Below, piece by piece: positions 1-64,000 of a stretch of 64,000 bases of DNA (position 1 is its first letter; every line of letters starts with the position of its first letter). Where the stretch lies: the NCBI GenBank assembly GCA_011390205.1, contig JAABSX010000013.1:1-64000 (forward strand). Direction: 5' to 3'. A program made the translations under genes and the position numbers. Below the pieces are notes generated by a model. It was given only the letters and a program-made list of their open reading frames with translations. It was not told the DNA's origin and made no database searches. Source of the stretch: Microscillaceae bacterium (GTDB lineage: Bacteria; Bacteroidota; Bacteroidia; Cytophagales; Microscillaceae).

Positions 1-272
1 CTTTTTTAGAGAAAGTAAGCAAAGTATTGCAAGCTCACCCAGAGATGGAAGTAGAACTTGCAGGACATACTTGTAATTGGGGAGACGAAGCTGAAAATCA
101 AAGCCTCTCTGAGACCCGTGCCCAAATGGTCAAGGAACACCTCATCAAACTAGGGGTAAATCCAGACCAAATACAAACCAAAGGCTACGGAGAGAGCCAA
201 CCCATTGCCGATAATAACACCGAATCTGGTCGCCAAACAAATAGACGAGTAGAGTTTAGTGTCGTGGAGTAA
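1..272 (+). CDS. OmpA-family C-terminal domain protein (5' end outside window)
   Basis: The reading frame is open from the left edge, so only the C-terminal ~89 residues are present. They match the OmpA/MotB peptidoglycan-binding fold. A strand runs into the AGHT-type motif that usually reads GHTD, then comes the helix SLSETRAQMVKEHLIKLGV, then QIQTKGYGESQPIADN and the closing GRQTNRRVEF motif, in which the conserved Asn and Arg contact peptidoglycan. The acidic Asp expected right after GHT is replaced by Cys (GHTC), while the Arg residues remain. In the family this domain anchors an outer-membrane or periplasmic protein to the cell wall. The N-terminal part is not visible, so the full architecture is unknown. 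A strong hairpin terminator follows. Confidence 0.85.
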   Translation, partial: FLEKVSKVLQAHPEMEVELAGHTCNWGDEAENQSLSETRAQMVKEHLIKLGVNPDQIQTKGYGESQPIADNNTESGRQTNRRVEFSVVE

Positions 273-333
273 GAGGTTTTTAGTTGAGTATTAAAAAACT
301 CAATTTGTATCAGTTTTTTTTCGTAAAGATTAA

Positions 334-366
334 AACCCTCAGTGCTTTGTGCTGAGGGTTTTTTTT
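334..366 (+). terminator. Rho-independent terminator after the OmpA-like gene
   Basis: An AACCCTCAG / CTGAGGGTT stem with additional inner G-T pairs is followed by a run of eight T residues. It lies between the plus-strand OmpA-like gene and the minus-strand tdk, so it may serve both directions. Confidence 0.85.
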
Positions 367-389
367 ACCTCTTATGATGGCAAAGGATT

Positions 390-992
390 TTATTTTTTCT
401 CTTCTTTAGGGCTTTCATCTAAGTCATAAAAGAAGCGTCTTGAGCGAGCCTCATAGATTTCTGTCTCGCCCAGTACCACGGTTTCATCCGAGTTGATTTT
501 TCGGTAAGAGTAGTTGGCGAGTTCTCCAGATTTTACACAGATGGCGTGCACTTTGGTTACGAACTCAGCCACGGCAAGCAGGTTAGGCATAGGGCCAAAG
601 GGTTTACCACGGTAATCCATATCTAGCCCTGCCACGATGACCCTGATGCCGCTGTTGGCAAGTTCGTTGCAGACATCTACGATGCCCTCATCAAAAAACT
701 GCCCTTCGTCTATGCCCACTACATCTACTTTTTGTTTTCTGACTTCCTCCCAGATTTCTTGGGCATTATTGACTGCCTGAGAGTAGATGGCATTGGCATC
801 ATGAGATACGATGTGTTTGGAGTGATAGCGATTGTCTATGATGGGCTTAAACATCATGATGCTTTGTTTGGCTATTTTGGCACGTGTAATGCGGCGGATA
901 AGTTCTTCGGTTTTGCCCGAAAACATACAACCACAGACCACTTCTATCCAGCCCACATTGCTGCGAGACTTCATGTTGGGTTCTACAAACAT
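390..992 (-). CDS. tdk: Thymidine kinase (type II)
   Basis: Phosphorylates thymidine to dTMP in the salvage pathway. The 200-residue length fits type II bacterial thymidine kinases. Walker A is GCMFSGKT near residues 21-28, and the Walker B/catalytic segment is GIDEGQFFDE with the catalytic Glu. The C-terminal lasso region keeps the SYRK/ETEIYEARSRR pattern. Of the four cysteines that bind structural zinc in many family members, only the first (ICVKSG) remains; the partner positions are Ser and aromatic residues, so this copy probably lacks zinc. Similar losses occur in other Bacteroidota as far as I recall. It is followed by a short AT-rich gap and then fabG on the same strand. Confidence 0.95.
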   Translation of the reverse strand: MFVEPNMKSRSNVGWIEVVCGCMFSGKTEELIRRITRAKIAKQSIMMFKPIIDNRYHSKHIVSHDANAIYSQAVNNAQEIWEEVRKQKVDVVGIDEGQFFDEGIVDVCNELANSGIRVIVAGLDMDYRGKPFGPMPNLLAVAEFVTKVHAICVKSGELANYSYRKINSDETVVLGETEIYEARSRRFFYDLDESPKEEKK

Positions 993-1008
993 AATTTACT
1001 AACTAATT

Positions 1009-1054
1009 TGATAATTTGATAATTCACTCACCCATTCACTCAACCACCCATTCA
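1009..1054. repeat. Short tandem repeats in the fabG-tdk gap
   Basis: The gap holds a run of direct 9-10 base repeats (AATTTGAT twice in tandem) followed by two copies of CACCCATTCACT separated by a few bases. The repeats are small and AT/C-biased. No function is suggested by the sequence. Confidence 0.5.
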
Positions 1055-1798
1055 CTACGTCAGCATTCCGCCATCCACTTGCAAGACCTGCCCTGTGATA
1101 TAGCGAGACATCTCTGAACCTAAAAAGACGGCACAGTCTGCCACTTCTTCGGGAGCTCCTCCACGCTTGAGCGGGATTCCTTTAGTCCATTCATCTTTGT
1201 TGGCAAGGTCATGGGTCATTTCTGTCTCAATAAACCCTGGTGCGATGGCATTAGAGCGAATATTGCGTGAGCCTAGCTCAAGGGCTACAGATTTGGTAAA
1301 GCCAATAATCCCCGCTTTGGAGGCGGCATAGTTGGCTTGCCCTGCATTTCCTCTGATACCCACGATAGAGGTCAGATTGATGATAGAGCCATTTCTTTGC
1401 TTCATCATAGGTTTCATGACCGCCTTGGTGAGGTTAAAGACAGATTTGAGGTTAATCTGAATCACGGAGTCCCATTGTTCTTCTGACATACGCATCAGGA
1501 GCCCGTCTTTGGTGATGCCTGCATTATTGACCAGAATATCTATTGAGCCAAAATCATCGAGTACATTTTTGACCAATTCTTCTGCTTCTGCATAGATAGA
1601 AGCATCAGAGCGGTAGCCTTTGGCAGTAGTGCCTTTGTCGCTCAGGGCTTTCTCAAGGGCTTGTCCTTTTTCTACACTTGAGAGGTAGGTAAAAGCGACT
1701 TTTGCACCGTGTTCGGCAAATTTTTCGGCAATGGCTTTGCCTATTCCTTTGGAAGCCCCTGTGATAAGGGCAGTTTTTCCTGCAAGTAATTGCGTCAT
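1055..1798 (-). CDS. fabG: 3-oxoacyl-[acyl-carrier-protein] reductase FabG
   Basis: An NADPH-dependent SDR that reduces 3-oxoacyl-ACP in the fatty-acid elongation cycle. The 247 residues match the family. Visible motifs are TGASKGIGKAIA for cofactor binding near residue 14, NNAGIT near residue 90, the catalytic Ser in INLTSIVG, the YAASK catalytic pair (YxxxK), the APGFIETEMT loop, and the terminal ITGQVLQVDGGM signature. All catalytic residues (Asn, Ser, Tyr, Lys) are present. ATG was chosen as the start because it gives the standard N-terminus. It is upstream of tdk on the same strand; the functions are unrelated, so co-transcription would be incidental. Confidence 0.96.
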   Translation of the reverse strand: MTQLLAGKTALITGASKGIGKAIAEKFAEHGAKVAFTYLSSVEKGQALEKALSDKGTTAKGYRSDASIYAEAEELVKNVLDDFGSIDILVNNAGITKDGLLMRMSEEQWDSVIQINLKSVFNLTKAVMKPMMKQRNGSIINLTSIVGIRGNAGQANYAASKAGIIGFTKSVALELGSRNIRSNAIAPGFIETEMTHDLANKDEWTKGIPLKRGGAPEEVADCAVFLGSEMSRYITGQVLQVDGGMLT

Positions 1799-2054
1799 AT
1801 TTATTGAAGTTTAAAATTAGGCTTGATACTAAAAGGCAAAGTAAGCACTTTTTTGGTGAATTATCCAATTTTTAGCTTTGGAAGTGTTTCATAGCTTGCT
1901 GGGGTATGTCTGTAGTCAGGGGTTTGTGGCTATTTTAAGAAAATATAAATCACTCATCATCAATTAAAAACGGGGCTATTCTATAATTTATCTCTCTTTG
2001 TAAGTGGTATTGTCAGAAAAAAAACTTAAGATTGCCCCAAAAAACATCTTCCTT

Positions 2055-3710
2055 ATGACAGATTTTCAAAACTGGAACTTTCCTTTCAAAACTGACAATG
2101 CATTCAAGCCTAAAGTAGCGTATTTCTGTATGGAGTATGGCATTGACCAATCTTTTAAAGTCTATTCAGGAGGGCTGGGCTTTTTGGCAGGCTCACACAT
2201 GCGCAGTGCCTACACACTTAAGCAGCCACTGATAGGCATCGGGATGCTCTGGAAATATGGCTACTATGACCAAAACCGCTACGAAGACCAAAGCCTCAGG
2301 GCTGATTTTGTAGAGAAGCAGTACGCTTTTTTAGAAGATACAGGAATCATCGTAAAAGTAGAAATCAATGGCAACCCCAATGTTTACGTCAAAGCCTATT
2401 ACCTAGCCCCTGAGGTATTCGGAACGGCTCCCATGTTTTTCTTAAGCACAGACTTGCCCGAGAATGACTACCTTGCCCGCACCATCTGCCACAGACTTTA
2501 TGACAACAATCCCTCTACACGTGTGGCACAGAGCATCGTGCTGGGGCAGGGCGGCGGCAAAGTAGTAGATGCACTCGGTGGGGTAGATGTCTATCATCTC
2601 AATGAGGGACACGGGCTGCCACTTGCCTTTCATCTGCAAGACCAATACCCAAGCATCCAAGAGCTAAAAAAGCATCTGGTATTCACTACACATACTCCCG
2701 AACTGGCAGGAAATGAAGAGCACGATGCTAATTTCTTAAATACAATGGGCTTCTTCAAACGCCAGTTAAGCACTGACGAACTGGCAGCCATCACACACAA
2801 TAGCCCTACCCTCAACTACACCCTGACCGCCTTGCGCTACGCCAAAATAGCCAATGGTGTATCACAACTTCACGGGGAGGTTTCTCGCAAAATGTGGAAG
2901 GGAAATTCAGGTATTTGTAAAATCATCGCCATCACCAATGCCCAAAACCAAAAATACTGGGCAGATGAAGAGATGTATAAAGCCTTAGAAAAAGGCAAAG
3001 ACAGCAACATTCCTAAAAGGAAGAAAAGCCTGAAAGCCGCCTTGTTTCTTGAAGTAGCCAACCAAACAGGTAAAATGTTTGACCCTGAAGTCCTGACCAT
3101 CGTCTGGGCACGTAGGTTTGCAGCCTACAAACGTGCAGATATATTCTTAGAAGATATGGCAAGGCTTGAGCGGCTTCTTAGCTCGGCAAAATACCCAATT
3201 CAGATTATCTGGGCAGGAAAACCCTACCCACTTGATGCCTATGCCGTAGGTGTCTTTAACCGTCTGGTGGAGTTTACCAAACACAGACACAATGTGGCTA
3301 TCCTGACGGGCTATGAGCTACAGCTCTCCAGATTACTCAAAAATGGGGCGGATATCTGGCTCAATACTCCCCGCCGCCCTCGGGAAGCCTCTGGCACAAG
3401 TGGCATGAGCGCTTCTATGAATGGGGCAGTTAATTTTTCTATCTTTGATGGCTGGGTTTGTGAATTTGCAAAACACGGTAAAAATGCCTTCATCACGCCC
3501 GTAGTGGATGAAAACCAGCCTCACACCGTACAAGACGAGCAAGACCGAACAAATTTATTCAATATCTTAGAAAATGAGATACTGCCACTCTACTATGAGC
3601 AGCCCGATAAGTGGCTCGAGATTGTCAAAAACTCACTCAAGGATGTATTTCCTTTCTTTGGCGCTGACCGCATGGCAAGAGAATACTATGAAAGCATGTA
3701 TCAGAGCTAG
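2055..3710 (+). CDS. GT35 glucan phosphorylase-like protein lacking the PLP lysine
   Basis: Related to the short alpha-glucan phosphorylases (TIGR02094 group, GT35). It shows YFCMEYGID, the glycine-rich YSGGLGFLAG, HLNEGHG, VFTTHTPELAGNE, VWARRFAAYKRAD, WAGKPYP and LNTPRRPREASGTSGM. In canonical enzymes the last motif continues EASGTxxMK, with the Lys forming the Schiff base with pyridoxal phosphate. Here the residue after Met is Ser (Ser452, codon AGC). The remaining fold signatures are strong, so this is either a divergent subfamily using another mechanism or an inactive or regulatory homologue. I chose the ATG at 2055; in-frame GTG at 2004 and TTG at 2010 would add up to 17 residues. It is convergent with the phosphoglucomutase, which fits glycogen/glucan metabolism. 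Confidence 0.8.
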   Translation: MTDFQNWNFPFKTDNAFKPKVAYFCMEYGIDQSFKVYSGGLGFLAGSHMRSAYTLKQPLIGIGMLWKYGYYDQNRYEDQSLRADFVEKQYAFLEDTGIIVKVEINGNPNVYVKAYYLAPEVFGTAPMFFLSTDLPENDYLARTICHRLYDNNPSTRVAQSIVLGQGGGKVVDALGGVDVYHLNEGHGLPLAFHLQDQYPSIQELKKHLVFTTHTPELAGNEEHDANFLNTMGFFKRQLSTDELAAITHNSPTLNYTLTALRYAKIANGVSQLHGEVSRKMWKGNSGICKIIAITNAQNQKYWADEEMYKALEKGKDSNIPKRKKSLKAALFLEVANQTGKMFDPEVLTIVWARRFAAYKRADIFLEDMARLERLLSSAKYPIQIIWAGKPYPLDAYAVGVFNRLVEFTKHRHNVAILTGYELQLSRLLKNGADIWLNTPRRPREASGTSGMSASMNGAVNFSIFDGWVCEFAKHGKNAFITPVVDENQPHTVQDEQDRTNLFNILENEILPLYYEQPDKWLEIVKNSLKDVFPFFGADRMAREYYESMYQS

Positions 3711-3722
3711 GGATGGTTTGAT

Positions 3723-3755
3723 AGACGTTCCACTTTTTGAAAAAGTGGAACGTCT
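3723..3755. repeat. Near-perfect 33-bp palindrome between convergent genes
   Basis: AGACGTTCCACTTTTT and its exact reverse complement flank a single central base, giving a 16-bp uninterrupted stem. It lies 12 bases after the phosphorylase stop and 31 bases before the phosphoglucomutase stop. There is no long T tail on either side, so it resembles a palindromic intergenic repeat or an atypical bidirectional terminator. Confidence 0.75.
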
Positions 3756-3786
3756 GACTACCAATAAAAACCTCTGGCGGCGGCAT

Positions 3787-5523
3787 TTAGACACCCAAAT
3801 CTTTGACAATCTGTGCTACTTTTTCCTTCATTTTTGCTTCGGTGGCATCATATTCGGCCCTGCTATTGAGGGGCGTTTTTACACTGACATAGAATTTAAT
3901 CTTAGGCTCTGTGCCTGAGGGGCGGGCAGAGACCTTGCTGCCATCTTCTAAAAAGAACTGCAATACATTGGATGTTTCTAAGTCAATGGGAGTTTTTTCG
4001 CCTGTTCTGAGGTCAGTCATTTCACTCGCATTGTAATCTGCTAGCTGCACTACGGCACTTCCACCGAGCATTTTGGGAGGAGCGTCACGGAAGCCTTGCA
4101 TCATAGCTTTGATTTCGTCTGCACCTGCTTTTCCTTTTCGGGTCAGAGAGATGAGTGTTTCATAATAGTATCCGTATTCTGTGTAGATGTCTATGAGCTT
4201 TTCGAAGGGGCTTCTTCCCTCATCTTTGGCAAAGGCGACCATCTCGGCAATCAGGGCACATGCAAGAATGGCATCCTTGTCACGTACAAACTCTCCTGCG
4301 AGGTAGCCATAGCTTTCTTCGCCTCCACCCAAAAAATATTTTTTACCTTCATTTTCACGGATGACCTCTGCGATGTATTTAAAGCCTGTGAGTGTATTGA
4401 ATACTTCCAAGCCATTTTTGAGGGCAATCTCATCAAGTAGATTTGTAGTTACGATGGTCTTGGCGATGTACTCATTTCCTTGCATTTTTCCTGCTTTTTT
4501 GCGTGCTTGGATGAGGTGATTGATGAGCAGTGTGGCGGTTTGGTTGCCATTGAGTAATTGCCATTCTCCGTGATGGTTTTTGAGGGCAATCCCGACTCGG
4601 TCTGCATCAGGGTCAGTGCCCATGAGCAGGTCAGCGTCTAGTTCTTTGGCTTTGGCAAGCCCCATGCTGAGTGCCTCTGCCTCTTCGGGGTTGGGGTAGA
4701 GCACTGTAGGAAAATTTCCGTCAGGCAGTGCCTGTTCTTCTACGATATGCACATTCTCGAAACCCATTTGCTGTAAAATCTGAGGGACAAGGGTTACAGA
4801 AGTGCCGTGAATGGGTGTAAATACTATTTTAAGGTCTTTTTGTCTTTTGATGACTTCTGGAGAAAAAGAAAGTGCTTGGATTTGGGCGAGGTATTTCTCA
4901 TCCATGGCTGCGCCAATCATCTCGATATTTTCGGGTTTTCCATCAAACTTGATGTCATCTACGGCAACTTTATTGACCTCTGAGATGACATTTTTATCGT
5001 GTGGAGCTACTATCTGCCCACCATCCACCCAGTAGGCTTTGTATCCGTTATACTCTTTGGGGTTATGAGATGCCGTAATCACTACACCACTTTGGCAGCC
5101 CAACTCTCTGATGGCAAAGGAAAGCTCTGGAGTGGGGCGCAAATCATCAAACAAATAGACATAAATGTCATTGGCAGCGAATACTTCGGCAGTAATGCGG
5201 GCAAATTCTTTGCTTCTGTTGCGGCTGTCGTGTGCGATGGCTACTTTGAGGGCGGTATCAGGGAAAGATTGCTTAAGATAATTGGAAAGCCCTTGTGTGG
5301 CAGCGCCCAATGTATATCTATTGACTCGGTTAGAGCCTACCCCCATCACGCCACGCAGTCCGCCCGTTCCGAATGCCAAATCTTGGTAAAAAGCATCTGT
5401 CAGTTCGGTATAGTTTTGTGCATCTAAAAGTGCTTGTATAGAGGCTTTGGTAGCTGCATCATAGCTGCCTTCTAGCCATTGGTTCACCTTGTTTTTTATT
5501 TCGGGAGAAAGTTGTGAAGTCAT
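3787..5523 (-). CDS. Phospho-sugar mutase (phosphoglucomutase/phosphomannomutase family)
   Basis: Interconverts hexose 1- and 6-phosphates, probably glucose, linking glucan breakdown and nucleotide-sugar synthesis to glycolysis. The 578 residues match the long Bacteroidota/Firmicutes PGM form. The phosphoserine loop is VVITASHNPKEYNGYK, the metal loop is GTDPDADRVGIAL, the sugar-binding loop is GGGEESYGY, and the phosphate-binding end is SARPSGTEPKIKFY. The start was set at the ATG at 5523, because it gives MTSQLSPEIKN and lies just downstream of a good promoter; a longer frame begins at 5568. UDP-glucose dehydrogenase further along the window would use the UDP-glucose made from its product. 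Confidence 0.93.
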   Translation of the reverse strand: MTSQLSPEIKNKVNQWLEGSYDAATKASIQALLDAQNYTELTDAFYQDLAFGTGGLRGVMGVGSNRVNRYTLGAATQGLSNYLKQSFPDTALKVAIAHDSRNRSKEFARITAEVFAANDIYVYLFDDLRPTPELSFAIRELGCQSGVVITASHNPKEYNGYKAYWVDGGQIVAPHDKNVISEVNKVAVDDIKFDGKPENIEMIGAAMDEKYLAQIQALSFSPEVIKRQKDLKIVFTPIHGTSVTLVPQILQQMGFENVHIVEEQALPDGNFPTVLYPNPEEAEALSMGLAKAKELDADLLMGTDPDADRVGIALKNHHGEWQLLNGNQTATLLINHLIQARKKAGKMQGNEYIAKTIVTTNLLDEIALKNGLEVFNTLTGFKYIAEVIRENEGKKYFLGGGEESYGYLAGEFVRDKDAILACALIAEMVAFAKDEGRSPFEKLIDIYTEYGYYYETLISLTRKGKAGADEIKAMMQGFRDAPPKMLGGSAVVQLADYNASEMTDLRTGEKTPIDLETSNVLQFFLEDGSKVSARPSGTEPKIKFYVSVKTPLNSRAEYDATEAKMKEKVAQIVKDLGV

Positions 5524-5565
5524 GTGTTTGTTATTTTGTATGAGGTATTGATGTTCAATTTTACA

Positions 5566-5597
5566 CAAAAATAGCTAGGCATTCAAATAATTGACAA
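5566..5597 (-). promoter_or_regulatory. Bacteroidota-type promoter for the phospho-sugar mutase
   Basis: Read on the minus strand, TTG (5597-5595), a 21-base spacer and TATTTTTG (5573-5566) match TTG-N17-23-TANNTTTG. Transcription would start about 35 bases before the ATG at 5523. The 13 bases CTAGCTATTTTTG ending this box recur upstream of the UDP-glucuronate decarboxylase gene. Confidence 0.65.
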
Positions 5598-6155
5598 TTA
5601 TTTTTGACGAAAAACCTCTATTCAATCAAGCAATGTACTCAAAAAGCAAGTAAATTATGTCTATAATACCACACATTTATTCTAAAATTATAGTTTAGGA
5701 GTGTATATCATTTTTATACAAGATATTTACGAGAAAAATCCTATTTCTTCAGATTAAAAAATTGTTTTGTTTTATATATGTTTGCTATATGTTTGCTAGA
5801 TAGTGTATGAGATAGAAAGATTTCTAACCCTCCCATACACAGCTCAGATAGGTGCGTTTCGATTTTCGTGTGTTTTGTGAAATACGTCTCTGGGTCTGCG
5901 ACTTTGCACACACCTGTAAAGGAAAGTCAAAAGACATCACCCTAACAAAGACATATACAAAGAGAAGACATAAATCTCAAAAACCACTCTTAAACAAACA
6001 ATTCTTCATCAAATACTTTGTATGTTAGGGACTGCTGGACATCCATCAAGCTCGTGCCGATATTCAATGATGGCTCAATGCTTACAAGTATCACATAATC
6101 TGTTTACTGACAGTAGGAATCTATGTTTTTGTTTAATTTTTATCTATAATTTGAT
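5598..6155. other. Intergenic region between divergent mutase and phytochrome genes
   Basis: About 560 bases carrying no convincing ORF. It contains a short direct repeat (TATATGTTTGC, TATATGTTTGC at 5774-5796). The stretch 5820-5920 is less AT-rich than its surroundings, as is the stretch 6020-6110. No known riboswitch or tRNA was recognised. The 3' end should hold the phytochrome promoter; TATAATTTG at 6147-6155 is one base too long for a perfect -7 box and abuts the ATG, so it is unlikely to be it. Confidence 0.4.
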
Positions 6156-8474
6156 ATGAGTGCTTATAGACCCAAGGCTAAGACTGACTTAATAAACTGT
6201 GAAGATGAACCCATACATCTCACTACCTATATACAATCCTTTGGATTTTTAATGGCCATCTCCCTTCCTGAATACCAGATTGTGCAGTGTAGTGCCAATA
6301 CTGAAGAATTTATAGAGTTCGCTCCTGCTCAACTAATTGATAAAAAGCTGCCCGAAATCCTTCCTAAGGAAGCATTCGAGGAAATCAGGGAACTGAGCCT
6401 AGATTCAAAGATACTCTACAGCAGCCCTATAGACCTTGAGTTCTTGCCAAGTAAAAAAGTATTTAAAGTAAATTTTCACTTTTCACAGGGTTTTCTTATC
6501 TTAGAAGGAGAGCCTTTCCAAGAAACCATACACGGAGTTAGCTATTATACAGCCTCTAATCACTTTGTGAAGCAACTGAATACATCCAAGAATTTAGGTG
6601 ATTTAAGTAACATAGCTGCCACATTTATCAAAGAAATCTCGGACTATGACCGTGTGATGATTTATGAATTTGACAGAGAATGGAATGGGCAAGTAATTGC
6701 AGAATCAAGGGAAAATAATTTATATCCTTTCTTGGGGCATTATTTCCCCGCTTCTGATATTCCTGCACAAGCCCGAAAACTATACCTCGAAAATTTACTC
6801 AGAATTATCCCTGATGTGGATTATACGCCCGTAGAGCTAATCACTGAAGCCAACTCTAGCCTAAAAGCCCCCTTAGATTTATCCCAAGCCATTCTCAGAA
6901 GCACCTCTCCTCTACACATAGAATACTTACAAAATATGGGAGTGAGGGCCACACTGACCATTTCTATCATTATCAATCATCAACTCTGGGGGCTAGTAGC
7001 TTGCCATCATCACACCCCAAAATATACAAACTCTAGACTTAGAAATCTCCTAGAACACTTCGGGCATTTATTGGCCCACCAAATCCAAATCATAAAAGAA
7101 ATAGATAGAAAAAGCTGGGAAATTAAAATCCAAGAGAATGAGAAAAGTCTTATCAAAATTATCGCACAAGAACAGAACTTTTTTAAAAGCCTTTACAATA
7201 ACCTCCCCTTGCTCCTGAGCCTCCAGCCTGCACAGGGCATCATCGTCAGTAATGAAAATAACTTCTGCAAGCATGGCAGTGTCCCAGACAAAAAATTCGT
7301 CAATCAACTGATAGACTGGCTTTTTAAGACTCAATCAGAGAGTGTCTTTCATACACATTGCCTCAGTGAACAGCTCTCAGAGGCAGCCCAGCACACCGCA
7401 ACAGCCTGTGGAATCTTGGCGATTAGACTTTCTAAGTATGAAAAAAATTTTATTATCTGGTTTAAGCCCGAAACAAGGCAAAGCATCACTTGGGGAGGAA
7501 ATCCAAACGAAAAAGACATCAAAAGCAATGAAGATGGAAGCCTCAGACTTAGCCCGAGAAAGTCTTTTGAGAAATGGGAACAAGTAGTGAAAAACAAAGC
7601 CATCAAATGGGAGCAACGTGAAATCAGGTTAGCAGAAAGTTTTAGGTATTTTCTGATAGAACTCATCGCCAATCAAACCAGCTTCTTAGAATCCCAAAAG
7701 CTCAGTCTTGCTATGAGAGTACAAGAAAAAACACTCGAAATTCGCCAAGCACACTTGAATCTTCAAAAAATAAATGACCGTATTATTCATCAAAATGAAG
7801 AACTACGCAGACAAAATGAAGAGATTATAGTACTCTACAAAGAACTAGACAAGCACAAAACAAAACTCAAAGCCGTCCTTGACAATACCAAGCATGTTTT
7901 TTTATACCTTGACTTGGGAGGAAAATTACTTTTCTTTAATGAACTTGCCAATAAAAAAGCACAAGACATCCTCAACAAAAAACTCAAAATAGGTGATAGT
8001 TTACAGGCTTTCACCAAAAGCCCAAGAGAACAAAAAAGACTAGACCAAGCTTTTCAGAAAGCACTCAGAGGAAGGTTTGTCATTATTGAGTCTATCATGA
8101 CTGACAACAATTCTCAGAAAAGAAACTGGTTTAGAATAGAGTTTAACCCCATTAAAGATGAAGATAAAGTCAAGGGAATAGTTGTTCTTATGGTAGATAT
8201 TACTGAGCTAAAAGAAGCAAGCCTTCTGATTGAGGAACAAAATAAAAACCTTAGAGAAATCGCCTACATCCAATCACATGAGGTCAGAAAACCCGTAGCC
8301 AATATCATAGGCTTGATTGGTTTGTTTAACCATGATGACCCCAGTGATTCTTTTAATAAAGTTGTGCTAGACAAGCTAGATGTCAGTATCAAAGACTTAG
8401 ACAAAATCATAGGGAAAATTGTAGAGAATACCTATTCAATTCATCAAGATGTCAAAAAAATCGCCCATGAGTAG
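6156..8474 (+). CDS. Bacteriophytochrome with PAS domain and H-box but no ATPase domain
   Basis: A red/far-red light sensor. N-terminal PAS_2: NCEDEPIH carries the expected biliverdin-binding Cys15. The GAF domain has FLGHYFPASDIPAQAR (DIP motif) and WGLVACHHHTP (chromophore-contacting His). The PHY domain shows WGG and the tongue motif PRKSF. A coiled coil (~residues 510-570) and a second PAS (~575-695, ending VVLMVDITELKEA) follow. The tail is a dimerisation/phospho-acceptor helix, QSHEVRKPVANIIGL, with His708. The protein ends about 60 residues later, so no HATPase_c domain (N, G1, G2 boxes) exists. A clean stop and a terminator follow directly, so truncation by a nearby frameshift is not evident. 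It may act by phosphotransfer from a partner kinase or as a non-kinase signalling protein. Confidence 0.93.
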   Translation: MSAYRPKAKTDLINCEDEPIHLTTYIQSFGFLMAISLPEYQIVQCSANTEEFIEFAPAQLIDKKLPEILPKEAFEEIRELSLDSKILYSSPIDLEFLPSKKVFKVNFHFSQGFLILEGEPFQETIHGVSYYTASNHFVKQLNTSKNLGDLSNIAATFIKEISDYDRVMIYEFDREWNGQVIAESRENNLYPFLGHYFPASDIPAQARKLYLENLLRIIPDVDYTPVELITEANSSLKAPLDLSQAILRSTSPLHIEYLQNMGVRATLTISIIINHQLWGLVACHHHTPKYTNSRLRNLLEHFGHLLAHQIQIIKEIDRKSWEIKIQENEKSLIKIIAQEQNFFKSLYNNLPLLLSLQPAQGIIVSNENNFCKHGSVPDKKFVNQLIDWLFKTQSESVFHTHCLSEQLSEAAQHTATACGILAIRLSKYEKNFIIWFKPETRQSITWGGNPNEKDIKSNEDGSLRLSPRKSFEKWEQVVKNKAIKWEQREIRLAESFRYFLIELIANQTSFLESQKLSLAMRVQEKTLEIRQAHLNLQKINDRIIHQNEELRRQNEEIIVLYKELDKHKTKLKAVLDNTKHVFLYLDLGGKLLFFNELANKKAQDILNKKLKIGDSLQAFTKSPREQKRLDQAFQKALRGRFVIIESIMTDNNSQKRNWFRIEFNPIKDEDKVKGIVVLMVDITELKEASLLIEEQNKNLREIAYIQSHEVRKPVANIIGLIGLFNHDDPSDSFNKVVLDKLDVSIKDLDKIIGKIVENTYSIHQDVKKIAHE

Positions 8475-8510
8475 AAGGTGGTTTTGCATTTTTCTAGAGA
8501 CCTTCATAAA

Positions 8511-8548
8511 AAATCCCCAGTGTATTCGGCATACATTGGGGATTTATT
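8511..8548. terminator. Bidirectional terminator between phytochrome and acyl-CoA dehydrogenase
   Basis: AAATCCCCAGTGTA and TACATTGGGGATTT pair with one G-T wobble around a 6-base loop. T-rich sequence follows on the plus strand and on the reverse side. It separates two convergent genes. Confidence 0.85.
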
Positions 8549-8581
8549 TTATGTGCATTACAGCTTATTCAGCAGTTTTCA

Positions 8582-10381
8582 TTAGAATTTGTAAGCACCT
8601 TCTTTATTGAGTACGTCTGCCAAGCGGCGGCGTGCTGCTTTGGCATTGAAAGGCTGTGTTTGCGTCAGTTTTTGTAAAGTGCTCGCAAGCCCCACATACA
8701 TTTTGCCTTCTGCAAAAGCACTCAAAGCATTTTTGCCAGCTACCCAAAGCTTATCTGCGGCATCTTGCAGGTAAATGCGGGTCATGTCTATCTGATGTGC
8801 ACAAGCCTCTTCGCCACGTGTGCCGATGAGCTTCTCAGTACGCAAAAGGGCTGATTCGGCAGCATAAGTTTCTATCATCATGTCGGCAAGGTTCAGAGAG
8901 ACCTCTTGCTCTTCAGCAAATCTAGCCTGTAAGGTCTGCACGGCAGCACCTGTGATAAGCAAGGTCGCTTTTTTGAGATTGCTCATCAATGCTTTTTCGT
9001 ATTCAAAGAAAGTATCGCTTGCCTGAGCGGCTTTTAGCTCCCCATTTTGTAGTTCTTTTTGTACTTCTTGGATTGCAGCCATGGCATTCAATTCCCCTTT
9101 CATGGCACGCTTGACGACTGTACCGATAGAAAGCATACGGTTGATTTCGTTGGTACCTTCAAAGATACGATTGATGCGAGAATCACGGTAGCAAAGCTCT
9201 GCGGGTGCATCTGCAGAGTAGCCCATTCCACCGAATACTTGTACGGTTTCATCTGCTACATAATCGAGCATTTCGGAGCCGTGTACTTTCATCATGGCAC
9301 ACTCAATGGCAAACTGCTCAAAGCTTTTGAGTTTGGCTTGTGCCTCATCCATTCCTTCGGCATTGAATGCTTCTATGCAGTCATCTATGTTTTGCCCAGC
9401 ACGATAAGCGGCTGATTCTGAGGCATATATACGAGTGGCCATTTGTGCTAGTTTGTGCTGAACAGCTCCAAAATTGGCGATTGCTTGCCCAAACTGCTTG
9501 CGTTCGTTGGCATATTTGATGGAGTGTCCGAGGGCTTCTTTTGCTCCGCCCACATTAGAAGCACCTAGCTTGATACGACCAATGTTGAGGATATTCACAG
9601 CGATTTTAAAGCCATTTTCACGCTCAGAGAGCATGTTTTCTGTGGGTACTTTGCAATCTGTGAAAAATACTTGGCGGGTATCAGAGCCACTGATGCCTAG
9701 TTTTTTCTCAGGTTCGTTCATCGTGATGCCTTCGTAAGTACGCTCTACGATGAAGGCAGTCAATTTTTTGTCATTGTCTATTTTGGCAAATACGATGAGC
9801 AAATCTGCAAATCCGCCATTGGTAATCCACATTTTTTGTCCGTTGAGGATGTAGTGTTTGCCATCTTCTGTGAGCACTGCCTTGGTTTTGCCAGAGTTGG
9901 CATCTGAGCCAGAGTCAGGCTCGGTGAGGCAGTAGCAGGCTTTCCACTCGCCAGAGGCAAGTTTGGGGAGATATTTGCTCTTTTGGGCTTCATTGCCATA
10001 GTATTGAATGGGCAAAGTGCCGATGCCTGTGTGTGCTGAGATGGCTACGGCAAATGAGTGTGCACCACCCACAGACTCAGCCACGAGCATAGAGGAGTTA
10101 AAATCCATTCCGAAGCCTTCATATTCTGGTGGCACGCCTACGGCAAGTAAACCTAGCTCACCTGCTTTTTCTAGCAAGCCCGCCATGCGTGCAGGGTCTT
10201 TGGCAGCTTCTATCTCACGGAGGTTGGGCGTGATTTCTTTCTCAATAAAATCAAGGCAGGTTTGTGCCATCATTCTTTGCTCTTCACCAAATTCTTCGGG
10301 GATGAAAACTTGTGAAGAAGGGATGTCTTTAATCAAAAATTCACCACCTTTTACGAGTTCTTTTTGCTCTATTGCTTCCAT
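8582..10381 (-). CDS. Acyl-CoA dehydrogenase, long form with C-terminal extension
   Basis: An FAD enzyme for the first step of fatty-acid beta-oxidation (2,3-desaturation of acyl-CoA). The ~600 residues match the VLCAD/FadE-like Bacteroidota form: an N-terminal helical domain, the FAD-binding CYCLTEPDSGSDANSGKT segment, the WITNGGFADLL strand, and the signature FGGMGYSADAPAELCYRDSRINRIFEGT with the catalytic Glu region. A ~170-residue C-terminal helical domain (TLLITGAAVQTL onward) is typical of the membrane-associated branch. ATG at 10381 gives the normal N-terminus. A possible -7 box (TATATTTG) lies at 10428-10435 without a clear -33 element. A second, shorter paralogue is encoded at 22.2 kb. 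Confidence 0.94.
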   Translation of the reverse strand: MEAIEQKELVKGGEFLIKDIPSSQVFIPEEFGEEQRMMAQTCLDFIEKEITPNLREIEAAKDPARMAGLLEKAGELGLLAVGVPPEYEGFGMDFNSSMLVAESVGGAHSFAVAISAHTGIGTLPIQYYGNEAQKSKYLPKLASGEWKACYCLTEPDSGSDANSGKTKAVLTEDGKHYILNGQKMWITNGGFADLLIVFAKIDNDKKLTAFIVERTYEGITMNEPEKKLGISGSDTRQVFFTDCKVPTENMLSERENGFKIAVNILNIGRIKLGASNVGGAKEALGHSIKYANERKQFGQAIANFGAVQHKLAQMATRIYASESAAYRAGQNIDDCIEAFNAEGMDEAQAKLKSFEQFAIECAMMKVHGSEMLDYVADETVQVFGGMGYSADAPAELCYRDSRINRIFEGTNEINRMLSIGTVVKRAMKGELNAMAAIQEVQKELQNGELKAAQASDTFFEYEKALMSNLKKATLLITGAAVQTLQARFAEEQEVSLNLADMMIETYAAESALLRTEKLIGTRGEEACAHQIDMTRIYLQDAADKLWVAGKNALSAFAEGKMYVGLASTLQKLTQTQPFNAKAARRRLADVLNKEGAYKF

Positions 10382-10513
10382 ATTTTGTGTAATTTATCTA
10401 AAAATGTACTTAAATTTATATTATCTTCAAATATACAAAAAAATGTTATGCGTGCATACTATTATCTTAAATTTTTTTACATATTTTAAGGTCAGTATTT
10501 TTGTCTTTATAAA

Positions 10514-10897
10514 TCAGTGGCTGAGAATCTTTGCCATATCTACCTGAAACTGCTCTATGACGATAATTTCTCGGTCGGTGATGCCTGAGACACCCCCTAC
10601 TTTCTCGAGCAATGACACAAATTTTTCGGCAAGCTCTGCTGAGAGTGCTTGTTTGTTTTGTTTGAAGGTATAAATTGCACGGTTATAGCTTTGCTCTAGA
10701 GTGGGTTTTTGCTCATTTTGGTCTAAATACTCAAACCTATCAATGGCAGCCCAGCCTTCTCCCCTGAGTTCTTCTTTGACAGCTTCTCTAAAAACCGTTC
10801 TTTCTAATTGCGTAAGCAAACTATCACTCCGTGCGATGACATAGGCAAGCTCTCCGATAGCACGGTATAGGTTGTTTTTCTCTAAAGAAATATTCAT
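10514..10897 (-). CDS. TerB-like small helical protein
   Basis: 127 residues, no signal peptide or membrane segment, predicted all-helical. The N-terminal pattern ELAYVIARSDSLLTQLERTVFREAVKEEL resembles the TerB / tellurite-resistance fold, where a helix with an acidic end is followed by an ExxxF segment. The C-terminal DREIIVIEQFQVDMAKIL is a compatible final helix. TerB-fold proteins are often metal-binding or envelope-stress linked, but the exact role here is unknown. It stands alone between the acyl-CoA dehydrogenase and the DUF5686 gene. The TerB assignment rests on pattern only. Confidence 0.6.
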   Translation of the reverse strand: MNISLEKNNLYRAIGELAYVIARSDSLLTQLERTVFREAVKEELRGEGWAAIDRFEYLDQNEQKPTLEQSYNRAIYTFKQNKQALSAELAEKFVSLLEKVGGVSGITDREIIVIEQFQVDMAKILSH

Positions 10898-11024
10898 CTT
10901 TATGGCTTATTTTTATTTTAAAAGTGAAGATACAATTTCTCTACAAAAAATACTTCGTTGCTTACAAAAAAATATCTACCAAGTATAAAAATAAAGTCAA
11001 GCTCCTGATAATCAAATACCTGTC

Positions 11025-13460
11025 TTAAAAGCCAAAGCCGATTCTAAAGCCAGTATTTAGAGGCCTGCCTGTCTGCAAAGCACTGATAAAATCTACCCTC
11101 AAGATTTTAAATATATGCTCTATGCCTAGGCTCAGTTCTAAATAATGTCTAGTATCTTCGGTATAGAGGTAATTGGCACTTACTACAGCCTGCCATTTGA
11201 GTTTTTTGAAAAGCGGAATGGCATTGAATAAAAAGCCTTCAAAATGGTGCTCAAAATTACTGAGTACATAGGTTTGATTGGTGCTAAGGCGGTAATAATC
11301 CAATAGCTGAAACCCTCCAAAGGCATTTCTATAAAAAATGGTCTGATTGCCCAAAAAATGTCTGTAATCTATGAAAGTCATCTTGGAGTTATTGAGAAAA
11401 GAAGCTACTTCTAGGTTGTATTCCATATTGCCGACTACTCCCAGACTTAGGCTCTGAAATACGCCCAATGTCAAAAAATCATAGTTTACATCACTGCCCA
11501 GCATTGCGATTCCTTTTCTATAATTTATCCGAAGTGTAGGCAGGTTAGATTCAATGACAAACAATCTGTCAGGGTATCGGGCATATTTTTGCTTAAAATT
11601 AATCAACAAAACCGCCCCAAAGGTGAGTGCTTGGTTCTGCTCAAAGGCAGCATTGATGTTTTCACGCGTGGCAGGCACATTGGGTGTAAATTCTCTGTTT
11701 TTTACATCTCTGAAGCTGTAGTCTGAGTTGTTTTCCATTGGATCTCGGCTGGCATATTCTAGCTCTGTAAAAAGTCTCAGGCTTTTAAAAAAACGCTGTT
11801 GGTAGCGGACTTTTCCATACGTTTTCTCATATATCTTCAAAAAATTTTGCTCCATAAACAGCGTATAAACCGAATTGACGAAGGGTGAAATAGACTGCAC
11901 TCGGCTGATTTGCTCTATGTATCTCCCTCCTTCTAATGAGATTTGTGCATTTTGGAGCGGATTAAATCGGTAAGCAGCCGCTACTTTTGCCTGCAAACGT
12001 TGGTTGGCAAAGCCATAACGCAAAGTGGGTTGTATAGAAAAATAACGGCGGTCTTCATAGTTTTTTTGGTAGTCTATCGTAAAGTCAGTTACCAATCCTT
12101 CTACAGTATTGAACTGAAAAGTGCTAAAAATAGGCTGAAAGGAAATCGTCTTTTTTCGTGCAGTATTTCGGTAGGTGTAGCCCGCCCACAGCACTTCACC
12201 CACCGAGATTCGGTTTCGCGCTCTGTCTAAAGAATCTCTGTAAATCGGTGATTGGCGGATAATCTGCAGGCTGTCTTTGCGCTGATAGTCTTTGGTTTCT
12301 TCTAGAGTAAGGGGCACAGGGCGAATCTGTTCCCAGTAAGTAGAATCCTTTTTATTAGATTCCTTTTCTACGGTGATGACTTCTTTTCCAAAATATTTTT
12401 TGGGGAAGGCTGGCTCTACTACATAATCAGAATATATAAAAGCAAAATAGCCATTGCCTTTAAAACCAAACCCATCTGCACTAAAGAAAAACTTTTGGGA
12501 AAGCGGCAGCCAGACATCACTCTCTGCCACAGGTGCATAGACCTGCTGCACAGTGATAGAATCTACAAACTCTACACTTCCTTTTTTGAGAAATAAATCT
12601 GTGCTATGAATCCGCCAGGTACCTTCTGTAATATAAATAAACCCTGAATAAGCGGGGGCAGATTTACGCCTTGGGATGACCCTGATTTTATTAATCAATA
12701 TGCCATTTTGATAAAAAGCCCCTTCTAATCTATACCTATAATAAGCCATCGCATTGGCTGCAATAGGTGAAACTAGGCCTCGCTCGGTCAGGTCTTTGGC
12801 ACTGATATTTTCATATAGATTGAGCCATGCATCTGTGGCTTGGTTAAAACTAAACCCTCGGCTGTCACCGCTTACTTTGGAGGCTATCATGCGTTCTTTG
12901 TATTGGTTGGGCTGCTGATAGCTCAGCTCAGAATATGACTCGGAGAGATAGACAATGCCCGTGTCGACATCTATTCGAACCCCCATAAAGCGATTAGGTT
13001 TTTCGCTGAGGCGCTGAAGCCCTTTGATATAGACCTTGCATTGATAAGATTTGAGCTCTTCTTCTAAGTAATATTTTCGCTTTTGTTGGGCTTGTTGGAT
13101 GATGGCATAGGCGGGGTCTTTGTCATTTACCTCCACTATGATTTCTTTGAGCATCATCGCCTCAGTGCTCAGAATGATGTCCAGAAGAATGTCTTCACCT
13201 GCCAACACTACCTCTTGGCTTTGCGTCTTGAAGCCCACATACTGAAACACCAAGGTATAAGTACCAGGGGCTAGTTTGAGCAAGTAGTCTCCTTCTTCAT
13301 TGGTGGTAGTGCCTATGTTGGTGTTTTCTACATAAAGGGCTGCAAACTCCATAGGCGAGCCTTGTGCATCCGTAACTCGCCCTTTGATATTTGCTTTTTG
13401 GGCAAAAACGCCTTCTGAAAGAGATAGAAATAAGAAAATGATTAAAAAGCAATATTTCAT
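11025..13460 (-). CDS. DUF5686 outer-membrane protein with carboxypeptidase-like domain
   Basis: 811 residues with a signal peptide (MKYCFLIIFLFLSLSEGVFAQ). Residues ~24-110 form a carboxypeptidase-regulatory-like (CarboxypepD_reg) beta-sandwich: IKGRVTDAQGSPMEFAALYV, then GTYTLVFQYVGF. The remaining ~690 residues are the DUF5686 family, which ends in an extended beta-rich half that I expect to form an outer-membrane barrel, closing in an aromatic Phe (FRIGFGF). Function is not established for the family. A possible -7 box (TATATTTG) lies at 13487-13494. The gene is followed on the same strand by the TerB-like gene, with ~130 bases between them. Confidence 0.85.
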   Translation of the reverse strand: MKYCFLIIFLFLSLSEGVFAQKANIKGRVTDAQGSPMEFAALYVENTNIGTTTNEEGDYLLKLAPGTYTLVFQYVGFKTQSQEVVLAGEDILLDIILSTEAMMLKEIIVEVNDKDPAYAIIQQAQQKRKYYLEEELKSYQCKVYIKGLQRLSEKPNRFMGVRIDVDTGIVYLSESYSELSYQQPNQYKERMIASKVSGDSRGFSFNQATDAWLNLYENISAKDLTERGLVSPIAANAMAYYRYRLEGAFYQNGILINKIRVIPRRKSAPAYSGFIYITEGTWRIHSTDLFLKKGSVEFVDSITVQQVYAPVAESDVWLPLSQKFFFSADGFGFKGNGYFAFIYSDYVVEPAFPKKYFGKEVITVEKESNKKDSTYWEQIRPVPLTLEETKDYQRKDSLQIIRQSPIYRDSLDRARNRISVGEVLWAGYTYRNTARKKTISFQPIFSTFQFNTVEGLVTDFTIDYQKNYEDRRYFSIQPTLRYGFANQRLQAKVAAAYRFNPLQNAQISLEGGRYIEQISRVQSISPFVNSVYTLFMEQNFLKIYEKTYGKVRYQQRFFKSLRLFTELEYASRDPMENNSDYSFRDVKNREFTPNVPATRENINAAFEQNQALTFGAVLLINFKQKYARYPDRLFVIESNLPTLRINYRKGIAMLGSDVNYDFLTLGVFQSLSLGVVGNMEYNLEVASFLNNSKMTFIDYRHFLGNQTIFYRNAFGGFQLLDYYRLSTNQTYVLSNFEHHFEGFLFNAIPLFKKLKWQAVVSANYLYTEDTRHYLELSLGIEHIFKILRVDFISALQTGRPLNTGFRIGFGF

Positions 13461-13496
13461 GAATCAATGGTTTGTTTTTATAACAACAAATATAAT

Positions 13497-13526
13497 AAAA
13501 AAAGCCACTCTTAATAAGTAGCTTTT
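13497..13526 (-). terminator. Terminator-like hairpin, copy 1, downstream of the Rpn remnant
   Basis: On the minus strand AAAAGCTACT pairs with AGTGGCTTTT (one mismatch), followed by a T run. It is almost the same sequence as the hairpin at 13863-13893: the left arm AAAAAAGCCACTCTT and right arm AGTAGCTTTT are identical in both copies and in the same orientation. Confidence 0.65.
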
Positions 13527-13578
13527 GCTGATAATGAGATAAGAAAGTAATCATTTAACTAGAAAATTTTGTCTGAAG

Positions 13579-13818
13579 TTAAGTGATTTTCTCTACGCTC
13601 AAGCCTGTGTAAGCAGCTATTTTTCCGATGGCCACCTTGTCTTTTGACAGTTCTTTTACAATCTCAATTACTTTTTGTTCAATAGCTTCTTCTACTGCTG
13701 TATCTATCACATTTTTTAAATCTCGGTAGTATTTTAAGCTATCTTGATTATTGTGTACTTCTTCTTCGAGTATTTTTTTAAAGCCAAAATCTGTAAAAAG
13801 ATTGATATATTTGTCCAT
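13579..13818 (-). pseudogene. Internally deleted Rpn/PD-(D/E)XK transposase-family remnant
   Basis: The first ~18 residues, MDKYINLFTDFGFKKILEE, are the characteristic N-terminus of the Rpn/PDDEXK_2 recombination-promoting nuclease family common in Bacteroidota. After a short junction the sequence continues with the family's C-terminal part, SLKYYRDLKNVIDTAVEEA, then a helix and AAYTGLSVEKIT. Full-length members have about 300 residues; here only 79 remain and the nuclease core between the two ends is missing. The reading frame is kept across the junction, so a small protein could still be made, but it cannot be a nuclease. The start is the ATG at 13818; an in-frame ATG at 13854 is not part of the family. 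Confidence 0.8.
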
Positions 13819-13862
13819 TTTGATACTGTTATTTAGATGGTTGAAGATAAGCAAATCCCATC

Positions 13863-13893
13863 AAAAAAGCCACTCTTTTGGGAGTAGCTTTTT
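13863..13893 (-). terminator. Terminator downstream of icd (hairpin copy 2)
   Basis: On the minus strand AAAAGCTACTC and GAGTGGCTTTT pair with one mismatch around a short loop, then TTTTTT follows. It lies 24 bases after the icd stop. Confidence 0.8.
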
Positions 13894-13916
13894 CTAAAAA
13901 ACAAATAAAAAGAGAA

Positions 13917-15182
13917 TTACATATTTTTGATGACTTCATTCCCAAATTCAGAGCATTTGAGCAAAGTAGCCCCTTCCATTTGTCTATGAAAATCATAGGT
14001 TACTTTTTTAGACGCAATCGCTGCCTCTAAGCCTTTGTAAATGGCATTGGCTGCTTCTTGCCAGCCAAGATATTCTAGCATCAGAGCACCTGACAAGATT
14101 ACGGAGCCTGGGTTTACTTTGTCTAAGCCTGCATACTTGGGGGCTGTGCCGTGGGTCGCCTCAAAGATGGCATGCCCTGTGGTATAATTGATATTGGCAC
14201 CTGGAGCAATGCCGATACCTCCTACGATGGCAGCAAGTGCATCAGAGATATAATCTCCGTTAAGGTTCATCGTAGCAATAACATCATATTCGGCGGGACG
14301 AGTCAGAATCTGCTGTAAGAAAGCATCTGCAATCACATCTTTGACGATGACCTTACCAGCGGCTTTGGCATCAGATTGTGCCTTGTCTGCGGCTTCTTTG
14401 CCTTTTTCTTCACTGATGCGGTCATATTGAGACCAAGTAAATACTTTATCTCCAAATTCACGCTCTGCAAGTGCATAGCCGTAGTTTTTGAAAGCACCTT
14501 CCGTAAATTTCATGATATTGCCTTTGTGCACAATCGTAAGCGAGGGGCGCTTGTTGGCAATGGTATATTCTAGGGCACTTCTGATAAGTCTTTCAGAGCC
14601 TTCCTTAGAAATAGGTTTGATGCCAATAGAGGATGTTTCGGGGAAGCGGATTTTGTTTACCCCCATTGTATTGACGAGAAAATCGATGACTTTTTTAGTA
14701 TCTGCCTCACCATTCATCCATTCTATGCCCGAATAAACATCTTCGGTATTTTCTCTAAAAATGACCATATCACAGGTAGAGGGGTCTTTAACAGGGGAAG
14801 GTACTCCTTCAAACCATCTTACAGGGCGTACACAAGCATAAAGGTCAAGTTGCTGACGTAGGGCTACGTTGAGTGAGCGAATGCCACCACCTACGGGGGT
14901 AGTCAATGGCCCTTTGATACCGACTAAATATTCATTAAAAGCGTCTAGAGTAGCTTGCGGAAGCCATTCTCCAGAGACATTGAAAGATTTTTCACCAGCC
15001 ATGACCTCTTTCCAGATAATTTTCTTGGTGTTACCATAGGCTTTTTCTACGGCTGCATTGATTACTTTTTGAGAAGAAGCCCAGATATCAGGCCCTGTAC
15101 CATCTCCTTCTATAAAAGGAACAATGGGTTGATTAGGAACGATTAATTTCCCGTTTTGAATACTTATTTTTTCTCCGTTCAT
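13917..15182 (-). CDS. icd: Isocitrate dehydrogenase (NADP)
   Basis: Oxidative decarboxylation of isocitrate to 2-oxoglutarate in the TCA cycle. The 421 residues from ATG 15182 align with the E. coli-type enzyme from the start ([18 protein letters not shown]). The substrate loop [14 protein letters not shown] includes the Ser that in E. coli is the phosphorylation site. [14 protein letters not shown] and the metal site [12 protein letters not shown] are present. [17 protein letters not shown] carries the Lys-Tyr pair associated with NADP use. An in-frame extension to 15341 was rejected because it is AT-rich and has no counterpart in the family. TATATTTG at 15264-15271 is a candidate -7 box. 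Confidence 0.95.
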
Positions 15183-15522
15183 TATTTTATATAAAAAAAG
15201 TGAAAACTTATATTTGAAAAGTTTAATGCATAAACTTTTTTCAAAAAAAACATTTAATATGAGCAAATATAAGCTAAGTTTTTCAAAATTGAGGGTTGGA
15301 AAGTACAATTCGGGTAAATCTCTAAACATTTCACTAGACACTCTAGTTTTTTACTTTTGTCAATTTTAAGTAGGGATATTTTTTGTAGCTTTGTATCATC
15401 ATTAGATACATCTAACGCTCTATATTGTCTTATTTTTTGGTTAATTTTTTTGGTATTTTTAAGTAGAAAAGTCTAAAAAAATCTAAAAAATTTTCCTATT
15501 ACATAACTTAAATTTTATTGAA
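15183..15522. other. Divergent control region between icd and hisG
   Basis: 340 AT-rich bases. Candidate -7 boxes are TATATTTG on the minus strand (15264-15271, for icd) and TAGCTTTG on the plus strand (15386-15393, for hisG). The nearest TTG upstream of the latter is 26 bases away, longer than the usual 17-23. The implied hisG leader is ~120 bases. No His-codon leader peptide or clear attenuator stem was found. Confidence 0.4.
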
Positions 15523-16383
15523 TTGGAAAAGAAACTACGTCTAGCTATTCAGAAATCAGGTCGTCTGAGTGAGAATAGCTTAGATTTGATCAAACAGTGT
15601 GGCATCTCCTACACACAGGCATTCGGAAAGCTCAAAGCAGAAGCCAATAATTTCCCACTTGAGTTTTTATTTTTAAGAGATGATGATATCCCTAAATATG
15701 TAGCCAATGGCATTGCAGACATTGGGATTGTGGGTGAAAATGTATTGCTAGAAAAAAACGAAGCCGTAGAAGAGGTTTTGCCCCTAGGCTTCGCAAAATG
15801 CAGACTTTCTATAGCTGTCCCTCGTGATTTTTCATATAACAATATAGAAGATCTCAACGGAATGAAGATTGCCACTTCCTACCCCGTGATTCTTCAAAAA
15901 TATTTAAAAGAAAATGATGTAAATGCCCAAATACAAGAAATCAGTGGCTCTGTAGAAATAGCCCCAAGCATCGGGCTTGCCAAAGCAGTCTGTGACATCG
16001 TCAGCTCGGGCAGCACCCTTGTCAGCAACGGACTCAAAGAAGTAGAAGTCGTGTTTAAGTCGGAGGCTGTCTTAATCGCACATCCTCGGCTAGAAGAAGA
16101 ACAACAGCAAATCTTATCACAGCTTTTGTTCAGAATCAAGGCTGTACGCAAAGCCAAACAAAATAAGTACATCCTGATGAATGTACCTAATAAATCCATA
16201 GAAAAGGTCATCAAACTACTGCCAGGCATGAAAAGCCCCACAGTGATGCCCCTTGCAGATGAAGGCTGGAGTTCGCTACACTCAGTAGTGCAAGAAGATG
16301 AATTCTGGAAAGTCATCGAGCAGTTACAAGAACAAGGTGCAGAGGGAATCTTGGTAGTGCCTATCGAAAAAATGATTGTGTAG
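15523..16383 (+). CDS. hisG: ATP phosphoribosyltransferase, long form
   Basis: First step of histidine synthesis (PRPP + ATP). The 286 residues fit the long, self-sufficient HisG with a C-terminal regulatory ACT-like domain (~residues 210-286, KAVRKAKQNKYILMNVP onward), so no HisZ partner is required. The N-terminal LRLAIQKSGRLSENSLDL, the VGENVL segment and the PRPP-binding IVSSGSTLVSNGL loop are all present. The start codon is TTG at 15523, which alone gives the expected N-terminus MEKKLRLAIQKSGRL. It begins the plus-strand his cluster, with a 59-base gap to hisD. Confidence 0.95.
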   Translation: MEKKLRLAIQKSGRLSENSLDLIKQCGISYTQAFGKLKAEANNFPLEFLFLRDDDIPKYVANGIADIGIVGENVLLEKNEAVEEVLPLGFAKCRLSIAVPRDFSYNNIEDLNGMKIATSYPVILQKYLKENDVNAQIQEISGSVEIAPSIGLAKAVCDIVSSGSTLVSNGLKEVEVVFKSEAVLIAHPRLEEEQQQILSQLLFRIKAVRKAKQNKYILMNVPNKSIEKVIKLLPGMKSPTVMPLADEGWSSLHSVVQEDEFWKVIEQLQEQGAEGILVVPIEKMIV

Positions 16384-16442
16384 CTAAAAACTGACAGTTT
16401 ATAAACAAATAAATCATTGAAAGCCCTTAAATTAAGAAAGAC

Positions 16443-17738
16443 ATGATACAAAAAATAGTCCTCCCCCAAAAATCTGATTGGGCATCTCTCATTGAGCGTG
16501 CAGGCAAAAGCTACGAAGAACTACACCAAGCAGTAATGCCTATCATCCAAGATGTAAAAAAAGACGGCGATAGTGCAGTACGCCACTACATTGAGAAATT
16601 TGACAAAGTAAAAATCGAAGACTTCAAGGTAACCACTGCTGAATTTGAAGAAGCAGAAAAACAAGTAAGTGAAGAACTCAAAAAGGCCATCAAAGTGGCC
16701 AAATATAACATTGCCAAGTTCCATATTGCACAAAAAGAAGCCGTCAAAAAAATAGAAACCATGGAAGGGGTTGTTTGCTGGAGAAGAAGCACACCCATCG
16801 CCAAAGTAGGGCTATACATCCCAAGCCAAAGCGCCCCCCTATTTTCTACCATCCTGATGCTCGGCATCCCCGCAAACATGGCAGGCTGTGAAGAAATCGT
16901 GCTTTGCTCTACTCCTAACCAAGACGGCAGAATACACCCTGTGATACTCTACACGGCTAACTTGCTCAATATCACCAATGTATTCAAATGTGGTGGAGCA
17001 CAAGCCATCGCTGCCATGGCCTATGGCACTGAGACCATCCCACAGGTTTATAAAATCTTTGGCCCTAGCAACCAATATGTGACAGCCGCCAAACAATTAG
17101 TATCTGAGGATGGTGTGGCCATAGACATGACCGCTGGCCCTTCTGAGCTTTTGGTGATTGCCGATGAAACCGCCAACCCTGTGTTTGTGGCAGCAGATTT
17201 ACTCTCACAAGCAGAGCACGGACCCGATAGCCAAGTAGTGCTTGCATCACCCTCTGAAAAACTGGTAGATGAAGTACTTATAGAGCTTTCTAAGCAATTA
17301 GAAAAACTTCCTCGCCGTGAGATTGCCCGCCAGTCATTGTCAAAAAGCCGTGCCATTGTATTCAGAAGCAATGCCGAAGCCATGGACTTCTCCAATGAAT
17401 ATGCACCTGAGCACCTCATTATCTCTACTTCTAGTGAAGATCACATGGCTGAGAGAGTAGTCAATGCAGGCTCTGTATTCTTGGGAAATTACTCTCCTGA
17501 AAGTGTAGGAGATTATGCCTCTGGTACCAATCACACCCTGCCCACAGAGGGCTTTGCAAGGGTATTTAGTGGAGTGTCTTTAGATAGCTTTGTCAAAAAA
17601 ATTACTTTCCAAAAGCTGACTGCCAAGGGCATTCAGAATATCGGAGAAACCGTGCAAGTAATGGCAGAGGCAGAGGGACTACACGCCCACAAAAATGCAG
17701 TAACTGTACGTCTAAATGCACTCAAGAATGAAAACTGA
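16443..17738 (+). CDS. hisD: Histidinol dehydrogenase
   Basis: Zinc enzyme performing the last two oxidations, from L-histidinol to L-histidine. The 431 residues match the family. KVGLYIPSQSAPLFSTILM, the conserved GPSNQYVTAAK, the AEHGPDSQVVLA motif with the catalytic/zinc His, and NEYAPEHLII with the general-base Glu-His are all visible, as is GTNHTLPTEGFAR near the C-terminus. The 3' end overlaps hisC, indicating translational coupling. Confidence 0.96.
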   Translation: MIQKIVLPQKSDWASLIERAGKSYEELHQAVMPIIQDVKKDGDSAVRHYIEKFDKVKIEDFKVTTAEFEEAEKQVSEELKKAIKVAKYNIAKFHIAQKEAVKKIETMEGVVCWRRSTPIAKVGLYIPSQSAPLFSTILMLGIPANMAGCEEIVLCSTPNQDGRIHPVILYTANLLNITNVFKCGGAQAIAAMAYGTETIPQVYKIFGPSNQYVTAAKQLVSEDGVAIDMTAGPSELLVIADETANPVFVAADLLSQAEHGPDSQVVLASPSEKLVDEVLIELSKQLEKLPRREIARQSLSKSRAIVFRSNAEAMDFSNEYAPEHLIISTSSEDHMAERVVNAGSVFLGNYSPESVGDYASGTNHTLPTEGFARVFSGVSLDSFVKKITFQKLTAKGIQNIGETVQVMAEAEGLHAHKNAVTVRLNALKNEN

Positions 17739-18765
17739 TGTACGTAGCCTCATGAGGGCAAACATACAAAAACTCACTCCTTATGCTTCGGCTAGGAGTG
17801 AGTTTACAGGCAAAGCAGATATCTTCTTAGATGCCAATGAAAACTCTTTTGCCTCTGTAGGCACTGACACAGACTACACTCGCTACCCTGACCCACTCCA
17901 GAAAGCCATCAAGCAAAAACTGGCTCAGATAGAACAACTTTCTCCTGAGCAGATTTTTCTGGGCAATGGAAGCGATGAAGGAATAGATTTATTACTGAGA
18001 ATCTTCTGTGAGCCAGGCAAAGACAAGGTACTTACCATGCCACCTACCTACGGAATGTACAAGGTCTCTGCTGATATCAATGACCTAGAAGTAGTGTCTG
18101 TACCTCTCAAGGCTGATTTTAGCATAGATGTACCCAATGTTCTCAAAGCCATTGAAGCGTTTTCACCCAAAGTACTTTTCATTTGCTCACCCAATAACCC
18201 TACAGGCAATCTACAGAACAGAGAGGATGTATTAGCGCTGCTTAAAGCCTTCAAAGGAATCGTGGCGATAGATGAAGCCTACATTGACTTTTGTGCAGAG
18301 CACAGTTTTCTGAGCGAATTGCCACACTTTAATAATCTAGTGATTTTTCGTACTTTCTCCAAGGCTTGGGGCTTGGCAGCACTTCGCCTAGGCATTGCTT
18401 ATGCAAGCCCCGAAATCATCTCAGCTTTCAATGGTGTAAAGCCTCCCTATAATATCAATGCCCATACTCAAATCATCGCTGCACAGGCACTTGAGGATAT
18501 TGGCAAGAAAACCAAGCTGGTGCAAGAGATTCTGGATGCCAAGAAAGATTTATTGGCGGCACTCAGCTCTCACCCTGCTGTAGAAGAGGTCTTTCGCTCA
18601 GATACTAATTTTATTTTCTTTAAGATGAAAGATGCTACGAAGGTTTATCAAAAACTACTCAATGAAGGCATCATCATACGAAATCAGACCAAAGTCTATC
18701 CTGAAGGACTACGCATAACTGTAGGCACACCTGCTGAGAATGAAGCATTTATCAAGGCATTGTGA
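17728..18765 (+). CDS. hisC: Histidinol-phosphate aminotransferase
   Basis: PLP enzyme converting imidazole-acetol phosphate to histidinol phosphate. Class I/II fold: DANENSF near the N-terminus, FLGNGSDEGIDLLLR, CSPNNPTGN, VAIDEAYIDF, and the PLP lysine in FRTFSKAWGLAALRLG. The preferred start is ATG 17728 (345 residues), overlapping hisD by 11 bases; alternatives are ATG 17716 and ATG 17752. Other his genes (B, H, A, F, I) are not found immediately after it, so the pathway is split or continues elsewhere. Confidence 0.95.
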   Translation: MKTDVRSLMRANIQKLTPYASARSEFTGKADIFLDANENSFASVGTDTDYTRYPDPLQKAIKQKLAQIEQLSPEQIFLGNGSDEGIDLLLRIFCEPGKDKVLTMPPTYGMYKVSADINDLEVVSVPLKADFSIDVPNVLKAIEAFSPKVLFICSPNNPTGNLQNREDVLALLKAFKGIVAIDEAYIDFCAEHSFLSELPHFNNLVIFRTFSKAWGLAALRLGIAYASPEIISAFNGVKPPYNINAHTQIIAAQALEDIGKKTKLVQEILDAKKDLLAALSSHPAVEEVFRSDTNFIFFKMKDATKVYQKLLNEGIIIRNQTKVYPEGLRITVGTPAENEAFIKAL

Positions 18766-18822
18766 AGGAAAATAAAGTCCATCGCTTCAACAACAAAACC
18801 CTTACCCTAACCATTTTTAGAG

Positions 18823-19221
18823 ATGAAAAAATATGCTGAAATAGACCAAAGTGAATTTCCTGTAGTGAAGGTAGTGTTTACAGGTGAAGCCGCTCAGGCT
18901 GATAATTTCCCGCTTTATTTAGAAGAAGTAAAGCAAAGCTATGACAGCAAAACCGCCCTCGCCATTATTTTTGATGCGAGCAAGGCTGTATTTCCTGGCA
19001 TCACTTACCAAAAAATGCAAGCCCAATGGCTCAAAGACAATGCACAACTGATGAAAGATTTTTGCAAAGGCACTGCCTACATCATCCCTAACTTCATCAT
19101 CAGAAATGTGTTACAGGCTATTTTTGCTTTTCAGACACAGTCTGCGCCTTACCTCGTGTGCAGCAGCTACTCAGAGGCAGAGGCTTGGGTGAAAAAACAG
19201 CTACTCTCAGCAGAAGGATAA
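18823..19221 (+). CDS. STAS/SpoIIAA-like protein
   Basis: 132 residues, soluble, alternating beta/alpha. The central IIFDASKAVFPG strand-helix, the WLKDNAQLMKDFCKGTAYIIPN segment and the terminal EAEAWVKKQL helix follow the pattern of SpoIIAA-like (STAS/SEC14) small proteins of Bacteroidota. No catalytic residues are evident. The role is unknown. It follows hisC by 57 bases and may be co-transcribed. A protein of the same general type is encoded at 51.3 kb. Confidence 0.6.
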   Translation: MKKYAEIDQSEFPVVKVVFTGEAAQADNFPLYLEEVKQSYDSKTALAIIFDASKAVFPGITYQKMQAQWLKDNAQLMKDFCKGTAYIIPNFIIRNVLQAIFAFQTQSAPYLVCSSYSEAEAWVKKQLLSAEG

Positions 19222-19270
19222 ATATACACCAGACTGGCTAGTAATGAGGCTATTCTTAAGAAGCCAAAGT

Positions 19271-19311
19271 AAAAAAGCCACACTTCCAGACGTAGAAGTG
19301 TGGCTCTTTCA
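19271..19311. terminator. Bidirectional terminator
   Basis: AGCCACACTTC (19276-19286) and GAAGTGTGGCT (19295-19305) pair perfectly over 11 bp with an A run on the left and a T-rich right side. It lies between convergent genes. Confidence 0.88.
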
Positions 19312-19331
19312 TTTATACGCATCAAGGTTGC

Positions 19332-20267
19332 CTACGAAAGCACTTTTTTAAAATACTCATAAGTAATCTTCAAGCCTTCTGCACGGCTGACTTTGGGCTC
19401 CCAGCCTAAGATTTCTTTGGCTTTGCTGATGTCTGGTTGGCGTTGCTTGGGGTCATCTTTGGGCAAATCTACATAAATCACCTTTTGAGAAGTGCCTGTA
19501 AGCTTGATGATTTCTTCTGCAAATTGATTAATCGTAATCTCATCAGGGTTACCGATATTGACAGGCTGTGCATGGTTACTGAATAAAAGGCGATAAATCC
19601 CCTCCACCAAGTCATCAACATAGCAGAATGAGCGGGTCTGCGAGCCATCTCCGAATACAGTCAGGTCTTTGCCTTGCAAAGCTTGCCCGATAAAAGCAGG
19701 CAATACACGTCCATCATCCAGACGCATGCGAGGGCCATAGGTATTAAAAATACGTACAATGCGGGTCTCTAAACCATGGAAGGTATGGTATGCCATTGTG
19801 ATTGCCTCCTGAAAGCGTTTTGCCTCATCATAGACTCCTCTGGGCCCTATTGGATTTACATTTCCCCAGTAATCCTCTGTCTGAGGATGGACTAGGGGAT
19901 CTCCATAGACCTCCGAAGTAGAGGCAATAAGCATGCGTGCATTCTTACTGCGTGCCAAGCCTAGCAGATTATGTGTGCCGAGAGAGCCTACTTTGAGGGT
20001 TTGTATCGGGATTTTGAGGTAATCAATGGGGCTGGCAGGTGATGCAAAATGCAAAATATAATCTATATCACCTGCTACATGCACATACCTAGAAACATCA
20101 TGGTGATAAAACTCAAAGTTTTCTAAGGGCATCAGGTGCTCTATGTTTTTCATAGAACCCGTGATAAGATTATCCATGCCTACTACTCTGTAGCCTTCTT
20201 TGATAAAACGGTCGCTGAGGTGCGAGCCAAGGAACCCGGCAGCACCGGTAATAAGTACTCTTTTCAT
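19332..20267 (-). CDS. UDP-glucuronate decarboxylase (UDP-xylose synthase)
   Basis: SDR-family enzyme converting UDP-glucuronate to UDP-xylose. The 311 residues match UXS length. Visible motifs are the cofactor loop [36 protein letters not shown] with the catalytic Ser/Thr and Glu, [10 protein letters not shown] with the YxxxK pair, [10 protein letters not shown], and [20 protein letters not shown]-glucose dehydrogenase lies just upstream on the same strand, so the two form a UDP-glucose to UDP-xylose route for polysaccharide or glycan synthesis. A strong terminator after ugd and a possible -7 box (TATTTTTG, 20334-20327) suggest this gene has its own promoter. Confidence 0.93.
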
Positions 20268-20340
20268 AAGTAAAGGGGGAGATGACTCAATGCGTCTTAA
20301 TTTTATGGTCAGTGTTATTTAATGCTCAAAAATAGCTAGA

Positions 20341-20398
20341 AAAAGTCTTGATACCTAGCCAATCTCTTTTGGAGGTGAAGCATCAAGACTTTTAAAAT
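20341..20398 (-). terminator. Terminator downstream of ugd
   Basis: AAAAGTCTTGAT (20341-20352) pairs exactly with ATCAAGACTTTT (20382-20393) around a 29-base loop. The minus-strand side is followed by T's. The hairpin sits over the -33 region of the likely promoter of the next gene. Confidence 0.75.
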
Positions 20399-20410
20399 AA
20401 TGAGAGAATC

Positions 20411-21739
20411 TTAGTGTGTGAATATCTCACTTGAAGTACACTCTCTACCAATGCTGTAATAAGTATATCCCAACTCTTGCATTTGCTCAGGCTCAAAGAG
20501 GTTACGTCCATCAAAGATAAGTTTTTCTTTGAGTAATTTACCTACTGCCTTAAAGTCAGGGTTACGAAACACAGGCCACTCCGTTACTATCATCAGGGCA
20601 TCAGCATCTACCAAAGCACCATAAGGGCTTTCTGCATAAGTAATACTATCACCGATGGTTATTTTTACATTTTCCATAGCTTCGGGGTCATAGGCAGTTA
20701 CAGAAGCGCCCATTTCCAGTAATATTTTGATATTTTCTAGTGCAGGGGCTTCTCTAATATCATCTGTATTGGGTTTAAAAGCCAAGCCCCACATGGCGAT
20801 TTTTTTACCTTTTAGGCTTCCTCCAAAGTGGTCTTTGAGGGGCTCTATCAGTTTTGATTTTTGGGCTTGGTTTACTTCCATCACAGATTTAAGGATACGA
20901 AACTCGTAGTTATTCTCCTCAGATGTTTTGGCAAGTGCTTGCACATCTTTGGGGAAACAGCTTCCGCCATAGCCTATGCCTGCGAATAAAAATCTTTTGC
21001 CGATTCGGCTATCCGTACCGATTCCACGTCGAACGGCATCCACATTTGCACCTACTTTTTCACAGAGGTTGGCCACTTCATTCATAAATGTAATCTTAGT
21101 AGCCAAGAAAGAATTGGCGGCATATTTGGTCATTTCGGCAGAGCGTTCGTCCATAAAAATAATGGGATTGCCTTGGCGAATGAAAGGGTTATACAATCTT
21201 TCCATTACTTTTTTGGCACGCTCTGAGCTAGTACCTACCACCACGCGGTCAGGCTTCATAAAATCATCTACTGCCACGCCTTCACGCAAAAACTCAGGGT
21301 TAGAGACCACATCAAACTCCACTTTGGCGTTGAGGGCTATTTTTTCACGGACTCTATCAGCCGTGCCTACAGGCACTGTGCTTTTATCTACGATGACGGC
21401 ATAATCTTCTAAGATGTGTCCAAGCTGCTCGGCTACGCCTAGTACGTATTTTAAATCTGCTGAGCCATCTTCACCTGGAGGGGTAGGCAATGCCAAGAAA
21501 ATAAGTTCAGCATCCTTAATGCCTGCCTTTAAGTCTGTGGTAAAAGAAAGACGATTTTGCTTGAGATTACGCTCAAAGAGTACTTCTAAACCAGGCTCGA
21601 AGATAGTGATTTGTCCATTACTAAGCATATTGACTTTGCGTTCGTCAATATCAACACATACCACATCATTGCCTGTCTCGGCAAAGCATGTACCTGATAC
21701 TAAACCTACGTAACCTGTTCCGATGACTGCAATTCTCAT
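20411..21739 (-). CDS. ugd: UDP-glucose 6-dehydrogenase
   Basis: Oxidises UDP-glucose to UDP-glucuronate with two NAD. The 442 residues fit the bacterial family. The N-terminal Rossmann motif is VIGTGYVGLVSGTCFA. STVPVGTADRVRE, the substrate loop NPEFLREGVAVDDF, KYAANSFLATKITFMNE, the catalytic Cys in GYGGSCFPKDV, and the second NAD-domain segment MWGLAFKPNTDDIREAP are present. It feeds the UDP-glucuronate decarboxylase encoded next. Upstream (21853-21860) TATATTTG on the minus strand is a possible -7 box with a 25-base gap to TTG. Confidence 0.96.
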   Translation of the reverse strand: MRIAVIGTGYVGLVSGTCFAETGNDVVCVDIDERKVNMLSNGQITIFEPGLEVLFERNLKQNRLSFTTDLKAGIKDAELIFLALPTPPGEDGSADLKYVLGVAEQLGHILEDYAVIVDKSTVPVGTADRVREKIALNAKVEFDVVSNPEFLREGVAVDDFMKPDRVVVGTSSERAKKVMERLYNPFIRQGNPIIFMDERSAEMTKYAANSFLATKITFMNEVANLCEKVGANVDAVRRGIGTDSRIGKRFLFAGIGYGGSCFPKDVQALAKTSEENNYEFRILKSVMEVNQAQKSKLIEPLKDHFGGSLKGKKIAMWGLAFKPNTDDIREAPALENIKILLEMGASVTAYDPEAMENVKITIGDSITYAESPYGALVDADALMIVTEWPVFRNPDFKAVGKLLKEKLIFDGRNLFEPEQMQELGYTYYSIGRECTSSEIFTH

Positions 21740-22227
21740 AAATTGATTTGTTTTAAATTAAATGTATGACTGTATAAATATAAAATTAAGTGTGTTTATT
21801 TGTCTAATGTAATATTATTACCTTAAAATTCATTTTTTATCTAATAGCAGCACAAATATATATATTTTGTGCTTCATTCATATTACAAATTTTTGTGGCA
21901 ACCTTACAAAGAATAACTCTTTAAATAATTACATAAATGAATATATTCTTCTTATTTTAATCTTTGTTTTTATGCTACAAAAGCTCTAGAAGGTCTAATT
22001 CTGAATGAAGATACAAAAGAATTTTTCTAAAATACCTCCAATTATGTAAATTATCTAAATAAAGCCTACGTAAGAACTGACCAAATAGATGAAAAATGAA
22101 AACAAAAATGTCTATTTTTTGATTCTAAACTACAAATTAAGTACTAAAACTTACATCTCATCAAAAAGAATTTCGTTTTTCTTTAATAATTACTATTTTT
22201 ACCTAAAAAAATTAAACTATAAGATAC
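21740..22227. other. AT-rich divergent intergenic region
   Basis: About 490 bases, strongly AT-rich, with only low-complexity ORFs. It must contain the promoters of ugd (minus) and of the acyl-CoA dehydrogenase (plus). No RNA gene or repeat was recognised. Confidence 0.4.
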
Positions 22228-23379
22228 ATGACTACATCACTTTTAGAAAACAAAGAAGCCATGATTGCCGAAATAGCCCAAAGTGTACGGGATTTTGCCC
22301 AAAAACACATTTTGCCAAACAGAGAAACTTGGGATGAAGGGCAAATTTTTCCCATAGAGGTATTCAAGGCACTCGGAGATATGGGCTTGATGGGTATGCT
22401 CGTACCCGAAAGCCTCGGTGGTGCAGGGCTAGGATACCATGAGTATGTGGCTGCTATCGTAGAATTATCCAAGGCAGACCCCGCTATAGGGCTTTCTATG
22501 GCTGCACACAATTCACTTTGTACAAACCATATCTTGATGTTTGGCAATGATTCCCAGAAAGGGAAATGGATTCCCAAGCTCGCAACGGCTGAATGGATAG
22601 GTGCTTGGGGGCTGACCGAGCCTAACACTGGCTCAGATGCAGGCAATATGCGCACAACCGCCAAAAAAGATGGCAATGAGTGGGTATTAAATGGTGCAAA
22701 AAACTTTATCACGCACGGCAAGTCTGGTGATGTAGCGGTAGTCATCGCTCGCACTGGAGAGATAGGTGATTCACACGGCATGACTGCATTCGTGGTAGAA
22801 CGTGGCACACCAGGCTTCAAAGCAGGCAAAAAAGAAAATAAACTGGGCATGCGTGCCTCCGAAACAGCAGAGATGATTTTTGAAGATTGCCGAATCCCTG
22901 AAGAGAATGTGCTCGGAGAAATCGGAGAGGGCTTCATACAGTCTATGAAAATCTTAGATGGAGGGCGTATCTCTATTGCTGCATTATCACTGGGTACTGC
23001 CAAAGGTGCTTATGAAGCCGCCCTGCAATATGCCAAAGAAAGACATCAATTTAACAAACCCATCGCAAGCTTTCAGGCAATTTCTTTTAAACTGGCAGAT
23101 ATGGCCACAGAAATAGATGCTTCTGAGCTACTCATCGCCAGAGCTTGTGATTTGAAAGATGCCCACAAGCCCGTAACCCGTGAATCTGCCATGGCAAAAT
23201 ATTATGCCTCAGAAGTGGCCTGCAGAGTGGCAAATGAAGCCGTACAGATTTTTGGTGGTTATGGATTTATCAAAGATTTTCCCGTAGAGAAGTTTTACCG
23301 TGATGTGAAGCTTTGCACCATCGGAGAGGGGACTTCAGAAATTCAGAAGCTGGTCATCTCCAGAGAAATCCTGAGATAA
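22228..23379 (+). CDS. Acyl-CoA dehydrogenase, short/medium-chain type
   Basis: FAD-dependent acyl-CoA dehydrogenase of the usual ~380-residue SCAD/butyryl-CoA dehydrogenase size. Visible are WGLTEPNTGSDAGNMRT (FAD/substrate), NFITHGKSGDVAVV, the DGGRISIAALSLG helix, and the C-terminal signature FGGYGFIKDFPVEKFYRD followed by TIGEGTSEIQKLVI, with the catalytic Glu in GEGTSE. Monocistronic, with its own terminator. It would act on shorter substrates than the 600-residue paralogue at 8.6-10.4 kb; the true chain-length preference cannot be read from the sequence. Confidence 0.95.
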   Translation: MTTSLLENKEAMIAEIAQSVRDFAQKHILPNRETWDEGQIFPIEVFKALGDMGLMGMLVPESLGGAGLGYHEYVAAIVELSKADPAIGLSMAAHNSLCTNHILMFGNDSQKGKWIPKLATAEWIGAWGLTEPNTGSDAGNMRTTAKKDGNEWVLNGAKNFITHGKSGDVAVVIARTGEIGDSHGMTAFVVERGTPGFKAGKKENKLGMRASETAEMIFEDCRIPEENVLGEIGEGFIQSMKILDGGRISIAALSLGTAKGAYEAALQYAKERHQFNKPIASFQAISFKLADMATEIDASELLIARACDLKDAHKPVTRESAMAKYYASEVACRVANEAVQIFGGYGFIKDFPVEKFYRDVKLCTIGEGTSEIQKLVISREILR

Positions 23380-23406
23380 GCAACAAACATTCAATCCATA
23401 TATCTA

Positions 23407-23447
23407 CAAAAAAAGCCTTCAAAAAATTGATTTCGAAGGCTTTTTTG
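23407..23447 (+). terminator. Terminator after the acyl-CoA dehydrogenase
   Basis: AAAAAAGCCTTC (23409-23420) and GAAGGCTTTTTT (23435-23446) form a 12-bp stem with T tail, and A's on the other side allow bidirectional use with the convergent susD-like gene. Confidence 0.88.
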
Positions 23448-23477
23448 TGATTATTCGGGCGTAAAAGCTATATTTTA

Positions 23478-24797
23478 TTATTCCCCTTCATCATTGGCAG
23501 GGCGTGGGAACTGTACCCAGACATTGTCATCAGGTCTATCAAGTGGAAGCTCACCTAGACGGTCGTAGCGACGCATATCTACCCAGCGATGCCCTTCACC
23601 AAAAAGTGAATAACGACGTTCATTAAGCATGGCCGTAATGAGCTGTGCTTTGGTAAGCCCAGCAGGTAAATCACCTAGACTTGCTGCATTTCTTACTGTA
23701 TTCAGTGCGTCTTCTCCATCACCTAGTGCGTCAGTCTGAATTTTTGCCTCTGCGTAGATAAGAATTAGCTCCTCATTGCGCATAATAGGGATAGGGTCAG
23801 ACTGAGACTTGTATGCCCAGAAATCATATTCGCCTGTGAGCTCATCTAGTGATGCTGGACTATTTCTGAGAGAAGTTTTACTAGTTACCCTTGTATCTCC
23901 AGCGGCCGCATCTGTGATGAAAGCAGGATGTACTACACGTAGTTCTCCATTTGCATTTTGAGGAAAAAACAACACATTGGTAACATCTGCTCCTGATATA
24001 GAAAAGAAGTGTGCAGGGCCTACATCAAGGCCTCCACTTAAATTCAGAAAAGAATCATCTAATAAATCAAGTGCATCACCATAATTTCCTCTATATAGAG
24101 CTACTCTAGCAGCAAGGCCACGGTTAAACTGTGCGAAAGTGCTGGGGGCATCAAAACCTGCAAAACCTGCACTTAATGAAAATATAAACTCAGTTTCTGA
24201 GCCTGCATTAAGATCAGTATTTGCTTCATTCAATAAGTTAGCGATGTCAGTAAGGGCATCTGTATAAGAGCGGAAAGGCCCTAGATTATCAGGGTCAGTT
24301 ACATCTATCCGAATGCCATTTTGATACAATTGATTCAATACCAATAGATATTGATACGCCTTAATCGTTTTGGCAAAGCCTACAGCATTGGATTTTTGGT
24401 CGGCGGAGATAGCGGCTGTAGTGTTATTGATGCCCGTAATCAATAGATTGGCATTCTTAATCACTCTGTACCTAGCTCCATAAGGGTTGGTAAGGTAAAA
24501 AGTATTATTGTCTAAACTAGAACTGCCTTTGCCTAATAAATCTCCTGTGAAGCGAGGGTCAGAGCCTGAGAATCTCCAGTATTCTCTGCCTATCATATTG
24601 ACTACATCATAATAATTGGCAAGTGACTCTCTCATCCCTGATTCTACCCCTGATACTAGGTTCTGAATCTCAGAAATACTAGGGTTATTGACAAGGTCTG
24701 AGCTTGGGTTATTGGGGTCTGATAGTTGGCTAATCTCACAAGACGCCAGCGTAAACCACAAGACTAAGAAGGATATTATATATTTTAAATTTTTCAT
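23478..24797 (-). CDS. SusD/RagB-family outer-membrane lipoprotein
   Basis: Surface glycan- or nutrient-binding lipoprotein that caps its SusC partner. The signal peptide ends in the lipobox LASC, with the lipidated Cys at residue 20. The body has the helical SusD pattern with TPR-like segments (GLAARVALYRGNYGDALDLLDD) and the C-terminal SusD/RagB signature RNEELILIYAEAKI, then ERRYSLFGEGHRWVDMRRYDRLGELP. At 439 residues it is short for the family. It starts 12 bases after the SusC-like gene, so they form one transcript. No glycoside hydrolase, sulfatase or regulator is adjacent, so the substrate cannot be inferred. Confidence 0.93.
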   Translation of the reverse strand: MKNLKYIISFLVLWFTLASCEISQLSDPNNPSSDLVNNPSISEIQNLVSGVESGMRESLANYYDVVNMIGREYWRFSGSDPRFTGDLLGKGSSSLDNNTFYLTNPYGARYRVIKNANLLITGINNTTAAISADQKSNAVGFAKTIKAYQYLLVLNQLYQNGIRIDVTDPDNLGPFRSYTDALTDIANLLNEANTDLNAGSETEFIFSLSAGFAGFDAPSTFAQFNRGLAARVALYRGNYGDALDLLDDSFLNLSGGLDVGPAHFFSISGADVTNVLFFPQNANGELRVVHPAFITDAAAGDTRVTSKTSLRNSPASLDELTGEYDFWAYKSQSDPIPIMRNEELILIYAEAKIQTDALGDGEDALNTVRNAASLGDLPAGLTKAQLITAMLNERRYSLFGEGHRWVDMRRYDRLGELPLDRPDDNVWVQFPRPANDEGE

Positions 24798-24809
24798 ATT
24801 CTGTCAGGA

Positions 24810-27791
24810 TTAAAGTTGGATGTTAAAGTGGAAATAAATACGTCTTGCAGAAGGGAAAGGCGCAACTTCTACTCCTGAAGACAGCCCGTCACCGCCAAAG
24901 TTAGATACTTCAGGGTCATAGCTATTGTACTTGAAGAAGTTGAGTAAGTTAAATGCCGAAACACCTACACGGATTCCTTTGACAGCACCAGCAAACACAT
25001 TGCCGAGTGCTTTTTGGCGAATGTTATAGAATAAGCCTACTTCACGCAGACGCAAGTAAGAGGCATCTTCTACGAATACATCTGCAGATACGCCCAAGCG
25101 GCTCACACGGTATGCACCATTGCTGAGTGCTCCACTAGGGTCTATGCCTGTATCATCGTAATCAGGGCTTGTGCCATTCAAATCAAATAAAAGTGTAGAT
25201 AGGTTTACGTTTTGGTAGTCATTTTTCCAGTGCCACAAGAAGTTAAGCTCAAAGTTTTTGTAGCTTAAATTATTAGTCCACGACATTTGAAAACCAGGCT
25301 CAGAATCACCAAACACCCGGATGCCATCCGAAGTACCATCACCATTTGCGTCATCAATTCCTACGATTTGTGTAGCACTTTTTCCTTCTTCTAATCGGAA
25401 AGTTCCTAAAGTAGCACCAAAAGCGCCTAAGTTAAATGCAGGAACATCTAAACGAGTGATTTCAGAGCGGTTAAACCAATACTGTATGCCTGTATTCCAT
25501 TGGAAATTTGCTTTGCTGATTATCTGTGCTCTGAGCCCTAGCTCGACACCTTGATTTCTTAGGTCAGCACCATTGATGATTTCTGAACTAAAACCTGATG
25601 AAAGAGGCACTTGGCGGTTAAGCAATAAGTCTGTTACGTTTTTATTATAATAGGTAACTGTCAGTCCGATGCGATTATTGATAAAACTTGCATCAAAGCC
25701 TACTTCTAGCTCAGCTTGTCTCTCAGGGCCTATGTTAGAGTTGCCTCTAGTAGTGCTAATAAGTGAGCCAGCTTGCCCGCCAATCAGCACATTGTTGAGA
25801 GAAGTAAAGGTAGAGCCAAAAGTAGCAAATCTACCCGCCTGCCCGTAAGCTACTCTTAACTTTAGCTGGCTTACAGTCTCTTTAATACCTGCCCAGAAGT
25901 CAAACTCGTGTAGGTTAAAAGCGATGTTGGCTTTTGGATAATAATACAATTTGTTTGCATCTCCATTGTTAGAAGATTTATCAGCACGCAAGCCTACAGT
26001 AGCGATGATTTTGTCATCAAAGTTTACTTCCTCTTGGACGAAGAATCCAAAATCCTCTTCGGGCTGTCTCGTCTGGTTAATTTGTATAGAGCCTGCTTGG
26101 TCTAGGTTGGTTTGTGTACCGATGAGCTGTGAAGCTACAGCGATTTTGGTATCTCTGTCAAAATTAAGACTTAAAATACCCGCTTGTGAGTTAAAAGTTA
26201 GCTTAGAATTAGGGGCATAGTTATGGACTAAGAAAGCCTGCACGTTGTAGTTATTGACTACGGTATTGCCCTGAATAGAAGCACCATTCACACCTGCACC
26301 ATTGCTTTGGAACTGTAGCTCTCTTGGGGCAAAAACATTGCTCACAAAAGAATAACTATCAAGCCCACCAGAAGCGATTAATTTTAAGTTTTGTTTTTCA
26401 TTTTGGAATAACCGCACACTCAACGAAGCCCCTCCCATAAACCTTCTCACATCCTCGTTATTGGTCATCAAATCACGGGTTTGTAAAAAATTAGCTGCAC
26501 CATAAGGATTTCTGGGATAATTGCCATTGGCATCAGGAAATAAGTTTGCCCAGCTAGGAGTAGATAAATAAGAGATGCCTAGGGTTGTCCCTGTGTTGTC
26601 ATTGTTAAAATAACCTCTGTCTGTGCTAGACAGTATGTAATTGGCAGAGGTACTTAACTCTATAAAGTCATTAAACTTATGGTTTAGATTGACACGGAAA
26701 GAAGTTTTCTTGTATCCTGTATTCTTGACGATTCCTTCTTCATCCTTGTTGATGACTGAGGCATAAAAGCTCGTTTTGTCATTGCCACCTGATACATTCA
26801 AGTTTGTGTTTAAGAGCAAACCTGTTTCTCCATATAGCTCATCTTCATAGTTAAAGATTCTGCCTGCATTGCGGGCTGCCACAAAAGTAGGAACTTCATC
26901 AGCACCATAGACACTTTGAACTCTTTGCTCATTCCATTGGCGAGTGCCTAAGAGATTGATGGCATTGGTAAAGCCTACGGTTTGGTCAAGGGTTACACGT
27001 GTACCTGTATTTGTTCCTTTTTTGGTAGTGATGACGATTACACCCGCACCTGAGCGAGAGCCGTAGATAGAAGCTGCAGAAGGTCCTTTGAGCACTTCTA
27101 TAGTCTCAATGTCTTCTAAGCTAATGTCAGCAATACGGTTAGAGGCATTGTCTTGGCTAGAGGCATTGCCTCCAGCGGCAGCAGCAGAGAGAAAGTTAAG
27201 GTTGGCAGGAATAGAGGTATTATCTACATAAATCCCATCTACAATATAAAGAGGCTGCGAGCTACCTAAGATAGAAGTAAGCCCACGAAGCTTCACAGAT
27301 GTACCTCCACCAGGTGCACCAGAGTTAGAGACGATGTTTACGCCTGTAAACTTGCCATACAAAGCACCATCTACGGTCTGTGGCACGGTTACGCCTGAGA
27401 GGTCTTTGGCACTAATGGTAGAAACAGCATTGGCAAGGTTTCCTCGCTTGGTGCTACTTGCTAGACCTGTAATGACGATTTCATCTAGGTTCTGCACATC
27501 TTCTTTCATCTGTATGTTGATATTCAATTCTGTGCCTACAGACATTTCTACTTTGGTGTAGCCAATGGTAGTAAAAATAAGTGTAGGGCTAGATGTAGAA
27601 AGTTTCAGGCTATACATCCCATCAATGCCTGTGATAGTACCATTGGTTGTACCTTTTTCTACCACACTTACGCCTGGAATAGGCTCACCTGAGGAGGAGC
27701 TTACTACCCCTGTAACGGTCTGCTGTGCTAGTGAGATTTGAACACTCAAAAACATTAGCAGTACTAAATTTAGAAGTATTTTTTGTTTCAT
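24810..27791 (-). CDS. SusC/RagA-family TonB-dependent transporter
   Basis: 993-residue outer-membrane importer. Signal peptide, then a carboxypeptidase-like N-terminal domain (VTGVVSSSSGEPIPGVSVVEKG), a TonB box (NLDEIVITGLAS), the plug domain with GALYGKFTGVNI, YIVDGIYVDN, and IEVLKGPSAASIYGSRSGAGVI, which is the SusC signature. A long barrel ends in an aromatic residue-rich strand (RRIYFHFNIQL). The partner lipoprotein is encoded immediately downstream. The barrel transports material bound by SusD using TonB-ExbBD energy. It is an orphan pair lacking neighbouring carbohydrate-active enzymes. Confidence 0.95.
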   Translation of the reverse strand: MKQKILLNLVLLMFLSVQISLAQQTVTGVVSSSSGEPIPGVSVVEKGTTNGTITGIDGMYSLKLSTSSPTLIFTTIGYTKVEMSVGTELNINIQMKEDVQNLDEIVITGLASSTKRGNLANAVSTISAKDLSGVTVPQTVDGALYGKFTGVNIVSNSGAPGGGTSVKLRGLTSILGSSQPLYIVDGIYVDNTSIPANLNFLSAAAAGGNASSQDNASNRIADISLEDIETIEVLKGPSAASIYGSRSGAGVIVITTKKGTNTGTRVTLDQTVGFTNAINLLGTRQWNEQRVQSVYGADEVPTFVAARNAGRIFNYEDELYGETGLLLNTNLNVSGGNDKTSFYASVINKDEEGIVKNTGYKKTSFRVNLNHKFNDFIELSTSANYILSSTDRGYFNNDNTGTTLGISYLSTPSWANLFPDANGNYPRNPYGAANFLQTRDLMTNNEDVRRFMGGASLSVRLFQNEKQNLKLIASGGLDSYSFVSNVFAPRELQFQSNGAGVNGASIQGNTVVNNYNVQAFLVHNYAPNSKLTFNSQAGILSLNFDRDTKIAVASQLIGTQTNLDQAGSIQINQTRQPEEDFGFFVQEEVNFDDKIIATVGLRADKSSNNGDANKLYYYPKANIAFNLHEFDFWAGIKETVSQLKLRVAYGQAGRFATFGSTFTSLNNVLIGGQAGSLISTTRGNSNIGPERQAELEVGFDASFINNRIGLTVTYYNKNVTDLLLNRQVPLSSGFSSEIINGADLRNQGVELGLRAQIISKANFQWNTGIQYWFNRSEITRLDVPAFNLGAFGATLGTFRLEEGKSATQIVGIDDANGDGTSDGIRVFGDSEPGFQMSWTNNLSYKNFELNFLWHWKNDYQNVNLSTLLFDLNGTSPDYDDTGIDPSGALSNGAYRVSRLGVSADVFVEDASYLRLREVGLFYNIRQKALGNVFAGAVKGIRVGVSAFNLLNFFKYNSYDPEVSNFGGDGLSSGVEVAPFPSARRIYFHFNIQL

Positions 27792-27916
27792 AAAAAATAG
27801 CAGTTTATAAATGAATTTAATTTTTAGAGGCTTTAAAGTTGGTGAAATTAATTTGAAATAAAAAAAGTAGCCCGTATTTTTTTTATGATTTTATCCTTCG
27901 TGCATAATGACTGAGA

Positions 27917-28531
27917 TTATCCTTCTAAGCTTTTACTTACAGGGCTAAAGCACTGATTCATCAGCTTGTATGCCGCCTTGAGCTGCACCTCCTCACTGAC
28001 ATGCGGCTCAAAAATGCTCGGTTGGGGGAGTTTTTTCTTAAATTTTTGGAGGAGTTCTTTTTCTAATGCTTCATTGCTTTGAAGACTTTTATCTTTGAGA
28101 ATGTGCCACACTTCTAAAGAGTATTCTTTCAAACCTAAAGAGACAAAACAAAAGCGGTGGCATATCAGTGCGGCACTCTCTGCACACATAAGTGCTATTT
28201 TAAAGCCTTTTTCTAGCCCATTTTGAAGCCTTCTGACTCCATTCTTGAAGTCAGTTCCTTGTCTTGCTTTTTCAAAATCTACCCTGCCTTCTGCATCCAA
28301 AAATTCGGGATTGGGCTGTATCGCCCCGAAGGCTTCGGGCATATGGATGTAGCGTATTTCTTGTTGAGCTAGGCTGCTTTTGAGTGCTTTTTGGTTAAAC
28401 TGTGGATTATAGCTGCTTGCTGGAATACTCCTAATATCTACGATGCAGTTAATCTCAAAATGCCCAATTAACTCCAAAAAATAATCAATCGTGTGGTTAG
28501 AATGACCCACTGTATAAATAGAATGCTTCAC
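27917..28531 (-). CDS. DUF488 family protein
   Basis: 204 residues. IYTVGHSNHTIDYFLELI at the N-terminus, VDIRSIPASSYNPQF, and the motif CAESAALICHRFCF fit DUF488, whose usual C-terminal motif is CxExxxxxCHR. The family has conserved Cys residues and is often associated with stress or nucleic-acid loci, but its biochemical role is not established to my knowledge. The start at ATG 28531 gives MKHSIYTVGHS. It is divergent from the lolD-like gene. Confidence 0.85.
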   Translation of the reverse strand: MKHSIYTVGHSNHTIDYFLELIGHFEINCIVDIRSIPASSYNPQFNQKALKSSLAQQEIRYIHMPEAFGAIQPNPEFLDAEGRVDFEKARQGTDFKNGVRRLQNGLEKGFKIALMCAESAALICHRFCFVSLGLKEYSLEVWHILKDKSLQSNEALEKELLQKFKKKLPQPSIFEPHVSEEVQLKAAYKLMNQCFSPVSKSLEG

Positions 28532-28679
28532 GTCTAAATGTACTACTTCTTTTTTACAATCTTTTTACTTTGCGTTTAATTTGTAAATTTACAAAAAAAA
28601 TAGCTTATACTGCATTTAATTTAGGTTTCAAAGCCATCTTAAATGAGATAGACAGAAATCCATTTTTAACCCATCAAAT

Positions 28680-29330
28680 ATGATCAAAGCAAAAGGCATC
28701 AGCAAATCTTACGGAGACCTTCAGGTTCTCAAAGGCATAGACATAGAAGTAAAATCGGGTGAGATTGTCGCCATTGTGGGGGCATCTGGGGCAGGCAAAA
28801 GCACCTTGCTGCACATCTTAGGCACACTTGACCAGCCAGACAAGGGTGAAGTCCAGCTTGGGGAAACAGATTTGCTCAAGATAAAAGGCAATAAACTGGC
28901 ACAATTTCGCAACCAACACATCGGTTTTGTATTTCAGTTTCATAATTTATTGCCAGAGTTTAATGCCCTAGAAAATGTTTGTATGCCTGCATTTTTGGCG
29001 GGCACTTCAGTAAAAGAAGCTGAAGCAAAGGCGCATCTCCTCCTCAAAAGATTGGGCATAGATGCACGTGCCAAGCACCGCCCCTCAGAGATGTCAGGAG
29101 GAGAACAACAGCGGACTGCCATTGCACGTGCTCTGATGAATGGCCCCAAGGTGGTGTTTGCAGATGAGCCCAGCGGCAACCTTGATTCCAAAAACTCCGA
29201 AGAGCTTCACAAGTTGTTTTTTGAGCTGCGTGAAGAGTTTAGGCAGACTTTTATCATCGTAACGCACAACAAAGAATTGGCAGCAATGAGTGATAGAAGA
29301 ATAGAAATGCAAGATGGTTTTCTGGTCTAG
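28680..29330 (+). CDS. ABC transporter ATP-binding protein, LolD-like
   Basis: 216-residue ATPase of the LolD/MacB type. Walker A GASGAGKST, Q-loop FVFQFHNLLPEF, signature SGGEQQR, Walker B VVFADEPSGNLD, and the H-loop VTHNKEL are all present. In the family it powers extraction of lipoproteins from the inner membrane (LolCDE) or export of small molecules. No LolC/E-type permease is adjacent, so its partner is encoded elsewhere. The next plus-strand gene is a symporter with a 161-base gap. Confidence 0.9.
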   Translation: MIKAKGISKSYGDLQVLKGIDIEVKSGEIVAIVGASGAGKSTLLHILGTLDQPDKGEVQLGETDLLKIKGNKLAQFRNQHIGFVFQFHNLLPEFNALENVCMPAFLAGTSVKEAEAKAHLLLKRLGIDARAKHRPSEMSGGEQQRTAIARALMNGPKVVFADEPSGNLDSKNSEELHKLFFELREEFRQTFIIVTHNKELAAMSDRRIEMQDGFLV

Positions 29331-29491
29331 TTTTATGAAAGATGCTTTTAAAGTAATCAGGCAGACTTTTAGATTTCCACATGAATCCTTTATCTTCGCT
29401 CATATTGTCTAAATACAGCATATTAAAACACCTAGTTCGTCATTGGTTGCTTGGTCAAAATGCAGCCCAAAAAAATTAAATAAAACATACA

Positions 29492-30874
29492 TTGGAACAG
29501 ATAGAAAACTACATCATTGCGTTTAGTGATTTTTTATGGGGAATGCCCCTGCTGATTATACTGGTCGGGGGAGGCTTGTTCTTCTCGATTTATTCAAAAT
29601 TTTTACCCTTTCGATACTTCGGGCATGGAGTCGCTATTTTGAGAGGTAAATATGATGACAAAGATGACCCAGGCGACATCAATCATTACCAAGCATTGGC
29701 AGCAGCATTGGCAGCCACGATTGGGGTGGGCAATATCAGTGGGGTAGCCGTAGCGATTTCTATGGGAGGGCCAGGGGCTATTTTTTGGATGTGGCTCAGC
29801 GCTGTAGTTGGTATGGCCACCAAGTTTTTTACCTGCACGCTGGCTTTGATGTATCGTGGAGAAGATTCTATGGGGCATGTGCAGGGAGGCCCTATGTATG
29901 TCATCAGAGAAGGAATGAGCAAAAACTGGTATCCTTTGGCTGTGTTTTTTTCTATTGCAGGGCTGATTGGTTGCTTTCCTTTGTTTCAAGCCAACCAACT
30001 GACACAGGTGGTGCGTGATGTGATTTTAGTACCCAATCAACTCATAGGCAGCACCGAAGCTGATATTTTTCAATCTAACCTTATTTCTGGCTTGGCTATC
30101 GTGTCTTTGGTTTCTGTGGTGATTTTTGGAGGCGTACAGCGTATTGGAAAGGTAGCTGGTAATTTAGTCCCTTTTATGGTGGTGCTTTATATGCTGTGTA
30201 CGCTTTTTATTCTCATCACCCATGCCGATAAAATTGCAGACGCCTTTTGGCTAATCATCACTGATGCTTTTACGGGTGAAGCTGCTGTAGGCGGTGTAGT
30301 GGCTGCTGTGATGATTCAGGGCATCAGAAGAGCGGCATTCTCTAATGAGGCAGGCATCGGCACAGCCCCTATGATGCACGGTGCAGCCAAAACCAAAGAG
30401 CCCGTTCGGGAGGGCTTGGTGGCTATGCTCGGGCCATTTATAGATACCATTGTCATCTGTACGATGACCGCCTTGGTCATTGTGGTGACGGGAGTCTGGA
30501 AAAACAAAGACCTAGATGGTGTTACGATGACCGCACAAGCCTTTGAAACCGCCATGCCTGGAGTAGGTGCTTGGATTTTGGTATTTTGTATCTTTGTATT
30601 TGCCATCACCACGCTTTTTTCTTATTCTTATTATGGGGTGAAGTGCTTCGGGTTTTTATTTGGAGCAAAGCACCAAAACCTGTATAATTTCTTTTATGTG
30701 GCCTCTATCATATTCGGGGCAGTAGCTTCTCTAAAAGCTGCCGTAGGGATGATAGATGCTATGTATGCACTCATGGCGATTCCTACAGTATTTTCTACTG
30801 TGATGCTTGCTCCTAGAGTGAAGCAGGCCGCCAAAGAGTATTTTAGAAAACTGCACAACCATGAGTATCAATAA
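29492..30874 (+). CDS. Alanine/glycine:cation symporter (AGCS family)
   Basis: 460-residue integral inner-membrane transporter with about 11 hydrophobic segments. Diagnostic AGCS sequence: VGNISGVAVAISMGGPGAIFW, GMATKFFTCTLALMYR, GPMYVIREGM, and AAFSNEAGIGTAPMMHGAAKT. It probably imports alanine or glycine with Na+. The start codon is TTG at 29492, giving MEQIENYIIAFSDFLWG, the usual N-terminus length; no ATG precedes it in a sensible position. Confidence 0.94.
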   Translation: MEQIENYIIAFSDFLWGMPLLIILVGGGLFFSIYSKFLPFRYFGHGVAILRGKYDDKDDPGDINHYQALAAALAATIGVGNISGVAVAISMGGPGAIFWMWLSAVVGMATKFFTCTLALMYRGEDSMGHVQGGPMYVIREGMSKNWYPLAVFFSIAGLIGCFPLFQANQLTQVVRDVILVPNQLIGSTEADIFQSNLISGLAIVSLVSVVIFGGVQRIGKVAGNLVPFMVVLYMLCTLFILITHADKIADAFWLIITDAFTGEAAVGGVVAAVMIQGIRRAAFSNEAGIGTAPMMHGAAKTKEPVREGLVAMLGPFIDTIVICTMTALVIVVTGVWKNKDLDGVTMTAQAFETAMPGVGAWILVFCIFVFAITTLFSYSYYGVKCFGFLFGAKHQNLYNFFYVASIIFGAVASLKAAVGMIDAMYALMAIPTVFSTVMLAPRVKQAAKEYFRKLHNHEYQ

Positions 30875-30959
30875 TCTGAACGCCTAAATTTGTAGACTGA
30901 TTTCTCAAAAAAGTCCTTAAATTTCATTATTATTGTCATCAAAAGACTAAAAAAAAATT

Positions 30960-31529
30960 ATGAGTACAAAAACAGAACAAACCAACGAAATCATACAACA
31001 TCACACACTATGGGCAATGGGGGCTGGTGCCGTGCCGCTGCCCGTGCTAGATGTAGCAGCCGTAACCATGGTACAGCTAGATATGCTCAAACAGTTGTCT
31101 AGGGTTTATGGCAATGATTATAATGAGAGCTTCGGCAAAAACCTCATCTCAGCCATCGCAGGCAGCACACTTGCGCGCATAGGGGCAAGCATGATTAAAG
31201 CCATCCCTGGAGTAGGCACTATCTTAGGAGGCGTTTCTATGGTGATTCTCTCAGGAGCTTCTACTTATGCCATGGGCAAAGTTTTTGTAAATCACTTTGA
31301 GACAGGCGGCTCACTCTTCGATTTTGACATCAACAAAGGCAAGAAAGTCTATGAAGAAGAGTTCGAAAAAGGAAAAGAATACGCCTCTAACATCCGCAAA
31401 AGTGAATCTGGTGATAGCAAAGCAGAGATATTCGCCAAACTAGAAAAACTCTCCCAACTCAAAAAAAGTGGAGCCATCAGTGAAGAGGAATTTAAAGCCA
31501 AGAAAGATGAACTTTTAGGAAAACTGTAA
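30960..31529 (+). CDS. DUF697-like membrane protein with C-terminal SHOCT domain
   Basis: 189 residues. The N-terminal half, WAMGAGAVPLPVLDVAAVTMVQ then AIPGVGTILGGVSMVILSG, has two hydrophobic hairpins with the P-x-P-x-x-D pattern of DUF697/YcjF-like proteins often found near GTPases. A ~25-residue helix pair at the C-terminus (KLEKLSQLKKSGAISEEEF then KKDELL) is a SHOCT domain. SHOCT is thought to mediate oligomerisation. The role is unknown. It is the middle of a loose plus-strand series, 85 bases after the symporter. Confidence 0.8.
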   Translation: MSTKTEQTNEIIQHHTLWAMGAGAVPLPVLDVAAVTMVQLDMLKQLSRVYGNDYNESFGKNLISAIAGSTLARIGASMIKAIPGVGTILGGVSMVILSGASTYAMGKVFVNHFETGGSLFDFDINKGKKVYEEEFEKGKEYASNIRKSESGDSKAEIFAKLEKLSQLKKSGAISEEEFKAKKDELLGKL

Positions 31530-31625
31530 AGCCTCCGTAGTTTTTCTCACAGGTTGGAAGCAGTTTTTACCAAAACTAAGTTTTGGTCAGGTAATAGACA
31601 GATAAATGACAGAATTTTTTGATAC

Positions 31626-32339
31626 ATGATGCAAAATACATCTAAAACAGCACTCCTTGTGGGTGCTACAGGCTTGGTCGGGGCTTATCTGCTAGATTTC
31701 TTGCTAGAATCTTCTCGTTATCAAAAAGTAATCGTGATAAGCCGCCGAAGCACTGGCAAAAAATCTCCAAAGCTAGAAGAAATACTGATTGATTTTGAGC
31801 AGATGGAGCATTACACAGCTCAAATAAATGCCCATGATGTGTTTTGTAGCTTAGGAATCACCCTTAAAAAAGCAGGCTCTATTCCTAAAGCCCGCAAAGT
31901 AGAATATGAATATCCCCTCAAACTGGCAGAAATTGCACTCAAAAATGGCTCAGAGCAATTTATGCTGGTGAGTAGCCTTGGGGCAAATGCCCAGTCAAAA
32001 AACTATTATTTGCGCTGCAAAGGTGAGCTAGAAGAGGCATTACAGATCTTACCCTTCCGAAGCCTGAAAATATTTCGCCCTAGCCTTCTGTTAGGCCCTA
32101 GAGAAGAAATCAGAATAGCAGAAGATTTGGCAAAAGTATTTGCAATTGCTTTTGCAATGTTCATACCCCATAAATACAGGGCTGTTCAAGCAAGAACAGT
32201 GGCGAAATTTGTAGAAATGGCCGCACTCAAAGCAGAAAAAGGTATCAGCATCTATGAATCTGGAGTCATCCGCCGTATAGAAAAACGCTCCTTTGACCTT
32301 GAAAACTTCCAAGAAAAAACCACCTACCGAGGCATTTGA
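31626..32339 (+). CDS. NAD(P)-binding Rossmann protein, HTATIP2/TIP30-like
   Basis: 237 residues of the atypical SDR type. N-terminal TALLVGATGLVGAYLLDFLL (GxxGxxG), then VFCSLGITLKKAGS, the strand QFMLVSSLGANAQSKNYYLRCKGELE with a YxxxK (YYLRCK), and FRPSLLLGPREE. This pattern fits the TIP30-like oxidoreductase group; the substrate is unknown. Its stop codon is inside the terminator region, which begins in the last codons. ATG 31626 or 31629 could serve as the start. Confidence 0.85.
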   Translation: MMQNTSKTALLVGATGLVGAYLLDFLLESSRYQKVIVISRRSTGKKSPKLEEILIDFEQMEHYTAQINAHDVFCSLGITLKKAGSIPKARKVEYEYPLKLAEIALKNGSEQFMLVSSLGANAQSKNYYLRCKGELEEALQILPFRSLKIFRPSLLLGPREEIRIAEDLAKVFAIAFAMFIPHKYRAVQARTVAKFVEMAALKAEKGISIYESGVIRRIEKRSFDLENFQEKTTYRGI

Positions 32340-32352
32340 TAGGTGGTTTTTA
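32315..32352 (+). terminator. Terminator overlapping the gene end
   Basis: AAAAACCACCTA (32315-32326, inside the last codons) pairs with TAGGTGGTTTTT (32340-32351). The left arm lies within the coding sequence of the Rossmann protein gene. Confidence 0.85.
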
Positions 32353-32963
32353 TGCCCAGCAAACACCCTTAAGCATTGCGGATGATGTATGATATCAGGC
32401 AACACAAACCTGTGTGTTTTTTAGAGCTTTCTGCTTGGTTTTTCTTAAAATGCACCTCATCCAAAAAATACTTTTGAAGCCATTCAGTTAAAAAATATCT
32501 TTCATCTTCTCTTTGGTGCAAGTTAAATTTCCCTTTTTAGACCCCTCACCCCTTCCCTCTCCTCAAAAGAGGGCATAAGGAAGTCAATTTGACTTGCACT
32601 CTTCTCTTTTATACCCTTTCCTACTTTTTATAAGACCCTATTTTTATTCTTTTTAAATAAGCTTACTCCAATACTTTATTCTAAGTTATACCTCTTATAC
32701 AAGCTAAAAAGAATGCTTATAACTTTATTGCAAACATTTTATAATTTTATGGTTATAAGATAGCATTATGAAGCAAGAAATGTCAATTTAAAATTTAAAA
32801 ATTTAAAAAAAATAAAAAACAGCCTATTTTTTTAACCTTTTTTTACTTAAAAAGTAGATTATTATTATAATTAAGTGTTTTTTAGTACCTATAAATACTT
32901 ATTTATGTAATTTTTAACAAAAACAGGTTCAATTTTAAACTACCATTTAATTTTAAATTCATT
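32353..32963. other. Intergenic region before the outer-membrane protein gene
   Basis: Apart from the palindromic element, the remainder from ~32640 is extremely AT-rich with oligo-A and oligo-T tracts and no ORF. Such a tract upstream of a highly expressed outer-membrane protein could be a promoter with UP-like elements, but no TANNTTTG box was located. Confidence 0.4.
32516..32599. repeat. 84-bp MITE/REP-like palindromic element
   Basis: Outer inverted repeats GTGCAAGTTAAATT (32516-32529) and AATTTGACTTGCAC (32586-32599) pair along 14 positions with one G-T. Inside, CCTTCCCTCT and AGAGGGcatAAGG form a second hairpin (32551-32580). The structure and the C/G-rich core in a very AT-rich region suggest a small mobile palindromic repeat. 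No second copy was seen in this window, so repetition is unproven. Confidence 0.55.
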
Positions 32964-33731
32964 ATGAAAAAAACATTTATTACAATCTCCAAACTGTTCT
33001 TATCTCTGATGATGTGTTTTGTCTTGACAAGTCAAGAAACTGCTTTTGCTCAAGAGGAAGAAAGCAAGTTCAGCATGAACGTAACCCTAAACTCTGACAT
33101 CTTCTTTGGTTTTTATCCTTTTGTGGCTGGGTCTTATGCCATTAGCGACAAAGTGGACTTCACATTCTACGGTGTCTTATGGTCTGGTGGCACAGGGGGT
33201 GCTTCAGAAGGATGGGGCAACTGGACGGAGTTCGGTGCGGGTGTAAACTTTAAGGTTACTGAAAGTTTCAACATCAACCCTCAGATAGGTCTGCTCAATG
33301 GTTCACTTACTTCGGGGGGCACTGGCAGTGGTGTGCCTGTGCTAGGTGAAGGCTGGGTACCTAATATCACGATGGGGCTAAACAATGACTTTATACAAGG
33401 GGAGTTTTATTTAGGCTATTATATGGGCATAGACCATGGGCAAGGCTTCACCAATGAATTTTTGCACTATTGGTTGAATGCAGGCTATAAGATTGCACCT
33501 TTCTTCTCGGCTGGTTTGCACTTTGAGCAACTTGATTTTAGTGGAGGCAAAAACAATGAAGGCAATGGATATGCTATCTATCAAGCACTAGGGCCTTATG
33601 TGCAGTTTTCAGACCCTGGTGGAAGTGGTTTTGCACGCTTTTCTTCTGGCGTAGATTTACGTCCAGAAATAAGCACAGCTAGATTTGAACAGCCTACTTT
33701 CTACAAGCTGACTGTTGGTTTTGGTTTCTAA
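32964..33731 (+). CDS. Secreted beta-rich outer-membrane protein
   Basis: 255 residues with a signal peptide (KLFLSLMMCFVLTSQETAFAQ). The mature part has alternating aromatic/hydrophobic strands (MNVTLNSDIFFGFYPFVAGSYAI; QGEFYLGYYMGIDHG) and ends in a Phe-containing strand (KLTVGFGF) typical of barrel insertion signals. It resembles uncharacterised Bacteroidota barrel proteins, but I cannot name a family with certainty. Monocistronic with a long AT-rich upstream region and a strong terminator, so it may be well expressed. Confidence 0.7.
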   Translation: MKKTFITISKLFLSLMMCFVLTSQETAFAQEEESKFSMNVTLNSDIFFGFYPFVAGSYAISDKVDFTFYGVLWSGGTGGASEGWGNWTEFGAGVNFKVTESFNINPQIGLLNGSLTSGGTGSGVPVLGEGWVPNITMGLNNDFIQGEFYLGYYMGIDHGQGFTNEFLHYWLNAGYKIAPFFSAGLHFEQLDFSGGKNNEGNGYAIYQALGPYVQFSDPGGSGFARFSSGVDLRPEISTARFEQPTFYKLTVGFGF

Positions 33732-33835
33732 GATTTGATAATTTTTGTGGGGCAAGGTTGTGGATTGTTTCGGAAGATATACTAGGCAGAATACAGCCCG
33801 ACACCTCAGGCACAAAATTATCAGGTAAGCAAAAT

Positions 33836-33869
33836 AAAAAAGGCTTCGCTCATATGAGCGAAGCCTTTT
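33836..33869. terminator. Perfect-palindrome bidirectional terminator
   Basis: AAAAGGCTTCGCTCAT and ATGAGCGAAGCCTTTT are exact reverse complements. It sits between the convergent outer-membrane protein gene and rny and ends in T's on either strand. Confidence 0.9.
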
Positions 33870-33989
33870 CTGTGGAAATACTGCTATGCGGTGTGCCAAG
33901 TTGGTGCTCAGTGATGTCTCTTGGCACAATGATTTAGCAGATGATACTAATTTGCAAAGATATTACTTATAAGTGCTGCTATCATTTGC

Positions 33990-35594
33990 TTACTTAGCAT
34001 AACTAACGGCACGTTTTTCACGAATCACCGTTACTTTAATCTGGCCTGGATACTGCATATCTCTTTCTATTTTTTGAGAAATATCAAAAGAAATTTGTCC
34101 TGCATCTTCATCCGTAACCACATCAGAATCTACGATGACTCTTAGCTCACGCCCTGCCTGAATGGCATAACATTTATTGACTCCATCAAAAGAAAGGGCC
34201 AACTCTTCTAAATCTTTGAGCCTTTTGATATAAGATTCCATCACTTCACGGCGGGCTCCAGGTCTAGAGCCTGAGATGGCATCACAAGCTTGCACAAGTG
34301 GAGAGATGATGGAAGTCATTTCTATTTCATCGTGGTGTGCACCGATGGCATTGCAAATATCTGGATGTTCCTTGTATTTTTTGGCAAGTTCCATTCCTAA
34401 GATGGCGTGTGGCAGCTCACTTTCAGAAGGATATACCTTGCCTATATCGTGTAACAACCCTGCTCTTTTTGCCATTTTTGCATTCAGCCCTAGTTCGGCT
34501 GCCATGGTAGCACACAGCTTGGCTACTTCTCGGGAGTGTTGTAGTAAGTTTTGTCCATAAGAAGAACGGAAACGCATACGGCCTACCATTTTAATCAGCT
34601 CGGGGTGTAGCCCATGTATGCCAAGGTCTATGACAGTACGCTCACCAAGTTCGTTGATTTCATCTTCAATGGTTTTAGAGGTTTTGGCTACTACCTCCTC
34701 TATGCGAGCAGGGTGGATACGCCCATCAGCCACGAGGCGGTGCAGTGATAAGCGGGCTACTTCACGGCGGACGGGGTCAAATCCAGAGATAATAATTGCT
34801 TCTGGGGTATCATCTACGATGATTTCTACGCCTGTGGCAGCCTCTAAGGCTCGGATATTTCTTCCTTCTCTTCCTATGATTTTGCCCTTGATGTCATCAC
34901 TTTCTATGTGAAAGATAGAGACGCAGTTTTCTATGGCGTGTTCAGTGGCGGTGCGTTGTATAGACTCAATGACTACCTTTTTGGCAGCTTTGGAGGCTGA
35001 GAGTTTGGCTTCTTCTATGATGTCTTTGATGTATGAAGAGGCTTTGGTTTGTGCTTCTTCTTTGAGTGCTTCTATGAGTTGATTGCGAGCTTCTTCGGCA
35101 GTGAGATTGGCTATTTTTTCGAGTTGGGCTACTTGCGAAAGGCGCATTTTTTCGGCTTCTTCTCTTTTTTTAGCGATGATTTCACTTTGCTCAAGCAGGC
35201 TATCTTTGATAGTGGTAAGCTCTGTATCTCTTCTTTTGTTTTGTTCTATGAGTTTGCTAAGGTTTTGTTCTCTTTGTTTGAGTTTGTTTTCATTGTTTAG
35301 CAAGATATTTTTTTTGCGGTTAGATTCTTCCTCAAAGTCATTTTTCATTTTGAGGAATTTTTCTTTAGCCTCGAGCACTTTATTTTTTTTGTTGCTTTCT
35401 GCTTCCTGAATAATTTTCTCTGCTTTTAGGTTGGCTTCTTGAATAAGGAGTGCTGCCTTTTCTTGGCTTTCGGTTTCTTGTTTGCCTAGTTGCTCTTTGA
35501 GCTTGTCTAGCTGCCCTGCCATCATAGTTTTGTTGATGAAAAAGCCCACAGCACCTCCTATGAGTGCTACGACTATATATATAATTGCTTCCAT
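33990..35594 (-). CDS. rny: Ribonuclease Y
   Basis: Membrane-anchored endoribonuclease that initiates mRNA decay. The 534 residues fit the family. A single N-terminal membrane segment ([18 protein letters not shown]), then a long charged coiled coil (~residues 25-200), a KH domain ([17 protein letters not shown]), and an HD domain with LLHDIGKV and HDEIEM. The C-terminal [14 protein letters not shown] is the usual ending. It lies downstream of zapA and the candidate 6S RNA on the same strand. Confidence 0.96.
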
Positions 35595-35604
35595 TGTTTT
35601 TAAA

Positions 35605-35770
35605 AATTGTTTAGAGAGACCAGTATTTTATATTTAATCATTCGTAAAGTTTGGGCAAAAGCCCGCTACAAGATACTAAGCCCAGCGAAAAAGAAAATAA
35701 GAATTGCCTTTTGGGGCAAGGGAGGATATTGAGAGAAATGAATTATATATCTACTGTATATATATTGTAT
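35605..35770 (-). ncRNA. Candidate 6S RNA (ssrS-like) between zapA and rny
   Basis: The ~180-base gap is too structured to be a spacer. The two ends can pair in an interrupted stem: 35621-35642 with 35737-35756 (CAGTA/TACTG, ATAT/ATAT, TAAT/ATTA and ATT/AAT blocks). Between them lie two small hairpins, GGGC-AAAA-GCCC (35653-35664) and TTGCC...GGCAA (35704-35719), within a less paired middle. In E. coli ssrS sits directly beside zapA; I recall the same neighbourhood (zapA/rny) in other Bacteroidota. Length and terminal stem fit 6S. No covariance model was run, so identification rests on position and folding by eye. Confidence 0.45.
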
Positions 35771-35777
35771 CTATTTT

Positions 35778-36071
35778 TCAAGCGATGCCTGTGGAGGCAA
35801 TTTCATCAATTTGATTGATTTTGTCTTGAATTTTATAGAAAGATAAATGTGTTTCTTCTTTGAGGTCAAGTACTTCTACCATGGTGTCAAGGACAATCAT
35901 GGCTAGGAGGTCTTGCCTGTCTTGCACTCCTAAATCACGCTGATACTGCCGCACTTTTTCATTGATGAGTTTTCCTGCTGCCCTGAGTTTACTTTCCACG
36001 CTAGGCTCTGTGACTAGCGAGTAGTCTCGCTCAGCGATTTTTATTTTAATGGAAAGTTTATTTTGTTGCAT
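35778..36071 (-). CDS. zapA: Cell division protein ZapA
   Basis: 97 residues. It interacts with FtsZ and stabilises the Z-ring. The globular N-terminal IKIAERDYSLVTEPSVESKLR and the following alpha-helical coiled coil (LINEKVRQYQRDLGVQD then LLAMIVLDTMVEVLDLKEE) match ZapA. Upstream coiled-coil gene and pheT lie on the same strand with 40-50 base gaps, an order conserved in Bacteroidota. Confidence 0.9.
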   Translation of the reverse strand: MQQNKLSIKIKIAERDYSLVTEPSVESKLRAAGKLINEKVRQYQRDLGVQDRQDLLAMIVLDTMVEVLDLKEETHLSFYKIQDKINQIDEIASTGIA

Positions 36072-36111
36072 ATGTGCATCAAGGGTTACATTGTTCTAAA
36101 AAAGTACAGTT

Positions 36112-36429
36112 TTAATCTTTTATTTCGTTATTTTTATGCTCCAAAAAAGCGATACACTTATCTATATTATCGACATATTGATCCAATTTCTTCTTCAATC
36201 CAGCCTTATCTTCGTTACCTTGGACTATTGAAGTAACAAGTTTATTAAAATTTTCTTGATTTTGAAAATTATCTATCGTTTCTTTTTGATTTTTAACAAT
36301 TTCTCTCAAATTTATATTCTCATCTAAGGCAGTTTCTAACTGTTTTTGGAGGGAGTTTGTCTTCACCACCATTTGATACACTTTTTTTTCTAGCTGTGTA
36401 AGCTGCAAAAGCAGTTCTTCTGAGTTCAT
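36112..36429 (-). CDS. Coiled-coil protein of the pheT-zapA cluster (ZapB-like)
   Basis: 105 residues, almost wholly coiled coil (heptads in LLLQLTQLEKKVYQMVVKT and onward), no catalytic motif or signal peptide. Its small size, coiled-coil nature and place between pheT and zapA suggest a ZapB-like division factor working with ZapA. That functional role is inferred from context only. Confidence 0.65.
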   Translation of the reverse strand: MNSEELLLQLTQLEKKVYQMVVKTNSLQKQLETALDENINLREIVKNQKETIDNFQNQENFNKLVTSIVQGNEDKAGLKKKLDQYVDNIDKCIAFLEHKNNEIKD

Positions 36430-36478
36430 GCCTTGATTTTGACTTAGTGATTAGTTTTGAGTAATTATTAAGCGTCTT

Positions 36479-38911
36479 TTACTTTCGAATGACTGCCCCC
36501 AAATCTTGCTCAAAAGCACTCATCAGTTTTTGCATTGTCTTGTCTATGACTTTGTCTGTGAGAGTTTGTTTTTTGTCTTCCAAGATAAAGCTCAGGGCAT
36601 AGGCTTTTTTGTCTTTTCCTATGTTTTCTCCTTCATAGACATCAAAGATGTGCATGCTTTTGAGTATATTTTTTTCTTTTTGGGCAGCGAGTTTTTCTAT
36701 TTCTTGAAAACTGACAGATTTATCAAGCACCAAAGACAAATCACGGCGAACCTCAGGGAATTTAGAAACATCTTCAAAAAGGATTTCACTTTTGTATTGT
36801 TTCAAGAGATATTCCCAATCTAGGTCAGCATAAAAGACATGCTGTTTGATGTCAAGTTTGTCCAGAAGCTGCGGGTTTATCTGGCCCAATGTCGCCACAG
36901 TTTTTTGCTTGTGTATGTATGCCACGCCATAGGCAAAGCTGCCTTTGTCGAGTATTTTAATTTCTATTTTGAGACAGTTCATTTTTTGGAATATGTGCTG
37001 CACTCTAGTAGCTAAATCATTGAATACCAATGGTTTACTAGCTTCTTGCCAGCTTTCAGTAGATTGGTTGCCAGTCAAGAAAAGTGCGAGCCTCATTTCT
37101 TCTCCAAATTTTTCTATGCCTTTTTCATCGGAGCTTCGGTAATAAACCTTTCCAAATTCAAAAAACTTGAGGTCATTTTGTCGGCGGTTCAGGTTATGAG
37201 CAAGCACTTCTAAACCTGAGAACAGCAGGGTCTGCCGCATCACCCCTAAATCTTCACTGAGTTTGTTAAGGATTTCTACTTGGGTATTGGGCTGTATCTC
37301 TGGCAAAAGGGCTGCATATTCGGGCTTGGTGAGGGAGTTGTTATACATTTCATTGAAGCCGTTGCTCACCAAGAGTTGTGTAATTTGGTATTGGATTTTT
37401 CGGGCATCTTTGGCTGGAAACTCTGCCAGATAATCTGCCCCCAAATAAGCTTTGGTTTCTAGGTTGTCATAGCCATAGACTCTAGCGAGCTCCTCTATGA
37501 TGTCAGCCTCTCGCTGCACATCTACTCGGTAAGGCGGCACAGACACCTTGAAACCTTCCTCATTCATTTCGGAGCAGGCAATTTCTAAGTTTTCCAAGGT
37601 TTGGTGTATAAATTCTTTGCCTAGTTCTTTGCCGATGAGTCGGTCTATGTTTCGGTATTTTACCCCAAACTCAAAGTGAGTAATCGGCTCAGGATAGATA
37701 TCTATTATCTCCGAGGCTATCTCTCCACCTGCCAGCTCTTGGATGAGCAAAGCAGCTCTTTTGAGTACATAGACCGTATTGTTAGGGTCTATCCCTCGCT
37801 CAAATCTGAAGGAAGCATCTGTCTTGAGCCCATGAAACTGTGAAGTACGGCGGATGTAAGCAGGGTCAAAATAAGCACTTTCTAAGAAAATATTCTGAGT
37901 GCCTTCGCTTACGCCTGAGTGCAGCCCTCCGAATACTCCAGCGATGCACATGCCATTTTCTTCTCCATCACAAATCATCAAGTCAAGCGGGCTTAGTTTT
38001 CGCTTTACCTCGTCTAGGCTCACAAACTCACTGCCTTGGGGCAGGGTCTTCACGATTACTTTATTTCCTTTGATTTTGTCGGCATCAAAAGCGTGCAAGG
38101 GCTGCCCAAACTCGTGCAAGACATAGTTGGTGATGTCCACAATGTTATTGATGGGTCTGATACCGATGGCGTTGAGTCGGTTTTTGAGCCAAGCAGGCGA
38201 ATCTTGTACTTTGACCCCTTGTATGCTTACTCCTACATATCTTGGGCAGGCTTCTGTATTTTGGATGCTTACTTCTATGGGGAGGCTGTGCTTATTTACT
38301 TTAAAATTTTCTACTGAAGGGCGGCAAAGTGGCACATTGAGCAGTGCTTTTAAATCTCGGGCTACGCCCCAATGTGAGGCAGCATCTACACGGTTGGGCG
38401 TAAGCCCTATTTCTAGAGTCCAATCTTGGGCAGGCTGAAAATAAGCAGCAGCATCTGTGCCGTTGGGCAAGTCTGTATCTAAGACCATAATGCCAGCGTG
38501 AGATGCCCCAAGCCCGATTTCGTCTTCGGCACATATCATTCCTTCGGAGGCTTCCCCTCTGATTTTGGCTTTTTTGATGATGAACGCCTCCCCTTCTAAT
38601 GGGTAAAGTGTAGTGCCTACGGTGGCTACTACTACTTTCTGCCCTGCGGCTACATTGGGAGCGCCACACACGATGGGGCTGGGCGTGGCAGTGCCGATAT
38701 CGACAGTGGTTTTGCTGAGTTTGTCTGCATTGGGGTGTTTTTCACAGGTCAAGACCTCCCCTATCACCAGACCTTCTAAGCTGCCTTTGATTTGTTCGTA
38801 TTTTTCTACTCCTTCTACTTCTAGTCCGAGTGCCGTAAGTTTTTGGGCGAGTTCTTCTACATTTTGAGGCAAAAGGATATATTCTTGTAGCCAGTTATAG
38901 GCGATTTTCAT
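36479..38911 (-). CDS. pheT: Phenylalanine-tRNA ligase beta subunit
   Basis: 810 residues, full length. The N-terminal tRNA-binding (EMAP-like) domain has GEVLTCEKHPNADKLSKT. Then B3/4 editing domain sequence (GIRPINNIVDITNYVLHEFGQPLHAFD), B5, a catalytic-like core (PEYAALLPEIQPNTQVEILNKLSEDLG) and the C-terminal anticodon-binding FDX-ACB domain (FPEVRRDLSLVLDKSVSF). The alpha subunit (pheS) is not in the window. It heads the conserved pheT / coiled-coil / zapA series. A possible -7 box (TAATTTTG, 38980-38973) lies upstream, without a clear -33. Confidence 0.96.
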   Translation of the reverse strand: MKIAYNWLQEYILLPQNVEELAQKLTALGLEVEGVEKYEQIKGSLEGLVIGEVLTCEKHPNADKLSKTTVDIGTATPSPIVCGAPNVAAGQKVVVATVGTTLYPLEGEAFIIKKAKIRGEASEGMICAEDEIGLGASHAGIMVLDTDLPNGTDAAAYFQPAQDWTLEIGLTPNRVDAASHWGVARDLKALLNVPLCRPSVENFKVNKHSLPIEVSIQNTEACPRYVGVSIQGVKVQDSPAWLKNRLNAIGIRPINNIVDITNYVLHEFGQPLHAFDADKIKGNKVIVKTLPQGSEFVSLDEVKRKLSPLDLMICDGEENGMCIAGVFGGLHSGVSEGTQNIFLESAYFDPAYIRRTSQFHGLKTDASFRFERGIDPNNTVYVLKRAALLIQELAGGEIASEIIDIYPEPITHFEFGVKYRNIDRLIGKELGKEFIHQTLENLEIACSEMNEEGFKVSVPPYRVDVQREADIIEELARVYGYDNLETKAYLGADYLAEFPAKDARKIQYQITQLLVSNGFNEMYNNSLTKPEYAALLPEIQPNTQVEILNKLSEDLGVMRQTLLFSGLEVLAHNLNRRQNDLKFFEFGKVYYRSSDEKGIEKFGEEMRLALFLTGNQSTESWQEASKPLVFNDLATRVQHIFQKMNCLKIEIKILDKGSFAYGVAYIHKQKTVATLGQINPQLLDKLDIKQHVFYADLDWEYLLKQYKSEILFEDVSKFPEVRRDLSLVLDKSVSFQEIEKLAAQKEKNILKSMHIFDVYEGENIGKDKKAYALSFILEDKKQTLTDKVIDKTMQKLMSAFEQDLGAVIRK

Positions 38912-39623
38912 ATCAATCTTGTGTTTAGTTTGTCTAAAAAAGCATTTTCAGCTTTGTTTTATGATTTCACTTCAAAATTAATGAATGTAGCTGTAAAAAG
39001 GAATTTTTAAGCAGAAATAAAGGAATGACGCATAGCAGATGCCTAGCTCACTAAACGAAGGATACATTCATAGTTATTTATTTTATAGAAAAACATCTAT
39101 ATGGCTGAACTACGACAGCCTCTACTCTATTGAGAATCTTTAGAGCTACTTTTATGAACCTATACTTTCTTGACAAATTATTTTTAGTTATCTCGCCAAA
39201 ACCAACTTACTTGCTATGTTATAGGCAGGGATTGGATACCCAACTCGCAGATAGCTCCGGTTTACACGGCTAATTTTGGGTCATAGACCTTTATTGTAAG
39301 AAGTATAACTTTGAAATTTTACGCTTCCTGAAAGGTTTTTCAGTGCAACCTTGTTATCTCTTAACTATATTTCAAAGAACTTTTAACAATTAAAAATACG
39401 TATATTTATACATATAAACAAATAATTTTCTATCTTTTTTATTAACTCATATTATACCATTCCTGAAATATTGTATGCCACTCTGTGAAGTAAGTCTGAT
39501 ACTTTGTGAAAAAAACTGATGCCTCAGTGAAAATAAGCCCTGTCTAAGACAATGAAATCAGTAATAGATACTGTGTAACAAACACACTGAAATTATATTT
39601 CTTAAATTAAAAAAACAAGGACA
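38912..39623. other. Long intergenic region with 21-bp direct repeats
   Basis: About 710 bases between divergent pheT and the secreted-protein gene. The stretch 39200-39360 is less AT-rich than its surroundings but holds no recognisable ORF or RNA. Near the 3' end three phased repeats were found (39481-39543). The remainder is AT-rich. Confidence 0.4.
39481..39543 (+). repeat. Three 21-bp degenerate direct repeats
   Basis: CTCTGTGAAGTAAGTCTGATA, CTTTGTGAAAAAAACTGATGC and CTCAGTGAAAATAAGCCCTGT follow one another without gaps. The shared core is CTyWGTGAA followed by an A-rich half and, in the first two, CTGAT. A 21-bp period equals two helical turns, as expected for an operator with several bound protein units. 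It ends 80 bases before the next start codon. Confidence 0.45.
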
Positions 39624-40274
39624 ATGAAAAAATTATTTGTATTAAGTCTATTCTTTTTTGCTTTTACTTATTTCTATCAAGCTCAAGCACGTGTGATTGT
39701 GCTTACCATCACTCAATGTGATAAAAATGGCTGTGATACTTTTCAGCACGCCTACTGGGCTGATGACTGTAGCCAAGCCATTGCTAGTGCAGGCAGAGCT
39801 TATGGTGCACCCGAAGGTGGAAGTATCTCAATACAATGCCCAGGAATGGGAGTGCCCAATAACACAGGAGTAAACATCAACGAAACACCTATCACGATGT
39901 ATGTAATGGATGAAAAAGGAACGGGCAGCAAAGATGCCAATAACTTTTTCAGCATGGTAAAAGAGGCTACTGCCAAAAACGGCATAGAGATAAGCAGCAA
40001 AACAGCCAAATATCACTACTTAGTGATTAACCAACTAGAAAGCAAGAAGCAAATGCGGATTATACAGTTTTCAGAAGATTCTAAACTAGAAGAGGTCAAA
40101 AAAACCCTCTCTACAATGGAAGCAAAAGGAATGAAAACCCCTATGATAATGAGCCTGCCTGCACCTATAAGAAGTGTGAATGCCAAGGCACTTAAGACAC
40201 CCATCGGTACTGTATCTACCAGTAGCTCTTATGTCGAATTACTCATTGATGGAGAACCCTTACATATGGAGTAA
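39624..40274 (+). CDS. Secreted protein of unknown function
   Basis: 216 residues with a signal peptide (KKLFVLSLFFFAFTYFYQAQA). The mature N-terminal part has four cysteines (TITQCDKNGCDTF, DDCSQAI, IQCPGM) that could make two disulfides. The C-terminal part is mixed alpha/beta with KAKYHYLV-like strands. I recognise no family. The upstream direct repeats and long leader suggest regulated expression. Monocistronic. Confidence 0.7.
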   Translation: MKKLFVLSLFFFAFTYFYQAQARVIVLTITQCDKNGCDTFQHAYWADDCSQAIASAGRAYGAPEGGSISIQCPGMGVPNNTGVNINETPITMYVMDEKGTGSKDANNFFSMVKEATAKNGIEISSKTAKYHYLVINQLESKKQMRIIQFSEDSKLEEVKKTLSTMEAKGMKTPMIMSLPAPIRSVNAKALKTPIGTVSTSSSYVELLIDGEPLHME

Positions 40275-40300
40275 TCTAAAAATCCAATATCCATAAAACC

Positions 40301-40337
40301 AAAAAAACCACTTCCAAGAACGGAAAGTGGTTTTTTA
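40301..40337 (+). terminator. Terminator after the secreted-protein gene
   Basis: AAAACCACTT and AAGTGGTTTT pair around a short loop, followed by T's. Convergent marC lies beyond. Confidence 0.8.
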
Positions 40338-40390
40338 GTGCTCAAGCAGGGCTAGCTTGCATTTATTTTTTATCTAACATACTGATTCTC

Positions 40391-41005
40391 TTACTCCTGC
40401 TTGATTTGCTTGTATGCCTCTAACATTGCATAGATGTCTATGGCAATATTTGTCTTGAATAATTTTACGGCTATGGCCAGCAAAATCACTCCAAAAACTT
40501 TGCGCAGCACATCTGCACCCGCCTGCCCCAAGCGCCTCTCTATCCAGTGTGAGGTCTTAAGCACGATATATACAAACACTAAATTCACGATGATGCCTAT
40601 CAAAATATTTAACTGACTAAACTCCGCCCTCAATGAGAGAATCGTCGTCATGGTGCCAGCCCCTGCTATGATAGGGAATGCCAAAGGCACAATAGAAGAA
40701 GACTGTGGGTTTATGCCTGCATTATCTCTAAAAAAGTGAATCCCTAAGACCATCTCTAGCCCTAAGAAAAATATCACTAAAGCTCCTGCAATTGCAAAAG
40801 AAGGCACATCTAGCCCAAAAAGCTTAAGAATAGACTCACCCAAAAACAAGAAGGCAAGCATAATCACTCCTGCCACGATGGTGGCCTTCTCAGACTGGAT
40901 GCGCCCTGCTTTTTTTCGTAAGTCAATCACTATAGGGATAGAACCCAGAATATCAATTACTGAAAATAACACCAGCGAAACCGACAATATCTCTTTCCAA
41001 TTCAT
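40391..41005 (-). CDS. MarC-family integral membrane protein
   Basis: 204 residues with six hydrophobic segments. The N-terminal LSVSLVLFSVIDILGSIPIVIDL and later LAFPIIAGAGTMTTILSL carry the MarC signature (PxxAGPG/T region). MarC/UPF0056 proteins are inner-membrane proteins without a proven transport substrate; an early link to multiple antibiotic resistance was not upheld. It has a well-formed promoter. Confidence 0.9.
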   Translation of the reverse strand: MNWKEILSVSLVLFSVIDILGSIPIVIDLRKKAGRIQSEKATIVAGVIMLAFLFLGESILKLFGLDVPSFAIAGALVIFFLGLEMVLGIHFFRDNAGINPQSSSIVPLAFPIIAGAGTMTTILSLRAEFSQLNILIGIIVNLVFVYIVLKTSHWIERRLGQAGADVLRKVFGVILLAIAVKLFKTNIAIDIYAMLEAYKQIKQE

Positions 41006-41030
41006 ACAAAATAGGTTTTAAATTTGGCTG

Positions 41031-41063
41031 CAAAGCTACAGATTATTTATATTTAAAACAAAA
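41031..41063 (-). promoter_or_regulatory. Bacteroidota-type promoter for marC-like gene
   Basis: On the minus strand TTTTG (41063-41059), a 20-base spacer and TAGCTTTG (41038-41031) fit TTTG-N17-23-TANNTTTG. Start of transcription would be some 20 bases before the ATG at 41005. Confidence 0.7.
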
Positions 41064-41118
41064 TATTATTTGGAATAAATTCAAGAGATTCGGAACAATT
41101 AATATAAATATATTTATA

Positions 41119-42201
41119 TTATTTCATTATTTTAGTTATAAAATCATCTAATAATACAATATCTATTGCCGATATAGCAGGAAAATTTGCAAGCCTAAAA
41201 CTTGTATTTTTCCAAGAACCATAGCCTTTTCCCAGAATAATATTTTGTTTTGCAAACTTATCTATCATTTCTTGGATGATTCTTTGGCTTCCTTGCCATG
41301 CCAGCACAGTCTGTGAGCGTACTGCCTTATTTTCTACCAAGGGCTGAATCTCTGCTATGCCCTCCAAAAGTGCATACACAAAATCAGCCTGCCTCTCTAG
41401 GTTTGCGGCTACCTGCTTAATAGGGGCAACTTGCTGCATGACTCGCCCCAAGAGATACACATTTAGAATATTGGGTGTATGTGTAGTCTGCCATTTTTGC
41501 ATCTGTGCTATCATCGCTGTGAGGCTATTGTAATGTTTGTTCTCCCCTATTTTGAGGGCTTGCTCTATGGCACGTGGCGAACAAACCAACACAGCCATGC
41601 CCGCAGGCAGTCCAAGGCATTTTTGCACCGAAGCATACCAGATATCGGCTTGCCTAAAATCCAAAAATGCCCCTCCCATTGAGGAGGTAGCATCTACAGC
41701 AATGAGTGCCTCTGCAAACTGTGCTCGAATCTCTGCCAATATTTTTTGAGAAATCATCGTGGCGTTAGAGGTTTCATTGTGGGTAAGGCATATTACTTCG
41801 GTATCATCCTGATAAACCTCTTTGAGCTGTGCCAAGTCTATGCTTTCATTCAGTCCAAAACTGTATTTTTGGATATACTCGGGGTTTGCTTTGAGTTTTT
41901 GGGTGTATTGCCAGCACTTCTCTCCAAAAGCACCATTGAATACGTGAAGACTTCTCTCCCGAATCAATGATTGAGCTATAATCTCCCAGCACTCAGTAGC
42001 TGAAGAAGTATAAAAAACCCAATACTCCTCAGGGATTTCTAGCTTGTCTTTTAGAGCTCTGATGCTTTGCTTAGATATTTCTATAAAAGTATCACTTCTG
42101 TGGTTTGCCCCCAAAATCCCTTTCTTGGCGGCTTCCTGCATATATTCAGAAACTTGAGGGTAGATTTTTGAAGGACCAGGATAAAAATTGATTAGATTCA
42201 T
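41119..42201 (-). CDS. Class V aminotransferase, phosphoserine aminotransferase-like
   Basis: 360 residues of the class V PLP-dependent fold. INFYPGPSKIYPQV, FYTSSATECWEII, LTHNETSNATMI, VDATSSMGGAFLDFR, and the PLP lysine in YASVQKCLGLPAGMAV are visible. This pattern matches SerC-like enzymes (3-phosphoserine:2-oxoglutarate aminotransferase) of Bacteroidota; an alternative is another class V aminotransferase such as alanine-glyoxylate type. The gene stands alone on the minus strand. Confidence 0.8.
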   Translation of the reverse strand: MNLINFYPGPSKIYPQVSEYMQEAAKKGILGANHRSDTFIEISKQSIRALKDKLEIPEEYWVFYTSSATECWEIIAQSLIRERSLHVFNGAFGEKCWQYTQKLKANPEYIQKYSFGLNESIDLAQLKEVYQDDTEVICLTHNETSNATMISQKILAEIRAQFAEALIAVDATSSMGGAFLDFRQADIWYASVQKCLGLPAGMAVLVCSPRAIEQALKIGENKHYNSLTAMIAQMQKWQTTHTPNILNVYLLGRVMQQVAPIKQVAANLERQADFVYALLEGIAEIQPLVENKAVRSQTVLAWQGSQRIIQEMIDKFAKQNIILGKGYGSWKNTSFRLANFPAISAIDIVLLDDFITKIMK

Positions 42202-42263
42202 TAATTTTAGATTTTAGATTATTTTTTTGATTCTCCGATAATTTTCGTTGGAGTAGAGATATA

Positions 42264-42284
42264 GAACAGTCTTCAGACTGTTTT
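42264..42284. other. Small hairpin in the aminotransferase/STAND divergent gap
   Basis: AACAGTC-TTCA-GACTGTT forms a 7-bp stem with a tetraloop and a short T run. It lies in the 292-base divergent gap with no gene around it. It could be a terminator for a short transcript, but nothing else supports one. Confidence 0.35.
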
Positions 42285-42493
42285 GGGGGCTAAATCCGAC
42301 AGAATAAAGTTCGCTCTTGAAGACTCATTACAAAAATTATCATCCAAGGATTTTTTTTATGCCAATGATTTCTTATTTTGCAAAAAATAGAGGTTTGTTT
42401 TTCTTCACAAAAAAAATCACTCCCCTACAATGTTTTAGCACAAACATATTATTGAATCAAAATTAGATGACTTTTTAAAATAATCCTTACTTT

Positions 42494-45400
42494 ATGGAAG
42501 CTGATACATCTACTTATACCAAAAAAATCCAGAACCCTTTTCCTGGACTTCGTGCATTTCGCCCTGATGAATCTTACTTGTTTTTTGGAAGAAGCACACA
42601 AGTGCAAGAAGTAGCCAAAAAGCTTGTCAAACATCGCTTTGTGTCTGTCATTGGGCCTTCGGGTATAGGTAAATCCTCCTTTATTTACTGTGGTCTGTTT
42701 CCTTCTATAAAAAATGAAAACCCCGCAGATAACCAGCTAGAATGGAAAATAAGCACGCTGCAGCCAGGTGAAGCACCCCTACAGCACTTGCTCCAGGCCT
42801 TAGACATAGACCAAGAATGCACCCAATACGATGAGATGAAAGCCGAACTCAAAGAAGATTTTGAGGCAGAACCTCAAAACAAACTCATCTTCATAGACCA
42901 GTTTGAAGAATTGTTCCGCTTTGAGAGCCTCCATAAATCTAACCACCAAGCATCTGAGCAGTTTGTACAGCTACTCCTTGACCTTGCCGCACAACAAGAT
43001 GTGCCTATTTATATCGTCATCACGATGCGTTCAGATTTTATCGGAAACTGCTCTAGATACCCTAGATTCACCCAAAAGATCAATGACAGCCAGTTTTTAA
43101 TTCCTTTTATGACAGAAGAGGAAAAAAAACAAGCCATCACAGGCCCAGTAAAGTTTATGGGGGTAGATATAGATGATGACCTCGTGGAGAAAGTGCTCAA
43201 AGATGTAGAAGAAATCCCTGAGCAGCTTCCCCTCATGCAGCACGCACTCATGAGAACTTGGAATGAATGGCAGAAAAACCGAAATAGAGACACTGGCCTC
43301 AAAATATATCATTATGATGAGATAGGAGGCATCAAGGAAGCACTCTCGGTACACGCCAATGAAGCCTATAACGAACTTCCACCTGAGCAAAGAAATACTT
43401 GTGCAAAGATATTTCGCTCCATCACAGAAATCACCAATGACGGCAGAAGAATCAGAAGACCCGCACAACTGAGGGAAATCGCACACGAAGTCAATGCTTC
43501 CGAAGAAGACATTATCAGTATTGTAGAACCCTTCCGAAGAAAAGACAGGGGATTGCTTATGCCCTCCGAAGAGGAAACCCTCCAAGGCGACAGCATCATA
43601 GACATCTCGCATGAAAGCCTCATCAGGGTATGGAATACATTGCACACTTGGGTAGAGCAGGAGTCTGAATCTGTGAAATTATATCTTCGCCTTGCCGAAG
43701 ATGCAGAAAAACACCAAAAAGGACAAGCAGGACTCTGGACTAACCCTGATTTAGAAATCGCCCTTGACTGGCGCAACAAGCAGAAGCCCACCAAAGCTTG
43801 GGGAATCAGATACCACCCTACTTTTGACCGCACCATGTGGTTCTTACAATCAAGCAAAGAAGCACATGACCAGCAACTGATCAATAAAGAACAAAAACGC
43901 ATTAGAGACAGACGCACAAGCATTCTTGTACTTAGGCTTATCACGGCAGCTTTGGTTTTTGCCATTGTCTTGTCAGGGGTTGCTCTTCAGCTATGGGGAA
44001 AAGCCGAAAAAGAAAGTGATAGGGCAGAAGCAAATAGGGTCAAAGCACAAATAGCACTAGACTCCGCAGAGGTAAATAGAGTCAAAGCCGTAACAGCACT
44101 AGACTCCGCAGAGGTAAATAGAGTCAAAGCCGTAACAGCATTAAAATCTGCCGAAGCAAATAGAGTCAAAGCTGTACTTGAAGCAAAAAAGGCTGAACTC
44201 GAAAAAACAAAGGCTAAAACTGCCGAAGACCAAGCAATAAAGGAAGCAAAAATTGCCCAAGTAAGTAAACAACTTGCCGAAGTAGAAAAACAACTTGCTC
44301 AGATTGCTCGTGAAGAGGCAGATGAGTTACGCCTCCTCTCTATTGCAAGCTCCATGGCAATCAAATCTAAAGACCTTACTGACAAACAACAAAAAGCCCT
44401 CGTGGCACAGCAGGCTTATAAATTTCATGAAAGAAGTAAAGGAGACCCTAATAATCCTGACATCTATACAGGGCTTTACTATGCACTCAAATCTATCGAG
44501 GAAGATGATTATGCCCAATTTAAAGGGCATACTGCCAATGTAAGAGGCTTGGTAAGCCTGCAAGGCACTCTGGTCTATTCGGCTGGCAGTGATGGCAAAA
44601 TTATCCTCTGGGACAGCCAATCAAGAGAAGTAAAAGAAAGTATCGAACAAGATTCTATCCACAGAGCATTGGCAATCAGCCCAAAAAAGAGTTGGCTGGC
44701 TTGCGTAGGCAACTACCCTGGTGTGCAACTCTTTAAAAACGGGGAACTAAAAATGCCCCCAAAAAAAATCAATCTAGATAAATCCGTAGGACAAATCTGG
44801 TTTGTTACCTTTTTGGATGAGCAAAGAATCGTCTTCGCAGATGAAAGCGGCAACATCAACCTTGGCAATACACAGGATCACTCCAGCCTCATCTTACAAT
44901 CAGAAGGCAAAGGTGCCATTACGAGTATCGCATCAGCACAAGGAACAATCGCCTATGCCGTGGGCTCACAGGTATTTCTGCTTACGGGAGATTACACAGA
45001 AAAACAAGCATTTCCTACTGATGACCTAGGGAGTATTATATCCTTGGCAATCAGTGATGATGGGCGATTCTTGGCTTTAGGAGATGCCTTCGGGACAGTG
45101 CAGGTTTATCAAATCAGCAACCGATCTCTCAGGGGTGTCGCTCTCAAAGGGCACAATGCACGAGTCAACCAAATCGCTTTTAGCAAAGACGGTAATAGGC
45201 TTGCCACTGGTAGCTTTGACCAAACCGTGAGAATCTGGAATATCAAAGAACCTAAAGATTTTGACCGTCCTCCCATCATACTAGAAGACCATAACGACTG
45301 GGTCTGGTCTATCACTTTCAATGACAAAGGAAATCTACTTTTGGCTGGATGCAGAGATAAACTAGTAAGAGCATGGCCTACCGACCTAAAGAGCATGTCT

Positions 45401-45589
45401 TCAAGAATATGCCCCGCACTGGATAGAAACATGAGCAGAAAAGAGTGGGAGCGATTCGTGGCTACACTACAAGTAGATGAAAAAAAAGAAGGTGAAGCAG
45501 AAAGCATCATTTATTATGAAAAAACCTGTGAAAACTATAAAGAGGGAGTGGGGATTACCGAAAAAGATTTGTCCCCCAAAAAAAAATAA
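42494..45589 (+). CDS. Membrane-anchored nSTAND1-type NTPase with WD40 propeller
   Basis: 1031 residues. Residues ~14-440 form an nSTAND1-type NTPase module: NPFPGLRAFRPDESYLFFGR start, Walker A GPSGIGKSS (54-62), Walker B LIFIDQFEELF (131-141), then winged-helix-like GLLMPSEEE/ISHESLIRVW. One membrane segment at ~475-500 follows positively charged residues, so the N-terminus should be cytoplasmic. A charged coiled coil (~505-620) with four 14-residue repeats leads to seven WD40-like blades (~670-985), which would be periplasmic, and a tail with RNMSRKEWERFV and YEKTC. Similar proteins in Cytophagales and cyanobacteria are often mis-annotated as carbon-uptake proteins. It starts a five-gene plus-strand cluster; no toxic effector domain is fused. 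Confidence 0.88.
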   Translation: MEADTSTYTKKIQNPFPGLRAFRPDESYLFFGRSTQVQEVAKKLVKHRFVSVIGPSGIGKSSFIYCGLFPSIKNENPADNQLEWKISTLQPGEAPLQHLLQALDIDQECTQYDEMKAELKEDFEAEPQNKLIFIDQFEELFRFESLHKSNHQASEQFVQLLLDLAAQQDVPIYIVITMRSDFIGNCSRYPRFTQKINDSQFLIPFMTEEEKKQAITGPVKFMGVDIDDDLVEKVLKDVEEIPEQLPLMQHALMRTWNEWQKNRNRDTGLKIYHYDEIGGIKEALSVHANEAYNELPPEQRNTCAKIFRSITEITNDGRRIRRPAQLREIAHEVNASEEDIISIVEPFRRKDRGLLMPSEEETLQGDSIIDISHESLIRVWNTLHTWVEQESESVKLYLRLAEDAEKHQKGQAGLWTNPDLEIALDWRNKQKPTKAWGIRYHPTFDRTMWFLQSSKEAHDQQLINKEQKRIRDRRTSILVLRLITAALVFAIVLSGVALQLWGKAEKESDRAEANRVKAQIALDSAEVNRVKAVTALDSAEVNRVKAVTALKSAEANRVKAVLEAKKAELEKTKAKTAEDQAIKEAKIAQVSKQLAEVEKQLAQIAREEADELRLLSIASSMAIKSKDLTDKQQKALVAQQAYKFHERSKGDPNNPDIYTGLYYALKSIEEDDYAQFKGHTANVRGLVSLQGTLVYSAGSDGKIILWDSQSREVKESIEQDSIHRALAISPKKSWLACVGNYPGVQLFKNGELKMPPKKINLDKSVGQIWFVTFLDEQRIVFADESGNINLGNTQDHSSLILQSEGKGAITSIASAQGTIAYAVGSQVFLLTGDYTEKQAFPTDDLGSIISLAISDDGRFLALGDAFGTVQVYQISNRSLRGVALKGHNARVNQIAFSKDGNRLATGSFDQTVRIWNIKEPKDFDRPPIILEDHNDWVWSITFNDKGNLLLAGCRDKLVRAWPTDLKSMSSRICPALDRNMSRKEWERFVATLQVDEKKEGEAESIIYYEKTCENYKEGVGITEKDLSPKKK
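44033..44200 (+). repeat. Four 42-bp in-frame repeats coding a 14-residue coiled-coil unit
   Basis: Units begin at 44033, 44075, 44117 and 44159, each encoding NRVKA followed by nine residues such as VTALDSAEV. Units 1-3 differ by only a few bases; the fourth diverges towards the C-terminus. This is internal to the STAND-WD40 gene. Confidence 0.85.
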
Positions 45590-45623
45590 AATCAAAGAAT
45601 ACTCGCCCCTAGAATAATACAAG

Positions 45624-46868
45624 TTGATGATGCACACTCAAAAAAAAACACACAACACAATGACATACAGTGATTTTCATAAATTTATACTTTTTGTCTT
45701 TTGCCTGCTCACACCTTTGCCAAGGTTATTGGCCCAACAAAATGATTGCCCCCTAAGGCTTGCCAATGTAATCAAAGAATACAATGAAGGCACTATAGAT
45801 AATGTAGTGAGCGAAAATGTACTACAAGAGTGTCTAAGCAAAAATAAATTTACCAAAGAAGAAGAAATAGAAGCTCTTAAATACCTTACACTGATTTACC
45901 TCTATGTGAATGACAATACCAATGCCCGTAAAAACATGGTAGAATTTATGAAAGCAAGGCTCAAAAGTAATCCTGAATATGACCCCAGAAATACCCAAGC
46001 TCAACCAGAATCAGGCGTGCCAGAGTTTTTGGAGATGTACAACAACCTAAAAGCACTCCCAATTTATTATGTAGGGCTGAGGGCAGGCGCTAGTTTTGCA
46101 CAGGTAGAAACCACTACTAATTTTAGCCTAGACCAATCCAATATTACAAGAGGTAATTACAAACCCTTGCTCGGCTATGATGTAGCCCTATCTCTAGAAT
46201 TTCCTATCGGGAGAGCCAAACGCCCATTCTCTCTCGTATCCGAACTTGTCTATCAGCAAAAAGCCTATGAATACAGCGACCAAATCCTTGATTTTGCTGG
46301 ACTTACTTTTACCGAACTCCAGAACCAAATCGCTGTACCACTATTACTCAAATATCACTTCAAAAGACATGGCTACAGAAAAAATGATAAAAACAACGAA
46401 ACAGAAATAGTCAATAACACCGCCCAACCTGTAAAAGAACGCTTCAAAAATAAAGTACAGCCTTTCTTGGTCGTTGGAGCTTCTGCAAGCTATCTTTTGT
46501 ATGCACAGGCAGACCTGAACAGAGTAGATGTGCTAAATGATGTGGCAGGTGGAGGCAGTAGAGAGCCTATCAATGGTTCTTATGATTTGCTTGCTTTTTC
46601 ACAAAGAGAACAGTTACAGATTCACCTCATCCTGGGAGGAGGCTTTAGATTTCGTAATTTTCTTAAATCAGGCAGTGATTTACTGCTAGAAGGCCGCTTT
46701 AACTGGGGGCTTACACAGCAGGTCATCGCTGTAAACAGAGGGGCAAATGATGACTTTATCTATAAATTTGGCTACATAGATAGTGATTTTAAATTGCATA
46801 ACCTAAGCATCAATATCAGCTATATCATTCCTAAATATAACCCTGACAAAAAAAAGAAAGGAAAATAA
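45624..46868 (+). CDS. Outer-membrane barrel with N-terminal helical (TPR-like) domain
   Basis: Up to 414 residues. A signal peptide (FHKFILFVFCLLTPLPRLLAQ) follows either the ATG at 45624 or the in-frame ATG at 45660. Residues ~40-145 form a helical repeat domain: a YNEGTIDNVVSENVLQECL helix, then FTKEEEIEALKYLTLIYLYV, then PEFLEMYNNLKALPIYYVG. From ~150 the PorT-like barrel begins (YYVGLRAGASFAQ), with strands up to KLHNLSINISYIIPKYN. The PEFLxMYNxxxxxPIYYVGLRAG join is a recurrent Bacteroidota arrangement. It begins 34 bases after the STAND gene, implying co-transcription and a partner role in the periplasm. Confidence 0.82.
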   Translation: MMMHTQKKTHNTMTYSDFHKFILFVFCLLTPLPRLLAQQNDCPLRLANVIKEYNEGTIDNVVSENVLQECLSKNKFTKEEEIEALKYLTLIYLYVNDNTNARKNMVEFMKARLKSNPEYDPRNTQAQPESGVPEFLEMYNNLKALPIYYVGLRAGASFAQVETTTNFSLDQSNITRGNYKPLLGYDVALSLEFPIGRAKRPFSLVSELVYQQKAYEYSDQILDFAGLTFTELQNQIAVPLLLKYHFKRHGYRKNDKNNETEIVNNTAQPVKERFKNKVQPFLVVGASASYLLYAQADLNRVDVLNDVAGGGSREPINGSYDLLAFSQREQLQIHLILGGGFRFRNFLKSGSDLLLEGRFNWGLTQQVIAVNRGANDDFIYKFGYIDSDFKLHNLSINISYIIPKYNPDKKKKGK

Positions 46869-46920
46869 CCAACCTTATCAACTGTAATTCGATTAAAGAA
46901 GCAGAACACTATTTGCTTGC

Positions 46921-47787
46921 ATGAATTTATTGGATAAACTCATTCACCTTCCTTTTGTGATATACTATTGTAAATCATACTTTGTTTGTATTCTATTATG
47001 GGCTGCTTTGCCTATCTCAGCAGCTGCACAGAGTGCTGCCGAAGCACCCGAAACTGCTACAGACTCCCTCCAAGAAAGCTGTGAAAGCATCGGCTATACC
47101 TATGTATTCCAAGAAGAAAACCAACACTTTCAGGCAGTGAAAATGAAAGACCCCATTTTTATTCAATTATACGATGCTTCTAAAAAAAAACTCTGGGCAC
47201 CGCCCCTACGCAATACACAAATCAAAACATCTAGCTTTGGCCCTCGACAAGGGCACTTTCACCACGGAATAGACCTGGCCCTCAGAATGGGCGAGCCTGT
47301 GTTTGCGGTATTTGATGGCATCATAAAACTCTCTACCTATGGAGGCGGATATGGCAATTATGTCATTATCAAACATGACAATGGGCTAGAAACACTCTAT
47401 GCCCACCTCTCAATAAGAAAAGTAAAATTAGGGCAGCGGATCAAGGCTGGACAGCTTTTAGGGCTGGGGGGAAGCACAGGATACAGCACAGGCCCGCACC
47501 TTCACTTTGAGGTCAGATATCAAGGCTATACACTGAACCCTATGCTGGTCTATGATTTCAAACAAGCCAACCAAATCAGGTCAGATGTATTCGTAATCAA
47601 ACCACACCACTTCAGACACTATGGAAACGCCAGCCCAAAAAAAGGATACCTATTCCACGAAGTAGGAAGCAGTGAAAACCTCAGCAGCATTGCCCAAAAG
47701 TATGAAACAAGCCCACAAACAATTATTCAGATGAACAAACTCCAAGAAACCAACATAAGCCAAGGGCAAATGCTCAGAATTAGATAA
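46921..47787 (+). CDS. M23 peptidase with C-terminal LysM domain
   Basis: 288 residues. An N-terminal hydrophobic segment (VCILLWAALPISAAAQ) is a late signal peptide, so an uncleaved leader of ~20 residues precedes it. The LytM/M23 zinc metallopeptidase domain (~95-215) has the HxxxD pair (His114, Asp118 in HHGIDLALRMGE), GGYGNYVIIKHDNGLETLYAHL, and the HLH pair (His193/His195, PHLHFEVR). The last ~45 residues form a LysM peptidoglycan-binding repeat (SSENLSSIAQKYETSPQ). It probably cleaves peptidoglycan crosslinks or activates an amidase. It lies within the STAND-WD40 cluster. Confidence 0.9.
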   Translation: MNLLDKLIHLPFVIYYCKSYFVCILLWAALPISAAAQSAAEAPETATDSLQESCESIGYTYVFQEENQHFQAVKMKDPIFIQLYDASKKKLWAPPLRNTQIKTSSFGPRQGHFHHGIDLALRMGEPVFAVFDGIIKLSTYGGGYGNYVIIKHDNGLETLYAHLSIRKVKLGQRIKAGQLLGLGGSTGYSTGPHLHFEVRYQGYTLNPMLVYDFKQANQIRSDVFVIKPHHFRHYGNASPKKGYLFHEVGSSENLSSIAQKYETSPQTIIQMNKLQETNISQGQMLRIR

Positions 47788-47875
47788 AAGACCTACACAC
47801 AAGGAAAAGCTAAAATCTATCTAAAATTTAGAATAATTTGATTTTTTTTATCAAAAAAAATACTAATTTAAGAGG

Positions 47876-50482
47876 ATGAAATACCTATTTAGCTTAACCA
47901 TTCTGTTAGGAATCTACACAAATGCCTTGGCGCAGCTACAAGATGATTTCTCAGACGGAGATTTTACGCAAAACCCTGCCTGGAGTGGTGATGAAAATCA
48001 CTTTACCATAGATAACCTACAGCTCAGAAGTGCAGGACCAAGTGCCACAGCTACCCTCGCCCTCAGCACAGCCAATACCAGAATCAACCAAACAGAATGG
48101 AGATTTTTATTAGACCTACGCTTTGCCCCCTCTGCCAGCAATCAAGTAAGAATATACCTCACAGCAAGTCAAAATGACCTCAAAACAGCACTCAATGGCT
48201 ACTACTTAGAAATAGGACAAACTGGAAGCGATTTTATCAGAGTATTTAGGCAGGATGGCACTGCAAACAGCCTTCTTTTTACAGGAAACACCGCCTTTAC
48301 AGCAAATGTAAAAGTACGTATCAAAATCATTAGAGATAATCTAGGCAACTGGCAAGTATCCGCAGACCCCAATGGCGGAGAAGTATTCACAGCAGAAGGA
48401 GATGCTTTTTTAGACAACACCTATACCTCTACTCAATTCTTTGGAATAGTCTGTAGGCATACCTCTTCTAATGCAGCTAATTTTCTCTTTGATGATTTTT
48501 ATATCGGAGATGAAATCATAGATAACAGCCCCCCTACCCTGCAAAGCATCAGCGTACTCTCTGCCAACAGCATTCGGCTGCAGTGGAATGAGCCTCTGAT
48601 AAATACCATCGCACAAGACTCCACTAATTATCAAGCAAACAATGGCTTGGGAAATCCAGATGTAGTCCAAACTAACCCACTTGACCCTACTCAAGCTATC
48701 CTGACTTGGAGTAACCTCCTCATCAGCGGACAAAACAATACACTGATAATCAGCAATTTACAAGACCTAGCAGGCAATGTCTTGAATCCAAACCCTACAC
48801 AAGTTACCTTCACCTACAATGCACCCCCACAATACCACGAGCTTGTCATCAGCGAAATCATGGCTGACCCCACAGGAGATGCCGCACCACTCAATGGATT
48901 GCCAGAGGCTGAGTTTGTAGAACTCCATAACCGCTCTAGCAGAATGCTTAACCTCAAAGATGTCATATTCAGAGATGAGGGAGGAAGCTTTCAACTGCCT
49001 GAATTTATGCTACCCCCCGATGACTACGTGATTATCTGTGCTCAAGCCCAAGCAGCAGATTTTGCACTTTATGGTGATGTACTGCCCATTCCTTCTTTTC
49101 CTTCTCTGAGCAATGGTGGAGAAACACTCATGCTAGAAAACACTCTAGGAGGGCTTATATTCGCTGTAAAATATGATGACAGCTGGTATCAAAACTCAAG
49201 CAAAGCAACTGGCGGCTGGACACTAGAAATGATTGATACGAATAACCCCTGTGCCGAGCGAAATAACTGGCTTGCCTCCGAAGACCCAAAAGGAGGCACA
49301 CCCGGAAAAATCAATTCTATCAATGCCCTCAAACCTGACTTTACCGCACCCGAACTATGGCGGGCAGAAGCCTTAAATACTCAGACAGTTCGGCTTACTT
49401 TTAATGAACCCATGAGCCAAAGTAGTATACAAAATGGCACTTATCTGCTCAGCGATGGGCTTACAGTAAGCCAAGTGCAGCCCCTTGCACCTTTTTTCAA
49501 AGAAGCAATACTTACAATTAGCCCCCCAATAAACCCTCAGCAAAGCTATCAAATCACTGTAGAAGGGCTTACAGATTGTAACCAAAATCTAATCACAAAC
49601 CGCAATCAAGCAAATTTTGGCTTGGCAAGCCCAAGCGATTCTGCAGATGTCATCCTAAACGAAATACTCTTTAACCCACGCACGGCAGGAAGTGATTTTG
49701 TAGAACTTTACAACCGCTCCACTAAATTTATCAACCTGAAAAACTGGAAATTAGCCAACCTCAATAATGGCATTATTGCCAATCAAAGAGTCATCACCCA
49801 AGAAGATTACATCTTAGCTCCCCAAGCCTATTTATTACTAAGCAGTGATACTGACAATATCAAAGATTACTATCCACTCTCAAAACCCAGTACATTTTTA
49901 GAAATGAGTAGCCTGCCTAACTATAACAATGATGCAGGTACTGTATTCATAAGCAACGAACAGGGAGAAATCATGGAGCGATTTGATTACCAAGAAGATT
50001 TTCACTTTCCCCTACTAGATGACAAGAAGGGTATCTCTCTCGAGAGAATTTCTACCGAAGCCCCTACCAATCAGGCAGATAGCTGGAAATCAGCCTCTGC
50101 TGGAGTTGGTTTTGCTACTCCAGGCTACCTCAACTCTCAACAGGCACGCAGCCCTGCCAACAGAGGTGAAATCACACTCAACCCCCAGATACTCACCCCT
50201 GACGGAGATGGACAAGATGATTTTACACAGATTAAGTACCGATTTCAGCAAAGTAGCTACTTGGTAGATGTATTTATTTATGACCGCAATGGCAAAGAAA
50301 TCAAACGCATCGCCGAGCGAAAACTCCTAGGCAAAGAAGAAGGATTTTTTACTTGGGATGGCACAGACAATGAGGGCAGAATTGCCAGAGTAGGATACTA
50401 TCTTGTGCTTGTCAAGACCTTAGATTTGCAAGGAGCTACACAGGTCTATAAAGAAAAAGTAGTCATTGGTAAGCGATTTTGA
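47876..50482 (+). CDS. Surface protein with lamin-tail domains, Ig-like modules and FlgD/CHU_C-like C-terminus
   Basis: 868 residues with a signal peptide (MKYLFSLTILLGIYTNALA). A jelly-roll-like N-terminal domain (~20-215) is followed by a bacterial Ig-like segment (SISVLSANSIRLQWNEPL), a first lamin-tail domain (ISEIMADPTGDAAP...EFVELHNRS), a second Ig-like segment, and a second lamin-tail domain (LNEILFNPRTAGSDFVELYNRS). The C-terminus, ILTPDGDGQDDF ... WDGTDNEGRIARVGYYLVLV, is a FlgD-Ig/CHU_C type domain common on Bacteroidota surface proteins, possibly used for T9SS export. Lamin-tail domains occur with extracellular nucleases and adhesins, but no catalytic domain is present here. Confidence 0.85.
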   Translation: MKYLFSLTILLGIYTNALAQLQDDFSDGDFTQNPAWSGDENHFTIDNLQLRSAGPSATATLALSTANTRINQTEWRFLLDLRFAPSASNQVRIYLTASQNDLKTALNGYYLEIGQTGSDFIRVFRQDGTANSLLFTGNTAFTANVKVRIKIIRDNLGNWQVSADPNGGEVFTAEGDAFLDNTYTSTQFFGIVCRHTSSNAANFLFDDFYIGDEIIDNSPPTLQSISVLSANSIRLQWNEPLINTIAQDSTNYQANNGLGNPDVVQTNPLDPTQAILTWSNLLISGQNNTLIISNLQDLAGNVLNPNPTQVTFTYNAPPQYHELVISEIMADPTGDAAPLNGLPEAEFVELHNRSSRMLNLKDVIFRDEGGSFQLPEFMLPPDDYVIICAQAQAADFALYGDVLPIPSFPSLSNGGETLMLENTLGGLIFAVKYDDSWYQNSSKATGGWTLEMIDTNNPCAERNNWLASEDPKGGTPGKINSINALKPDFTAPELWRAEALNTQTVRLTFNEPMSQSSIQNGTYLLSDGLTVSQVQPLAPFFKEAILTISPPINPQQSYQITVEGLTDCNQNLITNRNQANFGLASPSDSADVILNEILFNPRTAGSDFVELYNRSTKFINLKNWKLANLNNGIIANQRVITQEDYILAPQAYLLLSSDTDNIKDYYPLSKPSTFLEMSSLPNYNNDAGTVFISNEQGEIMERFDYQEDFHFPLLDDKKGISLERISTEAPTNQADSWKSASAGVGFATPGYLNSQQARSPANRGEITLNPQILTPDGDGQDDFTQIKYRFQQSSYLVDVFIYDRNGKEIKRIAERKLLGKEEGFFTWDGTDNEGRIARVGYYLVLVKTLDLQGATQVYKEKVVIGKRF

Positions 50483-50574
50483 CATTTTGAAAAGTACTTT
50501 TTGTAATTTAGTTCGTTAAGTACAATATTTGTAATGCCTAACCATACATTGTAATAACTAATCTTAAATATACT

Positions 50575-51063
50575 ATGCGAAATAGACCAACATTGTTTTT
50601 TCTGCTCTTTCTATCAGGATTGATCATCCCACAAATCAGCACAGCACAATCTGTAAAAGATGAACGAGTAGCCAGCAATCTGAGCAAACTCAACTTTAAA
50701 TATGATGTCAAAGATGATGGCACATTCCTTTTTACAGTGCCCGTGGGCAGCCGCACACAGATGGTTTTTGTACACTCAGCCACAAGCCAATATGACCAAA
50801 TGGAAATAAGAGAGGTGTTTTCGGTAATTTATCAATCTAATCAAAGACCTACTGACATACAACTTGCAAAACTACTAACAGACAATAGTCAAAAAAAATT
50901 AGGGGCTTGGGAAATGATTATTGAGGGGGGGCAGGCTTTTTTGGTCTTTACTGCCAAAGTGCCTGCTGATCAGAATGATGCAGACCTGCGCTCTACGATT
51001 GATATCGTGGCCACCTCTTCGGATGCCATGGAACAGCTACTTTTTAGTACAGATGAGTGGTAA
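50575..51063 (+). CDS. Small secreted protein, possibly YbjN-like
   Basis: 162 residues with a signal peptide (RPTLFFLLFLSGLIIPQISTAQ). The mature part reads like the YbjN/T3SS-chaperone-like fold: YDVKDDGTFLFTVPVGSRTQMVFV, then EVFSVIYQS, a helix (IQLAKLLTDNSQKKLGAWEM), and a last helix with SSDAMEQLLF. This similarity is by pattern only; YbjN proteins are usually cytoplasmic, so a secreted version would be unusual. It is the last gene of the plus-strand cluster, 92 bases after the lamin-tail gene. Confidence 0.6.
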   Translation: MRNRPTLFFLLFLSGLIIPQISTAQSVKDERVASNLSKLNFKYDVKDDGTFLFTVPVGSRTQMVFVHSATSQYDQMEIREVFSVIYQSNQRPTDIQLAKLLTDNSQKKLGAWEMIIEGGQAFLVFTAKVPADQNDADLRSTIDIVATSSDAMEQLLFSTDEW

Positions 51064-51270
51064 TCATGACGCAACAAAAAGTTATTTTTTATATAAAAAT
51101 AAGTAATAATTATCTTTTTCCTTACAAGCTAGAATAATCACCTTTTTAGATGTCATAACTTTGTACATAAACTTAAGGTATATTTGTCAAAATACATTCT
51201 TCCATACTAATAAAATAATCGGCAGATAAGCAATTTATTTTTTGGGTTTATTGACAAAATTCTATTCATT

Positions 51271-51654
51271 ATGAACAAAGTTTTCGGGGCAAGCTATGCC
51301 GCTGTGTTTATTGATAAAAAAGAGAAGAAAATAAAAATAGTTTGGAAAGGCTCTCTGACAGGTATGCAGTTCAAACTGGTGCTAGAGCTGGTGCTAGAGC
51401 TGATGCACAAATACAGCATTGATATCATTGCAGAAGACCGTAGTAAACTACGATTACAGCAAGAAGATGAGTCTGACTCGTGGATTAATAACTATTTTCT
51501 CCCGAATCTATCTCGTGTCAGTAAATACATCATCAAAGATTACCCATCTAGTTATCTGAAAAATTTGTTTTCTGATCTAGATGCAGACAATAGTCCTAAA
51601 TATATGTTATTTTCTAACCACCAAGAATTTGAAAACGCCTTTGAAATAGCTTAA
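51271..51654 (+). CDS. STAS-like small protein
   Basis: 127 residues, soluble, beta-alpha alternation (AAVFIDKKEKKIKIVWKG, then a helix, then IDIIAEDRSKLR, then WINNYFLP). This resembles SpoIIAA-like STAS proteins of Bacteroidota, often regulators that bind kinases. It lies directly before the tandem histidine-kinase gene, 245 bases apart. A GTGCTAGAGCTG 12-bp unit occurs twice in tandem at 51380-51403, coding a repeated Leu/Glu segment. TAACTTTG (51156-51163) is a possible -7 box. Confidence 0.55.
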   Translation: MNKVFGASYAAVFIDKKEKKIKIVWKGSLTGMQFKLVLELVLELMHKYSIDIIAEDRSKLRLQQEDESDSWINNYFLPNLSRVSKYIIKDYPSSYLKNLFSDLDADNSPKYMLFSNHQEFENAFEIA

Positions 51655-51855
51655 AAATGGCTTGCTAGCGAAAGAGTAATACAAAGAAAATCTCACAGAT
51701 ATGTGTTTCCTGTTTAGATAGTATAGCATATTTATATACTAAGTACTGTTTTTAAATAAAAAAGTATAAAAAACATTTTTTGTACAAAACCTTACTTGGT
51801 ATTTAAACAAAAATAACCCAAAATGATTATATTTCGGAAACAAAGAAAGCTTACG

Positions 51856-51886
51856 TTGTCATCTAAATATATCTTCCTTATTTTTG
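51856..51886 (+). promoter_or_regulatory. Bacteroidota-type promoter immediately before the tandem-kinase gene
   Basis: TTG (51856-51858), a 20-base spacer and TATTTTTG (51879-51886) match the consensus. The ATG follows at 51900, so the implied leader is only ~7-10 bases. Confidence 0.6.
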
Positions 51887-51899
51887 CAACACATAACTA

Positions 51900-54500
51900 A
51901 TGGTTAAACCCGAAGAAATTGCCTTGGAAAAAACATCACAATACCTTTCAAAACTAGGTCAAGTAGGTCCAGCAATCACTTCGCAACCCTCCCTAAAAAA
52001 GATTCTGAACATTTCTTTTGAATCGATTCAAAAGTTTATGTCTGCAGATTTATTCGCTATTGGCTCTTATGAAAGCACTAGAAAATACCTTAATTTTCAC
52101 ATCCGAAGCAACGTAGATGCTACTTATGGCATTTATACCCAAGCGCTCTCACTCAAAAACAGCGAGCACCTCGCAAAAAAATGCTTCGATATGCAAACAA
52201 GCTTATCCGAGTCAGATTTTCAAGAGCAAGACAAAGCACTTGCTATGCTGGGCAAAGATGCCAACTACCAATCAGTGATGTATATCCCTTTGCATCATCT
52301 TCACAAAAAAATAGGCGTACTCACGGTTCATTCTACCAAAGCGGATGCTTATTCAGAAATAGATCTCTACGTACTACAAAATTTTGCCGTCTTCATCAGC
52401 ATTGCCATTGAGAATGCGCAGGTTTATAAAAAAATGAAAAGCCAGAATGAAGAGATCATGAGAAAATCTCGTGAATATCAGTCACTTATAAAAGCAATGC
52501 CCCAAAGCTTGTTTCGGACAGATATAGATGGCAACATTACCTTCGCCAACCAAGCATTCCTCAAACAACTTGGCATCAAACTTGAAAACCTTATTGGACG
52601 AAAAATATACGATTTTTATGTCAAAGAACTTACAGATATACTTCGCTCAGATGACCTCTGGGTCTTTGAAAACGAAAATGATTTGGAGGCAATCAGAGTG
52701 CTGAAGACCTCCCCACTTGTAGAAGCCATCGTAGTGCAAATGATTAAATCTCCTATTTTTGACATGGAAAGCCGTGTCATAGGTGTGCAGACTACCTTCT
52801 GGGATATTACAGAAAAACAAAAAAATCAAGACCACCTACGCCTCCAAAAGGTAGAAATCAGAAAACAAGCCAGAGAACTTACCAAAATCAACCGTGAACT
52901 AGAGAAAAAGCAGGCTGATATCAAACTTATCAATGCTCGGCTAGAAGCCGAAATCCAGAGAAGCCTGCTACAGATTCGGAAGACTAAAGAAGAGTTGGAT
53001 TTTTTCTTGTATCGTGCCTCTCATGACCTTCGCCGCCCACTCACTACCCTCATGGGGCTTACACAAGTAGCTCGGCTCTCTCTTGATAATCCTGATGCAG
53101 TCAGGCTTTTCGAGAAAGTAGATACTACTGCACATTTTATGGATAAAATGCTCGCTAAATTGTTAATGATTAGTGAGATTCACGAGACCAACTTCACCGT
53201 AAAACCTATTCAGTTTGAAAATCTGCTAAATCAAATCTACACAAAATATAAACCCGAACTGAGAGAGAAGGGAATACAGTGGGAATATAAAATCAAAGGT
53301 GAAATTACATTTAAGAGTATCACCAAGCTGATTGAGATTATTCTGGAAAATCTTGTAGAGAATGCCATTAATTTTTATCAGCCCGATGCAGACAGAGGCT
53401 CATTCTTAAAAGTCAAGGTCTATCAAAAAAAGGATATTTTGCATATTATAGTCAGTGACAATGGGCAAGGCATCGCTTCTGAGCATCATTCTAAGGTCTT
53501 TAAAATGTATCAGCGTGCCAATTCCTCTTCACAAGGCAACGGGCTAGGGCTGTATGTAGTCAAAAAAGCACTCAATGCACTGGGCGGGCAGGTTTCTTTA
53601 GCAAGTAAAAAGAATGAATTTTCAGAATTTCACATCATACTACCCCCCTTTCAGGTGCTCAACAACAATAGCATCTCGGCAGAAATAAACGAAGTAAAAG
53701 AAACTTCCATCAATAGTGAAACAAACAGTGTGGAAAAAGCAAAACTACAAATGCAAATAGAAGCTCTAGAATCGGAAAAGCACATCTTGCAATCACTTAA
53801 TAATACAAAAGACCAGTTTTTAAAGATTCTTTCACAAGATTTTAAACGCCCCCTTAAATCTTTGTTTCATTTTGCCCAACAGATTAATAATCAGTATGAT
53901 AAACTCAAACCCCAAGACATCAAAAAACTGGGTTTGGAGCTAGAAAACGCTACTAAAGAGTTTAGCCAAATGATAGACAATCTATTCTTAATGACTATCT
54001 TACAGTTGGATAACTGGACACTCTCACTCGATGAGATCAATATTGATGAGGTCGTTCAGAATGTGGCAAATCAAGTAAAGCCTCTCATCAAAGCAAAGAA
54101 TCTTCATATTTCTATCGATATTCCTGCATACAAGTTGTTTTCAGACAAAGTAGTCATTGAGAATGTATTGCATAACCTGCTTTCTAATGCCATTCGGTTT
54201 ACGCCTGAGCAAGGAAATATTGAGGTTTATTCAGAAATCAATGAAGAAGAATGCCTGATACATATCAAAGATTCAGGTATGGGGATTCCAGAAGACATAC
54301 AGCATCTTTTGTTTAGAATAGAAAATAAAATCTCCCTCCCTGATACCGAAGGAAGAGAAAGCAATGGCTGGGGGCTACTCCTGAGCCAAGATTTTATCAA
54401 GAAAATAGGAGGCAAAGTTTGGCTTGAGAGCAAAGTATCTCAAGGAAGTATTGTCTCTTTTAATATCCCACTCAGACCCCAAAAGAAGCATAGCTCATAA
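51900..54500 (+). CDS. GAF-PAS sensor histidine kinase with two kinase cores, second lacking the His
   Basis: 866 residues without membrane segments. GAF (~25-180), PAS (~195-305), coiled coil, then core 1: H-box RASHDLRRPLTTLMGL with His375, N box ENLVENAINF, G1 DNGQGI, G2 GNGLGLYVV. A linker and second coiled coil lead to core 2: SQDFKRPLKSLFHF, where Gln646 (CAA) takes the place of the phospho-acceptor His. The second ATPase domain keeps the N box (NLLSNAIRF), G1 (DSGMGIPED) and a G2-like GWGLLL. Core 2 may bind ATP or act as a regulatory pseudo-DHp. Its 3' end overlaps the converging UbiA gene by 29 bases. Confidence 0.92.
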   Translation: MVKPEEIALEKTSQYLSKLGQVGPAITSQPSLKKILNISFESIQKFMSADLFAIGSYESTRKYLNFHIRSNVDATYGIYTQALSLKNSEHLAKKCFDMQTSLSESDFQEQDKALAMLGKDANYQSVMYIPLHHLHKKIGVLTVHSTKADAYSEIDLYVLQNFAVFISIAIENAQVYKKMKSQNEEIMRKSREYQSLIKAMPQSLFRTDIDGNITFANQAFLKQLGIKLENLIGRKIYDFYVKELTDILRSDDLWVFENENDLEAIRVLKTSPLVEAIVVQMIKSPIFDMESRVIGVQTTFWDITEKQKNQDHLRLQKVEIRKQARELTKINRELEKKQADIKLINARLEAEIQRSLLQIRKTKEELDFFLYRASHDLRRPLTTLMGLTQVARLSLDNPDAVRLFEKVDTTAHFMDKMLAKLLMISEIHETNFTVKPIQFENLLNQIYTKYKPELREKGIQWEYKIKGEITFKSITKLIEIILENLVENAINFYQPDADRGSFLKVKVYQKKDILHIIVSDNGQGIASEHHSKVFKMYQRANSSSQGNGLGLYVVKKALNALGGQVSLASKKNEFSEFHIILPPFQVLNNNSISAEINEVKETSINSETNSVEKAKLQMQIEALESEKHILQSLNNTKDQFLKILSQDFKRPLKSLFHFAQQINNQYDKLKPQDIKKLGLELENATKEFSQMIDNLFLMTILQLDNWTLSLDEINIDEVVQNVANQVKPLIKAKNLHISIDIPAYKLFSDKVVIENVLHNLLSNAIRFTPEQGNIEVYSEINEEECLIHIKDSGMGIPEDIQHLLFRIENKISLPDTEGRESNGWGLLLSQDFIKKIGGKVWLESKVSQGSIVSFNIPLRPQKKHSS

Positions 54501-55341
54501 AATATACATTCAGACAGATTGCCGAAATCAAGTTTAGCCGCATCGTAGATTTATAATCGGCTGCCTGCTCATCCAAAAGCACTCTATAAAACCACACAAA
54601 AAAGTAAAGCAATACAGGCAGCAATGCCAGCTCAAAGCAAACTGCCCACAGAAAGCCCTGATAGTGCCAAAAATAAAAAAAATAAGCAACAGACACAGCT
54701 CCAAATACAATATTAGTAAACCAAAAAGTACCCTTCACCCCCAACAACAAACTCAAAGTACGGTCTCCTCGTTTAGAATCCTCCCGATGCTGATAGACCT
54801 GTGTCATAGGATATGAGCCCAGCAGCATCACTGTGGTCAGCAAAGCAGCATACAAAACCTCCCCCGACCATAAATCACCCCACACAGCGCTTGCGCTCAC
54901 CCCCCAATACACCATCCAAAAGGTAAATGCCCCTTGAAAAACGCCTATCGTGAGCCAGCTTGTTAATGGATATTTTTTTAAGCGAATCTTATCATAACTG
55001 TATGCTTTTGAGACCAACCCATACAATAATATCGCCCCTGCAAAATACACATCAATCAAAAGAGCCAAGAGTACTGCAGCCCCATCTAACAATATAGACA
55101 CCCACCAAAGCTCCGCACTCACAGGAGGAGGGTTTTCTATGCCGCCAATGCTTTCTTCATCTTTGTCATAATAAGAGTTATAAGCATTGCTGGCAGGATA
55201 GACAAGCAAATGCAGCAATACAAACACCAGTAGTGATTTCCACAAAACAGGCTGAGAAGCTACTGAGAGTGCAAATAAAAAAACAGGCATTAAAAAAAAA
55301 GAAAAAGGGATTCTTAAATGTATCCAAGTGGATTTTTTCAT
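54472..55341 (-). CDS. UbiA-family prenyltransferase
   Basis: 289 residues with about eight hydrophobic segments. The first Asp-rich motif is NAYNSYYDKDEESIGG (NxxxDxxxD), and the second is YQHREDSKRGDRTLS, both typical of UbiA enzymes attaching isoprenyl groups to aromatic acceptors. The acceptor cannot be deduced. It overlaps the upstream unknown gene by 4 bases (ATGA), so the two are translationally coupled, and overlaps the converging kinase gene at the 3' end. Confidence 0.82.
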   Translation of the reverse strand: MKKSTWIHLRIPFSFFLMPVFLFALSVASQPVLWKSLLVFVLLHLLVYPASNAYNSYYDKDEESIGGIENPPPVSAELWWVSILLDGAAVLLALLIDVYFAGAILLYGLVSKAYSYDKIRLKKYPLTSWLTIGVFQGAFTFWMVYWGVSASAVWGDLWSGEVLYAALLTTVMLLGSYPMTQVYQHREDSKRGDRTLSLLLGVKGTFWFTNIVFGAVSVAYFFYFWHYQGFLWAVCFELALLPVLLYFFVWFYRVLLDEQAADYKSTMRLNLISAICLNVYFMSYASFGV

Positions 55342-56786
55342 ATTTGTCTTTCTTGATTTATATCAAAGGTATATAATAAATTTTGATGCCCCATCTGCAC
55401 ACTACACACGTACTTTCCGTTCATAAAGTGCCTGCGCTGGTGGTGAAGCACATAGTATCCTTTTGATGCGTTTTGCTGCTGCCAAGCATAGACTTCTTGT
55501 CCGCCCATATCTAGCACCCGAATGCCAAGCTGTGCTGTGGCTTCGGCCAAATAATACGTCATTTTTAGTTGCTGCCTATCTGATACCTCCACTTCAAAAG
55601 CCAAAAGTGCTTTGATTTTTTCGTGTGATACGTGAGGGAGCATTTGCTTTGTGCTTAAGAAAGCAATGCTTTCAGGAGGCAATGTTACTTTATGAAAGCC
55701 CTCCCCTTTCTTCAGCGAAAAGCCCTCTTTTGCCTCCTCTGAGATGCTAAATATTTCTTGAAAAAAGAAAGACGGAAATAAATCTGTACTGTGTATTTTC
55801 TGGCTTTCTTTTCCTAGATTTACCAAGATAGCCCCGTTCTCCCATTTTTTTTCCCAGTACCAGCCGTACAAATCCTGAAGCTGGCCAGGCTGCCCTCCTA
55901 CAAACTGTAGGTGATGTAGGCGAGGTTTTCTCCAGAATAAACGCTCTAGGAGTGTATCAGCAGAAAAAACAATGTCTTTGTTGGGTATTTTTTGATACGA
56001 GAGATACGCCAATGGCATTCCTAAAATCATATTTACCAAGAATACAAAACTTGTCAGTTCGTCTGCTGTATCAGGGCTTGTGTTTTTGAGGTGAAGCCCC
56101 AAAGACTTTGCTCTGTGCTGTGGCTGCACAAGCATAGGTTTTAGCTTCATGAGGTACTGGAAGGTCTGTAAATCTAGCTTGTCAATGATGAGGGCATAGC
56201 CATCTATATTTTTTTGCTGGCTTGCGAGCAAGTGATTCCACATCTGATAAGCTGCTTTGTCAGGCTGCTGAAAAGCTCCCCAAGCCAACAACTGGGTATC
56301 TCTAAATTCAGCCCTCAACTGCCCAATCATCACATCAAATGTACTGACAAACTCTGGAAGCAAAGACAACTGCCACTCCTCCGAAGCCTCTGCTGCTCCT
56401 GCTGCACTTAGCTCCCAATGGCTAATGGGCAAATCTTGGTAGCGTTTCCATTGCAATGGGGCATCCCTCCAGACCTGACTAAAGACAGGGTAAATAACCA
56501 GCAGTGATTGGTTTTGCTCCATCAAGTCTGCCCTCAATCTATGCAATGATTTGGCAGACATGCGCTCCAAATCCTCCCAGGCTACTGCCAACACAGGCAC
56601 AGGATATTCTTGGGGGCTATCTGGGTCTGAAGAAGGAAAGGACATGAACCTTGCCCACTTTGCAAAATCAACGAACAAGGGCAACACCTTCACCTTGATT
56701 TTAAATGACTGATACTCACCCGACTGAATAAACAAAAAAGCCAAGCCTACAAACAAAAGTAGAATCCGATAAAATAAAGTATCCAT
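55338..56786 (-). CDS. Unknown envelope protein with C-terminal beta-sandwich
   Basis: 482 residues with an N-terminal signal/anchor (LFYRILLLFVGLAFLFIQ). No known family was recognised. Around residues 330-400 WENGAILVNLG, then FHKVTLPPESIAFL, resembles the accessory beta-sandwich of some glycoside-hydrolase-like proteins. The last ~75 residues (LGIRVLDMGGQEVYAW ... GKYVCSVQMG) resemble a T9SS type A sorting domain. Both suggestions are pattern-based. It is 33 bases after trkH and coupled to the UbiA gene. Confidence 0.6.
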   Translation of the reverse strand: MDTLFYRILLLFVGLAFLFIQSGEYQSFKIKVKVLPLFVDFAKWARFMSFPSSDPDSPQEYPVPVLAVAWEDLERMSAKSLHRLRADLMEQNQSLLVIYPVFSQVWRDAPLQWKRYQDLPISHWELSAAGAAEASEEWQLSLLPEFVSTFDVMIGQLRAEFRDTQLLAWGAFQQPDKAAYQMWNHLLASQQKNIDGYALIIDKLDLQTFQYLMKLKPMLVQPQHRAKSLGLHLKNTSPDTADELTSFVFLVNMILGMPLAYLSYQKIPNKDIVFSADTLLERLFWRKPRLHHLQFVGGQPGQLQDLYGWYWEKKWENGAILVNLGKESQKIHSTDLFPSFFFQEIFSISEEAKEGFSLKKGEGFHKVTLPPESIAFLSTKQMLPHVSHEKIKALLAFEVEVSDRQQLKMTYYLAEATAQLGIRVLDMGGQEVYAWQQQNASKGYYVLHHQRRHFMNGKYVCSVQMGHQNLLYTFDINQERQI

Positions 56787-56819
56787 AGGCTTATCAATGT
56801 TTTTTTGAAACTTGGCTCA

Positions 56820-58919
56820 TTAGCCCACCATCACGTGTGCTGCTGGATACTGATAAGAATTACTAAGTACTTTTTTGCTCAGTGCAAGTGCCAGTGTCAG
56901 TGTGCCTACACGCCCGACATACATGGTTACAATCAAAATGGCTTGGCTATATTCATTCAGTGCACCCGTGATGCCTGTGCTCAGCCCTACGGTAGCAAAA
57001 GCAGAAATCAGCTCAAAAAACAGCTCACGAATATCTACATTGGGCTGCACAATGGAGAGTACAAAAATACAAATTGTATTGTAAGTGATGGCAAAAGCCA
57101 CAATAGAAAATGCACGGTTGATGGTATCATTGGCAATAGAGCGATTGCCCAACTCTACAGTTTTCTTGCCTCTAATGCTTGCAAGAGCAGACACTGCCAG
57201 TAATAAGAAAGTAGAGGTCTTGATGCCGCCACCCGTAGAGCCAGAGGCTGCCCCTACAAACATTAGGAATAAAAATAAAATGTAGGTAGGCTGTGACATG
57301 TCTCTAATAGCAAGGCTGACTGTGTTAAAGCCTGCCGTACGTGTAGTAACGGATTGAAAGAAAGAAATAACGATGGACTCATAGGTGGTCTTTCCTTTGA
57401 GCCAAAAATCATTGTCTTGCTCTAAAAAGAAAAGAAGTACTGTGCCACCCACCACAAATAAGATGGTCATATTGACAGAGATTTTTGTACCCATAGACCA
57501 TCCTTTCCAAGGCATTTTGACACGTTCTCTCATTTTTCGGGGTGAGAAAACATCTTGAATCGTAGTGAAGCCTAGGCTTCCAAATATAATCACAAATGCC
57601 AGCACCAAGTGTGCTACATAGCTAGTGTCTACACCAGCCTCTGCCAGCCCATTCGGAAAAAGACTAAACCCCGCATTACAAAAAGCTGATACAGAATGAA
57701 ATATAGAATAGTATATTTTATTCGTAAGCGTGTTTGAAACCCTTGAGCTTTCTAAGACTTCCTCTTCTGGTGGAGGCAAAGGATATTGCTCAGAGCCTGC
57801 CATAAGCACTTCTATGGCTTGGTCTGCATCTTCTGCAGATACGAGTTCTTCTTCATTCACATCGCCTTGCTCCTCTAAATCTATGGTGCCATCAGTGTAT
57901 GTTACGAGGCCTTTTTGCTGTGCACCTACATTCAGTGTATCTTCTGAACGCTCTTTAATTTCTGCTGCAAGCATCTCTACACGGTCAGGGTCTATCCTGA
58001 CAGGTGTGGTAAAGTTTACATTCTCTCCCCAGGAAAAAAACAAGGCAATCGCTCCGATAAATTCTATCCCAAAGGTCAGTAGGACAACCTGCTGCAAGGT
58101 CTTGCGGGCAGAAGATAAATTTTCAGTACTCAATACATCCTGAATGATGGCTTGCTGCTTCATTCCTACTCCTTGACTTAAGAAAGTAGCAAAAAAAGTA
58201 GCAAAAGACACAATCCCGATGCCACCGAGCTGAAGCAAAAATAAAATCACTAACTGCCCCTTAAGCGTAAAATAAGAAGAAACCGTAACAGTGCTCAGCC
58301 CCGTAACGCAAGAAGCACTTGTAGATATAAACAATGCCCCCAAGAAGGGCATCCCTCCTGGTTCTGTGGTCATTGCTGGCATCATCAATAAAAATGTGCC
58401 TATCAGAATCAATAAAATAAAACTTGCAATGAAGGTAGTAGCTGGTTTGATTTTAATGGCTGCCAATAACTGGCTTGCCCTTGCAAAGCCTATCATCGTG
58501 AGTGTGATAATATACAAAGCCACAAAAGACTCATAAAAAAGCCTAAAATCAGACAAGCCTAAAAGCAAAAATACATAGTATGAAATATCAACCCCTAGTA
58601 GCGAAAAAAAGCCTATAAACAAAGAGAAACCTACTAAAAAGCCCTCGAGTATTTTCTCCCGAATATACTCTGGACGATTTTGGGCATATACCAGACGTAC
58701 AAAATAATCTAAGATAAAAATCACAATCAGCACCTCGAGCCACCCAAACACACGGCTAATTTCATCACTTTCTAAATCAAAACCCAAAGAGTAAATCAAA
58801 GCCCCCAATGCAACAAACAAGGTAATTGTGTTGGTTATTTTAAGGATACCATAAATCCGCTCTCTACTGTTGTAGATAATCTCATTGATTCTTTCTATGG
58901 TTCTCTGACGATTTATCAT
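56820..58919 (-). CDS. TrkH-family potassium uptake protein with N-terminal extension
   Basis: 699 residues, longer than the usual ~480. The C-terminal two thirds contain the TrkH/KtrB repeats: TSASCVTGLSTVTVSSYF (selectivity-filter loop 1), SVSAFCNAGFSLFPNG (loop 2), SVTTRTAGFNTV (loop 3), FATVGLSTGI (loop 4). A ~160-residue N-terminal extension holds four or so extra membrane segments. An acidic, Pro-rich insertion (~300-385; rich in Glu, Asp) interrupts repeats 1 and 2. Potassium transport with a TrkA partner is expected; none is encoded here. Overlaps hldA-like gene by 4 bases. Confidence 0.9.
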   Translation of the reverse strand: MINRQRTIERINEIIYNSRERIYGILKITNTITLFVALGALIYSLGFDLESDEISRVFGWLEVLIVIFILDYFVRLVYAQNRPEYIREKILEGFLVGFSLFIGFFSLLGVDISYYVFLLLGLSDFRLFYESFVALYIITLTMIGFARASQLLAAIKIKPATTFIASFILLILIGTFLLMMPAMTTEPGGMPFLGALFISTSASCVTGLSTVTVSSYFTLKGQLVILFLLQLGGIGIVSFATFFATFLSQGVGMKQQAIIQDVLSTENLSSARKTLQQVVLLTFGIEFIGAIALFFSWGENVNFTTPVRIDPDRVEMLAAEIKERSEDTLNVGAQQKGLVTYTDGTIDLEEQGDVNEEELVSAEDADQAIEVLMAGSEQYPLPPPEEEVLESSRVSNTLTNKIYYSIFHSVSAFCNAGFSLFPNGLAEAGVDTSYVAHLVLAFVIIFGSLGFTTIQDVFSPRKMRERVKMPWKGWSMGTKISVNMTILFVVGGTVLLFFLEQDNDFWLKGKTTYESIVISFFQSVTTRTAGFNTVSLAIRDMSQPTYILFLFLMFVGAASGSTGGGIKTSTFLLLAVSALASIRGKKTVELGNRSIANDTINRAFSIVAFAITYNTICIFVLSIVQPNVDIRELFFELISAFATVGLSTGITGALNEYSQAILIVTMYVGRVGTLTLALALSKKVLSNSYQYPAAHVMVG

Positions 58920-59911
58920 TTGAAAAGCTGATTAGTGATTGCTTCTTTTAATAATTTTTCTTTTTGGATAGGCACTACGCCCAGATACTCACAAACCAAG
59001 CCACCTGCTAGGTTTGCCAAGCCAGCCAACTGTATTGGAGGCAAGGCAAGTGCCAAACTTAAGGCAGCCACACTAATTACAGTATCTCCTGCCCCTGATA
59101 CATCTGCAATACTTCTCAAATGTGCAGGAAGACGTATTTTTTCTTCACTGGCATCCAAATATACACCTAATTCAGAGAGAGTAATGAATGCCTGCTCTAA
59201 TTTTAATTTTTTCTTCAGCATGCCCACAGCTTCAGCAAGCTGTGCCTCATTGCTGGGGTCTAACTCTATTTTGAGTCCTTCTCTGAGTTCTTTTAGATTG
59301 GGTTTAAAAAAAGTAGCCCCTTGATAAGCAAAGAAATTGTCTTTTTTAGGATCTACCACAGTGGGTATGTTCTGCTCTTGAGCCGCTTGGATGATTTTCT
59401 GAATAATCTCAGCACCTAGCACGCCTTTATCATAATCTTCAAAAATGAGAACATCTACTTTGGGCAACTGTTTGAGCACAAAGCCAAGCAGGAGCGCTCT
59501 GTCATCAGCATCAAGTGGATTTGTGAGTTCAGAATCTACCCTCAGAATATGCTGATGCCCCGCCAAGATTCTATGCTTGATGGTGGTAATTCTTTTTTCA
59601 CTTGGCAAGATTCCTTCCACAGAAAGCCCTTCTGCCTCCATCAGTTTACGCAAAGCGAGGGCATCCTCGTCTTGCCCCACCACGGCACACAAAATGGGAG
59701 TCGCTCCCATCGCCTTGACATTGAGGGCTACATTGGCAGCACCTCCGAGGCGTTTTTCTCTTTTTCTGACATTGACTACAGGCACAGGGGCTTCGGGTGA
59801 TATCCGCTTGACATCTCCCCAGAGGTAAGAGTCTATCATTACATCTCCTATAATCAAGACCCTGAGATGGTTAAAATCTTCAAAAATCTGCTCAATAGTT
59901 TTTTGACTCAT
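58916..59911 (-). CDS. Heptose-7-phosphate kinase-like PfkB sugar kinase
   Basis: 331 residues of the PfkB/ribokinase fold, most like the RfaE1/HldA kinase (D-glycero-beta-D-manno-heptose 7-phosphate 1-kinase). IIGDVMIDSYLWGDVKRISPEAPVPVV, GGAANVALNVKAMG, HRILAGHQHILRVD, and the phosphate-transfer loop DVSGAGDTVISV are present. The nucleotidyltransferase domain that is fused to it in E. coli HldE is absent and not adjacent. It starts the minus-strand set with trkH. Confidence 0.88.
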   Translation of the reverse strand: MSQKTIEQIFEDFNHLRVLIIGDVMIDSYLWGDVKRISPEAPVPVVNVRKREKRLGGAANVALNVKAMGATPILCAVVGQDEDALALRKLMEAEGLSVEGILPSEKRITTIKHRILAGHQHILRVDSELTNPLDADDRALLLGFVLKQLPKVDVLIFEDYDKGVLGAEIIQKIIQAAQEQNIPTVVDPKKDNFFAYQGATFFKPNLKELREGLKIELDPSNEAQLAEAVGMLKKKLKLEQAFITLSELGVYLDASEEKIRLPAHLRSIADVSGAGDTVISVAALSLALALPPIQLAGLANLAGGLVCEYLGVVPIQKEKLLKEAITNQLFK

Positions 59912-59922
59912 TGCATATATCA

Positions 59923-59960
59923 GATTATCCTCTTAGTATCTATCACCAAAGAGGATAATC
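59923..59960. promoter_or_regulatory. Perfect 12-bp inverted repeat upstream of the sugar-kinase gene
   Basis: GATTATCCTCTT (59923-59934) and AAGAGGATAATC (59949-59960) are exact complements around a 14-base loop. On the minus strand it ends 11 bases before the kinase ATG and begins 14 bases after the aspartate aminotransferase stop. There is no T run, so a role as a translation-affecting leader stem or a protein site is as likely as a terminator. Confidence 0.55.
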
Positions 59961-59974
59961 ATTTAGAATGGTAG

Positions 59975-61186
59975 TTATTTTAATTTGGCAAGGCTGTTTT
60001 TGATGCGTTTCATGGCTTCTGTCAGCTCCTCGTCAGAGGCAGCATAAGAGATACGAATACACTCAGGCGCACCAAAAGCCGAGCCAGGCACCAAAGCCAC
60101 ATGTGCATCACTGAGTAAGTAAAGGCATAAATCATCCGAATCTTGAATACTCTGTGTGCCATCGCTTTTGCCATAATAATGGCTTACATCAGGGAAAAGA
60201 TAAAAAGCGCCTTGTGGCATATAAGTCTTGACTCCTTCTATTTCTTTGCAAAGCCCCAAGACCAAATCACGGCGGCGTTGATAGGCTTTTTTCATCTCAA
60301 AAGTAGGGGTCAAGTCACCGCTGATAGCCGTGTAAGCTGCTTTCTGGGCTATAGAGCAAGTACCCGAAGTAATCTGCCCTTGTATCTTATCACAGGCTTT
60401 TGCCATCCACTCAGGGCCTGCCATATAGCCTACACGCCAGCCTGTCATTGCAAATCCTTTTGAAAAACCATTGATTGTAATGACCCTATCACGGATGGCA
60501 TCTACAGCTCCTATGCTAAAATAATCATCTTCAAAAGTGATGTATTCATAAATCTCATCTGCTACGACAAACACATGCTCGTGGCGTGCCACTACCTCTG
60601 CGAATGCCTCCAGCTCTGTACGGCTATACACAGTGCCTGTAGGATTGCTTGGAGAAGAATACAAGATTGCCTTTGTACGGGGGGTGATGGCTGCCTCTAT
60701 CTGCTCAGGTGTTACTTTAAAATCATTGACGATGTCCCCTGTTACCAGCACTGCTGTTCCTTCTGCCAGTTTTACGATTTCACTGTATGATACCCAATAA
60801 GGTGCCAAAATCACCACCTCATCACCAGGGTTCAGCAATGCCATAAACACATTGGCCAGTGATTGTTTTGCACCTGTGGAGACCACAATGTTCTTGGCCT
60901 CCCAGTGTAGGTCATTGTCTCTTTTGAGTTTATTTGCAATGGCTTCACGCAAATCAAGATTTCCAGGCACAGCCGTATAAAAGGTATGCCCATCATCAAT
61001 GGCTTGTTTTGCAGCTGCTTTGATATGATCGGGTGTTTGAAAATCAGGCTCGCCAAGGCTCAACTTAATAATGGGCTTGCCTTGTGCGGTAAGTTCACGG
61101 GCTTTTTGTGCCATGGCAATGGTTTGAGAGATGGCCATTTGGTTTACTCTCTCTGATAAGTGGAGGGTTGCTTGTTCTTTGCTCAT
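59975..61186 (-). CDS. Aspartate aminotransferase, class I
   Basis: 403 residues from ATG 61186 (an in-frame ATG at 61216 adds ten residues with no family match). PLP enzyme interconverting aspartate and oxaloacetate with 2-oxoglutarate/glutamate. Present: LSLGEPDFQTPDHIKAAA, VVSTGAKQSLANVF, YSSPSNPTGTVYS, VVADEIYEYITF, and the PLP lysine in TINGFSKGFAMTGWRVGYMAG. The subgroup is AspC-like type I-gamma, judged from motif pattern. Confidence 0.94.
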   Translation of the reverse strand: MSKEQATLHLSERVNQMAISQTIAMAQKARELTAQGKPIIKLSLGEPDFQTPDHIKAAAKQAIDDGHTFYTAVPGNLDLREAIANKLKRDNDLHWEAKNIVVSTGAKQSLANVFMALLNPGDEVVILAPYWVSYSEIVKLAEGTAVLVTGDIVNDFKVTPEQIEAAITPRTKAILYSSPSNPTGTVYSRTELEAFAEVVARHEHVFVVADEIYEYITFEDDYFSIGAVDAIRDRVITINGFSKGFAMTGWRVGYMAGPEWMAKACDKIQGQITSGTCSIAQKAAYTAISGDLTPTFEMKKAYQRRRDLVLGLCKEIEGVKTYMPQGAFYLFPDVSHYYGKSDGTQSIQDSDDLCLYLLSDAHVALVPGSAFGAPECIRISYAASDEELTEAMKRIKNSLAKLK

Positions 61187-61380
61187 TTTGATATTGAAAT
61201 AAAATCCTTTTCGCAAAGTAAAAGATTTCCTATCAAATTACGTAAAAATATGCAGTGATTTTAAGGGGGAATCTCTCAAAAGAGAATCTTCTATAAAATT
61301 TGTACTATTTTATTGATTTTAATAGGAATGATAGCCATTATTTTCTTTTTTTGTGTTCCAACAATTAAATATACATAACT

Positions 61381-61863
61381 ATGATGATTAGCAATGATAA
61401 AGTAGTTTTCTATGAAAACTTCCTAAAGAGCACAGTAAGCAAGTCCCTCAATAAGCTACAGGCGCACAGCAAAGGGCTGTGGGGCAAGATGAATGCTCAA
61501 GACATGGTTGAGCACTTAGAAATGGCCGTAACCTTGACTACCATTCTCAAAAACTCACCTATGCAAGCCCCTACCCCACTTCAAGAGAAATCCAGAACTG
61601 GACTTATTTATGGAGATGAAGAAATGCCAAGAAATGTCCAAAACCCTGCTTTTAGATATGGTTTGCCTCCACATAAGTATCCTGATTTGGAGACGGCCCG
61701 TGAGAAACTGCTAGAAAAAATAGCCATGTTTTTTGAGAATTATAAAGACAAGCCCGATTTTCATTCTTGGACTATGTTTGCTGGAGATTTGAATTATGCC
61801 GAAAATTTAGCCTTTCACTACAAGCATTTTAAACACCATTTATCACAGTTTGATTTGCTTTAA
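61381..61863 (+). CDS. DUF1569 / DinB-like four-helix protein
   Basis: 160 residues. LQAHSKGLWGKMNAQDMVEHLEM then AFHYKHFKHHLSQFDLL gives the paired His pattern of DinB/DUF1569 four-helix bundles, where the histidines bind a metal. The enzyme activity is not known for this subfamily. The start at ATG 61381 or the next codon ATG 61384. It is followed by a symmetric terminator. Confidence 0.78.
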   Translation: MMISNDKVVFYENFLKSTVSKSLNKLQAHSKGLWGKMNAQDMVEHLEMAVTLTTILKNSPMQAPTPLQEKSRTGLIYGDEEMPRNVQNPAFRYGLPPHKYPDLETAREKLLEKIAMFFENYKDKPDFHSWTMFAGDLNYAENLAFHYKHFKHHLSQFDLL

Positions 61864-61886
61864 ATTAATAAGTGGCGACACAAAAC

Positions 61887-61920
61887 AAAAAAAGCGGCCT
61901 CTAAGAAGTCGCTTTTTTTA
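61887..61920. terminator. Bidirectional terminator
   Basis: AAAAAAAGCG and CGCTTTTTTT flank a 13-base loop. It is T-tailed on both strands and separates the plus-strand DUF1569 gene from the minus-strand tRNAs. Confidence 0.8.
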
Positions 61921-61929
61921 AAAAATATG

Positions 61930-62004
61930 TGGGACCTGAGGGATTCGAACCCCCGACCCTCTCGGTGTAAACGAGATGCTCTGAACCAGCTGAGCTAAGA
62001 TCCC
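61930..62004 (-). tRNA. tRNA-Val (UAC)
   Basis: 75 bases, minus strand. Acceptor stem GGGATCT/AGGTCCC with one G-T, D arm GCTCAGCTGGTTCAGAGC, anticodon arm TCTCG-TTTACAC-CGAGA (anticodon TAC), T arm with GGTTCGAATCC. Discriminator base A; CCA is not encoded. Confidence 0.96.
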
Positions 62005-62039
62005 GATGTATATTTTTGTAAAGCAAAAATTAAAAGAAG

Positions 62040-62114
62040 TGGGACCTGAGGGATTCGAACCCCCGACCCTCTCGGTGTAAACGAGATGCTCTGAACCAGC
62101 TGAGCTAAGATCCC
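62040..62114 (-). tRNA. tRNA-Val (UAC), second identical copy
   Basis: 75 bases identical to the first copy, 35 bases away. Same anticodon TAC and no encoded CCA. The copies probably lie in one transcript. Confidence 0.96.
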
Positions 62115-62240
62115 TTTAATTTTTGGCTTATTCCATTTCTCTTCCAGAATTGGATTGCAAATGTAGGATGTTTCGGGTAAGTTTCCAACATTTGCCCAGA
62201 TATTTTTTTTATTTTTTTTTGGGCTACAAAAAAATGTCTG

Positions 62241-62633
62241 TTAGCCTTTTTTGGAAGTGAGGCTTTTTTGTGTGCAAAGTCGCTTTGTCTCTGTGATTCG
62301 GAGAGGATGCACAGGCGTGTCTATGACCTGTTCTTCTGCCCCCAAGAGTGCATCTAAATCTGTGGTGCTGTAGGGCTGTATAAGGTTTCCCTCTATGCTC
62401 CATTCTTTAAGTTGATTGTCTTCTTCGCTTCGGAGTATTTCCACAAAATCTTGCAGCATTTCTGCCTCTGTGCGGTCTTGCTTGACTTCTCTATTGGGCT
62501 CATATTCTGAAAAGGGGAACAATATAGAAATCTGTGAGGGATAGTGATATGTAAGGTAAGGCAACATAAAAAAACAGACTGCACTGAGGCAGCAAAGCTG
62601 GATGCTGATGTCAAAATTTTTGGCTATTTTCAT
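62241..62633 (-). CDS. Small membrane-anchored protein of unknown function
   Basis: 130 residues. One hydrophobic segment near the N-terminus (SIQLCCLSAVCFFMLPYLTY) may be a signal anchor. The rest is polar and acidic (EAEMLQDFVEILRSEEDN). No family recognised. It lies 126 bases upstream of the tRNAs on the same strand. Could be a genuine small gene or a chance ORF; codon use looks ordinary for the window. Confidence 0.5.
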   Translation of the reverse strand: MKIAKNFDISIQLCCLSAVCFFMLPYLTYHYPSQISILFPFSEYEPNREVKQDRTEAEMLQDFVEILRSEEDNQLKEWSIEGNLIQPYSTTDLDALLGAEEQVIDTPVHPLRITETKRLCTQKSLTSKKG

Positions 62634-63372
62634 GGCTATTAAGATTAATGATGATGTCTATCTGCTATGGAACACTGTCAAGAGATTTAATTTTCTTGAC
62701 CAACTTCTATGAATATAAAACTGAAATTCAAGTGTTTTTCGTAGATATTCTCTCGATAGTCCTTTGCTTTTATATTTAGTCGCCTTGATGCCCTTAAAAT
62801 TGGGTAAAAAAAATGATATTTACAAATAATTACCCATTTTTAATAGTGCCCAAAGCCGAAGACTTCTTCTACATTCTTATAAATACACTTGTTGGCTTAA
62901 AGACATTTTTTATACATAAAGGGTTGCAAATAAGTACCTCTGCTAAAATAGTTTGTATTATTGTTTAGTTATAAGCAGTTGAAAATCAGCATATTGAGTG
63001 ATTATCCATTTACTTAGCTTGTCTTATTTTTTACTTTGATTGTAAGTTTTGAAAAGAAGATTCTGGCAAAATGCCCTGATAGCTCTGCCAAAAAGGTGAA
63101 AAATGATTGAAAATTATCTTTTTGAGCAGGCAATGCGTTATATTGGATGTTTATTTATCTTGAAAATCATACTGCTGCCTATTTTTGTAAGACAGTGCAT
63201 TGAAAAGTGCAGCCATATATGCTGCTCGAAAGTATTCACAAAACCCTGTTTCAATGGTTTTTTAAGAAAAATACGTGGCATCCAGGTTGCCCTCAAAATC
63301 CGCCTCAAAAAAATATACGCATTTTGTAAAAGCCTACTATGTAGTATTCCATAAAACTGAATAAACTCTAGC
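62634..63372. other. Intergenic region before the transglutaminase-like gene
   Basis: About 740 bases with only low-grade ORFs on both strands and no recognisable RNA. A small inverted repeat TCAAGA...TCTTGA occurs at 62681-62699. The stretch 63100-63350 carries opposing 83- and 106-codon ORFs rich in Cys, Lys and Phe with no family match. Confidence 0.4.
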
Positions 63373-64000
63373 ATGATACGTTCTTTTATTTTTGTTTTCT
63401 TGGTGTTGGGTCTGCTTTTTACACTGATTGCCCCTGAATTAATCCAATTCGCTGACATTCAAAAAACACTGTTGGGCAGCACAGTGCAAGAAAAAACCTC
63501 TTGTGATTCGCTTCCTAGTTCAGCTGCTTATCAGCAGGCTTGGTATGATTTATCACAGGAGCAAGCGTTTGAGGTCAATGTGTCTGTAACGGGTGAAAAC
63601 CTCTGTGAATCTACAAGCTACAGAGATGCTCTAGAGATTTCTACTTGGAAAGATGATTATGATTACTGGAGGCAGGTGTATGTCTCTCTGATACAATTTG
63701 ACAAGCCCAAGATGCAAGCCATTTTCCGACAGTTTGCAAAGCTACGCACAGAAAAAAAACTGGGCTACGCCGAGTTTGCTGAAGCCGTCATTACATTTAC
63801 CCAAAATATCCCTTATGTCTTGGTCTTGAATAAATCGGCCAAAGAAGCTCTAGAAGATGGTGAATTTTATAGAAACTATATCGAGATAGAGCAAAGACCT
63901 TATATAGAAAATGTAAAACATGGCATACACTCTCCTATTGAGTTTTTGCATACCCAAAAAGGAGATTGTGATACACGCACCATCTTTGCCTACAGCGTGC
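63373..64000 (+). CDS. Transglutaminase-like cysteine protease family protein (3' end outside window)
   Basis: The ATG at 63373 opens a frame that runs to the right edge (~209 residues). A signal/anchor MIRSFIFVFLVLGLLFTLIA begins it. Near the end, SPIEFLHTQKGDCDTRTIF carries the Cys of a transglutaminase-like core (the GxCxxxT/A pattern), after a region with FAEAVITFTQNIPYVL. The expected His and Asp lie beyond the window. In this superfamily the triad is used for proteolysis or cross-linking; the substrate is unknown. Confidence 0.75.
   Translation, partial: MIRSFIFVFLVLGLLFTLIAPELIQFADIQKTLLGSTVQEKTSCDSLPSSAAYQQAWYDLSQEQAFEVNVSVTGENLCESTSYRDALEISTWKDDYDYWRQVYVSLIQFDKPKMQAIFRQFAKLRTEKKLGYAEFAEAVITFTQNIPYVLVLNKSAKEALEDGEFYRNYIEIEQRPYIENVKHGIHSPIEFLHTQKGDCDTRTIFAYSV

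Follow-up and report, generated by a model that had tools for sequence, protein, structure and literature searches.

In a 64,000-nucleotide stretch of a Microscillaceae genome (hereafter, the window), we identified an open reading frame (ORF) that encodes two histidine kinase (HK) cores in tandem. Judged from its residues, core 1 is equipped with everything needed for autophosphorylation. Core 2 carries Gln at the phospho-acceptor site and, by its sequence and predicted fold, falls within the definition of a pseudo-histidine-kinase, i.e., an HK fold lacking at least one HK function. On balance, we regard the protein as a probable fusion of a sensor kinase with an ancient pseudo-histidine-kinase, in which core 1 would signal and core 2 would have a docking or regulatory role. 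The features of the locus are listed in Table 1. The ORF with its two cores and their acceptor motifs, the complete N, G1, and G2 boxes that accompany His375, and Gln646 in core 2 are all as described in the original prediction, which was made from the letters of the window.

Table 1. The tandem-core kinase and the ORF upstream of it (positions in the window)
Feature	Positions	Strand	Residues	Motifs and remarks	Source
Tandem-core sensor kinase ORF	51900..54500	+	866 aa	GAF-PAS-core 1-core 2	ORF list, Pfam
GAF domain	51990..52415	+	31-172	Least conserved part, 19% identity with orthologue	Pfam
PAS domain	52473..52817	+	192-306	58% identity with orthologue	Pfam
DHp1 (HisKA)	52998..53195	+	367-432	SHDLRRP at 374-380; His375 codon 53022-53024	
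CA1 (HATPase_c)	53196..53648	+	433-583	N box NLVENAINF, G1 DNGQGI, G2 GNGLGL	
DHp2	53811..54011	+	638-704	SQDFKRP at 645-651; acceptor Gln646 (CAA, 53835-53837)	
CA2	54012..54497	+	705-866	NLLSNAIRF, DSGMGIP, NGWGLL	
Upstream ORF	51271..51654	+	127 aa	No Pfam or NCBIfam match	

Pfam detected two HATPase_c stretches in the ORF, and its HisKA model matched residues 368-428, i.e., core 1 only, and missed core 2. The PDB entries matched by the core 2 sequence were of the HK type (8u4x, HK853, and WalK), together with DivL (4q20) and RetS. Neither a Pfam scan nor a genome-wide receiver search found a receiver domain in the ORF; the protein is thus not a hybrid HK. The usual HisKA phosphatase motif includes Thr or Asn four residues past the acceptor. 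Neither residue occurs at this position in either core, and the motif is therefore absent from both.

This arrangement is unique in the genome (4.5 Mb, 124 contigs). In an HATPase_c search at the curated cut-off of 26.4 bits, the ORF was matched at 53331-53645 (75 bits) and 54147-54476 (68.9 bits), and it is the sole ORF to carry two of the genome's 54 matches. None of the 43 receiver matches in the genome lies on the contig of the tandem kinase (C29, 87 kb), which thus offers no candidate partner response regulator; the kinase is accordingly an orphan, a point that counts against the pseudokinase fusion proposed here. Two-transmitter HKs have been counted before: according to passages of a census (PMC3018481), they account for 2 of 15704 non-hybrid and 51 of 4650 hybrid HKs. 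As described there, these proteins likewise have two transmitter domains per chain, but nearly all are hybrids with receivers, whereas the protein reported here has none; loss of the acceptor is not mentioned in those passages. A search of the open-access literature returned no tandem HK with a pseudo core, which does not prove that none exists.

Loss of the acceptor His alone is known and is not extraordinary, since this residue is replaced in about 1% of HKs, with Tyr, Gln, Asn, Arg, and Asp named as substitutes (PMC5361649); a later count gave 0.9% of HisKA domains without His (PMC12632262). What is new is a pseudo core fused behind an intact core in the absence of a receiver. The same genome encodes a second, DivL-like pseudo-kinase candidate, fused to a receiver. 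This 399-residue receiver-HK (L069, minus strand of contig G000:C61; HATPase 14529-14858, receiver 15267-15614) has Tyr at the acceptor site (LLSLISYDVRAPLDSL) and is otherwise fully canonical, with 1 of the 41 conserved columns defined below changed.

Orthologues were sought in sets of 57, 193, and 350 genomes of the same order, in 295 genomes of the class, and in one scan of genome contigs. These searches turned up a single orthologue, present in the set of 350 same-order genomes and belonging to another genus of the same family (G009:C120). The class sample (n=295) contained no orthologue outside the tandem kinase's own genome, and plasmids yielded only partial matches of less than 60% identity. 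Within core 1, a one-base frameshift in an A-run (L012:2181-2300), probably an assembly error, splits the G009 orthologue; the two pieces, which lie in two frames, were compared separately. That only two orthologues are available, one of them split by a frameshift, weighs against the pseudokinase fusion that we favor. In addition to the GAF and PAS values in Table 1, identity between the two proteins was 75% in the coil, 76% in DHp1, 47% in CA1, 32% in the linker, 64% in DHp2, and 31% in CA2.

The orthologue has His (CAC) at the acceptor site of core 1 and Arg (CGT) at that of core 2, within KDQFLKILSRDFKRPLKSLFKFAQ, where the Microscillaceae tandem kinase has KDQFLKILSQDFKRPLKSLFHFAQ. The loss of His is thus common to both genera, and the replacing residue is not conserved. 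Among aligned HK matches to core 2, 75 have His at this position (a count that includes overlapping loci); the exceptions are the two orthologues and one Tyr protein of the same genome. Gln646 as the product of a sequencing error or a recent mutation is ruled out by the orthologue, which also lacks His. Homologues with His at this site, together with frequent variation elsewhere, were named in the original prediction as the sign of simple decay or a sequencing error; the only orthologue has no His there. The original prediction had also asked whether Gln is fixed in homologues: the two orthologues share the loss of His, but Gln itself is not fixed. A special role for Gln is therefore not supported, and the idea that Gln646 mimics a fixed acceptor state and is itself a functional residue, which accords with its presence in the Microscillaceae protein, is largely refuted by Arg in the orthologue and must be considered highly improbable.

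We examined core 2 at 41 columns in which at least 85% of 35 related sequences agree (when a relative was itself tested, the 34 others served as reference). The tandem kinase and the G009 orthologue each depart at 13 of the 41 columns, against a median of 2 for the set; only L079, which sits on a long branch in another subfamily, departs at more. Ten of the changed columns are common to both orthologues: H646, L696, W698, L725, R758, K766, G815, E819, G821, and L856. In the same test against its own relatives, core 1 is changed at 4 of 56 family-conserved columns, all outside the catalytic boxes, and both the acceptor His and the N, G1, and G2 boxes of a HisKA-type kinase are present.

The statement that core 2 retains its ATPase boxes thus holds for the anchors but not for the remainder of the site. 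Asn759, Asn763, Asp791, Gly793, Gly795, Gly823, and Gly825 are kept, and the invariant Asn, Asp, and Gly residues survive in the orthologue too; the N-box Lys (now R766) and most of the ATP lid and G2 consensus (now D815, R819, and S821) are lost, and in the G009 orthologue the lid is shortened and the F box is gone. Core 2 therefore lacks both the acceptor His and the complete ATP-binding boxes of a HisKA-type kinase. These observations bear on the possibility that CA2 has kept ATP binding and acts as a kinase on His375, in cis or in trans, so that two catalytic domains would serve one acceptor. Retention of Asn759, Asn763, Asp791, and the G1 and G2 glycines in both orthologues speaks for it; the degenerate Lys and lid positions, the missing F box of the orthologue, and the faster change of CA2 relative to the other half of core 2 speak against it. 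Because core 1, moreover, comes with its own complete CA domain and has no need of another, phosphorylation of His375 by core 2, as put forward originally, is weakened, and we judge it quite unlikely.

Alternatively, core 2 may have lost all function and be a fusion remnant in decay. Loss of the acceptor and the ATP lid, the further erosion of CA2 in the orthologue, and the great rarity of orthologues would fit such decay. However, the open frame of core 2 has been kept in both genera, and DHp2 retains 64% identity and 18 shared derived residues, which makes this reading unlikely.

The two halves of core 2 differ in how they have changed. In helix 1 of DHp2, 21 of 23 residues are identical between the orthologues, the acceptor being one of the two changes. 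Residues common to the pair and rare in relatives occupy 18 of 65 DHp2 columns versus 8 of 157 CA2 columns, a skew that points to a DHp2-specific role. The ratio of DHp2 to CA2 identity is 2.06, whereas none of 462 paralogue pairs exceeds 1.53. Unusual conservation of DHp2 is nevertheless ruled out as an interpretation, since close orthologue pairs and core 1 give similar ratios: the DHp-over-CA log-distance ratio is 2.6 for core 2, 2.7 for core 1 of the same pair, and 2.0-3.5 for most close pairs. We read DHp2 as being under purifying selection of apparently ordinary strength, which is no proof of a new function.

The two cores have different origins. In a maximum likelihood tree, the two core 2 sequences form a pair (support 100) that nests within the clade of FFSIISHDL-type kinases; core 1 belongs to a different clade, that of FLYRASHDLRRP-type kinases. 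An origin of core 2 by internal duplication of core 1 is ruled out by this separation and by the 25% identity between the cores. By sequence, the tandem protein is an old fusion: two different kinases were joined before the two genera diverged.

An AF2 model of core 2 has the DHp and CA fold (pLDDT 85). Its best solved match by VIA-align was the pseudo-kinase DivL (4q20 chain B; Z 25.2, rmsd 2.1, 223 residues), barely above complexes of active HK853, which came next (Z 23.4); Foldseek placed HK853 first by E-value. The lead of DivL in the fold match may reflect only its conformation. Confidence in the full-length model is low (pLDDT 68, pTM 0.50), and the model is uninformative on core-core contacts. 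The narrow lead of DivL and the weak full-length model both count against the pseudokinase fusion that we favor. Long helices are predicted in the full-length model to continue into both DHp domains, as would suit a purely structural extension in which DHp2 forms a second dimerization bundle that stabilizes the dimer or sets its spacing and binds neither ligand nor partner. The better conservation of DHp2 than of CA2 agrees with such a role, but a dimer element needs neither the CA anchor residues nor the surface around the lost acceptor, and we treat this as possible rather than probable.

Under the pseudokinase fusion that we favor, GAF-PAS input would drive CA1 to autophosphorylate the protein at His375, from which the phosphoryl group would pass to a response regulator whose gene lies elsewhere. 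Core 2 would take no part in the chemistry and make no phosphate bond. DHp2 would instead act by docking or allostery, binding a response regulator or kinase and relaying its state to core 1, i.e., the logic of DivL within one chain. A pseudokinase controlling core 1 was among the original proposals; the pseudokinase is the best fit to the data, and the mechanism of control is what we infer.

The neighborhood of the gene was also inspected. A frame-broken relative of the 127-aa ORF lies upstream of the G009 orthologue as well, and the 127-aa product is a possible partner of the tandem kinase. As a conserved partner gene the ORF was rejected: relatives elsewhere are weak and, in the two loci examined, do not lie beside kinases. 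Further upstream, the window encodes a 1031-residue nSTAND1 NTPase with WD40 repeats (42494-45589) and an 868-residue protein of secreted type (47876-50482), in which Pfam finds two lamin-tail domains along with a CHU_C domain, a type IX secretion signal.

DivL of Caulobacter (4q20) offers the closest parallel. It has no kinase activity, binds TNP-ATP weakly (57 uM), and can dispense with its CA domain, and a conserved surface of its DHp domain serves to bind DivK~P and to control CckA (PMC4211667; PMC5361649). Like DivL, core 2 combines an HK fold lacking the acceptor His with a constrained DHp domain, and kinase activity is not to be expected of it. The two share only 18% sequence identity and differ in several respects. 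DivL has Tyr at the acceptor site with all other HK boxes kept, several PAS domains, and a separate kinase, CckA, on which it acts in trans; core 2 has Gln or Arg, has lost lid residues also, and is fused behind an active-looking core in a chain with one GAF and one PAS domain.

Two other HK-like proteins resemble core 2 in part. RcsD (PMC3762810) has a domain named a pseudo-histidine-kinase inside a larger signaling protein, as here, but it contains an HPt domain and acts alongside RcsC, a separate kinase, whereas the tandem protein has no HPt and carries an active-looking kinase in the same chain. RetS (6dk7/6dk8) has an HK region that regulates another kinase, as proposed for core 2; however, it is a separate hybrid that acts on GacS via heterodimers (PMC12189002), and it matches core 2 less well than does DivL.

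We tentatively suggest that the protein could be the bacterial equivalent of proteins that carry a kinase and a pseudokinase in tandem; DHp2 would then sense the phosphorylated response regulator of core 1, or a second pathway, and feed back within the chain, replacing the two-protein DivL-CckA pair. The few characterized pseudo-histidine-kinases that we found in the literature are separate proteins or lie within phosphorelay proteins. With a kinase and a pseudokinase in one receiver-less chain, the effect of a pseudo-histidine-kinase would become measurable, by deletion or point mutation, in a single purified protein.
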